A stretch of 47,917 nucleotides of DNA from Polyangiaceae bacterium (lineage in GTDB: Bacteria > Myxococcota_A > Polyangia > Polyangiales > Polyangiaceae). Shown piece after piece: positions 1 through 47,917 of this stretch. A model generated the notes under the pieces. That model searched no databases. It saw only the letters and a program-made list of their open reading frames with translations, and was not told the DNA's origin. The stretch covers positions 1 to 47,917 of the forward strand of contig JADLFU010000046.1 in the NCBI GenBank assembly GCA_020849655.1. The letters are read 5' to 3'. Each line of letters starts with the position of its first letter. Positions within the stretch are counted from its first letter, which is position 1. Made by a program: the position numbers and the translations under genes.

Positions 1-705
1 GTGCTGCTCGTCTCCGCGACGCTCGGCCTCTCGGCCGTGTCGGTCTCCCTCGCGCTGCCGAGGCTGGGCGTCGCCGGCGAGCGGAGGGCGCTCTCGCGCG
101 AGGCGCTCGCCGCCGGTGTGAGGTTCGTGTTTCAGGAGCGGCTGGTGCTCGGGACGATCACGCTCGATCTGTTCGCGGTGCTGCTGGGCGGCGCGACGGC
201 GCTGTTGCCCGCCGTGGCGCGCGACGTGCTGCACACGGGGCCGTCGGGCCTCGGCGTGCTGCGCGCGGCGCCCGCGGTCGGCGCGGCGCTGACGGCCGCC
301 GCGCTCGCGAGGTGGCCCATCGTGCGCGGCGCCGGCAAGAAGCTCCTCCTGTCGGTGCTCGGGTTCGGCGCGGCGACGGTGGGCTTCGGGCTGTCACGGA
401 GCCTGTGGCTCTCGGTCGCGCTGCTCGCGCTCGCGGGCGCGTTCGACATGATCAGCGTCGTCGTGCGGCAGGTGGTGCTGCAGCTCGCGACGCCCGACGA
501 GATGCGCGGGCGGGTGTCGTCGGTGAACATGGTGTTCATCGGCGCGTCGAACGAGCTCGGCGAGCTCGAGTCGGGCCTCGCCGCGGCGTGGCTCGGCCTC
601 GTGCCGGCGATCGTCGCGGGCGGCGTCGGGACGATGCTCGTGGTCGCGGTGGTCGCGGTCGCGTTCCCGCGGCTGCGGCGCATCGATCGGCTCACCGAGG
701 CGTGA
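1..705 (+). CDS. MFS transporter, C-terminal part (cut by window edge)
   Basis: The visible 234 residues are a hydrophobic, multi-helix protein. Helix-sized Leu/Val/Ala segments alternate with short basic loops such as RLRRIDRLTEA at the end. This matches the C-terminal half of major facilitator superfamily exporters of the EntS/MFS_3 type, which act in the inner membrane; the GRVSSVNMVFIGASNELGE stretch near residue 170 is typical of that group. Family members are about 400 residues, so the GTG at base 1 is probably internal and the gene starts before the window. The substrate cannot be inferred. Its stop codon overlaps the end of the convergent gene by 14 bases. Confidence 0.8.
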   Translation: MLLVSATLGLSAVSVSLALPRLGVAGERRALSREALAAGVRFVFQERLVLGTITLDLFAVLLGGATALLPAVARDVLHTGPSGLGVLRAAPAVGAALTAAALARWPIVRGAGKKLLLSVLGFGAATVGFGLSRSLWLSVALLALAGAFDMISVVVRQVVLQLATPDEMRGRVSSVNMVFIGASNELGELESGLAAAWLGLVPAIVAGGVGTMLVVAVVAVAFPRLRRIDRLTEA

Positions 706-1663
706 TCTCGGGCACGCCGGTCGCGGGCGCGGGCTGGGCCGTGTCGAGCGTCGCGCCGAACGTGAGCCGCACGGCCCAGTACGACTCGACGCGATCGAAC
801 AGCGGCCTGTCGTACGGCACGATCAGCGACAGCGCCGGCTGGAACGTGCGCGTCAGCAGCCGCACGCTCGGCGACAGCGCGAACGCCGCGCGCTGGTTGT
901 CGGGCAGATCGGCGCTGAGGAAGTACACCTCCCACACCTCGAGGCCGAGGCCGAGCTCGTCGATGGGCTGGTAGCCGAGGTAGAGCGTCGTCCTGCTGAC
1001 GAGGTTCGCGGTGGGGATGCGCGCCTCGGCGACGAGCCCCTGGAAGCTGAACCCCTGCCGCAGCTGCATCGTCACGCGCCCGTCGACGACCCGCGCGTCG
1101 AGGAAGGGCGTGCCGGTGAAGGTGTTGTCGGCGAACGCGGGGAAATCCCAGGGCCGCACGACGCGGACGCCCTCCGCGACGGCCGCGTCCGCGGAGCTCG
1201 CGCCGCGCCTCCACGCGGGCACGACGAGCGACACGCCGCCGCCGTACGTGAGGCCCGTGCGGTCGGACCACGCCGCGCGCCCCCAGAGCTCGGGGTAGCC
1301 CGAGAGCAGGCGCCCGTCGGTGCCGCCGGGGGGCTTGCCGTACGCGGCCTCGGTCGCCGCGCCGACGAACCACCGCCGCGAGCGGCCCACCATCGCCTCG
1401 ACCTCCGCGCGCCCGACCCACGCGAACGAGCGATCCTGCGGGCCCGTGATCGCGTCCTTCGGCTTGATGCTGGCCCACGTCTGCTCGAACCCGAGCCAGA
1501 TCCCCCGGTGCGTCAGATCGGGGATCGAGGGCGGCGCCGGGTGGTCGGGCATCGCGCGCGGATCGAGCGTGTACCCGAAGAGCTCCGGCTCGGCCGCCGC
1601 GGGCGAACAGAGCGAGAGCACCGCCGCGCACGCGAGCGACGGGCGTCGGTGCGCGGCTCGCAT
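692..1663 (-). CDS. Predicted outer-membrane beta-barrel-like protein
   Basis: The 323-residue product begins with a signal peptide (RRPSLACAAVLSLCSPAAA, cleavage near residue 24). It continues with alternating hydrophobic and polar segments rich in Tyr, Trp and Phe and ends in strand-like sequence (VESYWAVRLTFGATL), as in periplasm-facing or outer-membrane beta proteins. I do not recognise a named family. It starts 10 bases after the lpxC-like stop, so it is the last gene of the FHA-lpxC operon, which fits a cell-envelope role. It runs convergently into the MFS gene with a 14-base overlap, leaving no room for an ordinary terminator. Confidence 0.7.
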   Translation of the reverse strand: MRAAHRRPSLACAAVLSLCSPAAAEPELFGYTLDPRAMPDHPAPPSIPDLTHRGIWLGFEQTWASIKPKDAITGPQDRSFAWVGRAEVEAMVGRSRRWFVGAATEAAYGKPPGGTDGRLLSGYPELWGRAAWSDRTGLTYGGGVSLVVPAWRRGASSADAAVAEGVRVVRPWDFPAFADNTFTGTPFLDARVVDGRVTMQLRQGFSFQGLVAEARIPTANLVSRTTLYLGYQPIDELGLGLEVWEVYFLSADLPDNQRAAFALSPSVRLLTRTFQPALSLIVPYDRPLFDRVESYWAVRLTFGATLDTAQPAPATGVPEITPR

Positions 1664-1673
1664 CGGCGCGGGT

Positions 1674-2495
1674 CTAGCACGGCGCGGGGTGGATCCAGTC
1701 GACCCGCGTGAGCGCGCCCTCGGCGAGCGCCGCGCGGACGAACGCGTGCGTCGCCGCGTGCCCAGGACGCACGGCCGAGACGCGACCTCGCGGCGGCCCG
1801 CCGTACAGCGCGAGATCGCCGATGAGGTCGAGCAGCTTGTGGCGCGCGGGCTCGTCCGGCCACGCGAGCTCGCACCCCGGCGCGAGGCCCGCGTCGTCGA
1901 ACACGACGACCGCGTCCATCGGCACCGCGCGCGCCCTGCCCCGCGCGAGGAGCGCGGCGTGATCGCGCGCGAACCCGAACGTCCGCGCCGGCGCGATCTC
2001 CCGCGCGAACTCGGCCGGATCGCCGTGAAAGACGGCCCGCTGCGCGCCGATCAGCGGGTGGTCGAACTCGACGTCGCACGAGAGCGACACCTCGCCCGCG
2101 GGCTCGATCGCGTACACGCTCGCGCCCACCTCGAGGCGCCACGCGCGCGCGACGACGAGGCGCGGCGAGGACGGCGCGACGCCGAGCGCGCCGAGCGCCC
2201 GCGTGATCTCCGCCGCGCCGCCGTCGAGCAGCGGCACCTCTCCCCCGTCCACCTCGACGGCGACGCCCGAGCGCAGCCCCAGGCCGCCGAGCGCCGCCGC
2301 GGCGTGCTCGACGAGATCGAGCGTGGCGTCGCCGACCGCGATCGAGACGCCCTGATCGACGCGCGCGACCGACGGAGCCGACAGCTCGACGGACGCGGCG
2401 CCCACGACGAACCGCGACGGGCCAGCGACACGTCGCAGGAAGATCGTCGCCGGTCGCCCGCCGTGGAGCCCGACGCCCGAGAGCCGCGCGCTCAC
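1674..2495 (-). CDS. lpxC: UDP-3-O-acyl-N-acetylglucosamine deacetylase (LpxC), short form
   Basis: LpxC is the zinc deacetylase that commits UDP-3-O-acyl-GlcNAc to lipid A synthesis in the cytoplasm. The 273 residues keep the key elements: GVGLHGG at 7-13, the E63-H64 pair in LVEHAAAALGGLG (base plus zinc ligand), DHPLIG near 145, ARTFGF at 170-175, H219/D223 in RHKLLDLIGDLALYG (zinc ligands) and H246 in the PGHA motif. It is about 30 residues shorter than typical LpxC (about 305), mostly in the inter-domain and C-terminal parts. The GTG start overlaps the stop of the FHA gene as GTGA, implying coupled translation. It may be a second, diverged LpxC; the genome copy number cannot be seen. Confidence 0.85.
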   Translation of the reverse strand: MSARLSGVGLHGGRPATIFLRRVAGPSRFVVGAASVELSAPSVARVDQGVSIAVGDATLDLVEHAAAALGGLGLRSGVAVEVDGGEVPLLDGGAAEITRALGALGVAPSSPRLVVARAWRLEVGASVYAIEPAGEVSLSCDVEFDHPLIGAQRAVFHGDPAEFAREIAPARTFGFARDHAALLARGRARAVPMDAVVVFDDAGLAPGCELAWPDEPARHKLLDLIGDLALYGGPPRGRVSAVRPGHAATHAFVRAALAEGALTRVDWIHPAPC

Positions 2496-3442
2496 ACGCC
2501 GACGAGGTAGTTCTTCTTGAACAGCTTCGCGAGCGCCTCGGCCGTCTCGAGGTCCATCTGCGGGCTCTTGTTGAGGACGGCCTCGAGGGTGCCGTAGTTG
2601 TGCGCGAGCTGCAGCACCTCGAGCTCCTCGGGCGACAGATCCTTCAGCGGCGGCAACAGCAGGGGCGGCAGCGCGATCTTGGCGCGAGGCTCCGGCAGCT
2701 GGTCCCGCAGCGCCGCGAACTCGTCGATCTGCCGCAGCCCTTCCATCAAGAGCTCGGGCACGCTGACGTCGATCTCGTTCGGCTTCGGGTCGTCGTCGGG
2801 CGGGTCGAGATCGAACAGGCCCTTCTGCCAGGTGAGCATGCGGAACAGCGATTTCAGCGGCGGGACGTCGTCGAGATCGTTGATGATCGCCCAGTAGAGC
2901 GCGCCCTTGCGCAGGTAGATCTTGCCGACGTCGTCCTCGGTGCGGATGACGAGCACGCCGTTCTTCTTCGAGGTCGAGAGCAGCTGCAAGAGATCGGGCA
3001 GCGGGATCTCCTCGATCGCGCCGGACATCGTGCGCACCTGAGAGGTGCGGCGCTGCGCCGCGACGCTCTCGAGGTCCTGCTTGACGGGCGCGGGCGCGGT
3101 GCCCTCGGTCGTGACGACCTTCAGGATGCTCGTGCCGACGAGGACGCGGTCGCCCTCCTTCAGCGGGCTCTTCTTGATCTTCTCGCCGTTGACGAACGTG
3201 CCGTTCGTGGAGCCGAAATCTTCGATCGCGAGCGCGTCGCCCTCCCAGAAGATGCGCGCGTGGCGCCGCGAGACCATGTCCTCGACGAGCACCATCTCGA
3301 GATCGCTCGATCGCCCGACGACGACCTCCTTGCCCGGCGCGAGCGGGAACTCTCCACCCTGGTACTTGCCCGAGATGAAGCGAAGCGCGAACGACCGCCG
3401 CCGACCGGGTAGCGGCGGAGGTTTGGGGAGGTTGTCTGCCAT
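2492..3442 (-). CDS. FHA domain plus DUF4388 (PatA-type) protein
   Basis: Residues about 18-110 form a forkhead-associated domain with the classic GRSSDLEMVL, SRRHARI and GSTNGTFVNG signatures that bind phosphothreonine. Residues about 140-235 match DUF4388, the PatA N-terminal-like domain common in myxobacterial signalling proteins (SGAIEEIPLPDLLQLL, NGVLVIR, GKIYLRKGALYWA). The tail is helical with repeated acidic Leu-rich segments. Such proteins are cytoplasmic adaptors read by Ser/Thr kinases. It is the first gene of a three-gene minus operon (then lpxC and an envelope protein), which suggests phospho-dependent control of envelope synthesis; this is inference only. Confidence 0.85.
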   Translation of the reverse strand: MADNLPKPPPLPGRRRSFALRFISGKYQGGEFPLAPGKEVVVGRSSDLEMVLVEDMVSRRHARIFWEGDALAIEDFGSTNGTFVNGEKIKKSPLKEGDRVLVGTSILKVVTTEGTAPAPVKQDLESVAAQRRTSQVRTMSGAIEEIPLPDLLQLLSTSKKNGVLVIRTEDDVGKIYLRKGALYWAIINDLDDVPPLKSLFRMLTWQKGLFDLDPPDDDPKPNEIDVSVPELLMEGLRQIDEFAALRDQLPEPRAKIALPPLLLPPLKDLSPEELEVLQLAHNYGTLEAVLNKSPQMDLETAEALAKLFKKNYLVGV

Positions 3443-3467
3443 CGCGAAGAGCCCGTGCTCGCCGCGC

Positions 3468-3473
3468 AGTCTA
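3468..3473 (-). promoter_or_regulatory. Candidate -10 hexamer TAGACT for the FHA operon
   Basis: On the minus strand TAGACT fits the TANNCT pattern seen before other genes here. It lies 25 bases before the FHA start, which would give a short leader of roughly 18 bases. No clear -35 box is visible. Confidence 0.35.
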
Positions 3474-3557
3474 GGTTCCGCGCGCGCGGAGGGTCAAGCA
3501 AACGGGCGCGGAATGTTCGCCCCCGTCGCCGCGCCGCTCGATCGTGTAGGAGGGCGC

Positions 3558-4601
3558 ATGGCCCCGCTCCTCGCCGGCGAAGGCGACCCCCTCGGCACCC
3601 ACCGCGCGCTGTCCCCGGAGGGCGCGCTCCCGCAGCCCGCGCTGCGCGTCGACAACGATTTCTCGCGCGTGTTCGCGACGGAGCTGCTCGTCGACGTCGA
3701 GGTGCTGAACCTCGACGCGGCGAGCTTCCGGCAGATGGAGGAGGCGGGGGGCGGCCCGGACGGCGTGCGGCGCCTCGTCGCCGAGACCGTCGCGGCGCGC
3801 GGCAAGCAGCACAACCCCGTCACGGGCTCGGGCGGGATGCTCCTCGGGAGGATCGCGTGGGTCGGGCCGAGCGTGGCCGCGCGCGGGTTCGTCGCCGGCG
3901 ACCGGATCGCCACGCTGGCGTCGCTGTCCCTCACGCCGCTCTCGCTGTCGCGCCTCGGCGAGGTGCGCCCGGAGAGCGCGCAGCTGGACGTCGAGGGCCA
4001 GGCGGTCGTCTTCGCGTCGGCGCCGCTCGCCAGGCTGCCCGCGGATCTGCCGGAGCGCCTGGCGCTCGCCGCGCTCGACGTCGCGGGCGCGGCGCCGCAG
4101 ATCGCGCGGCGGGCGTCGCCGGGCGCGCGCGTCGTCGTGCTCGGCGCGGGCGGAAAATCAGGCGTCCTGTGCGCGGTCGAGGCGCGCAGGCGCGTCGGCC
4201 CCGCGGGGCGGGTCATCGGGCTGGAATCTCACGCCCCTTACGCTCGTGATCTCCGCGAGCTCGGCGTCTGCGACGAGGTCGTCGAGGTCGACGCGCGCGA
4301 CGCGATCGCCGTGCGAGACGCCGTGCGGAGCGCCGGAGGCGAGGCCGATCTCGTCGTCTCGTGCGTGAACGTGCCCGGCGTCGAGATGAGCGCGATCGTC
4401 GCCACGCGCGACCGCGGGACCGCGTACTTCTTCGCGATGAGCACGAGCTTCGGCGCGGCCGCGCTCGGCGCGGAGGGCGTCGGCAAGGACATCGACCTCG
4501 CGATCGGCAACGGCTACGCGCACGGGCACGCCGACCACACGCTCGCGCTGCTGCGCTCGGAGCCGCGGCTCCGCGCCCTGTTCGAGCGCCGCTACGGCTG
4601 A
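3558..4601 (+). CDS. kdd: L-erythro-3,5-diaminohexanoate dehydrogenase
   Basis: This enzyme oxidises L-erythro-3,5-diaminohexanoate to 5-amino-3-oxohexanoate with NAD(P)+ in the clostridial lysine fermentation pathway. The 347-residue product has the family signatures HNPVTGSGGMLLG (85-97), GDRIATLASLSLTPL (114-128), the nucleotide-binding GAGGKSG (196-202), SCVNVPGVEMSAI (268-280) and ALGAEGVGKDIDLAIGNGY (302-320). The ATG at 3558 has GGAGG five bases upstream and the length matches the family; the reading frame stays open further upstream, but that part is antisense to the FHA gene and is not credible. None of the other lysine fermentation genes (kamA, kamDE, kce, kal) is adjacent, which is unusual. 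Confidence 0.9.
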   Translation: MAPLLAGEGDPLGTHRALSPEGALPQPALRVDNDFSRVFATELLVDVEVLNLDAASFRQMEEAGGGPDGVRRLVAETVAARGKQHNPVTGSGGMLLGRIAWVGPSVAARGFVAGDRIATLASLSLTPLSLSRLGEVRPESAQLDVEGQAVVFASAPLARLPADLPERLALAALDVAGAAPQIARRASPGARVVVLGAGGKSGVLCAVEARRRVGPAGRVIGLESHAPYARDLRELGVCDEVVEVDARDAIAVRDAVRSAGGEADLVVSCVNVPGVEMSAIVATRDRGTAYFFAMSTSFGAAALGAEGVGKDIDLAIGNGYAHGHADHTLALLRSEPRLRALFERRYG

Positions 4602-4620
4602 TCAGGCGTGCCCACGAGCG

Positions 4621-4636
4621 CCACCGGTGGATTTTT
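4621..4636 (+). terminator. Possible weak terminator after kdd
   Basis: The palindrome CCACCGGTGG is followed directly by ATTTTT, 20 bases after the kdd stop. The stem is only 3-4 pairs once a loop is allowed, so this is weak. Confidence 0.35.
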
Positions 4637-4660
4637 CTCTTGCCACGGGTCAGGTCGTAT

Positions 4661-4693
4661 CCTACCTGCGCGCACCAAGTCGCCCAAGGTAGG
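4661..4693 (+). repeat. Inverted repeat CCTACCT-N19-AGGTAGG in leader of the lipoprotein gene
   Basis: Seven-base perfect arms at 4661-4667 and 4687-4693 lie just upstream of the Shine-Dalgarno sequence (CGGAGG, 4699-4704). They could form an RNA stem-loop in the 5' leader or bind a dimeric repressor. A weak promoter-like TTGCCA (4640-4645) lies upstream. Confidence 0.4.
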
Positions 4694-4709
4694 CGCTCGG
4701 AGGTGCTCG

Positions 4710-6314
4710 ATGTCTCGTAAGATCGCGTTCGCGTCGCTGCTGGTGGGGTCCCTGTGCGTCGGAGGCTGCGCGGCAGAGACGGCAGAGCGCCCCGAGCAGG
4801 CCGAGGCGGAGGACGCGTTCACGAGCGATCAGGCGACGCTGCTCGATCTCGACCTCGACGGCGAGGTGGTCGGCCCGTCGACGTCGAGCTCGACCGCGCT
4901 CATCAAGTCGCAGCTGTTCTTCACCGTCGGGCAGCTGAACGCCGAGCGCAGCGTCTCCCGGCTGTCGAAGCTCTCGCTGTCGAAGGTCACGCGCGCGTCG
5001 ATCGGCGGCGGCCTCGTGCGGGTCCGGTACCACGCGAAGCTGCCGGTCGCGTGGGGCTCGAAGACCGCCCTGCCCTCGTCGCTCGCGCTCACGCTCCCGC
5101 GGCGCGGCGACGCGAGCGGGCTCGCGACCTTCCGCGCTCGCTACGGCGCGACCTGCAGCGACGCCCCCGGCGACGTGACCGACGGCAACTTCTGGTACCA
5201 CTTCCGCCCGGCTGGCTGCGCGCTCGCGGCCGCCGACGTCACGCGCCCGACGGCCGCGGTGACGAGGAGCCCGAAGAACACGACCGGCAAGTACCCCGAG
5301 CTCGACCGCGTCTGGGAGGACGGCGCGCTGCAGGTCGTCGCCATCTTCGGCAAGTACGAGCGCGGCGCGACGACCACGAGCGACGCGGGCGTCGAGGCGT
5401 ACGACCGGTTCGTCGGCGCGCTCCGGGCCGAGTGGAGCGACGCCGCGACCACGCCCGCCGCGCTGCCCGCCACCGTCGACGCGTCGATCCCCGAGGTCAC
5501 GGTCGAGGCGGCGCTCGCCGACGGCCGCGCGATCATCGTGACGGTGAAGCTCGTCGATGAGCTGCGCAGCGAGGGGGCGGCCTTCGACAAGCGGTTCGCC
5601 GAGCTCACCCCCGGCGCCGATCTCGTGCTCTACAACGGGCACGCGGGCCTCGGGACGAACGTCGCCGCGCTGGCGCAGAAGGGCGCGTGGTTCCCCGGCA
5701 AGTATCAGATCCTGTTCGTCAACGGCTGCGACACCTTCGCGTACCAGGACGACACCCTCGCGAAGACCCGCGCCGCCTTGAACCCGACCGATCCCTCCGG
5801 CACGAAGCACCTCGACGTGCTGACGAACGCGATGCCCGCGTATTTCTCGTCGCTGCCGAGCGCCTCGATGGCGCTGCTCCGCGGGCTGACGGCCTCGACG
5901 CCGCGCACCTACGAGGCGATGTTCCGCGACATCGATCGGGCGCAGGTGGTCGTCGTCGACGGCGAGGAGGACAACACGTTCACGCCGGGCGCGGAGGCGC
6001 CGCCCCCCGTCGTCGAGGAGTCGGGGACGGTGACGTACAAGGAGCAGCGCGCGTACGAGACGTCGACGCTGCCCGCGGGGACGTACGCGTTCGAGATGAC
6101 CCCGGAGCCGTCGACGCCCGGCGGCGACGCGGATCTGCGCGTGCGGGTCGGCGCGAAGCCCGACGCGACGCAGACGTACAAGTGCCCCTCGTATCGCTAC
6201 AATTCCAACGAGCGCTGCGTCGTCACGCTCGCGTCGCCCGCGAAGGTCTACTTCACCGCCACAGGCGACAAGTCGACGGCGTCGTCGTACGTCATCCGCG
6301 CGTTCCGTCGCTGA
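4710..6314 (+). CDS. Secreted lipoprotein, possible clan-CD peptidase-like domain plus PPC-like tail
   Basis: The 534-residue product begins with a lipoprotein signal (SLLVGSLCVGGC, lipidated Cys20) and an acidic linker. Residues about 45-240 are of unknown fold. Residues 304-345 contain LVLYNGHAGLG (His311) and QILFVNGCDTFAY (Cys340), each at the end of a hydrophobic strand. That is the spacing of the catalytic His and Cys in caspase/gingipain/clostripain-like (clan CD) peptidases. Residues about 436-534 resemble a bacterial pre-peptidase C-terminal (PPC) beta domain, with a Cys pair at 492/503. ATG 4710 was chosen over the longer open frame because CGGAGG precedes it and the lipobox begins there. 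The peptidase assignment is inferred from motifs. The end overlaps the convergent kinase gene by 23 bases. Confidence 0.7.
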   Translation: MSRKIAFASLLVGSLCVGGCAAETAERPEQAEAEDAFTSDQATLLDLDLDGEVVGPSTSSSTALIKSQLFFTVGQLNAERSVSRLSKLSLSKVTRASIGGGLVRVRYHAKLPVAWGSKTALPSSLALTLPRRGDASGLATFRARYGATCSDAPGDVTDGNFWYHFRPAGCALAAADVTRPTAAVTRSPKNTTGKYPELDRVWEDGALQVVAIFGKYERGATTTSDAGVEAYDRFVGALRAEWSDAATTPAALPATVDASIPEVTVEAALADGRAIIVTVKLVDELRSEGAAFDKRFAELTPGADLVLYNGHAGLGTNVAALAQKGAWFPGKYQILFVNGCDTFAYQDDTLAKTRAALNPTDPSGTKHLDVLTNAMPAYFSSLPSASMALLRGLTASTPRTYEAMFRDIDRAQVVVVDGEEDNTFTPGAEAPPPVVEESGTVTYKEQRAYETSTLPAGTYAFEMTPEPSTPGGDADLRVRVGAKPDATQTYKCPSYRYNSNERCVVTLASPAKVYFTATGDKSTASSYVIRAFRR

Positions 6315-8385
6315 CCGCGGCGATGCGCGGCGGGAGCGGCGACTCGACCGCCTCGCCGGCGACCGGGACGAGCACGAGGAAGGTCGTCCCCTCGCCCTCG
6401 CGCGTCTTCACCTCGATGGCCCCGCCCGCGTCCTGGAGGATGCGCTGGCTGATCGCGAGGCCGAGCCCGGTGCCAGCGGCGCGCGTGGTGAAGAACGGGA
6501 CGAAGAGGTTCTGCAGGACGCCCGCCGACATCCCCGAGCCGGTGTCGGCGACCGACATCACGACGAACTCAGCCTCGCCGCGCGCCTGCCGCCGCGTCGA
6601 GATCGTGACGGTGCCGCGGCCGCTCATCGCCTGACGCGCGTTCTGCAGGAGGTTCATCAGCACCTGGCGCAGCTTCTCCGCGTCGATGCGCGCGAGCGGC
6701 AGCTCCTCGTCGAGCGCCAGCAAGAGCTCGACGTCGGAGAGCTCGGCGGAGAGCACCCGCAGCGTGCGCTGCACGACCGCGTTCACGTCGACCGGCGTCG
6801 GGGCGGCGCCCGTCGGGCGCGCGTAGTCGAGCACCGAGCGCACGACGCGGTCCAGGCGATCGACCTCCTCGAGGATGATGCCGACGAACTCGCGGCTCGC
6901 CGGATCGACCGCGCCGCCCGGGCCGGGCTCCGCGAGCAGCTGCGCCGCGCCCTTGATCGAGCCGAGCGGGTTCTTGATCTCGTGCGCGAGCCCTGCGGCC
7001 ATCTGCCCGAGCGCCGCCAGGCGGTCACGGCGCTTCAGCTCCGCGTAGCCGCGGCTGTTCTGCAGCACGACGCCGAGCTGCGCCGCCAGCCCCTCGAGCA
7101 GCGCGACGTCGTCGGCGGAGAACGGATCGCGCGCGCGATCGTCGACGACGACGAGCAGGCCCATCGGCTCGGGCGCCTCGGTGCGGATGGGCACGACCAC
7201 CGCGCCCTGCGGCGGCCCGAGCACGCGCGCGCTCGAGAGCAGCCGCTCCGCGTCGCCCTGCCCCGCCCCGTCCGCGGCGGAGGAGAGCGCGTCGAGCGAC
7301 ACGGGGCCGCGCGCGAGGGCGTCGAGCAGCGGGCCGAGCGCGGCCACCTCGAGCTCGGCGGGGGGCTGCGCGCCGCTCGACGACGCGAGCACGAGCACGC
7401 CTCGCTGCGCGTCGCGCACGTACAGGGAGACCGCGGTCGCCCGGCGCGACGTCCCGAGCGCGCTGACGACGACGCGCGCCGCCTCGTCGGGCTCGAGCAC
7501 GTACGCGAGGAGCTGCCGCGCCTCGCGCACGGTCGTCTCGAGCACGAAGCGGTCTCGAAAGAGCACCTGGTGGATCTTCTGGTCGACCTTCTGGCGCAGC
7601 GGCTCGAACAGGACGAGCACGACGATCGCGCCGAGGACGGCGTTCAGGTACATCGTGCTGAACCGCCCGATCACCGTGACGCACACGTAGAAGATGCCGG
7701 CCACGGCGAACGCGAGCGCCGTCGCGACCACGAGGCGCGCGAGCAGATCGTACAGATCGAGCAGCCGCTCCTCGCCGACCGACTGCGCGATCGCGAACAG
7801 GAAGATGACCGACAGCACGACGCCGACGGGCGGCAGCTCGGCGCCGACGAACCACAGGAAGTCGGCCATGCTGAACGTGAGGGCCAGGGCGCCGGTGAAC
7901 ACGAGGTACTGCGCGCGCCCGCGCACCGCGCGCGACGGGCTCTCGCGACCGCGCTTCGCGAAGCTCCAGAGCGCCGCCGCGAACAGCCCGAAGTCGTACC
8001 CGAACACGATCCCGCGCGCCCAGCCCTGCCCGTACGACGGCGAGAGCACGAGCACGGTGACGCCGATCGCGAGCAGCGTCGCGGTGCGCCGGAGCGGGCT
8101 CGCGCGCGGCGAGGGCGGAGGCGCGATCACCTCGAACAGCCGGATGGCGAACAGCGGCAGGAGCACCGCGAGCAGCGCGGTGAAGCGGGCCCAGATGCCC
8201 GCCTGGAAGAACCCGTAGAGCGCCTGCGCGAGGTACCAGAGGCCGACGTCGCCCGCGAACGCCGCGAAGACGCGGCTCTCCGGGTGCTTGCGGCCACGCA
8301 GGAGCACGCTCAGCGCGATCGCGAGGGCGAGCGCCGCGCACAGGACGAGCGTGCGCTTGCGGAGGTCGGACCCGAAGTCGACCAA
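6292..8385 (-). CDS. Membrane sensor histidine kinase with GAF domain
   Basis: The 697-residue protein has an N-terminal block of about seven to eight membrane helices (residues 12-260), then a GAF-like sensing domain (about 280-440). The kinase core follows: H-box GLAHEIKNPLGS with phospho-acceptor His468, N-box NLLQNA (578-583), G1 DTGSGM (614-619), FVPFFTT and G2 GTGLGL (638-643). It resembles NtrB/PrsK-type kinases that pair with sigma54 activators. The start is a TTG 12 bases after the small lipoprotein's stop, without a good Shine-Dalgarno site. It is the last gene of the aminotransferase-to-kinase gene string, two genes after a sigma54 activator that lacks a receiver domain, so its partner regulator is probably elsewhere. 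Confidence 0.9.
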   Translation of the reverse strand: MVDFGSDLRKRTLVLCAALALAIALSVLLRGRKHPESRVFAAFAGDVGLWYLAQALYGFFQAGIWARFTALLAVLLPLFAIRLFEVIAPPPSPRASPLRRTATLLAIGVTVLVLSPSYGQGWARGIVFGYDFGLFAAALWSFAKRGRESPSRAVRGRAQYLVFTGALALTFSMADFLWFVGAELPPVGVVLSVIFLFAIAQSVGEERLLDLYDLLARLVVATALAFAVAGIFYVCVTVIGRFSTMYLNAVLGAIVVLVLFEPLRQKVDQKIHQVLFRDRFVLETTVREARQLLAYVLEPDEAARVVVSALGTSRRATAVSLYVRDAQRGVLVLASSSGAQPPAELEVAALGPLLDALARGPVSLDALSSAADGAGQGDAERLLSSARVLGPPQGAVVVPIRTEAPEPMGLLVVVDDRARDPFSADDVALLEGLAAQLGVVLQNSRGYAELKRRDRLAALGQMAAGLAHEIKNPLGSIKGAAQLLAEPGPGGAVDPASREFVGIILEEVDRLDRVVRSVLDYARPTGAAPTPVDVNAVVQRTLRVLSAELSDVELLLALDEELPLARIDAEKLRQVLMNLLQNARQAMSGRGTVTISTRRQARGEAEFVVMSVADTGSGMSAGVLQNLFVPFFTTRAAGTGLGLAISQRILQDAGGAIEVKTREGEGTTFLVLVPVAGEAVESPLPPRIAAVSDGTRG

Positions 8386-8397
8386 CGGCCGCGCTCG

Positions 8398-8706
8398 CTA
8401 CTTCTGCTGGGTCGCGCTGGTGGGGGTCACCGTGGGGGCGCGCCACGGATCCGGCTGCGGCTTGCCCGGCTCGACGCCGCCGGCCTCGGTGTTCTCGCGG
8501 GGATCGAGCAGGCGCGTCCACGGATCGGGCTGCGGCTTCTCGGGGCCCGAGGCGCCTGGATCGGCCGTCGGGCTGGCGACCGGGCTCGCGACGTCGAGCG
8601 GCGCGCCCTCCTCGGCCGTCGCGGGATCGCTCCCGTCGTCGACGCCGTACGCGCAGCCGCCGAGCAACGCGCCCGCGCAGAGGAGCCAAGAGAGACCTCG
8701 AGACAT
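8398..8706 (-). CDS. Small lipoprotein with two PQPDPW repeats
   Basis: This 102-residue lipoprotein has a signal ending LLCAGALLGGC (Cys18) and a Pro-, Asp- and Ala-rich mature part with no predicted fold. Two copies of [E/G]KPQPDPW, at about residues 56-63 and 81-88, are the only clear pattern. The ATG overlaps the sigma54-activator stop by one base (TGATG), and the kinase gene begins 12 bases after its stop, so it is co-transcribed with both regulators. It could be a periplasmic or outer-membrane input for the kinase; that is inference. No known family is recognised. Confidence 0.75.
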   Translation of the reverse strand: MSRGLSWLLCAGALLGGCAYGVDDGSDPATAEEGAPLDVASPVASPTADPGASGPEKPQPDPWTRLLDPRENTEAGGVEPGKPQPDPWRAPTVTPTSATQQK

Positions 8707-11700
8707 CACGTCAACCCCTCGGGAGCATGCCCCAATCCATACTGCTTGACCAGCTGAGAGAGCCGCGGGCGCTTCATGCCGAGCAGCGCGGCGGCGCGGG
8801 TGATGTTCCCGCGGGTCTCGTCGAGCGCGCGGACGATGCACTCGCGCTCGAGGTGTCGCTTCGCGTCGAACAGCCCGAAGCGCCCGGCCTTCATGTCGTC
8901 GTAGACCAGCGAGACGGCCTCGCTGTTCCCCGTGGAGGCGTCTCCGCCCGGGGCGTCGTCGTCGGCCGCGCACGACGCCGCGCGCGCGGGCTCGTCGGCG
9001 ACCGCCCGGAGCGCGTCGACGTGCTCCTGGAGATCTGCGGCGGACAGCTCCGCGCCGTCGGCGAACAGCGCGGCGGCCCGCAGCGCGTTGTCGAGCTCGC
9101 GACCGTTGCCGGGCCACGCGTGTCGCTCGAGCAGCGCGAGGGCCGACGCGTCGAGGCGCTTCGGCGGCTCGCCCCGCTCGGCCGCGACGCGCGCGAGGAT
9201 CGAGGCGGCCAGCACGGGCAGATCGCCGTCGCGCTCGCGGAGCGACGGCACGCGCAGCACGAGGCCCGCGAGACGAAAGTAAAGATCCTCACGGAAGGCG
9301 CCGCGCTCGACCATGGCCCGCAGATCGCGGTGCGTCGCGCACACGACGCGGACGTTCGCGGTGAGGGGCGAGGCGCCGCCGACGCGCTCGAACGTGCGCT
9401 CCTGGAGCACCCGCAGCAGGGCGACCTGCGTCGCGGGGGGGATGTCGCCGATCTCGTCGAGGAAGAGCGTGCCGCCCTCGGCGAGCTCGAACCGGCCGCG
9501 GCGCCGCGAGACAGCGCCGGTGAACGCGCCCTTCTCGTGTCCGAACAGCTCCGAGAGGAGGAGGCTCTCGACGAGCGCGCTGCAGTTGACCTTCACGAGC
9601 GGCGCGCCGCGCCGGGCGCTCGCCGCGTGCAGCGCCTCCGCGACGAGCTCCTTGCCCGTCCCGCTCTCGCCGTGGATGAGCACGGTCGCGTCGGTGCGGG
9701 CGACCTTCTTCACCGCGTCGACGAGCGCGCGCATCCGCGGGTGGGAGCCGAGCAGGCGGGGAGGCGCGGGCGCGCGGCCGGCGGGCGCGGGCGACGCCTC
9801 GACCGGTGCGGCGGCGCGCGCGCGCGCGATCTCGGCGTCGAGGCGCTGGACGGTGCGCCGGCCGGAGAACGCGCGCTCGAGGCGCGGGGAGAGCGATCTG
9901 CGCAGCTCGTCGAGGAGCGCGGCGGCGCGCGAGGCGTGGTGCGCGGCGAGGGGCGCGTCGCCGGCCGCGAGGTAGACCGCCGCCGCGAGCGCGTGGGCCT
10001 CCTCGACGAGCTCGCCGTGCGCCGCGGCTCGGCACGCCGCGACGGCCGCCTCTGCCTGCTCGACGTCGAGCTCGCCCCTGGCGCGGGCGACGTCGACCGC
10101 GAGCAACGCGATCTCGGCCCGCGCGTACGGAGCGCCCGCGACCCGCGTGGCCGCCTCGAGGTGACGAGCCGCCGCGCGCGCGTCGCCGTCCTCGAGCTCG
10201 ACGCGGGCGCCGACCCGGTGCGCCTCTCCGAGCATGTCACCGTCGCTCGAGCCCACCGCGCCGGCGAGGGCCGCCTCGACCTCGACGCGGGCCCGCGCGA
10301 CGTCGCCGCGCTCGAGGTGCACGCGGGCCGAGACCAGCGCGAGGTGCGCGAGGGCCGGCGCGGGCCCCTCCCGCGAGGGCACCGCGCGACCGAACGACAG
10401 CACCTGCTCGGCCTCGCGCACGAGCCCGAGGCGCAGGCGCAGCTCCGCGAGGTTCGCGACGAGGCGCGCGAGCCCGACGCGCTCGCCGAGCTTGCGGCGC
10501 GCGGTGAGCGCGGCCTCGCTCAGCGACAGCGCGAGCTCGTAGTCGCGGCGGTTGGTCGCGAGCACGGCCAGGTTCGACAGGGCGAAGGCCGCCGCGCGGT
10601 GATCGCGGCCCGCGCGGGCCTCGTCGAGCACGAGCTCGAGCAGCCCGCGCGCCTCGTCGGCCCGACCGTCCGAGAGCACCGCGATCGCGCGATTGACCCG
10701 GGCGCGCAGCTCGGCGGAGCGATCGCCCAGGCGCCGCGCCTCGAACCCGTCGGCGATGAAGTGCGCCTCGGCCGCCGCGAATTCACCTGACGCGAGGAGC
10801 AGCTTGCCGAGCGTGTTGCGCGCGGTGAGCGCGGCGTCGCCCGCATGGCCGGCCTCCTCGGCGAGCTCGCGCGCGGCCGCGTGCGCCCCGGACAGGTAGC
10901 TCACCTCGGCGAGCTGCGCGACGGCGCGCGCGCGATCCCGCGGCGTGGACGCGCGGTCTCGAGCCTCCTCGAGCGCCACCCGGGCGGCCCGCAGATCGCC
11001 GGCCGCGAGCAGCGCGCGCCCGAGCGCCAGGTGCGCCGCGCCGCCTGGCGCGCGAGCCTCGAGCAGGCGGTGGGCCCACGTCGACGCCGCGTCCGGATCT
11101 CCGACCGCCAGCGCGAGCTCCGCCGCGCGCTCCGAGAACCCCACGATCGCGCCGGCCGGCAGCGCCCCACCCACTCGCTCGAACGCGGCCCACACGAGCG
11201 CGCGGTCGGCCGCGGCGTCGCAGCGGGACAGCGCGTCGACGAGCGTGATCTCCGCCCGCGCCACCTCTCCGCGCTCGGCCCACAGCTCGGAGGCGCTCGC
11301 GAGCGCGCGAGGATCGGCGGGGAAGACGGCCGCGAGCGCGCCCGCGAGCGCCGCTGGATCCGACGGCTCGGGCGCGGGCCACACGACGCGCACCGCCGCG
11401 CCCTCGATCCGCACGGCCCCCGCCGTCTTCAGCCGCTCGACCGCCGACGCCACGCCGAGCGACGCGAGCCCGGACATCGGCCACGCGCGGGCGCCGTCGG
11501 ACAGGAGCGCCCAGAGCGCGCGATCGGGCGCGGTCACCTCGGGCGGAGCGGGGAGCGCCCGCACGGGTACGCCTCGCCCCCACCAGGCCTCGAGCGCCGC
11601 GACGCCGCGGAGCGAGATCGGAGACGCGTCCTCGTCGGCGAGCGCGTCGAGGCACGCCCGCGCGGCCTCGGTCGGCAGCGCCGCCTCGACGACGAGCTCC

Positions 11701-12077
11701 GCGCCCTCGTGCTCCACGAGGACGAGCGAGCGGGCGAGCGAGGGCAGCTCCGCGAGCAGCTCGAGATCGCTCGCGGAGGGCGAGAGCACGAGCACGCACG
11801 GCGCGCGCTCGTCGAGGGCGCGGGCGAGGACGCCCACCTCCGCGTGCGAGACCCCGAGCCGCGCGGCGAGCTCGGCGTCCAGGCCCGCCTTCGGCGAGTC
11901 GACGACGAAGCACGCGCGCCCCGCCGCGCGCGCCCGGCGGGCGAGGTGCGAGGCCGCGCGCGCGAGCCCTTCGACCCGCACGACGCCGGACGAGCCCTCC
12001 GCGCGCACCAGCGCGTCGAGCTCGAGGAACCCGGATCGCTCCCCGACGGCGATCTGCGTGACAAGCGACAGCGCCAC
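8706..12077 (-). CDS. Sigma54-dependent activator with long TPR N-terminus
   Basis: The 1123-residue protein starts with about 230 residues of uncertain fold that look like a degenerate NTPase without a P-loop. About 500 residues of TPR-like helix pairs follow (repeated A-x3-A-x-ALLAAGD-like motifs, 240-750). The sigma54 AAA+ domain has Walker A GESGTGKE (803-810), the sigma54-contact loop GAFTGA (850-855), Walker B GGTLFLDE (868-875), FREDLYFRL and HAWPGNGRE. A Fis-type helix-turn-helix lies at about 1077-1114. No receiver domain is present, so control is probably through the TPR region, as in myxobacterial enhancer-binding proteins that sense protein partners. It starts at a GTG 10 bases after trpF. 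Confidence 0.9.
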   Translation of the reverse strand: MALSLVTQIAVGERSGFLELDALVRAEGSSGVVRVEGLARAASHLARRARAAGRACFVVDSPKAGLDAELAARLGVSHAEVGVLARALDERAPCVLVLSPSASDLELLAELPSLARSLVLVEHEGAELVVEAALPTEAARACLDALADEDASPISLRGVAALEAWWGRGVPVRALPAPPEVTAPDRALWALLSDGARAWPMSGLASLGVASAVERLKTAGAVRIEGAAVRVVWPAPEPSDPAALAGALAAVFPADPRALASASELWAERGEVARAEITLVDALSRCDAAADRALVWAAFERVGGALPAGAIVGFSERAAELALAVGDPDAASTWAHRLLEARAPGGAAHLALGRALLAAGDLRAARVALEEARDRASTPRDRARAVAQLAEVSYLSGAHAAARELAEEAGHAGDAALTARNTLGKLLLASGEFAAAEAHFIADGFEARRLGDRSAELRARVNRAIAVLSDGRADEARGLLELVLDEARAGRDHRAAAFALSNLAVLATNRRDYELALSLSEAALTARRKLGERVGLARLVANLAELRLRLGLVREAEQVLSFGRAVPSREGPAPALAHLALVSARVHLERGDVARARVEVEAALAGAVGSSDGDMLGEAHRVGARVELEDGDARAAARHLEAATRVAGAPYARAEIALLAVDVARARGELDVEQAEAAVAACRAAAHGELVEEAHALAAAVYLAAGDAPLAAHHASRAAALLDELRRSLSPRLERAFSGRRTVQRLDAEIARARAAAPVEASPAPAGRAPAPPRLLGSHPRMRALVDAVKKVARTDATVLIHGESGTGKELVAEALHAASARRGAPLVKVNCSALVESLLLSELFGHEKGAFTGAVSRRRGRFELAEGGTLFLDEIGDIPPATQVALLRVLQERTFERVGGASPLTANVRVVCATHRDLRAMVERGAFREDLYFRLAGLVLRVPSLRERDGDLPVLAASILARVAAERGEPPKRLDASALALLERHAWPGNGRELDNALRAAALFADGAELSAADLQEHVDALRAVADEPARAASCAADDDAPGGDASTGNSEAVSLVYDDMKAGRFGLFDAKRHLERECIVRALDETRGNITRAAALLGMKRPRLSQLVKQYGLGHAPEGLT

Positions 12078-12087
12078 GTCGGCGAGC

Positions 12088-12726
12088 CTACCCGCGCGGC
12101 GCCCGGCGGCAAGCGTCTCGCACGGCCTCGACGAACCGGGCCACGGCGTCGGGCGACTTGCGACGCGGATCTCCGGGCCGCTCGACGCCGCTCGCGACGT
12201 CGACCCCCGCGGGGCGCACCCGGGCCACGGCGAGGGCGACGTTCTCGGGCGACAACCCGCCGGCGAGCAGCGTCGGCCGCGCCCGCGCCACCTCGGCGGC
12301 GAGGTCGAGCGGCGCCTGCGTGCCGGTGCCGCCGAGCGCGCCCGCGACCTTCGCGTCGACCAGCACGAGCTCGCCCGGCGCGGCGACCGCGCGCGCGACG
12401 TCCGCCGCGTCGCCCAGGCGGACGGCCTTCACGGCGCGCGGGCCGAGCGCACGCACCACGTCGTCGGGCTCGTCGCCGTGGAGCTGGAGGCGCGACGCGC
12501 CGATGGCCGCGAGCAGCGCGGCCGCGTCCTCCGCGCCCAGATCCGCGACCACCACGAGCACCTCGACGCGGTCGCCGACCGACCGCACGATCTCGCGCGC
12601 CGTCTCGACGTCCACCCGCCGCGGCGACGCCGGCACGAGGTTGACGCCCAGCCGATCCGCGCCCGCGTCGACGCACGCCCTCGCGTCGTCCGGCGTCGTC
12701 ACCCCGCAGACCTTGATCGAGATCAT
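12088..12726 (-). CDS. trpF: Phosphoribosylanthranilate isomerase
   Basis: TrpF catalyses the Amadori rearrangement of N-(5-phosphoribosyl)anthranilate in tryptophan synthesis, as a cytoplasmic TIM barrel. The 212 residues show IKVCGVT (Cys7, general base), NLVPASPRRV, LQLHGDE, VLVDAKV (Asp, general acid), LLAGGLSPENV and GVDVASGVE phosphate-binding motifs. Length matches the family. The ATG overlaps the stop of the PHA-type gene as ATGA. No other trp genes are nearby, so the pathway is scattered in this genome. Confidence 0.95.
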   Translation of the reverse strand: MISIKVCGVTTPDDARACVDAGADRLGVNLVPASPRRVDVETAREIVRSVGDRVEVLVVVADLGAEDAAALLAAIGASRLQLHGDEPDDVVRALGPRAVKAVRLGDAADVARAVAAPGELVLVDAKVAGALGGTGTQAPLDLAAEVARARPTLLAGGLSPENVALAVARVRPAGVDVASGVERPGDPRRKSPDAVARFVEAVRDACRRAPRG

Positions 12727-13022
12727 TCCGGGCCGAGGAGGGCGTCGAGCCGCGCGCGCACCTTGCCCTCGACGACGCCTCGCAGCGCTCGCAGGAGGAA
12801 GGGCAGATCGATCTCGACGCGCACCGAGTCGGCGGTGAGCGTGACCTGCCCCTTCGAGCCCTTCGCCGCGCCGCTCGGGGCGTCGAACCGCACGATCTGA
12901 TCACCGTCCCAGCGCCAGACGATCCCGAGCTTCGCCTCCATCGCGCGGGCGAGCTCCTCCGCCTTCGCGCGGGCGTCGTCGGGCGCGAGGGCGTGCGTCC
13001 GCCGCAGATCGATGGTGGCCAT
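12723..13022 (-). CDS. Polyhydroxyalkanoic acid system family protein (PHA_gran_rgn)
   Basis: A 99-residue cytoplasmic protein that matches the PHA_gran_rgn family: a RRTHALAPDDARAKAEELARAM opening helix, then a small beta sheet with RWDGDQIVRF and a SVRVEIDLPFLLRAL hydrophobic strand. The family is named from polyhydroxyalkanoate granule loci, but most members are of unknown function and show a MoaD/StART-like fold. No PHA synthase gene is near. It sits 12 bases after the aminotransferase stop and overlaps trpF by four bases, so it is in the middle of an operon. Confidence 0.75.
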   Translation of the reverse strand: MATIDLRRTHALAPDDARAKAEELARAMEAKLGIVWRWDGDQIVRFDAPSGAAKGSKGQVTLTADSVRVEIDLPFLLRALRGVVEGKVRARLDALLGPE

Positions 13023-13034
13023 CGGCGGCGCCGC

Positions 13035-14201
13035 TTACCCACGCGTCGCCACGCCCGCAAGCGCGCGCAGCCGGTCGCGCGCGCGCTCGAGCGTCGCCAG
13101 CTGCTTCGCGAACGTGAAGCGCACGTACGAGCGCCCCCCGCCCGGCGTGAGGTGGAACGCGCTCGGAGGGATCGCCGCCACGCCGATCTCGGTCGTCAGG
13201 AAGCGCGCGAACGCGACGTCGTCGTCGAACGCGAACCGCGAGAAGCCCGCGCACACGAAGTACGCGCCGTCGCACGCGAACGGCTCGAGCCCCGCGAGGG
13301 CGAGCGCGTCGATCAGCAGATCGCGGCGCGCGCGGTACTCCGCGACGAGCTGCTCGTAGTACGAGGCCGGCGCGTCGAGCGCCGCGGCGGCGCCGTGCTG
13401 CAGCGGCGCGGGCACGGTGAACGTGACGAACTGGTGCGCCGCGCGCGTCGCCGCGATGAGCTCGCGCGGGCCCGTGACCCACCCGACGCGCCACCCGGTC
13501 AGCGAGTACGTCTTCGAGAGGCTGCCGAACACGAGCGTGCGGTCGGCCATCCCCGCGAGGCTCGAGATGGAGAGGTGCGGGCGCGCGTAGACGAGCCGGT
13601 CGTACACCTCGTCCGACAGGCACGCGACGTCGCGCAGGCGCGCCTCGCTCGCGACCAGCTCGAGCTCGTCCCGCGTGAACACACGCCCCGACGGGTTGTG
13701 CGGCTGGTTCACCACGATGAGGCGCGTGCGCTCGCTCACCGCGGCGGAGAGCGCCTCCTTCGTCAGCTCGAACCCGGGCGGCGAGAGGCGCGCGACCCGC
13801 GGCGTCGCGCCCGCGAGGCGCACGGCCGCGAGGTACGAGTCGTAGAAGGGCTCGAGCAGCACGACCTCGTCGCCCGGCGCTGTCAGCGCGAGGACGGCGT
13901 CGAACAGCAGCTCCGTCGCCCCGCAGCCGACGAGCACCTCCGACGCGGGATCGCGCGCGACGCCCGTCCGCGCGGCGACCTCCCGCGCGACGCGCGACGT
14001 GAGCGCGGGCAGCCCGGCCATCGGGGCGTACTGGTTCTGCCCCGCGTCGATCGCGCGCTTCGCCGCCTCCTTCACGAACTCGGGCCCGTCGAAATCGGGG
14101 AACCCCTGCGCGAGGTTCACCGCGCCGTGCTCGTTCGCGAGGCGGGTCATCTCGGTGAACACGTTCGTGCCGAACGTCGCGACGCGGGGGCCGGGCCTCA
14201 T
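13035..14201 (-). CDS. PLP-dependent class I/II aminotransferase (methionine/kynurenine type)
   Basis: The 388-residue enzyme belongs to fold-type I aminotransferases. Visible motifs are NLAQGFPDF (29-37), NQYAPMAGLPAL, VVNQPHNPSGRVF, SDEVYDRLVY and the PLP lysine in SLSKTYSLTGWRVGW, with a C-terminal Arg in SYVRFTFA that binds the substrate carboxylate. The set is typical of the YbdL/kynurenine aminotransferase I group, which transfers amino groups from methionine, glutamine or aromatic amino acids to 2-oxo acids. Exact substrate cannot be told from sequence. It is the first gene of a long minus-strand operon. Confidence 0.9.
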   Translation of the reverse strand: MRPGPRVATFGTNVFTEMTRLANEHGAVNLAQGFPDFDGPEFVKEAAKRAIDAGQNQYAPMAGLPALTSRVAREVAARTGVARDPASEVLVGCGATELLFDAVLALTAPGDEVVLLEPFYDSYLAAVRLAGATPRVARLSPPGFELTKEALSAAVSERTRLIVVNQPHNPSGRVFTRDELELVASEARLRDVACLSDEVYDRLVYARPHLSISSLAGMADRTLVFGSLSKTYSLTGWRVGWVTGPRELIAATRAAHQFVTFTVPAPLQHGAAAALDAPASYYEQLVAEYRARRDLLIDALALAGLEPFACDGAYFVCAGFSRFAFDDDVAFARFLTTEIGVAAIPPSAFHLTPGGGRSYVRFTFAKQLATLERARDRLRALAGVATRG

Positions 14202-14210
14202 GCGGCGCGC

Positions 14211-14216
14211 AGCGTA
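14211..14216 (-). promoter_or_regulatory. Candidate -10 hexamer TACGCT for the aminotransferase
   Basis: TACGCT on the minus strand lies nine bases before the ATG, and no Shine-Dalgarno sequence lies between. This fits a leaderless transcript (see findings). Confidence 0.45.
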
Positions 14217-14331
14217 GCGCCTCCGCGCGAGGTGCTTGCGCGTCCCGTCGAGGCCCGCTACCTCTTGGCCCTTCGCTGACCACGCCTGTCAGCTAGCGAC
14301 CCTGCGCAGTTCCTGGCGATTATCCCAGCTT

Positions 14332-14348
14332 TTGGCCCTTTTTTCGCT
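14332..14348 (+). promoter_or_regulatory. Candidate sigma54 (-24/-12) promoter
   Basis: The sequence TTGGCCCTTTTTTCGCT has GG at 14334-14335 and GC at 14346-14347, exactly the 12-base register of sigma54 promoters (TTGGCACG-N4-TTGCW). It would start transcription near 14358. It lies upstream of the activase operon, in the only AT-richer patch of the 182-base divergent gap. The mismatches (A to C, T to C) and the T-run keep confidence moderate. Confidence 0.4.
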
Positions 14349-14355
14349 CAACGAC

Positions 14356-14369
14356 TGACACACGTGTCA
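14356..14369 (+). promoter_or_regulatory. Operator-like inverted repeat TGACAC-AC-GTGTCA
   Basis: A perfect 6-2-6 inverted repeat lies 15 bases before the activase ATG, between the candidate sigma54 promoter and the GAGGGA ribosome-binding site at 14372-14377. Its size and position suit a dimeric repressor such as a TetR- or GntR-type protein. Confidence 0.45.
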
Positions 14370-14383
14370 TCGAGGGATCCAGC

Positions 14384-18010
<3,627 letters not shown>

Positions 18011-18029
18011 CACAAGGAGACGCAACGCG

Positions 18030-19955
18030 ATGACGATGGAACCTCAGGACAACAAGCGCCGCCTGCCGCTGACGGGCGACACCTCGGCCTCTCGCCACCC
18101 GGACATCGACGCCGAGCTCGCGCAGTTCGAGGCCGCCGAGCGAGAGCGCCTCGGCCTCCACGACGCCCGCAGGCAGTGGGTCGACTCGATGCTCGACAGC
18201 CAGTTCAAGGCCGGGCGCCGCGCCGACACCACGCTGCTCATCGGCGGGCTGACGCTGGCGCACGACTTCCTCATCGAGGGCGGGCTGCGCGGGCTCGGCT
18301 ACCAGGTGAAGCACTTCGACTCGCCCGACAACGAGGCGCTCCGCTACGGCAAGGAGTTCGGCAACCGCGGGCAGTGCAACCCGACGTACTACACCGTCGG
18401 CAACCTCGTGAAGTACCTGTGCAAGCTGCGCGACGAGCAGGGCTGGTCGACGGCCGACATCATCGACAAGCACATCTTCCTCACGGCGGGGGCGTGCGGC
18501 CCGTGCCGCTTCGGCATGTACGTGACCGAGTACAGGAAGGCGCTCCGCGACGCCGGGTTCGAGGGGTTCCGCGTGATGCTGTTCCAGCAGAAGGGCGGCT
18601 TCTCGCAGGCGACGGGCGCGGACGCGCCGGGCCTCGAGCTGAACACCGACTTCTTCGTCACGCTGGTGAAGGCGGTCGTGATCGGCGACGTGCTGAACGC
18701 CCTCGCCTACCGGCTGCGCCCGTACGAGCTCGAGCAGGGCGCCACCGACCGGGCCCTCGAGGCCGCGAAGAAGCACGTCTACTCGTCGTTCGTCGAGCAC
18801 ACCTCGCTCTTGAAGGCGCTGTGGAGGAGCCGCAGGGAGTTCGAGGGGGTCCGGGTCGACAGGCTCCGCGCGAAGCCGAAGGTCAGCGTCATCGGCGAGT
18901 TCTGGGCGATGACGACGGAGGGCGACGGCAACTACCAGATGTACAAGTTCCTCCAGGACGAGGGCGCGGAGCCCGACATCCAGCTGGTGACGGCGTGGCT
19001 GCTCTACTCCATCTGGGAGGGGCGCCACGACACCCTCGACCGCCAGGACCTCCGCGGCGCCGACACCTCGTACTACGGCCTCGGCGCGCTCGAGAAGGAG
19101 ACGGACGTCGCGAAGCGCCTCGCCATCCTGCGCGTGGCGGACGCGGGCGCGCGCGTGCTGTTCCAGTCGTTCGCGCACATGCTGGGGTTGTATGGTTATA
19201 CGCTGCCCGACATGGACGTCATCGCCGACGTCTCCGAGCGCTACTACTCGAACGATCTGCGCGGGGGCGAGGGGCACATGGAGGTGGGCAAGCTCATCCT
19301 CAACAGCCTGCACAAGAAGGCCCACATGACCATCAGCGTGAAGCCCTTCGGCTGCATGCCGAGCGCCTCGGTGTCCGACGGCGTGCAGTCGATGATCGCC
19401 GACAGGTTCCCCGGCTCCATCTTCTGCCCCGTGGAGACGAGCGGCGACGGCCGCGTGAACTTCTACTCGCGCATCCAGATGTACCTGTTCAAGGCGCGCG
19501 CCGCGGCCGAGGCGGAGCTCGAGGAGGCCCTCTCCCAGCACGGCGTGACGCGGGAGCAGGTCCGCGCGTACGTCGAGCGGCACCCGCGGCTCGGGCGCGC
19601 CTTCCACAAGTCGCCGCACGTCGCGGCGGGCGCGGGCGCGGATCTGGTGCACGAGGTGGGGCCGCTCTTGACGGTGCCCGCGCCGACGCGCGCGTGGCGC
19701 AGGCTGAAGCGCGCGGCGGCGAGCGCCGCGGCGACCGGGCCCCGCGCGATCGACGCCGGCAGGCGCCTCTACGCCGACGCCCCCGCCATCGCGACGCGCC
19801 TCGGCCACGATCTCGAGGTCGTGCGCGAGGTCGTGCTCACGCAGGGCAAGTCGCTCTCTCCCCTGTTCGGTGAGCTGCTCGCGAAGGCCATGCTCCCGAA
19901 GGAGGAGCGCGAGCACCTCCACGTCGAGCACGCGCACGCCGCCGCGGCGGAGTGA
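18030..19955 (+). CDS. 2-hydroxyacyl-CoA dehydratase-related (D-component-like) protein
   Basis: The 641-residue protein belongs to the 2-hydroxyglutaryl-CoA dehydratase D-component superfamily found beside double activases. Candidate cluster ligands are C116 (NRGQCNPTYYT), C156 and C159 (TAGACGPCRFGMYV) and C442 (VKPFGCMPSASVSDG). The last about 150 residues are Ala/Arg-rich helices with a His-rich end (HLHVEHAHAAAAE). It has no secretion signal and should act in the cytoplasm with the preceding activase. AAGGAGA before the ATG is a good ribosome-binding site, and the 19-base gap indicates co-transcription. Members of this group are usually annotated only as activase-related, so the reaction is not established. 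Confidence 0.8.
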   Translation: MTMEPQDNKRRLPLTGDTSASRHPDIDAELAQFEAAERERLGLHDARRQWVDSMLDSQFKAGRRADTTLLIGGLTLAHDFLIEGGLRGLGYQVKHFDSPDNEALRYGKEFGNRGQCNPTYYTVGNLVKYLCKLRDEQGWSTADIIDKHIFLTAGACGPCRFGMYVTEYRKALRDAGFEGFRVMLFQQKGGFSQATGADAPGLELNTDFFVTLVKAVVIGDVLNALAYRLRPYELEQGATDRALEAAKKHVYSSFVEHTSLLKALWRSRREFEGVRVDRLRAKPKVSVIGEFWAMTTEGDGNYQMYKFLQDEGAEPDIQLVTAWLLYSIWEGRHDTLDRQDLRGADTSYYGLGALEKETDVAKRLAILRVADAGARVLFQSFAHMLGLYGYTLPDMDVIADVSERYYSNDLRGGEGHMEVGKLILNSLHKKAHMTISVKPFGCMPSASVSDGVQSMIADRFPGSIFCPVETSGDGRVNFYSRIQMYLFKARAAAEAELEEALSQHGVTREQVRAYVERHPRLGRAFHKSPHVAAGAGADLVHEVGPLLTVPAPTRAWRRLKRAAASAAATGPRAIDAGRRLYADAPAIATRLGHDLEVVREVVLTQGKSLSPLFGELLAKAMLPKEEREHLHVEHAHAAAAE

Positions 19956-20008
19956 GCTCGTCGGGGCGGCGCGTTGCGGGCGCGCGGCGGGTGAAAGAGG
20001 GTCGGCGC

Positions 20009-21220
20009 ATGGACGTCGGGCTCGATCGCCTCGCCGCGCTCCCCTCCCTCGCCGCGTGGCTGCGCGCGCGCCGCGTCGGCCTGCTCGCCCACCCCGCGAG
20101 CGTCGATCGGGAGCTCGTGCACGTCTCCTCCGTGCTGGCGGCGCTCGGCGTCGCGCCCTCGATCGTCTTCGGCCCCGAGCACGGGTACGGCGGCGAGGCG
20201 CAGGACATGATCGGCGTGGCCGACGCGCGCGATCCGCGGACGGGCGCGCCGATCGTCAGCCTCTACGGTGACTCGTTCGAGTCGCTGTCGCCGACGGCGG
20301 CGCAGCTCTCGGCGCTGGACGTCCTCGTGATCGATCTCGCCGACATAGGGTCGCGCTACTACACGTTCGTGTGGACGGCGCTGCTCGCGGCGCGCGCGGC
20401 CGCGCGAGCGGGGGTGCACACCTTGGTGCTCGACCGCCCGAACCCGCTCGGCAACGCGCGGGTCGAGGGCGCGCTGCCGGAGGCGCGGTACCTGTCGTTC
20501 GTCGGCCTCGAGCCCTTGCCAGTGCGCCACGCGCTGACGCTGGGCGAGCTGGTCGCGCTGTTCGCCGCCCGGGACGGCCTGCCCCTCGGCGCCGACGGCG
20601 CGCTCTCGGTGCTCCCGGTCACGGGCGATCTCCGCCAGGGCGGCCGGGCGTGGGATCGGCCGTTCGTGCTGCCCTCCCCCAACATGCCGACGCTCGACAC
20701 CGCGCTCGTGTACCCGGGCGGGTGCCTGCTCGAGGGCACGAACCTCTCCGAGGGCCGCGGCACCACGCGCCCGTTCGAGCTGGTCGGCGCGCCCTTCGTC
20801 GAGGGCGCGGCGCTGTCCGCGCGCCTCCACGCGCTCGGCCTGCCCGGGTTCGTCGCGCGCCCGGTGACCTTCCTCCCCACGTTTCACAAGCACGCGGGCC
20901 AGGTGTGCGGCGGGGTGCAGGTGCACGTCACCGACCCGCGGGCGTTCCGTCCGTACGCCACGTACCTCGCGCTCGTCACGGAGGCGGCGCGGCTCGCGCC
21001 GGGCGAGTTTCGGTTCCGCACAGAGCGCTACGAGTTTCGCGACGACGTGCCCGCGCTCGATCTGCTCACCGGCAGCGGGGCCGTGCGCGAGGCCATCGTC
21101 GCCGGCGCCGACACGCGCTCGCTCGTCGAGCAAGCGTCGGCGGCGCCCGTCGACTACACAGCGACGCTCGCCCAGGCCGCGCGCGCTGTCGAGCTGGCCG
21201 CGAGAGGAGCCGAGCGATGA
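20009..21220 (+). CDS. namZ: DUF1343 family exo-beta-N-acetylmuramidase (NamZ-like)
   Basis: DUF1343 proteins include Bacillus NamZ, which removes non-reducing-end N-acetylmuramic acid from peptidoglycan fragments (GH171). The 403 residues carry FGPEHGYGGEAQDM (Glu57, the expected catalytic residue), DLADIGSRYYTFVW, DRPNPLG, LPSPNMPTL and GTNLSEGRGTTRPFE, all hallmark motifs. ATG 20009, preceded by AAAGAGG, was preferred over an earlier ATG. Unlike secreted NamZ, no signal peptide is visible from either start, so a cytoplasmic cell-wall recycling role is more likely. It follows the dehydratase by 53 bases and overlaps the thioesterase gene. Confidence 0.85.
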   Translation: MDVGLDRLAALPSLAAWLRARRVGLLAHPASVDRELVHVSSVLAALGVAPSIVFGPEHGYGGEAQDMIGVADARDPRTGAPIVSLYGDSFESLSPTAAQLSALDVLVIDLADIGSRYYTFVWTALLAARAAARAGVHTLVLDRPNPLGNARVEGALPEARYLSFVGLEPLPVRHALTLGELVALFAARDGLPLGADGALSVLPVTGDLRQGGRAWDRPFVLPSPNMPTLDTALVYPGGCLLEGTNLSEGRGTTRPFELVGAPFVEGAALSARLHALGLPGFVARPVTFLPTFHKHAGQVCGGVQVHVTDPRAFRPYATYLALVTEAARLAPGEFRFRTERYEFRDDVPALDLLTGSGAVREAIVAGADTRSLVEQASAAPVDYTATLAQAARAVELAARGAER

Positions 21221-21690
21221 CCACACGAACCACACAGAGCCTGCAGGAGCGCTACGCCCCTCACAACCAGTGCTTCGGCTGCGGCCCCGCCAACGAGCGG
21301 GGGCTGCGGCTCCGATCGCTCGTCGACGGCGACGCGCTCGTCGCGACGTTCCGCCCGGAGGCGCACCACCAGGCCTTCCCCGGCGTGCTGAACGGCGGTA
21401 TCACCGGCGCCCTGCTCGACTGTCACGGCAACTGGGCCGCCGCGCACGCGCTGATGATCACGCGCGCGCTCGACGCGCCGCCTTGCACGGTGACGGCCGA
21501 CTTCCACGTCACGCTGCGCCGGCCGACGCCGCTCGACGCGGAGTTCGCGCTGTGGGCGCGCCCGGTGTCCATCGAGGGAGACAAAGTCATCGTCGAGGCG
21601 ACGCTGACGGCGGTCGGCAAGGTGAGCGCGACGATGCGGGGGACGTTCGTCGCCGTGCGCGAAGGGCACCCCGCGTACCACCGGTGGTGA
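21217..21690 (+). CDS. Hotdog-fold thioesterase (PaaI-like)
   Basis: The 157-residue protein has the start NQCFGCGPANERGLRL (Cys19, Cys22) and HHQAFPGVLNGGITGALLDCHG, where Asp68 fits the catalytic position of PaaI/4HBT hotdog thioesterases. The C-terminal strands FHVTLRRPTPLD and KVSATMRGTFVAV complete the fold. Such enzymes hydrolyse acyl-CoAs in the cytoplasm. ATG overlaps the NamZ stop as ATGA, with AGAGGAG upstream, so the two genes are coupled. Its presence in one operon with a CoA-dehydratase activase system suggests it acts on a related acyl-CoA (inference). Confidence 0.85.
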   Translation: MTTRTTQSLQERYAPHNQCFGCGPANERGLRLRSLVDGDALVATFRPEAHHQAFPGVLNGGITGALLDCHGNWAAAHALMITRALDAPPCTVTADFHVTLRRPTPLDAEFALWARPVSIEGDKVIVEATLTAVGKVSATMRGTFVAVREGHPAYHRW

Positions 21691-21791
21691 CCCCTCCTGA
21701 CCCGAGGGGCCGCCCGGCGGCGCGAGCTCGACGGCGCGCTTGACATATGCCATATGCGGGCGCCGACGCGCAGCGCGACGGGGTGGAGACC

Positions 21792-21818
21792 GCGCGTGGG
21801 GCGCCGCGCCCCACGCGC
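21792..21818. terminator. Hairpin between convergent genes (bidirectional terminator candidate)
   Basis: An 11-bp perfect G/C stem (GCGCGTGGGGC pairing with GCCCCACGCGC) with a five-base loop lies between the thioesterase stop and the stop of the convergent Cys-rich gene. No T-run follows on either strand. Confidence 0.55.
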
Positions 21819-21832
21819 CGTCGCCCCGCTGG

Positions 21833-22351
21833 CTACTTGCACACTCCGCAGGCGTCCTCGCAGATGCAACCGCAGCCCGAGCAACACTGTGGGCCGAGCC
21901 CCTGGCAGTCCGCCAGGCACCCCTTGCACGCGGGCGTCGAGGCGCCGGCGCTCGGCAGGTTGGGGTTCTTCGCGCACGCGCCGCAGCCGCCGTGGCGATC
22001 GCCGTAGCACCGGCCCTCGGGCCCACAGAAGCCGCAGGGGCAGTCCTGTGCCGAGGTGCACCCCTGCGCGGCGTTCGGGTACGCGCAGACGCCCGAGATG
22101 CAGCTGCCGGCGCCGTCCAGGCCGCCCGCGCACGCGACGGCCGCGTTGCCGGGCGCGCACTCGGAGGTGTCGAGGCACGAGTGGTCGTAACAGTTGCCGT
22201 CGATGTCGCGGAAGCCCTTGCACGGCGCCTTCTGGGCGCCCGCGTCGCTCGCCTGCGCGTCCGCGCCTGCGTCCGCGCCGCCGAGCGCCTGCTGCATCAT
22301 GTCGGAGCAGCCGAGCAGAGAGACCGCCAACAGCGCGAGGACGCGTCGCAT
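21833..22351 (-). CDS. Cysteine-rich lipoprotein
   Basis: The 172-residue product has a lipoprotein signal (LALLAVSLLGC, Cys15). The mature part carries 24 further cysteines, spaced as in EGF/knottin-like or metal-binding modules (DCPCGFCG, GGCGACA, PQCCSGCGCICEDACGVC). Such proteins are typical of myxobacterial secretomes and are probably disulphide-stabilised on the outer surface. The shorter start was chosen because the signal peptide begins there. No known domain is recognised. It lies 45 bases after the start of the next minus-strand lipoprotein's 3' end and may share its transcript. Confidence 0.7.
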   Translation of the reverse strand: MRRVLALLAVSLLGCSDMMQQALGGADAGADAQASDAGAQKAPCKGFRDIDGNCYDHSCLDTSECAPGNAAVACAGGLDGAGSCISGVCAYPNAAQGCTSAQDCPCGFCGPEGRCYGDRHGGCGACAKNPNLPSAGASTPACKGCLADCQGLGPQCCSGCGCICEDACGVCK

Positions 22352-22396
22352 GCGCCCGCGGTACGGGACGCGCGCGCGCGGGGCCAACTTCTCGGC

Positions 22397-22804
22397 TCAC
22401 TCTCCCGAGGTGACGTCGTCCGGCGTGTCGAACACTCCATCCGGGCCGGCCGAGACCACGCGCGGGCCCCCCGGTGGACACACGACGCGGTACGGCTTGC
22501 CCCAGGCGTCCTCCGCGCGCAGCTCGGCGGTGACGAGCCTGGCAGCCACGACCTCTTCGACGGTGGGGCACTTGTCGCGCTGGGTGACGAAGATCGCGGC
22601 GCCGATGCGGATGGCGACGCCGAGCGCCGCCGTATACCGGATCTGCGAGGCGCGCAGCTGCTCCAGATCCTCCGCCTTCGCGTCGTCCTGCCGGGCCGGG
22701 GCGTTGTACAGCGTGGGCGTGGGCTCCTGGGCGGGCCGCTGCGCCGGCGATGCGCAGCCGAGGAGGAGAGACAGCGGCAGCACCGAGGGGGCGAGCGCTC
22801 GCAT
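22397..22804 (-). CDS. Lipoprotein with GspG pseudopilin-like C-terminus
   Basis: This 135-residue lipoprotein (signal LPLSLLLGC, Cys17) has a helical middle (AEDLEQLRASQIRYTAALG). It ends with CPTVEEVVAARLV...DAWGKPYRVVC...VVSAGPDGVFDTPDD. This ending resembles the C-terminal calcium-site region of type II secretion major pseudopilins (DPWGNPY...SxGxDGxxGTxDD), but the pilin N-terminal helix and prepilin peptidase site are replaced by a lipobox. The ATG at the signal start was chosen. It may be a lipid-anchored relative or decoy of the pseudopilin, a role I cannot verify. Confidence 0.65.
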   Translation of the reverse strand: MRALAPSVLPLSLLLGCASPAQRPAQEPTPTLYNAPARQDDAKAEDLEQLRASQIRYTAALGVAIRIGAAIFVTQRDKCPTVEEVVAARLVTAELRAEDAWGKPYRVVCPPGGPRVVSAGPDGVFDTPDDVTSGE

Positions 22805-22867
22805 CGCGCGAGTCTGGGGTTCGGCCGCGATCGGCGCAAGGGTGACGAGGAGCGCTGGCAAGGCTCG

Positions 22868-23224
22868 TCAGCGCAGCTCGGTGCGGAACAGGCGCGCGCT
22901 CTGCCCGCGCGCCTCGCTCACGACGCCCACCGCTGGGGTGTCGAGCCCGAGGCGCATCACACGCCCGGTGAGCGTCGGGGCTGGCGCCTCGAGCGCCGCG
23001 CGCACCTGACGCGCCACGCGGGGCGTCGCGAGCGGGACCAGGGGGCCGTCCGGCGTCGAGCGCACGACCACCTCCGCGGCGCCCGAGGGCTCGTCGGGGG
23101 AGAGCGTCGTCGTGATCGCCCGCCCCCCGCGCGCCTCCTCGGCGTGCGCAACGCCCGCGCCCAGCAGCGCAAGCGCTGCGACGGAGCCCGCCCATCCTGC
23201 GATCCACCTGGCGGAGAGCTTCAT
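22868..23224 (-). CDS. Small secreted protein of unknown function
   Basis: The 118-residue product has a signal peptide (IAGWAGSVAALALLGAGVAHA, cleavage after residue 28) and a short, mostly beta mature part with no cysteines and no recognised family. It is first of three small secreted-protein genes on the minus strand and is divergent from the flavoprotein gene. The ORF quality (codon bias, signal peptide) supports a real gene. Confidence 0.6.
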   Translation of the reverse strand: MKLSARWIAGWAGSVAALALLGAGVAHAEEARGGRAITTTLSPDEPSGAAEVVVRSTPDGPLVPLATPRVARQVRAALEAPAPTLTGRVMRLGLDTPAVGVVSEARGQSARLFRTELR

Positions 23225-23250
23225 GACCAGGATCTCGCAGCAAGCGCCGT

Positions 23251-23276
23251 GCCTCGGGCCTCGTTCGCCCCGAGGC
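23251..23276. promoter_or_regulatory. Inverted repeat in a divergent promoter region
   Basis: GCCTCGGG (23251-23258) and CCCGAGGC (23269-23276) form a perfect 8-bp repeat with a 10-base spacer, between the divergent starts at 23224 and 23333. It could be an operator for both genes or a leader hairpin of the flavoprotein transcript. Confidence 0.35.
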
Positions 23277-23332
23277 GTGTGGAGAGACGCCGGTGGCGCG
23301 CGGCGGGCGCTCGTCTATAGCGGCGCCGGTCC

Positions 23333-24733
23333 ATGCGCAGCCTGCCCTCGAACGTCCTCGCCGATCTCGCCGCGCTGCTCCCGCCGGACGCGGTCACGAC
23401 CGAGCCGTCGGAGCTCGCCGAGCTCGGGCGCGACTGGACGAAGGTCTTCGCGCCGGCGCCGTCGGTCGCGGCGCTGCCTCGCACGACCGACGAGGTCGCG
23501 CGGATCGTGCGCCTCGCGAACGAGCGCGGGGTCGCCGTCGTGCCGTCGGGCGGGCGCACGGGCCTCGCGGGCGGCGCGGTCGCGAAGGACGGCGAGCTCG
23601 TGCTGTCGATGTCGCGGATGCGCAGGATGGACCCAGTCGACGCCTCGGGCCGCACCGTCCGCGTGCAGGCGGGCGCCGTCACCGAGGCCGTCCACGCGCA
23701 CGCGGCGCCGCACGGCCTCACCTGGCCGGTCGACTTCGCGTCGAAGGGCTCGAGCCAGGTCGGCGGGAACATCGCGACCAACGCGGGCGGCGTGAAGGTG
23801 ATCCGCTACGGGCTGACCCGCAGCTGGGTCCTCGGCCTCGAGGTCGTGCTCGCGAGCGGCGAGGTCCTGCAGCTCAACGGGGGCCTCGAGAAGAACAACA
23901 CCGGGTTCGATCTCCGCCAGCTCTTCATCGGCAGCGAGGGCACCCTCGGCGTCATCACCGAGGCGACGCTGAAGCTCGCGCGACTGCCCGGCAAGCTCGA
24001 CGTGTTCCTGTTCGCCGTCGAGGACTTCGCCGCGGTCCTCGGGCTGTTCCGCGAGGTGCGCGCGGGCGGGCCGTTCCAGGTGAGCGCGTACGAGTTCTTC
24101 ACCGACCGGTGCTTCGCGCGGGTCGAGCGGCACCGCGGGCTGCCGATGCCGCTGTCACGCCGCGCGACCCACTACGTGCTCCTCGAGGTCGAGGCCGACG
24201 GCGGCGCGTCGCTCGACGAGTGGCTCGCGTCGCTGTTCGAGCGCGGGCTCGTCACCGACGGCACGATGGCGCAGACGTCATCGCAGGCGGAGAAGCTCTG
24301 GGCGTTGCGCGAGGGGATCAGCGAGAGCCTCTCGGCGACGGGGCTGCCTCACAAGAACGACGTCTCCGTCCCGATCGCGAACCTCGAGGGCTTCTGCGCG
24401 GAGCTCGACGCGATCTTCGCGGCGCGGTACCCGGGCTGGGAGGTGTGCCTGTTCGGCCACATCGGCGACGGCAACGTGCACGTCAACGTGATGAAGCCCG
24501 ACGCGCTCGACAAGGCCGAGTTCCTCCGACGGACGAGCGAGGCCGATCACGCGATGTTCGAGCTCGTGCAGCGCCACGCCGGCAGCATCAGCGCGGAGCA
24601 CGGCGTGGGGCTCCTGAAGAAGCCGTACCTCTCGTACTCGCGCGCGCCCGCCGAGCTCGCGGCGCTGCGGGCCGTGAAGCTCGCGCTCGATCCGAAGGGC
24701 ACGCTCAACCCCGGCAAGATCTTCGACCCATGA
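23333..24733 (+). CDS. FAD-linked D-2-hydroxyacid dehydrogenase (D-2-hydroxyglutarate/D-lactate type)
   Basis: The 466-residue protein is a VAO/PCMH-family flavoenzyme. The FAD-binding half shows PSGGRTGLAGGA (76-87) and VDFASKGSSQVGGNIATNAGG (about 138-158), and the C-terminal half has GHIGDGNVHVNV and EHGVG, whose residues bind metal and substrate. This pattern is closest to D-2-hydroxyglutarate dehydrogenases and GlcD/Dld2-type enzymes that oxidise D-2-hydroxy acids and pass electrons to ETF or quinone. Exact substrate is uncertain. TATAGC lies 11 bases before the ATG and no Shine-Dalgarno is visible. Its stop overlaps the next ATG (ATGA). Confidence 0.85.
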   Translation: MRSLPSNVLADLAALLPPDAVTTEPSELAELGRDWTKVFAPAPSVAALPRTTDEVARIVRLANERGVAVVPSGGRTGLAGGAVAKDGELVLSMSRMRRMDPVDASGRTVRVQAGAVTEAVHAHAAPHGLTWPVDFASKGSSQVGGNIATNAGGVKVIRYGLTRSWVLGLEVVLASGEVLQLNGGLEKNNTGFDLRQLFIGSEGTLGVITEATLKLARLPGKLDVFLFAVEDFAAVLGLFREVRAGGPFQVSAYEFFTDRCFARVERHRGLPMPLSRRATHYVLLEVEADGGASLDEWLASLFERGLVTDGTMAQTSSQAEKLWALREGISESLSATGLPHKNDVSVPIANLEGFCAELDAIFAARYPGWEVCLFGHIGDGNVHVNVMKPDALDKAEFLRRTSEADHAMFELVQRHAGSISAEHGVGLLKKPYLSYSRAPAELAALRAVKLALDPKGTLNPGKIFDP

Positions 24734-26577
24734 GCGCGCGCGCGGCCCGACTCCCCGCGTGGGCCGCGCTGCTGTGGGTGCTCGCGACGCCCGCCGTCGC
24801 CCGGGCGGCGTGCGGTCCGGCGCTCGTCGACTGGGCGCGCGCGTGCGCGGCGCGCGAGGCCGTCTCCGTCGAGGCGACGGGGTGTCAGGACGGCCGCGCG
24901 ACGCTCGACGTCGGCCGGGGGAGCCTGCGGATCGAGCTGCGCGCGGATGGGAGCGGGTTCGTGTCCGAGCGAGGCGTCGGGCTCTCCCCCGTCGGGCAGT
25001 TCGCTGACTGGAAGGCGGAGCCCGCGCCGCGCCGCGAGGCCCTGGAGACCGCGCGCCGCTGCGTCACCGCGACGCCGCCGCCGCTCGTGGATCGCCCGGA
25101 CGCGACGGCCTCCGTCCGACCTCGCGCGGCGTCGCGATCGCCCACGACCTCGGTGTTGACGGCGCTCGGGCTCGTCCTCGTGCTCGCGGTGGCCGCGCGG
25201 AGGCTCGGCCTCCGGCTCACGGGCGCGTGGTTCGCGGTGACCGGCGTGGTGCTCGCGGCGCGGTGGTGGGCGCTGGGTGGCGCGTTCTTCCACCAGAACG
25301 GCCAGGGCCCGCTGTGGACGGCGCTCGACGGTCACTCGTCCCGCTACGGGCCCGGCTACGAGGAGCTGATGGCGCAGGCGGTCCGCGTCGACGCCGCGCG
25401 GCCGGAGCGCGCGATCTTCCTCGCGAACGCGGCGCTCGGGGCGCTGTGCCCGGCGCTGGCGTTCGCGGTCGCGCGCGCGCTCGGCCTCTCGCGGGGGGCG
25501 TGGCTCGTCGCCGCCGTGGTCGCGCTCGATCCGATCGCCGCGCGCGTCGGGGGGAGCGAGTCGTACTTCGCCGTCACGACGGCGCTCGCGTGGGCCGCGG
25601 CGCTCGGCGTGACCGTCGCGGCCACGACGCCGTCGACGCGACAGCGGTGGTTCGCGATCGCGGGCGCCGCCTTGCTGGTCGCGGCGACGGCGCGCGTCCA
25701 CCCCGTCGCGTGGGCGCCGCTGGCGACGCTCGCGCTGGTCCCGCTCGCGGGCGCGCGGCGAGGGGCGGCCAGGCACGTCGCGACGACGGCGGCGGGGATC
25801 GCCGCGGGCGTGCTCTTGTTCTCCGGACCGGCGATGCTCGAGGTCCTGCGCGGGCCGATCGGCGCGCAGTGGGCGCGCGCGTCGTCCCTGCGCCTCGAGT
25901 CCGTCGGCCCCGGGCTCGCGATCGCGGCCGGCGTGATCGCGCTGCTCGTCACGCGACGGCGCTCGCTCGCGCCCGCGGGCGCGCTCCTCGCGGTGGGCTG
26001 GACCTGGCTGACGTTCCGGCTCGAGCTGGATGATCCGCTGGTGGCGGGCGCGTACCTGCGGCTCGCCGCGCCGCCCGTCGTCGCGCTCGCGCTCGCCGTC
26101 CCGCTGCCTCGCCGCGCGCGCGCGCTCGCGGTCGCGCTCGCGGTGGGCGCGTGGTCCTGGTGGCTCCCCGGCGGCGCCGCGCGCGCGCGCGCGCTATCGA
26201 CGGACGCGCTCGAGGCGACGTGGGCGCTCGAGTGGCGCGAGCGTCTCACGCCTGCCGACGACGTCTGCTACGTCGCGCGCGCGGGGCGCGCCGTCCTGGC
26301 GCTCCCGCTGCACGAAGGCACGCACGCGCGCGCGACGCCCATCGATCCCGCCGTGAGCTGGACCACCGACGGCTGCACGCACTACTACCGGGGCGCCCTC
26401 TGCGACACGCCCGACGCGCGCGACGCGTGCCGAGACGTCGAGCGCGGCCTCCACCTCGCGCCGGTGGTCGTGCGCGCGCTGCCGGCCCGCCCGAGCTTGC
26501 CCTGGTTGCGCTACCTGACGTCAGAGGTCGACGTGGGGCTGTTCCGTGTGCTCGACGGGAGGCCACGCGCGCGCTGA
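24730..26577 (+). CDS. Multi-pass membrane protein with secreted N-terminal region
   Basis: The 615-residue protein begins with a signal peptide (LPAWAALLWVLATPAVARA) and a periplasmic segment of about 110 residues with three Cys. About 10 membrane helices follow (about 140-490), then a large hydrophilic C-terminal segment with two Cys-containing motifs (CTHYYRGALCDTPDARDAC). The helix block with HQNGQGPLW and YGPGYEE loops resembles dolichyl-phosphate-mannose-type (GT-C) glycosyltransferases, but the diagnostic acidic DE motif in loop 1 is not clear, so I leave the function open. The ATGA overlap couples it to the flavoprotein. Confidence 0.65.
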   Translation: MSARAARLPAWAALLWVLATPAVARAACGPALVDWARACAAREAVSVEATGCQDGRATLDVGRGSLRIELRADGSGFVSERGVGLSPVGQFADWKAEPAPRREALETARRCVTATPPPLVDRPDATASVRPRAASRSPTTSVLTALGLVLVLAVAARRLGLRLTGAWFAVTGVVLAARWWALGGAFFHQNGQGPLWTALDGHSSRYGPGYEELMAQAVRVDAARPERAIFLANAALGALCPALAFAVARALGLSRGAWLVAAVVALDPIAARVGGSESYFAVTTALAWAAALGVTVAATTPSTRQRWFAIAGAALLVAATARVHPVAWAPLATLALVPLAGARRGAARHVATTAAGIAAGVLLFSGPAMLEVLRGPIGAQWARASSLRLESVGPGLAIAAGVIALLVTRRRSLAPAGALLAVGWTWLTFRLELDDPLVAGAYLRLAAPPVVALALAVPLPRRARALAVALAVGAWSWWLPGGAARARALSTDALEATWALEWRERLTPADDVCYVARAGRAVLALPLHEGTHARATPIDPAVSWTTDGCTHYYRGALCDTPDARDACRDVERGLHLAPVVVRALPARPSLPWLRYLTSEVDVGLFRVLDGRPRAR

Positions 26578-26612
26578 GCTGAGATCCGACCCCCAGCGCG
26601 CGCGACGTCGAG

Positions 26613-26638
26613 GCGCGGACGAGGCCAGGCGCTTTTTT
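26613..26638 (+). terminator. Weak terminator-like GCGC hairpin plus T-run
   Basis: GCGC (26613-26616) and GCGC (26629-26632) are followed by six T. The stem is short; it lies 35 bases after the membrane-protein stop. Confidence 0.3.
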
Positions 26639-26668
26639 GTTGCGCGGATGGCCAGGTGATCGCTTGAT

Positions 26669-26684
26669 GATGACGATGGTCATC
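26669..26684 (+). promoter_or_regulatory. Operator-like inverted repeat GATGAC-GATG-GTCATC
   Basis: A perfect 6-4-6 repeat lies in an AT-richer patch just upstream of the DabA-like gene. No known regulator is assigned. Confidence 0.35.
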
Positions 26685-26692
26685 GACGTGCC

Positions 26693-27442
26693 GTGCGGCC
26701 CGCGGGAGGGGCGTTGAGCGAGGGGCGTGATCGCTCCGTCACGCCGGATCCCGCGGCGCCGCGCCCGGAGGTGCAGATCCTCTGCTGTGGTGGTGCCGGG
26801 GGAGAGTCGCTGCGTCATCGGCTCGGGGTGGTCGATCCGGGCATCGAGGTGCTCCTGGCAGACGCCGAGCTGCGCGGGTCTCTCGAGCGGCGCGAGGGGG
26901 CGCTGCGCGCCGCGGGCGAGGGCTCCAGGATCGAGCTTGCGTGGGTCTCGGCGAGGGAGGCCCTGTCGCCGGCGAAGATGCTGATCCGAGGCGCGGCGCG
27001 AGCGCCCGCGGAGGTCCCTCGGGGGCTCACGTCGCGCGACGCCGCGGGGCTGGTCCAGGACGCGCTGCTCGCGCGGGGGCCGAGCGCGGGGCGCGCGCGG
27101 CTGGTGGTCGTCCTCGGGCACGGCGCGCCGTGGACGCGGCGATCGCGGCACCGCTGCGGATCCTGCGGCGGCCGCCTGGACGCGAGGACCGCCCGCCAGC
27201 TCGCGTCGCTCGCGTGTCGCCCCGACGTCCGGGCCCTGCTCGCCGCGGAGGGGGCGGGCCTCCCCGACGACGCCTACTTCGTGGCCGCGGCGCGAGACAG
27301 CGACGCGTACGTCGTCACCTGGCTCGACCTCTCCCTCGTCCCTCGATACCTCGCGCCGGAGCTGATGCGCGTGAGGCAGGCGCTCCTCACGGCGGCGCAC
27401 CTCGGTCGATCGGCCGGCGCCCAGCTCGCGCGAGGCCGCTGA
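26693..27442 (+). CDS. Short, degenerate DabA (DUF2309)-like protein
   Basis: The 249 residues align by eye with the catalytic core of DabA, the large subunit of the DabAB inorganic-carbon importer, a beta-carbonic-anhydrase-like zinc protein. VQILCCGGAGGESLRHRL (27-44) matches the family's first zinc motif VQxxFCIDxRSExLRRHL. VVLGHGAP (His143) and RCGSCGGRLDARTA (C155/C158) match HG...DCGACGGxxxxNAR. ACRPDVRALLAAEGAGLPDDAYFVAA matches NRPxVRxxLxxxGIxIPDDTWF. The zinc/active-site Asp of CID is Gly here, the Asn-rich insert after HG is shortened, and the usual flanking several hundred residues are missing. No dabB-type partner is near. The GTG at 26693 or TTG at 26714 (after GGGAGG) may be the start. 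Confidence 0.6.
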   Translation: MRPAGGALSEGRDRSVTPDPAAPRPEVQILCCGGAGGESLRHRLGVVDPGIEVLLADAELRGSLERREGALRAAGEGSRIELAWVSAREALSPAKMLIRGAARAPAEVPRGLTSRDAAGLVQDALLARGPSAGRARLVVVLGHGAPWTRRSRHRCGSCGGRLDARTARQLASLACRPDVRALLAAEGAGLPDDAYFVAAARDSDAYVVTWLDLSLVPRYLAPELMRVRQALLTAAHLGRSAGAQLARGR

Positions 27443-27446
27443 GGGC

Positions 27447-29354
27447 TCACGGCGCGCGGTGGTCGCGGTAGGCAGCGAGGAGCTCTCCGAGCACCTCGAG
27501 CTCGGCGTGGAGCTCCCTGCCCTCTCGCGTGTCGGAGACCCGGCGCGGCGGGTCGAGCGCACGCACTGGGCTCATCACGGGCACGATGTCGGCGCCTCGC
27601 GAGATCGTCTCCTCGACCGACGCGAAGTGGTGGTGCCGCGCGAGGTGCGCGCCCCGCGCGTCGAGGATGAGCGTGTACCCGCGGTCGCCGTACGCCTCCG
27701 AGAACGCGCCGTCGATCGTGACGGCGAGCCCGCTCCGCTTGACCGGCTCCTCGCCGCGCTCGAGCTTCACCGGGACGTGGCCGTTGACGATGAGGCCGGG
27801 CTCGAGCCCGAGCTCCCGGAGCACGCCCTCCGCGAAGGCGCGCTCGTGCAGCAGCCTGAAATACGGGTTCTTCGTCTCGTGGTGCGTGGCCTCGTCGGCG
27901 ACGAAGTACCCCTCGAAGGTCGCCATCTTGTCCTTGCCGAACAGCGGCGAGCGCGGCCCCGCCCAGAGCCAGTACAGCAGATCGAGCCCGCGCGGATCGG
28001 GCTCTCGGACGAGGCGGTGCACCGCGACCGAGAGCGCGTCGAAGAGCGCCCGACCCGCGAGCGGCGCGCCGAGCACGTCGACGGGCGTGAGCCGCCCCGC
28101 GTCGTCGCAGGGCATGCACCCGTGGAAGATCGCGACGTCGTCGCGCGCGAGCCACATCGATCCGTGATCGGCGACGAACTGCATGTGCTCCCAGAGCCGC
28201 GGGCTCGTGACGAAGGACGCCGTCAGCCGGTCGATGCACGCGCGCTCCGCGTCGGTGAGCGAGTAAGGATCGTCAGGATCGACGGTGGGCAGGCGACGAT
28301 CCCGCATCGGGTGGCGCACGCCGTCGAGCAGCACGGTCGCGCGGTCGCGATCGATGAGGTGCAGGAGCTCACGCCCGGCGAGCCCGAAGCTCGGGTTGCG
28401 CCGGCTCGTCTGCGCGACGAGCTTCTGCTCGATGATCGCGATGGCCTTCTGCATCCTCGCGAGGAGCTCGGCGTCGCGGAGATCGCGCGCCTTCGGCTGG
28501 AACCTCGCGCACGGATCGTCGCCGTAGACCTCACGCGCGAGGTGCTCGATCGGGGCGAGCGGGATGCCGTAGCCCTCCTCGAGCTGCGCGGTGCGCCCGT
28601 AGCGCAGCGAGATGCGCGCGACGGTCGCGACGCACGCCTGCTGCCCGAGGCACGCGCCCAGCCACGACGCGTCGTGGTTGCCCCACGTGAAGGAGACGCG
28701 CGGCTGCTCCATCAGGAGCGCGATCACGGCGTCGACGCGCGGCCCGCGGTCGCCGAGATCGCCCGCGACGATGAGCTCGTCGACGGCGAGGTTCCGCACG
28801 GCGCGAGACAGCGTGCGCACGACCCGCAGCCCGCCATCGACGGCGAGGTGGGGCGCGAGCAGCGCGGAGACGACCTCCGGATCATCGCAGCCGCCGCGCG
28901 TGACGAGCTCGCGGAACAGCGCCTGGTACCCGTGGGGCACGGTCGCGTCGAGCTCCTCGACGCCGCGCCCCGAGGCGAGCGTGCGCGCCACCCGGGCGAG
29001 CGAGGCGGCCGTGCGGCGCGCGAGGTCGTCGCGCGCGTGTGGTGGACGTCGCTCGAGCGCCGCGCGCCACGCCTCGCGCGGGTAGTAGATGATCGAGAGG
29101 AGCTCGTCGACGCCCGCCTGGTCGAGCTCTCCGTCGAACATCTGGCGGACGCGCGGGCGCAGGCTCCCCGACGCGTTGCGGATGACGTGGCTCAGCTTGT
29201 TCGCCTCGCCGTGCACGTCGCTCACCACGTGGACGGTGGGCGCCGGGCGCGCGCCCGCGAGCGACAGCGCCGACATCGCGCCGAGCACCGACGCCTCGTC
29301 CGGGTGTTGCCGCGCGAGCGCGCGGAGGTGCAGGCTCGACCTCGGAGGGGCCAT
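27447..29354 (-). CDS. fbp: Fructose-1,6-bisphosphatase, class III
   Basis: Class III FBPase removes the 1-phosphate of fructose-1,6-bisphosphate in gluconeogenesis. It is a calcineurin-like metallophosphatase unrelated to the common class I enzyme. The 635 residues show the metal-binding motifs VSDVHGE (44-50), AGDLGDRGP and TWGNHDASWLGA, the family-specific WLWAGPRSPLFGKDKMATFE, the metal/phosphate HGCMPC and NGHVPVK. Length is typical. Its stop is four bases from the stop of the DabA-like gene (convergent). Class III is best known from Firmicutes and Bacteroidetes, so the gene may have been acquired, though base composition matches its surroundings. Confidence 0.9.
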   Translation of the reverse strand: MAPPRSSLHLRALARQHPDEASVLGAMSALSLAGARPAPTVHVVSDVHGEANKLSHVIRNASGSLRPRVRQMFDGELDQAGVDELLSIIYYPREAWRAALERRPPHARDDLARRTAASLARVARTLASGRGVEELDATVPHGYQALFRELVTRGGCDDPEVVSALLAPHLAVDGGLRVVRTLSRAVRNLAVDELIVAGDLGDRGPRVDAVIALLMEQPRVSFTWGNHDASWLGACLGQQACVATVARISLRYGRTAQLEEGYGIPLAPIEHLAREVYGDDPCARFQPKARDLRDAELLARMQKAIAIIEQKLVAQTSRRNPSFGLAGRELLHLIDRDRATVLLDGVRHPMRDRRLPTVDPDDPYSLTDAERACIDRLTASFVTSPRLWEHMQFVADHGSMWLARDDVAIFHGCMPCDDAGRLTPVDVLGAPLAGRALFDALSVAVHRLVREPDPRGLDLLYWLWAGPRSPLFGKDKMATFEGYFVADEATHHETKNPYFRLLHERAFAEGVLRELGLEPGLIVNGHVPVKLERGEEPVKRSGLAVTIDGAFSEAYGDRGYTLILDARGAHLARHHHFASVEETISRGADIVPVMSPVRALDPPRRVSDTREGRELHAELEVLGELLAAYRDHRAP

Positions 29355-29362
29355 GGCCCGCG

Positions 29363-29368
29363 AGGGTA
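29363..29368 (-). promoter_or_regulatory. Candidate -10 hexamer TACCCT for fbp
   Basis: TACCCT on the minus strand lies eight bases before the fbp ATG, with no Shine-Dalgarno sequence between; a leaderless start is likely. Confidence 0.45.
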
Positions 29369-29375
29369 CCGCGGC

Positions 29376-30791
29376 TCACTGGCGCGTGAGCGCGTAGATC
29401 CCGTTGTCTGCCTCGAGGTACATCGTGCACCGGTCGGGCGACAGCGACGGCGTGCGGTAGTCCTCCTTGTCGAAGCCGATCATCGTCACGCGCGTCGCGG
29501 GCCCGGCGAAGACCCCGTCCTTCAGCGGCGCGCGGTAGACGTGCAGCCGCTCGTCCGCCGCGCAGCGCGCGTGGAAGAAGATCTGGTTGCCGTTCGGCAG
29601 CACCCACGGCGCGAGGTCCTCCTCGTGGGCGCCCGTCGCGCACCCCTCGAGCGGCACCTCCACCCGCTTCAGCGCGCCGGGCTGGTCGGTCGTCGTGATC
29701 GTGAACAGGCGCGGCGGGTCGCTCGACCCCGCGCCCGAGTAGCGCTCGCTCATCCAGAAGAACCGCGGCGGCCCGGCCTCGTAGGCGAAGGCGACGCTGT
29801 AGTCGAACCGCCCGGTGTCGAGCAGCATCACCGGCGCGTAGTAGTACTGGCTGCCCGCGCGGCTCGCGAGGTAGATGCGGCGCCCCTCGGGCAGCGTGCC
29901 CGCGGGTCCGCTGTAGGGCCGCGCGCTGTCGAGGAACACGAAGCGCGCGCCAGGCGCCGTGTCGATCGGCTGGACGAACGACAGCGCCGTCGCGCCGACC
30001 GAGTTCGGCATCGGCAGCGGGCCGGAGTCGTCGACGCCCTTGTTGACGCAGCAGTCCTCCTCGGCCCCGCCGACGAACGGCGCGCTGGCGGACGAGATCT
30101 GGTAGCCGTTCACGCCCGACGGGAGCTTCGTGCGAAAGAACATCCGAGCGCCGTCGCCGAACACCTGCACCCGCGGGAACGATCGCTCCGCGGCCCCCGG
30201 CATCATCGCGAGGTACTGCGGCGCGCCGACGACGAAGCGGTTCATGTCGCCGCACGGCGCGCACGTGCCCGAGTCGACGTTGCAGTAGTGCCCGCCCTTG
30301 CACGCGGTGGGATCGTTCGCGCAGGTGGGCTGCGCGCCGCCAGCCCCGGACGCGCCCGCGACGCTGCCGCCGCCAGCTCCCGCGACGCTGCCGCCGCCAG
30401 CTCCCGCGACGTTGCCGCCGCCAGCTCCCGCGACGTTGCCGCCGCCAGCGCCGGCCACACCGTCACTGCCACCAGCTCCGGCCACACTCCCGCCTCCCGC
30501 TCCAGCGCCGCTGCCGCCCGCGCCGCCCGGATCGCTGCCGCCCGTGGAGCCCGCAGCGCCGCCGCTCGAGGTGCCGCCACTCGACGTGCCGCCGCTCGAG
30601 GCGCCCCCGCTCGACGTGCCGCCGCTCGACGTGCCCCCGCTCGCCTTCCCCGACGAGCCCGCCTGGGACGCGCCGCTCTGGCCCGTCGTCGCGCCCGTCG
30701 CCCCCGCGCTCGCTGGAGCCTCGCTGAAGCCCTCGCCGCTGCACGCCAACCAGAGCACCGAGCCCGAGACCAAGATGAGCGACCTGCGCAT
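29376..30791 (-). CDS. Gly-rich-linker lipoprotein with PD40/WD-like repeats
   Basis: The 471-residue lipoprotein has signal SLILVSGSVLWLAC (Cys17), then about 130 residues of Gly/Ser/Ala repeats (GGTSS and AGAGGG types). A Cys-rich stalk follows (ACKGGHYCNVDSGTCAPC), then a globular part with repeats of the PD40/TolB-like type (RVQVFGDGARMFFRT, YQISSASAPFVGG, TPSLSPDRCTMYLEADNGIYAL), probably a beta propeller. This is a familiar myxobacterial surface-lipoprotein design. The ATG at the signal peptide was used rather than an upstream ATG in the same frame. Function is unknown. Confidence 0.75.
   Translation of the reverse strand: MRRSLILVSGSVLWLACSGEGFSEAPASAGATGATTGQSGASQAGSSGKASGGTSSGGTSSGGASSGGTSSGGTSSGGAAGSTGGSDPGGAGGSGAGAGGGSVAGAGGSDGVAGAGGGNVAGAGGGNVAGAGGGSVAGAGGGSVAGASGAGGAQPTCANDPTACKGGHYCNVDSGTCAPCGDMNRFVVGAPQYLAMMPGAAERSFPRVQVFGDGARMFFRTKLPSGVNGYQISSASAPFVGGAEEDCCVNKGVDDSGPLPMPNSVGATALSFVQPIDTAPGARFVFLDSARPYSGPAGTLPEGRRIYLASRAGSQYYYAPVMLLDTGRFDYSVAFAYEAGPPRFFWMSERYSGAGSSDPPRLFTITTTDQPGALKRVEVPLEGCATGAHEEDLAPWVLPNGNQIFFHARCAADERLHVYRAPLKDGVFAGPATRVTMIGFDKEDYRTPSLSPDRCTMYLEADNGIYALTRQ
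30361..30456. repeat. Four 24-bp tandem repeats inside a lipoprotein gene
   Basis: Four near-identical in-frame 24-base units (ACGCTGCCGCCGCCAGCTCC-like, starting at 30361, 30385, 30409, 30433) encode the octad AGAGGG[S/N]V. The length could vary by slippage without shifting the frame. Confidence 0.8.
30565..30639. repeat. Five 15-bp tandem repeats inside a lipoprotein gene
   Basis: Five 15-base units of the CTCGACGTGCCGCCG type encode the pentad GGTSS/GGASS in the linker of the lipoprotein on the minus strand. Confidence 0.75.
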
Positions 30792-30906
30792 GGACGGCGG
30801 CCGAGCAAGAAGGACGCCACGCAAGCAATGCGCTGAAGCGCCCTCGTCCGCCGCGAGCAGCCTACGCAATCGTTGCGGTCCACCCCCACGCCGTGCGGTC
30901 GCCGGC

Positions 30907-30936
30907 GCACGGGAGGCTGGTCGTCAGCCCCCGTGC
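30907..30936 (-). terminator. Strong hairpin after prkA
   Basis: GCACGGGAGGCTG pairs with CAGCCCCCGTGC around a five-base loop (GTCGT): 12 pairs with one bulged A, starting 10 bases after the prkA stop on the minus strand. No T-run follows. Confidence 0.6.
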
Positions 30937-30945
30937 CGGCGCGCG

Positions 30946-32994
<2,049 letters not shown>

Positions 32995-33002
32995 CGGGGG
33001 CG

Positions 33003-33008
33003 AGCATA
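33003..33008 (-). promoter_or_regulatory. Candidate -10 hexamer TATGCT for prkA
   Basis: TATGCT on the minus strand lies eight bases before the prkA ATG, with no Shine-Dalgarno sequence between, as expected for a leaderless mRNA. Confidence 0.5.
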
Positions 33009-33053
33009 GCTGCTTCCACCGACGCCGCCCTGCTTCTGCTAGAGCCGTGCCCC

Positions 33054-33662
33054 GTGCGCGCGCTGCTGCTCTCCGTCTGTGCCTGTGTGTGTCTGCCCGC
33101 CTGCCGCCGCGAGCCGCCGCCGGAGCCCGCCGCGACGGCCGCCCCCGCGCCCGAGAAGGACAAGCCGACCTGTCCGTCGTGGCCCGACTGGGCGAAGGAC
33201 GACGATCCGTCCCACCTCGTCGCCGAGCTCCTGTACCTCTCCGACGGCAAGGATCCGTCGCGCAAGGGCTCGGGCCAGCGCCTCTACGACAACGGGATGG
33301 TGGTCGTGTGGGACGAGCTCGAGGTCACGATGAAGGAGGACGACGACAAGCCCACCTCGAAGGTCGTCCCCGGGCGGTGGAGCGAGAAGCGCGCGCGCCT
33401 TCCGGAGCGGCGCGTGGAGGAGGTCGTCAAGGGCATCGCCGCCCTGCCGCGCGACGAGCTCGTCGGCGTGCAGGGCAAGGAGCGGTCGAGCGCGAAGCAC
33501 CCGTCCTTCGTCACCGTCCGCGTCGGCGCCGAGCGCGTGCGCTCGTGCTACCGCGACCAGAAGGGCAGCGCCTCCCAGCGCAAGGTCGAGGAGCTGATGC
33601 GCGGCGCCGTCGGGGAGGCGAGCGAGGCGTCGAAGAAGCTCGACGGCGCCCCGAAGCGCTGA
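33054..33662 (+). CDS. Lipoprotein of unknown function
   Basis: The 202-residue lipoprotein has signal [14 protein letters not shown] (Cys17) and a Pro-rich linker with charged, mixed helix/strand sequence after it; the only other Cys residues are in PTCPSWPDW and VRSCYRD. It starts with GTG, preceded by TAGAGC eight bases upstream and no Shine-Dalgarno. It is divergent from prkA (59-base gap) and may share regulation with it. No known family is recognised. Confidence 0.65.
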
Positions 33663-33687
33663 TCTCGCCGCCGCGCGCGGCCGGCGC

Positions 33688-33693
33688 TAGCAT
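33688..33693 (+). promoter_or_regulatory. Candidate -10 hexamer TAGCAT for the diiron gene
   Basis: TAGCAT lies seven bases before the ATG, with no Shine-Dalgarno sequence between. Confidence 0.45.
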
Positions 33694-33700
33694 CCGGCGC

Positions 33701-34669
33701 ATGGACCTCGATCGAATGCTGGCGATGTGCCGTCGAGACCAGTGGAAGCTGACCGATCTCGACTGGAGCAAGGCGCCCCGCGCGCTCTCGCGCGACGACG
33801 AGGAGGCGATCGTCCAGTACTTCACGGACATGGCGCAGATCGAGCTCCTGGCGGGCGAGCTGTTCAAGGAGCAGAAGCGCCGCGCGACCGATCCGCGCCT
33901 CCGCGAGATCTTCGGCACGTTCGTCGCCGACGAGGCGCGCCACTCCGCCGTCGCCACGCGCCTCGCCGCGCACTACGACGTGCACAAGTACCGCGTGTAC
34001 CGGCCGAGCGAGAGCCTCGCGCGGTTCTTCCCGCACTTCGTCCGCGCGGTCACGTACCTGTCCGACGAGATCGCGAACGCGTACATCACGGGCGGCGAGC
34101 TCGTGCTCGACGTCGCCTTGCTCCGCTCCATCAACGACTTCGTCGCCGACGAGATGAGCGAGGCGGCGATGGAGCTCATCAACCGCGACGAGTCGCGGCA
34201 CATCGCCGTCGACTACCACATGGTCGAGTACTACGCGTCCGACGCGTACTCAGCCGAGCTCGCGCGGCGCCCGTCCCGCCCCGTCCGCGAGCGCCTCGTC
34301 GCCGCGTGGACGTTCGCGAACGTCCTCTGGTACGCGGCGCCGTTCTTCCGCGAGGTGTTCTTCGAGCCGATGAACCGCGTCGATCCGACCGGCCGGCGCA
34401 TCAAGGAGGCGATGAAGCGCATGCAGCTGCTCGGCGCGAAGCCCGGCGTCAGCGAGCGGCCGTTCTCGAGGTTCATGGCCGGCGTGCGCGACGCGTACAA
34501 CTCCCCGCTCGGGCGCACGTTCGTCGGCGGCGTGCTCGCGCGGATCGCGGGCGTCCCGCCGGAGCTGCTCCGCGATCTGTACACGTCCGAGGAGTGGACC
34601 CGCGCGTCGCGCATGTCGTTCGACGATCTCGCCGCCGACGCGCTCGCCGCGAAGGCGGTCGCCGGCTGA
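33701..34669 (+). CDS. Ferritin-like diiron-carboxylate protein (possible oxygenase)
   Basis: The 322-residue helical protein carries ferritin-like ligands: E48/E53 in IELLAGELFKEQ, E78 and H81 in DEARH, E133 in GGELVLD, and E164 and H167 in DESRH. The EX2H pairs in helices 2 and 4 fit AurF/ribonucleotide-reductase-R2-like diiron oxygenases that use O2. The substrate cannot be told. It is cytoplasmic. Its start is 38 bases after the lipoprotein stop and has its own promoter-like hexamer. The downstream pair of signalling genes begins 50 bases later. Confidence 0.75.
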   Translation: MDLDRMLAMCRRDQWKLTDLDWSKAPRALSRDDEEAIVQYFTDMAQIELLAGELFKEQKRRATDPRLREIFGTFVADEARHSAVATRLAAHYDVHKYRVYRPSESLARFFPHFVRAVTYLSDEIANAYITGGELVLDVALLRSINDFVADEMSEAAMELINRDESRHIAVDYHMVEYYASDAYSAELARRPSRPVRERLVAAWTFANVLWYAAPFFREVFFEPMNRVDPTGRRIKEAMKRMQLLGAKPGVSERPFSRFMAGVRDAYNSPLGRTFVGGVLARIAGVPPELLRDLYTSEEWTRASRMSFDDLAADALAAKAVAG

Positions 34670-34719
34670 TCGATCTCCTTGACGCGCCGTGCGCCGGGCG
34701 CCGAAGATGCCCCGACCTC

Positions 34720-35085
34720 ATGGAAAACCTCGTCGCCGGCGACCTCTCGATCGACGTGGAGCGCGACCAGCCCGGCGTGCTCCGCCTCGTCTGGCGCGGC
34801 AAGAGCAACGCCCGCAACCCGCTGCAGGTGCTGCAGCCGTTTTTTGCGCCCGTCATCGCCCACGCCGCCGAGACGAAGAGCGGCGTCGAGCTGCAGTTCC
34901 AGCGCCTGGAGCACTTCAATTCCTCGACCATCACCTCGATCATCCAGGTCATCCAGGAGTGCCGCACGAAGGGGATCAAGCTCGCGATCGTCTTCGACGC
35001 CTCCGTCAAATGGCAGAAGCTCAGCTTCGACGCGCTGCGGGTATTCGCGAAGCCAGATGGACTGCTCGAGCTCCGACCCGTCTGA
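34720..35085 (+). CDS. STAS-like regulator resembling slr1659 family
   Basis: This 121-residue protein has a mixed alpha/beta fold and the signatures LVWRGKSNARNPLQVLQPFF and LEHFNSSTITSIIQVIQECRTKG, followed by LAIVFDASVKWQKLSFDALRVF. The same order (GKSxARDP...S-S-T-I...W...F) defines the cyanobacterial slr1659 regulator family, small STAS-like anti-anti-sigma-type proteins. The pair Ser70-Thr71 in the strand-helix loop could be phosphorylated by the adjacent HATPase protein, as SpoIIAA-type proteins are. The next gene starts three bases after its stop. Confidence 0.65.
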   Translation: MENLVAGDLSIDVERDQPGVLRLVWRGKSNARNPLQVLQPFFAPVIAHAAETKSGVELQFQRLEHFNSSTITSIIQVIQECRTKGIKLAIVFDASVKWQKLSFDALRVFAKPDGLLELRPV

Positions 35086-35088
35086 GGG

Positions 35089-35589
35089 ATGGACAAGGTC
35101 TTGAAGCTCGACCTCCGCATCCCCCCGCAGTGGGCGAGGATCGAGCGCGTGCGCGTCGCCGTCTCGACGTGCGTCTCGGCGGTCTTCGCCGACACCGACC
35201 TCGAGGACGCCCTCGCGATGACGTGCGCCGAGCTGATCGAGAACGCGATCAAGTACGGCCACCCCTCGGCCGACAGGGTGCAGCTGACACTCTTCGATCG
35301 GCCCGACCACGTCGTCGTCGAGGTCGTCAACACGCCGGCGAGCGACGCCTCGGTCGCCGCGCTCCGGTCGCGCATCGAGTGGATCGCGTCGTTCCCGACG
35401 GCCCAGGACGCCTACTTCGCCGCGATCGCCGCCGTCAGCGAGAAGCCCGAGGGCGACACCGGCAGCGGGCTCGGCCTCGTGCGGATCGCGTACGAGGGCG
35501 GCTGCAAGCTCTCGTGCGAGCTGCGCGACGAGCTCCTCGTGACGCGCGCCGACCACCTGTTCGGCGGCCCACGCTCGACGACCGGCTGA
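35089..35589 (+). CDS. HATPase anti-sigma-type kinase resembling slr1658 family
   Basis: The 166 residues form a GHKL ATPase domain: N-box CAELIENAIKYGHP, a central strand pair around VVVEVVNTPAS, and G2-like GDTGSGLGLVRIAYEGG. No dimerisation/His domain is present, as in RsbW/SpoIIAB anti-sigma kinases and the slr1658 regulator group. It is coupled to the STAS-like gene before it, so the two probably form a partner-switch module. The sigma factor or downstream output is not in the window. The start is an ATG immediately after GAGGG, with poor spacing. Confidence 0.8.
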   Translation: MDKVLKLDLRIPPQWARIERVRVAVSTCVSAVFADTDLEDALAMTCAELIENAIKYGHPSADRVQLTLFDRPDHVVVEVVNTPASDASVAALRSRIEWIASFPTAQDAYFAAIAAVSEKPEGDTGSGLGLVRIAYEGGCKLSCELRDELLVTRADHLFGGPRSTTG

Positions 35590-35643
35590 CCGCGCCGTCG
35601 AGACGGCGCCCGCCGCGGCCGGTCACGGTGTAGAACCCGCGCG

Positions 35644-37362
35644 GTGTCGGAAGGCGTCTCGATCCTCGGTGTCGTCGTGCGCGATCTCTCGCGCCTCGAC
35701 CGCGTGGCGAGGGTCGTCGCGCGCCACGGGTTCGGCGAGCTCATCGCGCGGACACCGCTCGGGAGCCTCGTCTCGCGCGTCGCCGCGCTGCCGGAGGGCG
35801 ACGCCGAGCTCTCCAAGGAGCCGGCGGGCGTGCGCTTCCGCAAGCTGCTCGAGGCCCTCGGACCGACGTACGTCAAGCTCGGGCAGATCCTGTCGATGCG
35901 CGGCGACATCCTGCCGCACGGCTACGTGGCGGCGCTCCAGCAGCTGCAGGACCGCGCGCCGCCGATGCCGCTCGAGGTCGTGAAGCGCCAGATCGAGCGC
36001 GGCCTCGGCCTGCCCGTCGACGAGCTTTTCAGCGAGTTCCACGAGACGCCGCTCGGCACCGCGTCGATCGCGCAGACCCACCGCGCGACCACGAAGGCCG
36101 GGCGAGCGGTGGTCGTGAAGGTGCAGCGCGAGGGCATCGAGGCGGTGATGCGCGGCGACCTCGATCTGCTGTACCTCGCCGCGAAGGTGCTCGAGGCGAC
36201 CATCGACGAGATGGAGCTGTACGCGCCCTCCGCGGTGGTCGTCGAGTTCGAGAAGGCGCTCGTGCGCGAGCTCGACTTCCGGTGCGAGCTCGACAACCTG
36301 GTCCGCGCGCGCTCGTTCCTCGACCCCGCGCGCCACGTCACGGTGCCGAAGCCGCACGCGGACCTCTCCTGCAAGACCGTCCTCACGATGGACTACTTCG
36401 ACGGCGTCCCGCTGCGGAAGCTCGAGCCCGGCTCCGCCCGCGCGAAGAAGGCGGTCGAGGAGCTGCTCCACGTGGCGTGCAAGCAGATCGCGGAGGACGG
36501 CTTCTTTCACGGGGATCCCCACCCCGGCAACATCCTCATCGACGACGACGACCAGATCTGCCTGATCGACTTCGGCCTGGCCGGGACGCTCTCGCCCGAG
36601 CAGCGAGAGGACATCCTGACGCTCGTGCTCGCGGCGATCCTGAACGACGTGCCGACGATCGCGCGGGTGCTCCTGCGCATGGGCACGCCGCTGCAGCGCG
36701 TGAACATGGCCGAGTTCAAGGCCGAGATCACGCGCGTGCGGTCGACCCACCTCGTGCACGTCAAGACGCTCGACGACTACGACTCGCAGGCGATGGCGCA
36801 GGAGTTCGCGACCGCCGCGTCGAAGTACCGCATCAAGCTCGCGAGCGAGTACGCCGTCCTGACGAAGGCGTCGGCGACCGTCGAGGGCATCATCCGCACG
36901 CTCGCGCCCGACGCCGACATGGTGGGGATCGCCCGCCCGTACGCCGAGGGGGTGCTGAAGGCGCGGTACTCTCCCGAGCGCCTGATGGCCGAGGTGATGA
37001 GCGGCGCGACCGGCCTCGGCAGCCTCGTGCGCGGGCTGCCGGGGCAGCTCGACCAGGTGCTGCACGACGTCGAGACGGGCAACCTGCAGATCAAGCCGGT
37101 GACGCCCGCGCTCGACGACATCGCGCCGATGCTCCACCAGCTGGGCAGCAAGGTGGCGCTGTCGCTGTTCGCGACCTCCTCGACCGTCGGCGGCGCGGTG
37201 CTGCTCGTGCGAGATCCGCTGACCTTCCACAAGGTGCCGGTGCTCGCGGTGCTCGCGCTGCTCGTCGCCTCCATCGCGTGGAGCTCGCTGTGGTGGTGGC
37301 ACTGGGTGGGAGGCGGGAAGAAGGTGCGCCTCTCGCCGCTGATGAGGTTCTTCAAGCGCTGA
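35644..37362 (+). CDS. ABC1/UbiB family atypical kinase
   Basis: The 572-residue protein has the family hallmarks KLGQ (78-81) in TYVKLGQILSMRGD, the Ala-rich loop GTASIAQTHRA (138-148), Lys159 in VVVKV, GFFHGDPHPGNIL and LIDFGLAG. Two C-terminal membrane helices (about 515-560) end it. ABC1/UbiB proteins are atypical ATPases/kinases at the membrane that support quinone synthesis or lipid homeostasis. It has its own GTG start, with TAGAAC seven bases upstream and no Shine-Dalgarno. No ubiquinone or menaquinone synthesis genes are adjacent. Confidence 0.9.
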   Translation: MSEGVSILGVVVRDLSRLDRVARVVARHGFGELIARTPLGSLVSRVAALPEGDAELSKEPAGVRFRKLLEALGPTYVKLGQILSMRGDILPHGYVAALQQLQDRAPPMPLEVVKRQIERGLGLPVDELFSEFHETPLGTASIAQTHRATTKAGRAVVVKVQREGIEAVMRGDLDLLYLAAKVLEATIDEMELYAPSAVVVEFEKALVRELDFRCELDNLVRARSFLDPARHVTVPKPHADLSCKTVLTMDYFDGVPLRKLEPGSARAKKAVEELLHVACKQIAEDGFFHGDPHPGNILIDDDDQICLIDFGLAGTLSPEQREDILTLVLAAILNDVPTIARVLLRMGTPLQRVNMAEFKAEITRVRSTHLVHVKTLDDYDSQAMAQEFATAASKYRIKLASEYAVLTKASATVEGIIRTLAPDADMVGIARPYAEGVLKARYSPERLMAEVMSGATGLGSLVRGLPGQLDQVLHDVETGNLQIKPVTPALDDIAPMLHQLGSKVALSLFATSSTVGGAVLLVRDPLTFHKVPVLAVLALLVASIAWSSLWWWHWVGGGKKVRLSPLMRFFKR

Positions 37363-37435
37363 CCTCGACCGCGCGGCCGGTGCTATCTCTAGCGTCCACG
37401 CGGCGGCCCGTCGGCCTCGCGCCGGAGGAAGCACG

Positions 37436-38632
37436 ATGAAGACCCCTCTCTTGGCAGTTGGCATGTGTGGATTGTTGAGTGCCACGCTCGCGATCGGGTG
37501 CGGCGGGGACGACGACGAAGCGCCGCCGGCAAACGGGAGCGCCGGCGCCGCGGGCGCGTCGGCGGGCTCGGGCGGCGCGAAGGCCGGCACCGGCGGCGCG
37601 ACCGCGGGCTCCGGCGGCACCTCGGCGGGCAGCGGCGGCACCTCGGCGGGGAGCGGCGGCGCGAGCGCAGGCAGCGGCGGCGCGACCGCAGGGTCCGGCG
37701 GCACCGCGGCAGGCAGCGGCGGCGCGACCGCGGGCTCCGGCGGCGCGACCGCGGGCTCCGGCGGCGCGACGGCAGGGAGCGGCGGCGCGACCGCGGGCTC
37801 AGGTGGAGCCGCGGCAGGCAGCGGCAGCGGCGGCGCGGGCGCGGGCGGGGCCGCGGCAGGCAGCGGCGGCGCGGGCGGCGCACCCCCCGTGGACTTCTCC
37901 TGTGTCCCGGTCACCGGCGCCGATCCCAAGCCCACGTCGACCACGGTGACGTTCGACTTCTACGTCACCGACTACGGCACGAAGAAGCCCATCGAGGGCT
38001 ACGTGCTGAAGGCGTGCAAGAAGGACGACGCCGCGTGCGCGACGCCGCTCGACACGAAGACCAGCGACGCCACGGGGAAGGTCACGTTCGCCGTCACCGT
38101 CGACGCCGCGGGCCCGGGCTTCGACGGGTACATCGACGCGACCGATCCGCTGCAGACCAAGTACTACCCGACGCTGTACGCGTGGGGGAACCACGCCGCG
38201 GTGGGCCAGCTGGCGGGCGGAGCGACCTGGAGCGTGTCGGTCTTCCCCACGGGGCTCTTCAGCGCGGCGACCGCCATCGGAGGCGTCACGGTCGAGAAGG
38301 CCAACGGCCACGGCCACGTCCTGCACGTCACCCGTGACTGCGCCTGGCTGGCCGCGAGCGGCGTCTCGGTGGCGGCGAGCGCGGGCGCGGACGCTGCCAA
38401 GACTGTCACCCGCTACACGGCCGGCTCGGGCCTCAGCCAGACAGCGACGGTGACGTCGGAGAGCGGCGCGAGCTTCGTGTTCAACCTGCTCGCCGGCGTG
38501 GCGACGATCGACGCGCAGGTCCCGTCCAACCAGGGCGCGCCCAACCTGCTCCTCGGCGGCGTCACGGTGCCGGTGCGACAGGACGTGCTGACCGTCACCA
38601 GCTGGTACCCGAAGCCCATCCCCACGCTGTGA
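37436..38632 (+). CDS. Heptad-repeat (AGSGGxx) lipoprotein with carboxypeptidase-regulatory-like domain
   Basis: The 398-residue lipoprotein has a signal ending LLSATLAIGC (Cys22) and 12 heptads of AGSGG[A/T][T/S] type (about residues 43-126). A globular part follows, with TFDFYVTDYGTKKPIEGYVLKAC, typical of Ig-like carboxypeptidase-regulatory domains, and a second beta domain rich in Gly/Thr. A GGAGGA Shine-Dalgarno lies upstream of the ATG. The repeats are very similar at DNA level. This architecture is common on myxobacterial cell surfaces. Function is unknown. Confidence 0.75.
   Translation: MKTPLLAVGMCGLLSATLAIGCGGDDDEAPPANGSAGAAGASAGSGGAKAGTGGATAGSGGTSAGSGGTSAGSGGASAGSGGATAGSGGTAAGSGGATAGSGGATAGSGGATAGSGGATAGSGGAAAGSGSGGAGAGGAAAGSGGAGGAPPVDFSCVPVTGADPKPTSTTVTFDFYVTDYGTKKPIEGYVLKACKKDDAACATPLDTKTSDATGKVTFAVTVDAAGPGFDGYIDATDPLQTKYYPTLYAWGNHAAVGQLAGGATWSVSVFPTGLFSAATAIGGVTVEKANGHGHVLHVTRDCAWLAASGVSVAASAGADAAKTVTRYTAGSGLSQTATVTSESGASFVFNLLAGVATIDAQVPSNQGAPNLLLGGVTVPVRQDVLTVTSWYPKPIPTL
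37562..37813. repeat. Twelve 21-bp tandem repeats inside a lipoprotein gene
   Basis: In-frame 21-base units (GCGGGCTCCGGCGGCACCTC-like) starting at 37562 encode the AGSGGxx heptads. Several units are identical, which favours recombination or slippage. Confidence 0.8.
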
Positions 38633-38652
38633 GCTGGGCTGGATGACCGCGG

Positions 38653-39027
38653 CTACTTGACCACCTCGTAGGTGCAGTCCTTCAGGTAGACGCGGTCGCC
38701 CGCGGGGGCGTCCACGGTGCCGGTGGCGACGACCTTCGGGTACCTGCCGGGGATCTCGACCTTCGCCGGCACGAGGCAAGCGACAGTGTCCTTCGAGGCG
38801 GGCGCGTCGGCGAGCAAGACGGCCCACGGATCGCCGGGGCGCCCGCCGTTGGAGAAGCCTTGCTTGTAGACGCCGGTGACAGAGACCTTCTTGCCCTGGT
38901 ACTTGGCGGCGCCCGTCGCGACCTCGGACGCCGCGAGCGGCGCAGCGGCCGGCGACGACGGGGCGGGCCCTCCGCAGGCGACGACGGTGAGGGGGAGCGA
39001 GAGGAGCGGGAGGAGGAGCGCGCGCAT
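38653..39027 (-). CDS. Small lipoprotein with tRNA_anti-like OB fold
   Basis: The 124-residue lipoprotein (signal LLSLPLTVVAC, Cys18) has the motif order GAAKYQGKKVSVTGVYKQGF...TVACLVPAKV...VVATGTVDAPAGDRVYLKDCTYEV. This is the pattern of tRNA_anti-like (OB-fold) domains seen in small periplasmic lipoproteins; a Cys pair at about 85 and 118 may be bonded. The domain's ligand is unknown. TAGCCT lies six bases before the ATG. Confidence 0.75.
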   Translation of the reverse strand: MRALLLPLLSLPLTVVACGGPAPSSPAAAPLAASEVATGAAKYQGKKVSVTGVYKQGFSNGGRPGDPWAVLLADAPASKDTVACLVPAKVEIPGRYPKVVATGTVDAPAGDRVYLKDCTYEVVK

Positions 39028-39033
39028 CGAGCC

Positions 39034-39039
39034 AGGCTA
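39034..39039 (-). promoter_or_regulatory. Candidate -10 hexamer TAGCCT for the OB-fold lipoprotein
   Basis: TAGCCT on the minus strand lies six bases before the ATG, with no Shine-Dalgarno, suggesting leaderless initiation. Confidence 0.45.
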
Positions 39040-39054
39040 CACCAGCGTCCCCTG

Positions 39055-41304
39055 CTACTGAACTGCCGGATCGAGCGGATCACGGTCCGCGGAGCCCAGC
39101 ACGCCGTCTCCGTCGAAGTCGTCGCGCGGCGGCGCGGTGACGACGATCTCCGCCGCGCCCGCGTCGGCGCTCGTGAGGAACGTGACCAGCTGGGCCGCGT
39201 GCTCCCGGATGGGTTGCTCGAACTTGAACGACTTCTTCAGCTTGGGGAACCTCGGCCCCTCGTCGCGCGGCACGCCCGGCTGGAAGTCTCGCGTGTCGAA
39301 CCGCACGTAGCCGAGCCCGTGGTTCGCCGGCGCGTACGGCACCGCGGCGCCCACCCGCGCGCCTGGGCCCGCCTGGACGGGCGCCGTCACAGCGGCGACG
39401 CCCGGCAGCTCCGCCCGCGGCCCGCCCACGACGTCGAGGCCGAGCGCGCGGACGAGCGCCGCGGTCGCGGTGTTGGGCATCACCTCGTCGCTCACGGCGT
39501 ACGTCACGAGCACGTCGGGCGGCGCGCGCCCCGCGAGCGGATCGCGCGTGACGTGGGGCGCGTACCCGAGCGGATCGCCCGCCTCGGTGGCCGCGCCGAG
39601 CAGCAGCGCGAGCGGGTGCAGCTCGTCGAGCGGCTCGTCGCCGACGATGCCGAAGCTCCCCTGCGCCACGACCGACACGAGCGGCGCGAGCTTCGCGGAG
39701 CCGGTCGTGATCAGCTGCACGAACCCGCCGCCCGGCACCTGCAGCGCGGCCGCGCGCAGCTCGGGCTCCACCGCCATCGTCATCGTGCCCATCATCCCGC
39801 CGAGCGATCCGCCGCTCCACGAGAGCCGCGTCGGTGACAGCCTGGGCACGAAGCCGCACGCGGACGCGAGCGGGGAGAGATCGAGCGCGGGGTTCTGCAC
39901 GAGGCGCACGAGGCTCGTCTGGTCGAGCACCGACTGACGGAAGTTGTCGCGCACCGCGACGAAATCCGAGAAATCGGCGAAGAATCGCAGCGGAAACTCC
40001 TGCTTGTCAGGCACGCCGTCAGGCCCGACGAACGTCCCCGGGTAGTTGTTCTTCACGTCCGCCTGGCCGCCGCGGGCGCCGTGCTCCACGTCGTCGACGC
40101 CGATGACCGCGAACCCCGCGCGCGCGAGCTCGTTCGCGTAGGAGAGCATGCTGCCGCGATCGTTCGAGAGGCCGTGGCCGTGCACCACGACCGGGGTGCC
40201 GCCGGGCGGCGGCGGCGTCCGCGGGATGACGAGCGTGACGGGGATCGTCGCGGACGCATCGGCGAGGGCGATCTCGCCGTCGCCGCCGCGCAGGAAGCGT
40301 CCCGTCGCTGGGTCGCGGAAGCTCGGCGCGACGAAGGCGCCGCTCACGACGGCGCAGATCTCGTCGTGCGCGATCCCTCCCGGATCGTCGCCGCCCGGCC
40401 ACTCGCGCCCCTGATCGTCGCGCGTCGCGTGCCCCAGCCACTCGTCGAGCGACGGCTTCGAGAGCGCGCCGAACACCGCGACCGTGTACGGCGCCGCGCG
40501 CGCAGGATCGAGCAGCAGCGTCGGCGCGGGCGTCGACTCGCGCAGGCGCGCGCGCAGCCGCGGGAGCTCCTCGACCATGCGCGAGGTCGTGAACACCGCG
40601 AGCGCGGCGACGTCGGCGAGCGACGAGACGGCGCCCGTCGCTGTGAGCGCGTCGAGCGCGCTGCCGTACAGGCGCCCCGCCGCCGAGTCGCGCGCGCCGC
40701 CGGCGATCGCGGCGAGCGGCGCGTCCATCGCGAGCGGGACGCCGTCTGCCGCGCGGACCTTCGTCGTGACCACGGCGGCGTGCCGCGTGCCGCGCGGCAG
40801 CACGACGCCCGGCGGCGGGATCACGACCAGGATCCCGAGCGACGGCAGGTACCTCGCCTGCGCCGGCGTGCGCGCGCCCCGCCGCGGCGACGCGTCGTCG
40901 ACGTCGACGAAGAACACGCGGTCGTCGTCGAGCGTCACCTCGGCCGCGCGCGTGGGCAGCGAGCCGGGATCGACGGCGACGTCGACGAAGAACATCGCCC
41001 CCGTGGCGCGCCCGAACCCGTCGAGCGACGCGAGCGCGTCCTGGATGACCTCTGGCCTCTCGACCACGCGCAGGAGCCCGTCGAGCCGCGCGACGTGCCC
41101 CGCCTCGTCGCGCATCAGATCGCTGGGGAACGGCAGATCGTCGAACCGGGGCGCGCCGGACGCCGGCGGACGGAACCGCACCGCGTGCCCCGGGGGCGCG
41201 ACGAAGCCCGCCGCGACGGGGCCCGAGCGCTCGCCGTCGTCGCAGGCCGCGGGCGAGAGCGGAGACGACAGCGCGAGGATCGTGAGGAGCGAGGCGCGGC
41301 GCAT
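39055..41304 (-). CDS. Lipase-like alpha/beta-hydrolase lipoprotein
   Basis: The 749-residue lipoprotein has signal SSPLSPAAC and an N-terminal region resembling the bacterial virulence-factor lipase N-terminal domain (VFGALSKPSLDEW, TIPVTLVIP). An alpha/beta hydrolase core follows, with HGHGLSNDRG, the nucleophile in WSGGSLGGMMG (Ser, GXSXGG type), and acid/His candidates toward residues 600-680. The C-terminus carries DDFDGDGVLGSADRDPLD, a thrombospondin-type-3-like calcium site. It is probably a secreted, surface-attached esterase or lipase. The ATG at the signal start was chosen; the ORF extends 53 codons further upstream. Confidence 0.8.
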   Translation of the reverse strand: MRRASLLTILALSSPLSPAACDDGERSGPVAAGFVAPPGHAVRFRPPASGAPRFDDLPFPSDLMRDEAGHVARLDGLLRVVERPEVIQDALASLDGFGRATGAMFFVDVAVDPGSLPTRAAEVTLDDDRVFFVDVDDASPRRGARTPAQARYLPSLGILVVIPPPGVVLPRGTRHAAVVTTKVRAADGVPLAMDAPLAAIAGGARDSAAGRLYGSALDALTATGAVSSLADVAALAVFTTSRMVEELPRLRARLRESTPAPTLLLDPARAAPYTVAVFGALSKPSLDEWLGHATRDDQGREWPGGDDPGGIAHDEICAVVSGAFVAPSFRDPATGRFLRGGDGEIALADASATIPVTLVIPRTPPPPGGTPVVVHGHGLSNDRGSMLSYANELARAGFAVIGVDDVEHGARGGQADVKNNYPGTFVGPDGVPDKQEFPLRFFADFSDFVAVRDNFRQSVLDQTSLVRLVQNPALDLSPLASACGFVPRLSPTRLSWSGGSLGGMMGTMTMAVEPELRAAALQVPGGGFVQLITTGSAKLAPLVSVVAQGSFGIVGDEPLDELHPLALLLGAATEAGDPLGYAPHVTRDPLAGRAPPDVLVTYAVSDEVMPNTATAALVRALGLDVVGGPRAELPGVAAVTAPVQAGPGARVGAAVPYAPANHGLGYVRFDTRDFQPGVPRDEGPRFPKLKKSFKFEQPIREHAAQLVTFLTSADAGAAEIVVTAPPRDDFDGDGVLGSADRDPLDPAVQ

Positions 41305-41396
41305 CGCGGGCGATCTTCGCGCGCCTCGCGCCCCGCCCGCCAGCGCAGAGATCCACGCCGGGAGGCGCCCCTCCGCGCGCGCACGGTGTGACGGCG

Positions 41397-41600
41397 TCAG
41401 ATCGGCGCGCCGCACCGCGAGCAGCGCGGCTTGTACGGGCTGACGCCCCCCTCCCACCCGCACGCGCAGCGGCGGCGCTCGAACGGCGACGGCGGCGGCT
41501 TCCGCAGCAGCCGCGGCACCACGGCGAGGATCACGGCCACGACGACCACCGCGGCGACGACGCGCGGGCCGCCGATCGCGTCGAGCGAGGAGAGGTCCAT
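41397..41600 (-). CDS. Small membrane protein with zinc-ribbon tail
   Basis: This 67-residue protein is buried inside a long shadow frame but reads cleanly. A membrane helix (about 13-31, VVAAVVVVAVILAVV) is followed by a Pro/Arg linker and a four-Cys ribbon, C45-x-C47...C60-xx-C63 (CACGWEGG...CSRCG). The ATG has TACCCT 12 bases upstream. It is the sort of small zinc-ribbon peptide often found next to membrane enzymes; function unknown. Confidence 0.6.
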   Translation of the reverse strand: MDLSSLDAIGGPRVVAAVVVVAVILAVVPRLLRKPPPSPFERRRCACGWEGGVSPYKPRCSRCGAPI

Positions 41601-41612
41601 GCCGGTGTCGTC

Positions 41613-41618
41613 AGGGTA
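41613..41618 (-). promoter_or_regulatory. Candidate -10 hexamer TACCCT for the zinc-ribbon gene
   Basis: TACCCT on the minus strand lies 12 bases before the ATG. Confidence 0.35.
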
Positions 41619-41662
41619 CCCGAGCCGCGCCGTCGATGTCACCGCGCGCCCGGCGCGCGGCG

Positions 41663-42946
41663 TCAGTCGGGCTGGTAGATCTGCAAGGTGGGCGCGTAGT
41701 AGCGCTGGAAGCGCGGGCGCTGGAACGTCACGGCGCCGAAGAGGTTCACCGCGACGCCGATCAGCCCCACCGCGAGCAGGCGCCGCGAGAGGCCGAGGCG
41801 CCCGGCGGCGAGCGCGACGAAGAGGAACGGCGCGTAGTCGTTCGAGAACCGGGCCCCGAACTGGATCTGGCCCGTGTTCTGGTAGAGCAGCGAGGGCAAG
41901 GCGACGAGCGCCGCCGTCAACCACAGCGCCCAGTCGAGGGTCGCGCGGCGCCGGGGCCACAACAGGGCGAGGTAGAGCGGCGTCGTCACCCACAGCGCGA
42001 GCCCGTGCCGCGTGATCTGCAGCGCGGCCGCGCTCGGCCCCGGCGTCGGCTGGAGGAAGGGCAGGCTGCTCGTCAGCACGCCCAGGTTGCGCGGGAGGTA
42101 GTGCCAGGAGAACAAGCCCCACGTCTCGATGCGCCGCTGCCAGGCGACCGTCAGGTACTTGTACCCAAACTCGAGCGGATCGCCGAACCTCGCCTGGTTG
42201 TGCCACATGGCGAGCGCGAGCGCGGCGGCGAGGGGGAGCGCGAACAGCGCGGTGCGGCGGGCGAGGCCCCTCCACGCGCGCGGCTCGCCCCGCGCCGCCC
42301 GGGCCGCCTCGAGCACGAACAGCGGGGCCGCGAACAGGAGCGGCGTGCGCGTCCAGAACCCGAGGCCCAGGCACAGGCCCGCCAGGAGCGGCCGCGCGGC
42401 GCCGAGCGAGCAGAGCAGGTACAGCGCGGCGAGCGCGGCGCCGACGACGTGCGCCGCGAACCACACTGTCCCCTGCACCGCGGTCGACCAGTACACCGTG
42501 CCGAGGCCGAACAGCCCGGCGACGACGGCGCTCTCGGGGGTGGTCAACAGTGATCGTCCGAGCTCCCGGAGCCGCTCGAGCGCCAGGTAGAGCGCGGCGG
42601 GCGCGACGCCCGCGACGAACAGGAACACCTGGCCGTCCCGGAGCCGCGCGGCGCCGCCCGCGAGCTTCACGAAGGGCACGAGGATCGCCGCCGGGAAGGC
42701 CGGGAACACGATCCACCAGCGCCCGTCGTGCGCCGCGAAATCGTTGCCCCCCGCGTAGTCGGGCGGGGGCCCCGTCAGCGACAGGCTGCCGTGCAGCCAC
42801 GCGTCCGCCAGTAGCGCGAAGTGGTTGTACTGTGTGTGCGCGCGAAACAGCTCCCTCGGCGCCGAGAGCGCGAACGCGAGCGTGCACAGCGAGTAGACGA
42901 TCGCCGCCACGACGAGCGGGTCCGCGGGGCGCGCGCGCTCACGCAC
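41663..42946 (-). CDS. Multi-pass membrane protein, glycosyltransferase-like (GT-C type)
   Basis: The 427 residues contain about 10 membrane helices. A first periplasmic loop carries RAHTQYNHFALLADAWLHGSL and YAGGNDFAAHDG, and hydrophilic loops hold MWHNQARFGDPLEFGYKY, reminiscent of dolichyl/polyprenyl-phosphate-dependent glycosyltransferases. GTG 42946 was chosen because GGAGG lies eight bases upstream, giving an 8-base overlap with the ThiE-like gene; a longer frame lacks such a site. The sugar and lipid carrier are unknown, and the link to the thiamine-like gene is unexplained. Confidence 0.7.
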   Translation of the reverse strand: MRERARPADPLVVAAIVYSLCTLAFALSAPRELFRAHTQYNHFALLADAWLHGSLSLTGPPPDYAGGNDFAAHDGRWWIVFPAFPAAILVPFVKLAGGAARLRDGQVFLFVAGVAPAALYLALERLRELGRSLLTTPESAVVAGLFGLGTVYWSTAVQGTVWFAAHVVGAALAALYLLCSLGAARPLLAGLCLGLGFWTRTPLLFAAPLFVLEAARAARGEPRAWRGLARRTALFALPLAAALALAMWHNQARFGDPLEFGYKYLTVAWQRRIETWGLFSWHYLPRNLGVLTSSLPFLQPTPGPSAAALQITRHGLALWVTTPLYLALLWPRRRATLDWALWLTAALVALPSLLYQNTGQIQFGARFSNDYAPFLFVALAAGRLGLSRRLLAVGLIGVAVNLFGAVTFQRPRFQRYYAPTLQIYQPD

Positions 42947-43514
42947 CTGTTGCCTCCGAGATGACCCGCGCGAGGTCGGCGGGCGCGTCGAGGCACGCCC
43001 GGATCGCGGCGACGCCGTGGGCGCCCGCGGCGAGGCAGGCGCGCGCGCGGTCGGCGTCGACGCCACCCAGCGCGATCACGGTCGCTCGCGCGGACGCGAC
43101 GCCGATCGCGCCCAGGCCGAGCGGCGGCCCCTTGCCGGGCGTCGTGAAGATGGGCGAGAGCAGGACGGCGTCGGCGTCTCGGTCGGGCCGCGACGGATCG
43201 TGGCAGGCGCGCGTGACCCACGCGCCCTCGCCCATCCACGCGCGCGCGTCCCGGACGGAGACGCTCGCCTCGCCGAGGTGCAGCCGCGTGACGCCGCGCG
43301 CGCGCGCGACGTCGCCGCGGTCGGCGATGGCGATCTCGTGCCCGGCGTCGAGGAGCGCGCCCGCCCAGTCGAGCACCTCGCGCGCGTCGCGCCCGGGCAG
43401 CCGCACGAGCACGACGAGACCGGCGCCGAGCGCGTCGGCGAGCACGCGGTAGGGCCCGAGGTGCGCGGCGAGCGGGCGCGCGGCGTCCGTGACGGCGACG
43501 AGCCGCGGCGTCAC
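42939..43514 (-). CDS. ThiE/TenI-like thiamine phosphate synthase family protein
   Basis: The 191-residue TIM-barrel-like protein shows the family's DAVLLSPIFTTPGKG phosphate loop and ALGGVDADRARACLAAGAHGVAAI. The substrate-side loops differ from canonical ThiE and are closer to TenI/ThiE-like paralogues. A GTG start overlaps the preceding lipoprotein stop as GTGA. No other thiamine genes are nearby. Enzymatic activity (joining HMP-PP and thiazole phosphate) is therefore uncertain. Confidence 0.75.
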   Translation of the reverse strand: MTPRLVAVTDAARPLAAHLGPYRVLADALGAGLVVLVRLPGRDAREVLDWAGALLDAGHEIAIADRGDVARARGVTRLHLGEASVSVRDARAWMGEGAWVTRACHDPSRPDRDADAVLLSPIFTTPGKGPPLGLGAIGVASARATVIALGGVDADRARACLAAGAHGVAAIRACLDAPADLARVISEATGA

Positions 43515-43837
43515 TGGCTCGCGGCGGGCTTCGGGAGATCCTTGTGCAGCGGCGGCTCCTCGCGAGCCGCGTGGCCCTCGGGCGGGCGCTCCCCCTCGCG
43601 CTCGAGCAACTCGCGCGCGGCCGCGGCGCGCCGGCTCGAAGGGTAGCGCGCGACGAGGAACCGCAGGGTCGAGAGGTACGCGGCCTTGTCGCCCTTGGCC
43701 TGGAAGTCCTCCGCGAGCGAGAACAGTCCGTCGCCGGCCGTGTCCTCCCGGGCGGTCGCGGGATCGTACTTCTTCGTGCACTGGACCGGCGCGAGCGCGA
43801 GGGCGAGCGCGGCGACGAGGGGCGGGGCAAACCTCAC
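43511..43837 (-). CDS. Small lipoprotein with TPR/BamD-like helices
   Basis: The 108-residue lipoprotein has a signal ending in APVQC (Cys20) and a helical hairpin (LFSLAEDFQAKGDKAAYLST, then LRFLVARYPSSRRAAAARELLE) that looks like one BamD/YbgF-type tetratricopeptide repeat. A charged Pro-rich tail follows. It starts three bases after the PilT stop and overlaps the ThiE-like gene, so all are in one operon. It may help assembly of the PilT system, but that is a guess. Confidence 0.65.
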   Translation of the reverse strand: MRFAPPLVAALALALAPVQCTKKYDPATAREDTAGDGLFSLAEDFQAKGDKAAYLSTLRFLVARYPSSRRAAAARELLEREGERPPEGHAAREEPPLHKDLPKPAASQ

Positions 43838-43839
43838 GA

Positions 43840-44898
43840 TCAGAACACCCCCGCGTTCTTGATGTACTCGCGGTCGAGCTGCCCCTGCCGCACCAGCTCC
43901 TTCATGTGCATCTCGAAGGTCTGCATCCCGTACGGCGAGACGCCCTTCTCCATGATGTCCTTCAGCGGCGGGTTGCCCTGGGGGTTCTTCAGGGTCTCAC
44001 GGGCGGTGCCGGTGACGACGAGGACCTCGGCCGCGAGCACGAGCCCCTGGCCGTCCTTCCGCGGCAGGAGGCGCTGCGCGACGATCCCCTGCAGCGCGTC
44101 GCCGATGCGATCGCGCAGCTCGGTCGAGCCGGGCGGGCCGAGGCTGAGCATGCGGTTGACGGTGCGGGTGACGTCGGGCGTGTGCAGCGTCGAGAGCACG
44201 AGGTGGCCCGTCTCGGCCGCCTTCAGCGCGATGTCCATCGTCTCCTCGTCGCGGATCTCGCCGACCAGGATGACGTCCGGATCCTGGCGCAGGGCCGCCC
44301 GCAGCGCCTTGGCGAACGACGGCGTGTCGAGCCCCACCTCTCGCTGACTCACCGACGACTTGTCGTCCGTGTGGAGGAACTCGATCGGATCCTCGATGGT
44401 GACGATATGGTAAGCTTTGTTGCGATTCATGTGGCCGAGCATCGCGGCCAGCGTGCTCGACTTGCCGTTCCCCGCCGCGCCGACGAGCAGGATCATCCCG
44501 CGCTCCTTCTCCGCGAGATCGAGGCACGCCTTCGGGCAGCCGAGATCCTCGAACGTGGGGATCTTCGCGGGGATGGCGCGGAGGACGATCCCGATCGTGC
44601 CGCGCTGGCGGAAGATGTTCACGCGGAACCTCCCGAGCGAGGGCACGGAGTACGAGGTGTCGTACTCGGTGAGATCGTCGAACGCCGCCAGCACCTCCTG
44701 GTTGCGGATGATCACCCTCGCGGCGGCCGCGGTGTCGGCGGGCGTGACGCGATCCATGCGGAAGTACACCATGTCGCCGCGCACGCGGGCCCCGGGCGGC
44801 TGCCCGACCTTCAGGTGGATGTCGCTCGCCTTCGCGGCGACGGCCTTCGACAGGAGCTGCTGAAAGTACGGCTCGGAGGAGAACGGCGATTGCGTCAC
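43840..44898 (-). CDS. PilT/PilU-type pilus retraction ATPase
   Basis: The 352-residue ATPase drives type IV pilus retraction. Visible elements are the N-terminal DIHLKVGQPPGARVRG, an atypical Walker A GAAGNGKSS (140-148; usually GxTGSGKST), the Asp box TIEDPIEFLH, Walker B DPDVILVGEIRDEET (207-220) and His box GHLVLSTLHTPD (231-242). The tail carries the VGQRLLPRKDGQG-like VAQRLLPRKDGQG. It may be PilU or another paralogue rather than the main PilT. The GTG start has TATCCT 12 bases upstream. Confidence 0.85.
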   Translation of the reverse strand: MTQSPFSSEPYFQQLLSKAVAAKASDIHLKVGQPPGARVRGDMVYFRMDRVTPADTAAAARVIIRNQEVLAAFDDLTEYDTSYSVPSLGRFRVNIFRQRGTIGIVLRAIPAKIPTFEDLGCPKACLDLAEKERGMILLVGAAGNGKSSTLAAMLGHMNRNKAYHIVTIEDPIEFLHTDDKSSVSQREVGLDTPSFAKALRAALRQDPDVILVGEIRDEETMDIALKAAETGHLVLSTLHTPDVTRTVNRMLSLGPPGSTELRDRIGDALQGIVAQRLLPRKDGQGLVLAAEVLVVTGTARETLKNPQGNPPLKDIMEKGVSPYGMQTFEMHMKELVRQGQLDREYIKNAGVF

Positions 44899-44910
44899 GA
44901 GGGAGGGGCG

Positions 44911-44916
44911 AGGATA
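44911..44916 (-). promoter_or_regulatory. Candidate -10 hexamer TATCCT for pilT
   Basis: TATCCT on the minus strand lies 12 bases before the GTG. A G-rich stretch in between is not a clear Shine-Dalgarno in this orientation. Confidence 0.4.
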
Positions 44917-44940
44917 CGGCGCAAGCGCCCGAAAATGGAA

Positions 44941-44957
44941 GCGCGTCGACGACGCGC
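44941..44957. terminator. Palindromic hairpin after sdhA (second)
   Basis: GCGCGTCG-A-CGACGCGC is an 8-bp palindrome downstream of the sdhA stop. The loop is very small, so the real stem is probably 6-7 bp. Confidence 0.35.
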
Positions 44958-44977
44958 CTCGGCGTCTCCGCCGTGGG

Positions 44978-44994
44978 GCCCGCGGTCCGCGGGC
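44978..44994. terminator. Palindromic hairpin after sdhA (first)
   Basis: GCCCGCGG-T-CCGCGGGC lies 23 bases after the sdhA stop on the minus strand; a 7-bp stem with a three-base loop is possible. No T-run. Confidence 0.4.
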
Positions 44995-45016
44995 GCGCGC
45001 GCCGGAGGCCGTATGG

Positions 45017-47016
45017 CTAGTGCTTCTGCGCGACGGCGCTCGCGGCGCCCGCCTGCTCGTACTTGCGCTCGCGCGGCTTGACGAGGCTCGTGTCGACCTG
45101 GTCGGTCACGTGGACGCGCTCGCCGGCGCAGTCGTAGTCGAACTCGCGCAGGTAGGTGACGGCGCCGCGCTGGTCGTGCCGGGCGAGCGTGGTGCGGAGG
45201 AAGTTCTCGTCGTCGCGCCGCTGGAACTCGGGCTTGAAGTGCGCGCCGCGGGACTCGTCGCGGTTGCGCGCCCCCTGGGCGATGACCCGCGCGAGCACCA
45301 GCATGTTCTCGAGGTGCCGGACGAACTGCGCCGACTGGTTCATCCGCGCGTGCGAGTCGAGCGATTTCACCTTCTTCACGCGCTCGTCGAGCTCGCCGAT
45401 CTTCTCGAGGACCTTGTCGAGCGCCGGGTTGTGGCGCTCGATGGTGCAGTCGCGCAGCATCGTGTCGCCGAGCTCCGCGTGCAACAGGAACGGGTTCTCC
45501 CCGTCGGTCTTGCCGGACGTGCGGCCGGTGAGCTCGTCGTAGCGGGCGATCTCGCGCTTCGTCGCCTTCTCGAACAGCGACGAGGGCAGATCGAACGCGC
45601 TCTTCGCGAGGCTCTGCCGGTAGCTCGCGGCGGCCGGGCCGCCCACCATGCCAGCGAAGATGCAGGACAGGAGCGAGTTGGCACCGAGCCGGTTGGCGCC
45701 GTGGTACTGGTAGTCACACTCGCCGACGGCGTAGAGGCCAGGGATGCTGGTCGCCTGGTTGCGGGGGGAGTCCTTCACGAGGCCTCCGTCGGCGGCGCGC
45801 TCGAAGTCGACCCAGAGGCCGCCCATCGAGTAGTGCACCGCGGGGAACACCTTCATCGGGTTGTGGTACGGGTCCGTCCCGGCGAATTTCTCGTAGATCT
45901 CGAGGATGCCCGCGAGCTTGTCGCGCAGGTACGCCTCGGACTTGTGCGTCAGATCGAGGTAGACCTCGTTCTCGTTCTTGTTGGTCTTCGGGTTGAAGAC
46001 GACGCGCCCCTCGTGGAGGCACGTCTGGAAGATGGCGCGGGTGGCGATGTCGCGCGGCACGAGGTTGCCGTAGCCGGGGTACATCCGCTCGAGGAGGTAG
46101 TCGCGCTCCTTCTCCGGGATGTCGCGCGGGTTGCGCGAGTCGCGGGGGTCCTTCGGCACCCACACGCGGCCGCCCTCGCCGCGCGCGCTCTCGGAGATGA
46201 GGCGGAGCTTGTCGGCGCCCGGGATGGCCGTCGGGTGCACCTGGATGCACTCGCCGTTCGCGTACACGGCGCCCTGCTGGTACACGGACGACGCCGCGGT
46301 GCCGGTGCAGATGACCGAGTTGGTCGAGCGCCCGAAGATGATGCCGGGGCCGCCGGTCGCGAGCACGACCGCGTCGCCGCGGAAGGCCTCGATCTCCATG
46401 TTCTTGAGATCCTGCGCGACGATGCCCACCGCGCGGCCCGTGTCGTCCTGGACGAGGGACAGGAAATCCCACGCCTCGTGCTTGCGGACGAGCTTCTCGC
46501 CGGGATGCCGACGCCGTGGTCGTCCTGCACGTCGAGCGTCTCGTAGCGCCGCACCTGCTCGTCGAGCGCGTACAGGAGCTGCTGCCCCGTCGTCGCGCCG
46601 GCGAAGGCCGTGCGGTGGAACAGCGAGCCGCCGAAGCGGCGGAAGTCGATGAGCCCCTCCGGCGTGCGGTTGAACGGCACGCCCATGCGGTCGAGCATGA
46701 ACACGATGCCGGGCGCCGCGTCGGCCATGCCCTTGACGGGCGGCTGGTTCGCCAGGAAATCGCCGCCGAAGACCGTCTCCTCGAGGTGCACCTGCGGGCT
46801 GTCGCCCTCGCCCTTCGTGTTGATGCTGGCGTTGATGCCGCCCTGCGCGCAGACGCTGTGCGAGCGCTTGACAGGCACGAGGGAGAAGAGATCGACGGGG
46901 ACGCCCTTCTCGCAGAGCTTGATGACTGTCATCAGCCCGGCGAGGCCGCCGCCGACGACGATCACGCGGCGGACGCCGCCGGATTCACTGCGCACCTGGA
47001 CGTTCTTCGAGGCCAT
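45017..47016 (-). CDS. sdhA: Succinate dehydrogenase/fumarate reductase flavoprotein SdhA, frameshifted
   Basis: The gene encodes the FAD-binding subunit that oxidises succinate at the inner-membrane face. Two overlapping frames together give the full protein: the first (from 47016) has VVGGGLAGL, the flavin-linking His in RSHSVCAQGGINASIN and DDHGVGIP; the second resumes with DLKNMEIEAFRGDAVVLATGG, HPTAIPG, RGEGGRV and HGANRLGANSLL. The break is at about 46500-46501, where a CC should be CCC; adding one base restores 666 residues with no other defect, in the 600-670 range expected for this type. It is most likely a sequencing error or recent mutation. The next gene downstream is pilT, not sdhB. 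Confidence 0.85.
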
Positions 47017-47019
47017 GGA

Positions 47020-47790
47020 TCACTTCACCGTCGCGGGAGGGTTGATGGGGGTGGGGGTAGAGTGGGGAGCGGCGCCGCCGAGCCAGCGAGAGCCGGTGGC
47101 GAAGAACACTGTCGTGTTGGCGCCGAGCAGGAAGACGGCGACGCCGAGGGCGCCGAACGCGAGCATCCCGGCGCGCTGCGAGCGCCGGCTGAGCAACAAG
47201 CCCCACGACGCGCAGAAGCCGAACAGGCCGTTCGCGAGGTGGAAGGCGCAGGCGGCGATGCCGACGAGGTAGAAGATCGCCGACAGCGGCACGCCCCCGA
47301 CCGTCGACGAGAGGTGGGCCACGAGCGTCGGGTAGAAGCCCGTCGGGCCGAGCACGCCGAGCGCCTTCTGCACGCGCAGCTCCCACAGGTGCGCGACGAT
47401 GAACAGGAGCGCGACGACGCCGGAGGCGCGCTGCAGCGTGTACATCCAGTTGCGCGCGTAGCCGTAGCGGCCGAGGTTCGGGCGGCCCTGGAGCGCGAGC
47501 TTGACGCCGTACAGCCCGTGGAACGCGAGCGGCAACAGGATGCCCGCCTCGAGCAGCGGCAGGTACGGCATGTGGTTGATGTCGAGCACGGCGGCGTCGA
47601 ACGCCTCCTGGCCCGAGAGGGCGCGCGCGTTCGTCCACAGGTGGAACACGACGAACCCAGCGACCGGCACGACGCCGGAGAGCGAGTGCAGCTTTCGCAG
47701 CAGAAATGCGCGGTGCGATGGCTCGACGAGCGGGTGCTTCGCGGCGTGCGCGGGGGGGTCGGACAACGTGGTTTCGGCGGCTCTTAGCAC
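47020..47790 (-). CDS. sdhC: Succinate dehydrogenase cytochrome b subunit SdhC
   Basis: This membrane subunit carries heme and passes electrons to quinone. The product has about five helices with His-containing ends (FVVFHLWTN, LPLAFHGLYG, LLFIVAHLWE, ACAFHLANGL) that fit heme ligands of the one-polypeptide SdhC (Bacillus/epsilon/delta type). The GTG at 47790 is preferred over a longer TTG start at 47904, because the extra region has lower GC, contains an inverted repeat and lacks a Shine-Dalgarno; the true start remains uncertain. Its stop lies three bases before sdhA. Confidence 0.8.
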   Translation of the reverse strand: MLRAAETTLSDPPAHAAKHPLVEPSHRAFLLRKLHSLSGVVPVAGFVVFHLWTNARALSGQEAFDAAVLDINHMPYLPLLEAGILLPLAFHGLYGVKLALQGRPNLGRYGYARNWMYTLQRASGVVALLFIVAHLWELRVQKALGVLGPTGFYPTLVAHLSSTVGGVPLSAIFYLVGIAACAFHLANGLFGFCASWGLLLSRRSQRAGMLAFGALGVAVFLLGANTTVFFATGSRWLGGAAPHSTPTPINPPATVK

Positions 47791-47833
47791 GGATTTCGGG
47801 AGCCCAAGGAGCAAGCGTCGGAGTCCGAAGCGG

Positions 47834-47848
47834 AATTCGAGCCGAATT
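47834..47848. promoter_or_regulatory. Operator-like inverted repeat AATTCG-AGC-CGAATT
   Basis: A perfect 6-3-6 repeat lies in an AT-richer patch 44 bases upstream of the preferred sdhC start. This supports the view that the patch is regulatory rather than coding. Confidence 0.4.
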
Positions 47849-47917
47849 GGGCTGAAATCCGCGCGCAGGCGTGGCCGTGCCACGTCGAGCACGGTTTCAC
47901 CCAAGACGGCCGAAGGA

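Follow-up and report, generated by a model that had tools for sequence, protein, structure and literature searches.

Within the window, the 47,917-nucleotide stretch of Polyangiaceae DNA analysed here, a gene at 26693-27442 on the forward strand encodes a short protein, mini-DabA, that matches the Pfam family PF10070 (DabA; E=3.4e-21), and its frame has the highest coding likelihood of the six. Translation confirms the open frame of 249 amino acids described in the initial annotation and the motif positions given there, with the cysteines C31/C32, GHG at residues 142-144, CGSCGG at 155-160, and PDDAYF at 191-196. The protein has 249 amino acids when read from the GTG at 26693 and 242 when read from the TTG at 26714. 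Judged by the sequence, the TTG is the likelier start, given that GGGAGGGG (26704-26716, forward strand) contains a run resembling a ribosome-binding site followed by this codon, with GGAGG lying 4 bases 5′ of it. Promoter and terminator scans at the gene found neither element, and none was expected by chance.

The gene lies between two others that are common to the sister species. Upstream, separated by 115 bp, a gene at 24754-26577 on the forward strand encodes a 607-amino-acid membrane protein with no Pfam match above cut-off. Downstream, the convergent gene for a class III fructose-1,6-bisphosphatase (FBPase_2; 27447-29354, reverse strand) has its stop 4 bp from mini-DabA. Neither flanking gene hints at the role of mini-DabA. 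Farther along, a 497-amino-acid secreted-type protein with long Gly/Ser/Ala repeats is encoded between the FBPase and PrkA genes (29376-30869, reverse strand), and a contig of the sister species has the FBPase and PrkA regions adjacent, without the repeat protein. The PrkA kinase gene (30950-32406) shares 95.5% DNA identity with L052:2594-4050 of the other genome of the genus, whereas the adjoining FBPase gene shares only 82%, a contrast that may reflect either strong constraint or recent exchange.

Descent from DabA and predicted fold

The PF10070 match covers residues 97-239 with 75.8 bits against a curated cut-off of 25, and the DabA ancestry proposed in the initial annotation holds on the strength of this significant HMM match. 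The Pfam search returned no other family with E up to 1, including no match to PF00484, and PHROGs and NCBIfam gave no match to mini-DabA. Among solved structures, mini-DabA has one real match, 9rd0 (DabA2 of Halothiobacillus neapolitanus; phmmer, E=3.3e-8). Residues 12-54 align without gaps to DabA2 331-373, the segment that holds the DabA2 CIDVRSE motif, with 15 of 43 positions identical, and the phmmer alignment sets the register as Cys32=Cys351, Gly34=Asp353, and Gly36=Arg355. When scored with a motif HMM built from 113 DabAs, the N-terminal 110 residues beat 4998 of 5000 shuffles, the other two scoring as high. Because of the ungapped alignment and the shuffle test, both halves of mini-DabA are DabA-derived and in one register.

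AlphaFold2 supplied with 40 sequences (39 of them DabA relatives) gave a model with pLDDT 77.9 and pTM 0.74, in which strand 27-32 ends at Cys32, strand 137-143 ends at His143, and confidence is low at residues 78-97, the former position of the membrane finger. On the mini-DabA sequence alone, the prediction reached pLDDT 36 with no confident fold. Foldseek found no significant match in the PDB, and the DabA2 structure was absent among the matches listed; with chains re-aligned by VIA-align, ranks 1-36 were all of the beta-carbonic anhydrase (beta-CA) class, a CS2 hydrolase among them, with a best Z of 6.6 over 118 residues. A beta-CA fold is therefore likely for mini-DabA in these models, though partly inherited from the alignment of DabA relatives.

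The predicted metal site and the missing machinery

In the 2026 cryo-EM structure of DAB2, the zinc of DabA2 is held by Cys351, His524, Cys539, and a water molecule, Asp353 pairs with Arg355 and makes no zinc contact, and the waters bound by Ser356, His585, and Asp590 may form a proton relay (PMC13144422). The DabA2 mutants D353A, D353N, and R355A are impaired in growth (PMC13144422). By alignment, mini-DabA keeps the whole set of zinc ligands, with zinc binding itself predicted: Cys32 corresponds to Cys351, His143 of GHG (27116-27124, forward strand) to His524, and Cys155 of CGSCGG (27155-27172, forward strand) to Cys539, the NNP that precedes the last motif in DabA being gone. These three positions and the GHG/CGxCG motifs are invariant across mini-DabA and 39 other DabAs.

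The catalytic surroundings of these positions are lost. At the site of DabA CIDVRSE, mini-DabA reads CGGAGGE (residues 32-38; 26786-26806, forward strand), such that the Asp353-Arg355 dyad is replaced by Gly34 and Gly36 and Ser356 by Gly37. At the HDTTTD site, it reads RDSDAY (residues 201-206; 27293-27310, forward strand), placing Arg201 at His585 and Tyr206 at Asp590, and thus all three relay residues are absent by alignment. The initial annotation was right about the small size and the altered CID motif, and it read the alteration as loss of a zinc-ligand Asp. That reading is off since Asp353 is a catalytic residue in the cryo-EM structure and not a zinc ligand (PMC13144422), all three structural ligands are kept, and what has been lost is the Asp-Arg dyad, including the partner Arg. 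The changes from Asp to Gly and from Arg to Gly are each reachable by a single-base change. A frameshift inside the Cys motif was considered as the source of the change from CID to CGG and rejected, as the other frames hold no DabA-like sequence.

DabA2 has three parts (PMC13144422): a helical N-terminal domain; a beta-CA-like domain I (residues 341-655), which contains both the zinc site and the finger inserted into the membrane; and a domain II split between residues 281-336 and 656-827. Mini-DabA is the beta-CA-like domain I and no other part of DabA. In the six frames of 25001-29500, the N-terminal domain and domain II leave no trace, and the portion of the PF10070 profile matched in the whole assembly is 438-571 only. 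Domain I is itself reduced. The GFAGFFG strand lining the CO2 tunnel is gone by alignment, and residues 57-110 (26861-27022, forward strand), non-hydrophobic and modelled with low confidence, stand in place of this strand and the finger (alpha16/17). The spacing from Cys to GHG is 110 residues in mini-DabA and 174-227 in full-length DabAs, and the 19-residue hydropathy in this gap reaches at best 0.75, compared with a median value of 1.83; hence the membrane finger, with its Glu444, has been lost.

No second DabA accompanies mini-DabA, whose gene gives the only PF10070 match in the assembly (6.56 Mb, 97% complete); this search and the six-frame scan also revealed no disrupted full-length DabA adjoining the gene. 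PF00361 (DabB/Nuo-type) has just three matches in the assembly, all within a single run on a different contig (C269), where they are most simply nuoLMN, and no DabB was found. The earlier description of the gene as standing alone, without DabB, is thus sustained. An ordinary beta-CA is also encoded in the same genome. Of six pump features tested, mini-DabA has one, the zinc ligands. It is a DabA derivative by sequence and not a DabA in function, and it cannot be a DAB pump.

A DabA without the finger was observed elsewhere in the phylum, at L059:33-1871 (G173:C378), where a protein of at least 612 amino acids lacks the membrane finger and keeps the catalytic motifs. Its neighbours, across a brief stretch of N, are NuoL/DabB-like genes, and the contig is short and comes from one assembly. 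Such a finger-less DabA would be of interest to the proton-coupling model.

Distribution and signs of constraint or decay

A genome of the same genus has both flanking genes, with 57% and 76% protein identity. Beside these flanks, the sister species has other sequence: the upstream gene is followed by the start of a sensor-like protein, and FBPase is preceded by an unrelated frame, with no mini-DabA in either place. Both sister contigs end there, leaving the site unspanned, and the completeness of that assembly is only 84%. A search of the window's genome did not recover the sensor-like gene. The interval 26578-27446 thus differs between two species of the genus, holding mini-DabA in one and other sequence in the sister.

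Protein searches found no short relative of mini-DabA in 97 near relatives or in 108 family, 184 order, and 318 class genomes, and the PF10070 profile found no comparable stand-alone domain in 379 genomes of the phylum, where the other short matches reach or approach contig ends or belong to longer frames. Three candidates were set aside: a match to a 373-amino-acid frame (G008) was attributed to chance since that frame is alpha/beta-hydrolase-like, and frames of 428 and 401 amino acids (G047 and G048) are cut DabAs because both start at contig ends. Scanning GTDB yielded 352 DabA loci, and the 80 best of these include no comparable short stand-alone form: each DabA frame is either long or continues past the end of its stored stretch, and wherever the Cys-to-GHG spacing can be measured it has the full-length value. 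No ortholog was found in the genome and viral contigs searched, and plasmids yielded none, only loci annotated as DUF2309 with partial, weak matches. Titles and abstracts of the open literature searched mention no short or stand-alone DabA domain. The sequence of greatest identity, L072 from a Planctomycetota bacterium, is 43% identical across the C-terminal part. In the tree, DabAs of the same order cluster with Myxococcota loci, in keeping with the mention of myxobacteria in the initial annotation, and mini-DabA lacks a firm position, on a long branch of 3.3-3.4 changes per column.

At 45 domain I positions that are near-invariant among 40 DabAs, mini-DabA keeps 22 residues, replaces 15, and deletes 8; in the C-terminal part, compared with 114 DabAs, 17 of 26 near-invariant positions are kept. 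With 22 of the 37 aligned invariants kept, the chance of keeping all three zinc ligands is about 0.2 (22/37 x 21/36 x 20/35). Under neutral drift to 40% replacement, the whole ORF stays free of stops in only 3-13% of runs with indels not counted, and 9-19 indels would be expected at an assumed rate of 5-10% of substitutions, which points to constraint. The C-terminal part alone stays stop-free in 37-55% of runs, and retention of the hydrophobic core is no higher than in the neutral simulation. GC3 is 0.89, the second lowest of the 34 called genes in the window (0.89-0.98; intergenic GC 0.74), and falls to 0.77 in the altered Cys-motif stretch, where the coding score is poor. Because they concern a single sequence from one genome, the selection tests do not settle function versus decay.

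Interpretation and comparison with known systems

Mini-DabA is best explained, at a probability just short of even, as a soluble, stand-alone, zinc-binding pseudo-carbonic anhydrase derived from DabA. By this mechanism, domain I of DabA would have been reduced to a free-standing copy of its Rossmann-like core. The Cys-His-Cys site (Cys32, His143, Cys155) would have been kept as the Asp-Arg dyad, the relay residues, the CO2-tunnel strand, the DabB-coupling finger, the N-terminal domain, and domain II were lost. The product, probably a dimer, would fold around a metal site and show low hydratase activity or none; it may hold zinc and perhaps also an anion or a partner protein. Because the catalytic and coupling parts are lost, it can have no role in proton-driven CO2 hydration. 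In support of the pseudo-carbonic anhydrase stand the strong PF10070 match, the Cys-motif register, the invariant ligand positions, the AlphaFold2 model built with DabA relatives, and the VIA-align ranking. In addition, the frame is intact, with start and stop, despite 15 replacements and 8 deletions at the 45 near-invariant positions, and the existence of an otherwise complete finger-less DabA implies that the core can do without the finger. The initial annotation had offered a repurposed domain, a decaying remnant, or a regulator; the first two are viable, and evidence for a regulator was lacking. A DabA zinc domain freed from the proton-driven pump and deprived of its chemistry, now serving as a soluble sensor or scaffold that binds zinc or CO2/bicarbonate, a pseudo-carbonic anhydrase of DabA and not of ordinary beta-CA origin, is considered unlikely.

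The close rival, a substantial possibility ranked just behind the zinc-binding pseudo-carbonic anhydrase, is a decaying remnant: deletions would have removed the ends and middle of a full-length dabA, native or acquired, along with dabB, leaving a functionless core to drift. The singleton status of the gene, its low GC3 and codon score, its neutral-like core retention, and its absence beside both flanks in the sister species count against the pseudo-carbonic anhydrase and favour the remnant. The missing catalytic residues and the length of the end branch also favour the remnant, and the chance of about 0.2 for the three ligands and the lack of a confident fold from the sequence alone count against the pseudo-carbonic anhydrase. 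The remnant also stays viable since stop codons are infrequent in DNA of 73% GC. Arguing against it, the missing domains have left no trace in any frame of 25001-29500, the two recognisable segments lie in a single reading frame that has both start and stop codons, and drift of this extent seldom spares the frame from stops and, at the assumed rate, from indels. The kept zinc triad and the CS2 hydrolase among the structural matches would also suit an active small hydrolase, in which a domain I homodimer directs zinc-bound water at CO2, COS, or CS2 with the aid of other helper residues. This is improbable, given that the dyad needed in DabA2 (PMC13144422) is lost and that an ordinary beta-CA is already encoded in the genome. 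Less probable still is an assembly artefact or mis-joined contig; although the genome is a draft (307 contigs, contamination 4%), the genes on both flanks are those of the genus, mini-DabA starts and stops within its own gene, which contains no Ns, and the assembly includes no further piece of a DabA.

The demonstration that DabA is the carbonic-anhydrase-like subunit of a membrane-potential-coupled pump is recent, and this pump works only with the partner of DabA and the membrane finger. A natural stand-alone DabA zinc domain, lacking the catalytic and coupling parts, would show that the domain is able to fold and function by itself, and mini-DabA would offer a compact natural system for probing the roles of the dyad and the finger; as a mere remnant, it would represent ordinary gene decay. 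The interest of a short stand-alone DabA domain stays modest unless orthologs appear that are under selection.

Among known systems, mini-DabA is homologous over both domain I segments to DabA/MpsB/DUF2309 (PF10070), the subunit of the DAB inorganic-carbon pump (DabA2, 9rd0), with which it shares the Cys351/His524/Cys539 positions, GHG, and CGxCG. DabA has 800 or more residues and mini-DabA about 249, and the latter is without the N-terminal domain, domain II, the finger, the Asp-Arg dyad, His585/Asp590, and DabB. The finger-less DabA L059 resembles mini-DabA in its Cys-to-GHG spacing (108 versus 110 amino acids) and in a blastp alignment of residues 23-205 at 31% identity, and differs in having CLDERE, NNP, HDTSAD, N-terminal residues, domain II, and its NuoL/DabB-like neighbours. 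In beta-CAs, two residues separate the His from the second Cys ligand. Mini-DabA has 12 residues there, no Asp-Arg dyad, and no PF00484 match, yet it is like the beta-CAs (PF00484; TvaCA1 6y04, Cab 1g5c) in its predicted fold and in the Cys...His...Cys order of ligands at strand ends.
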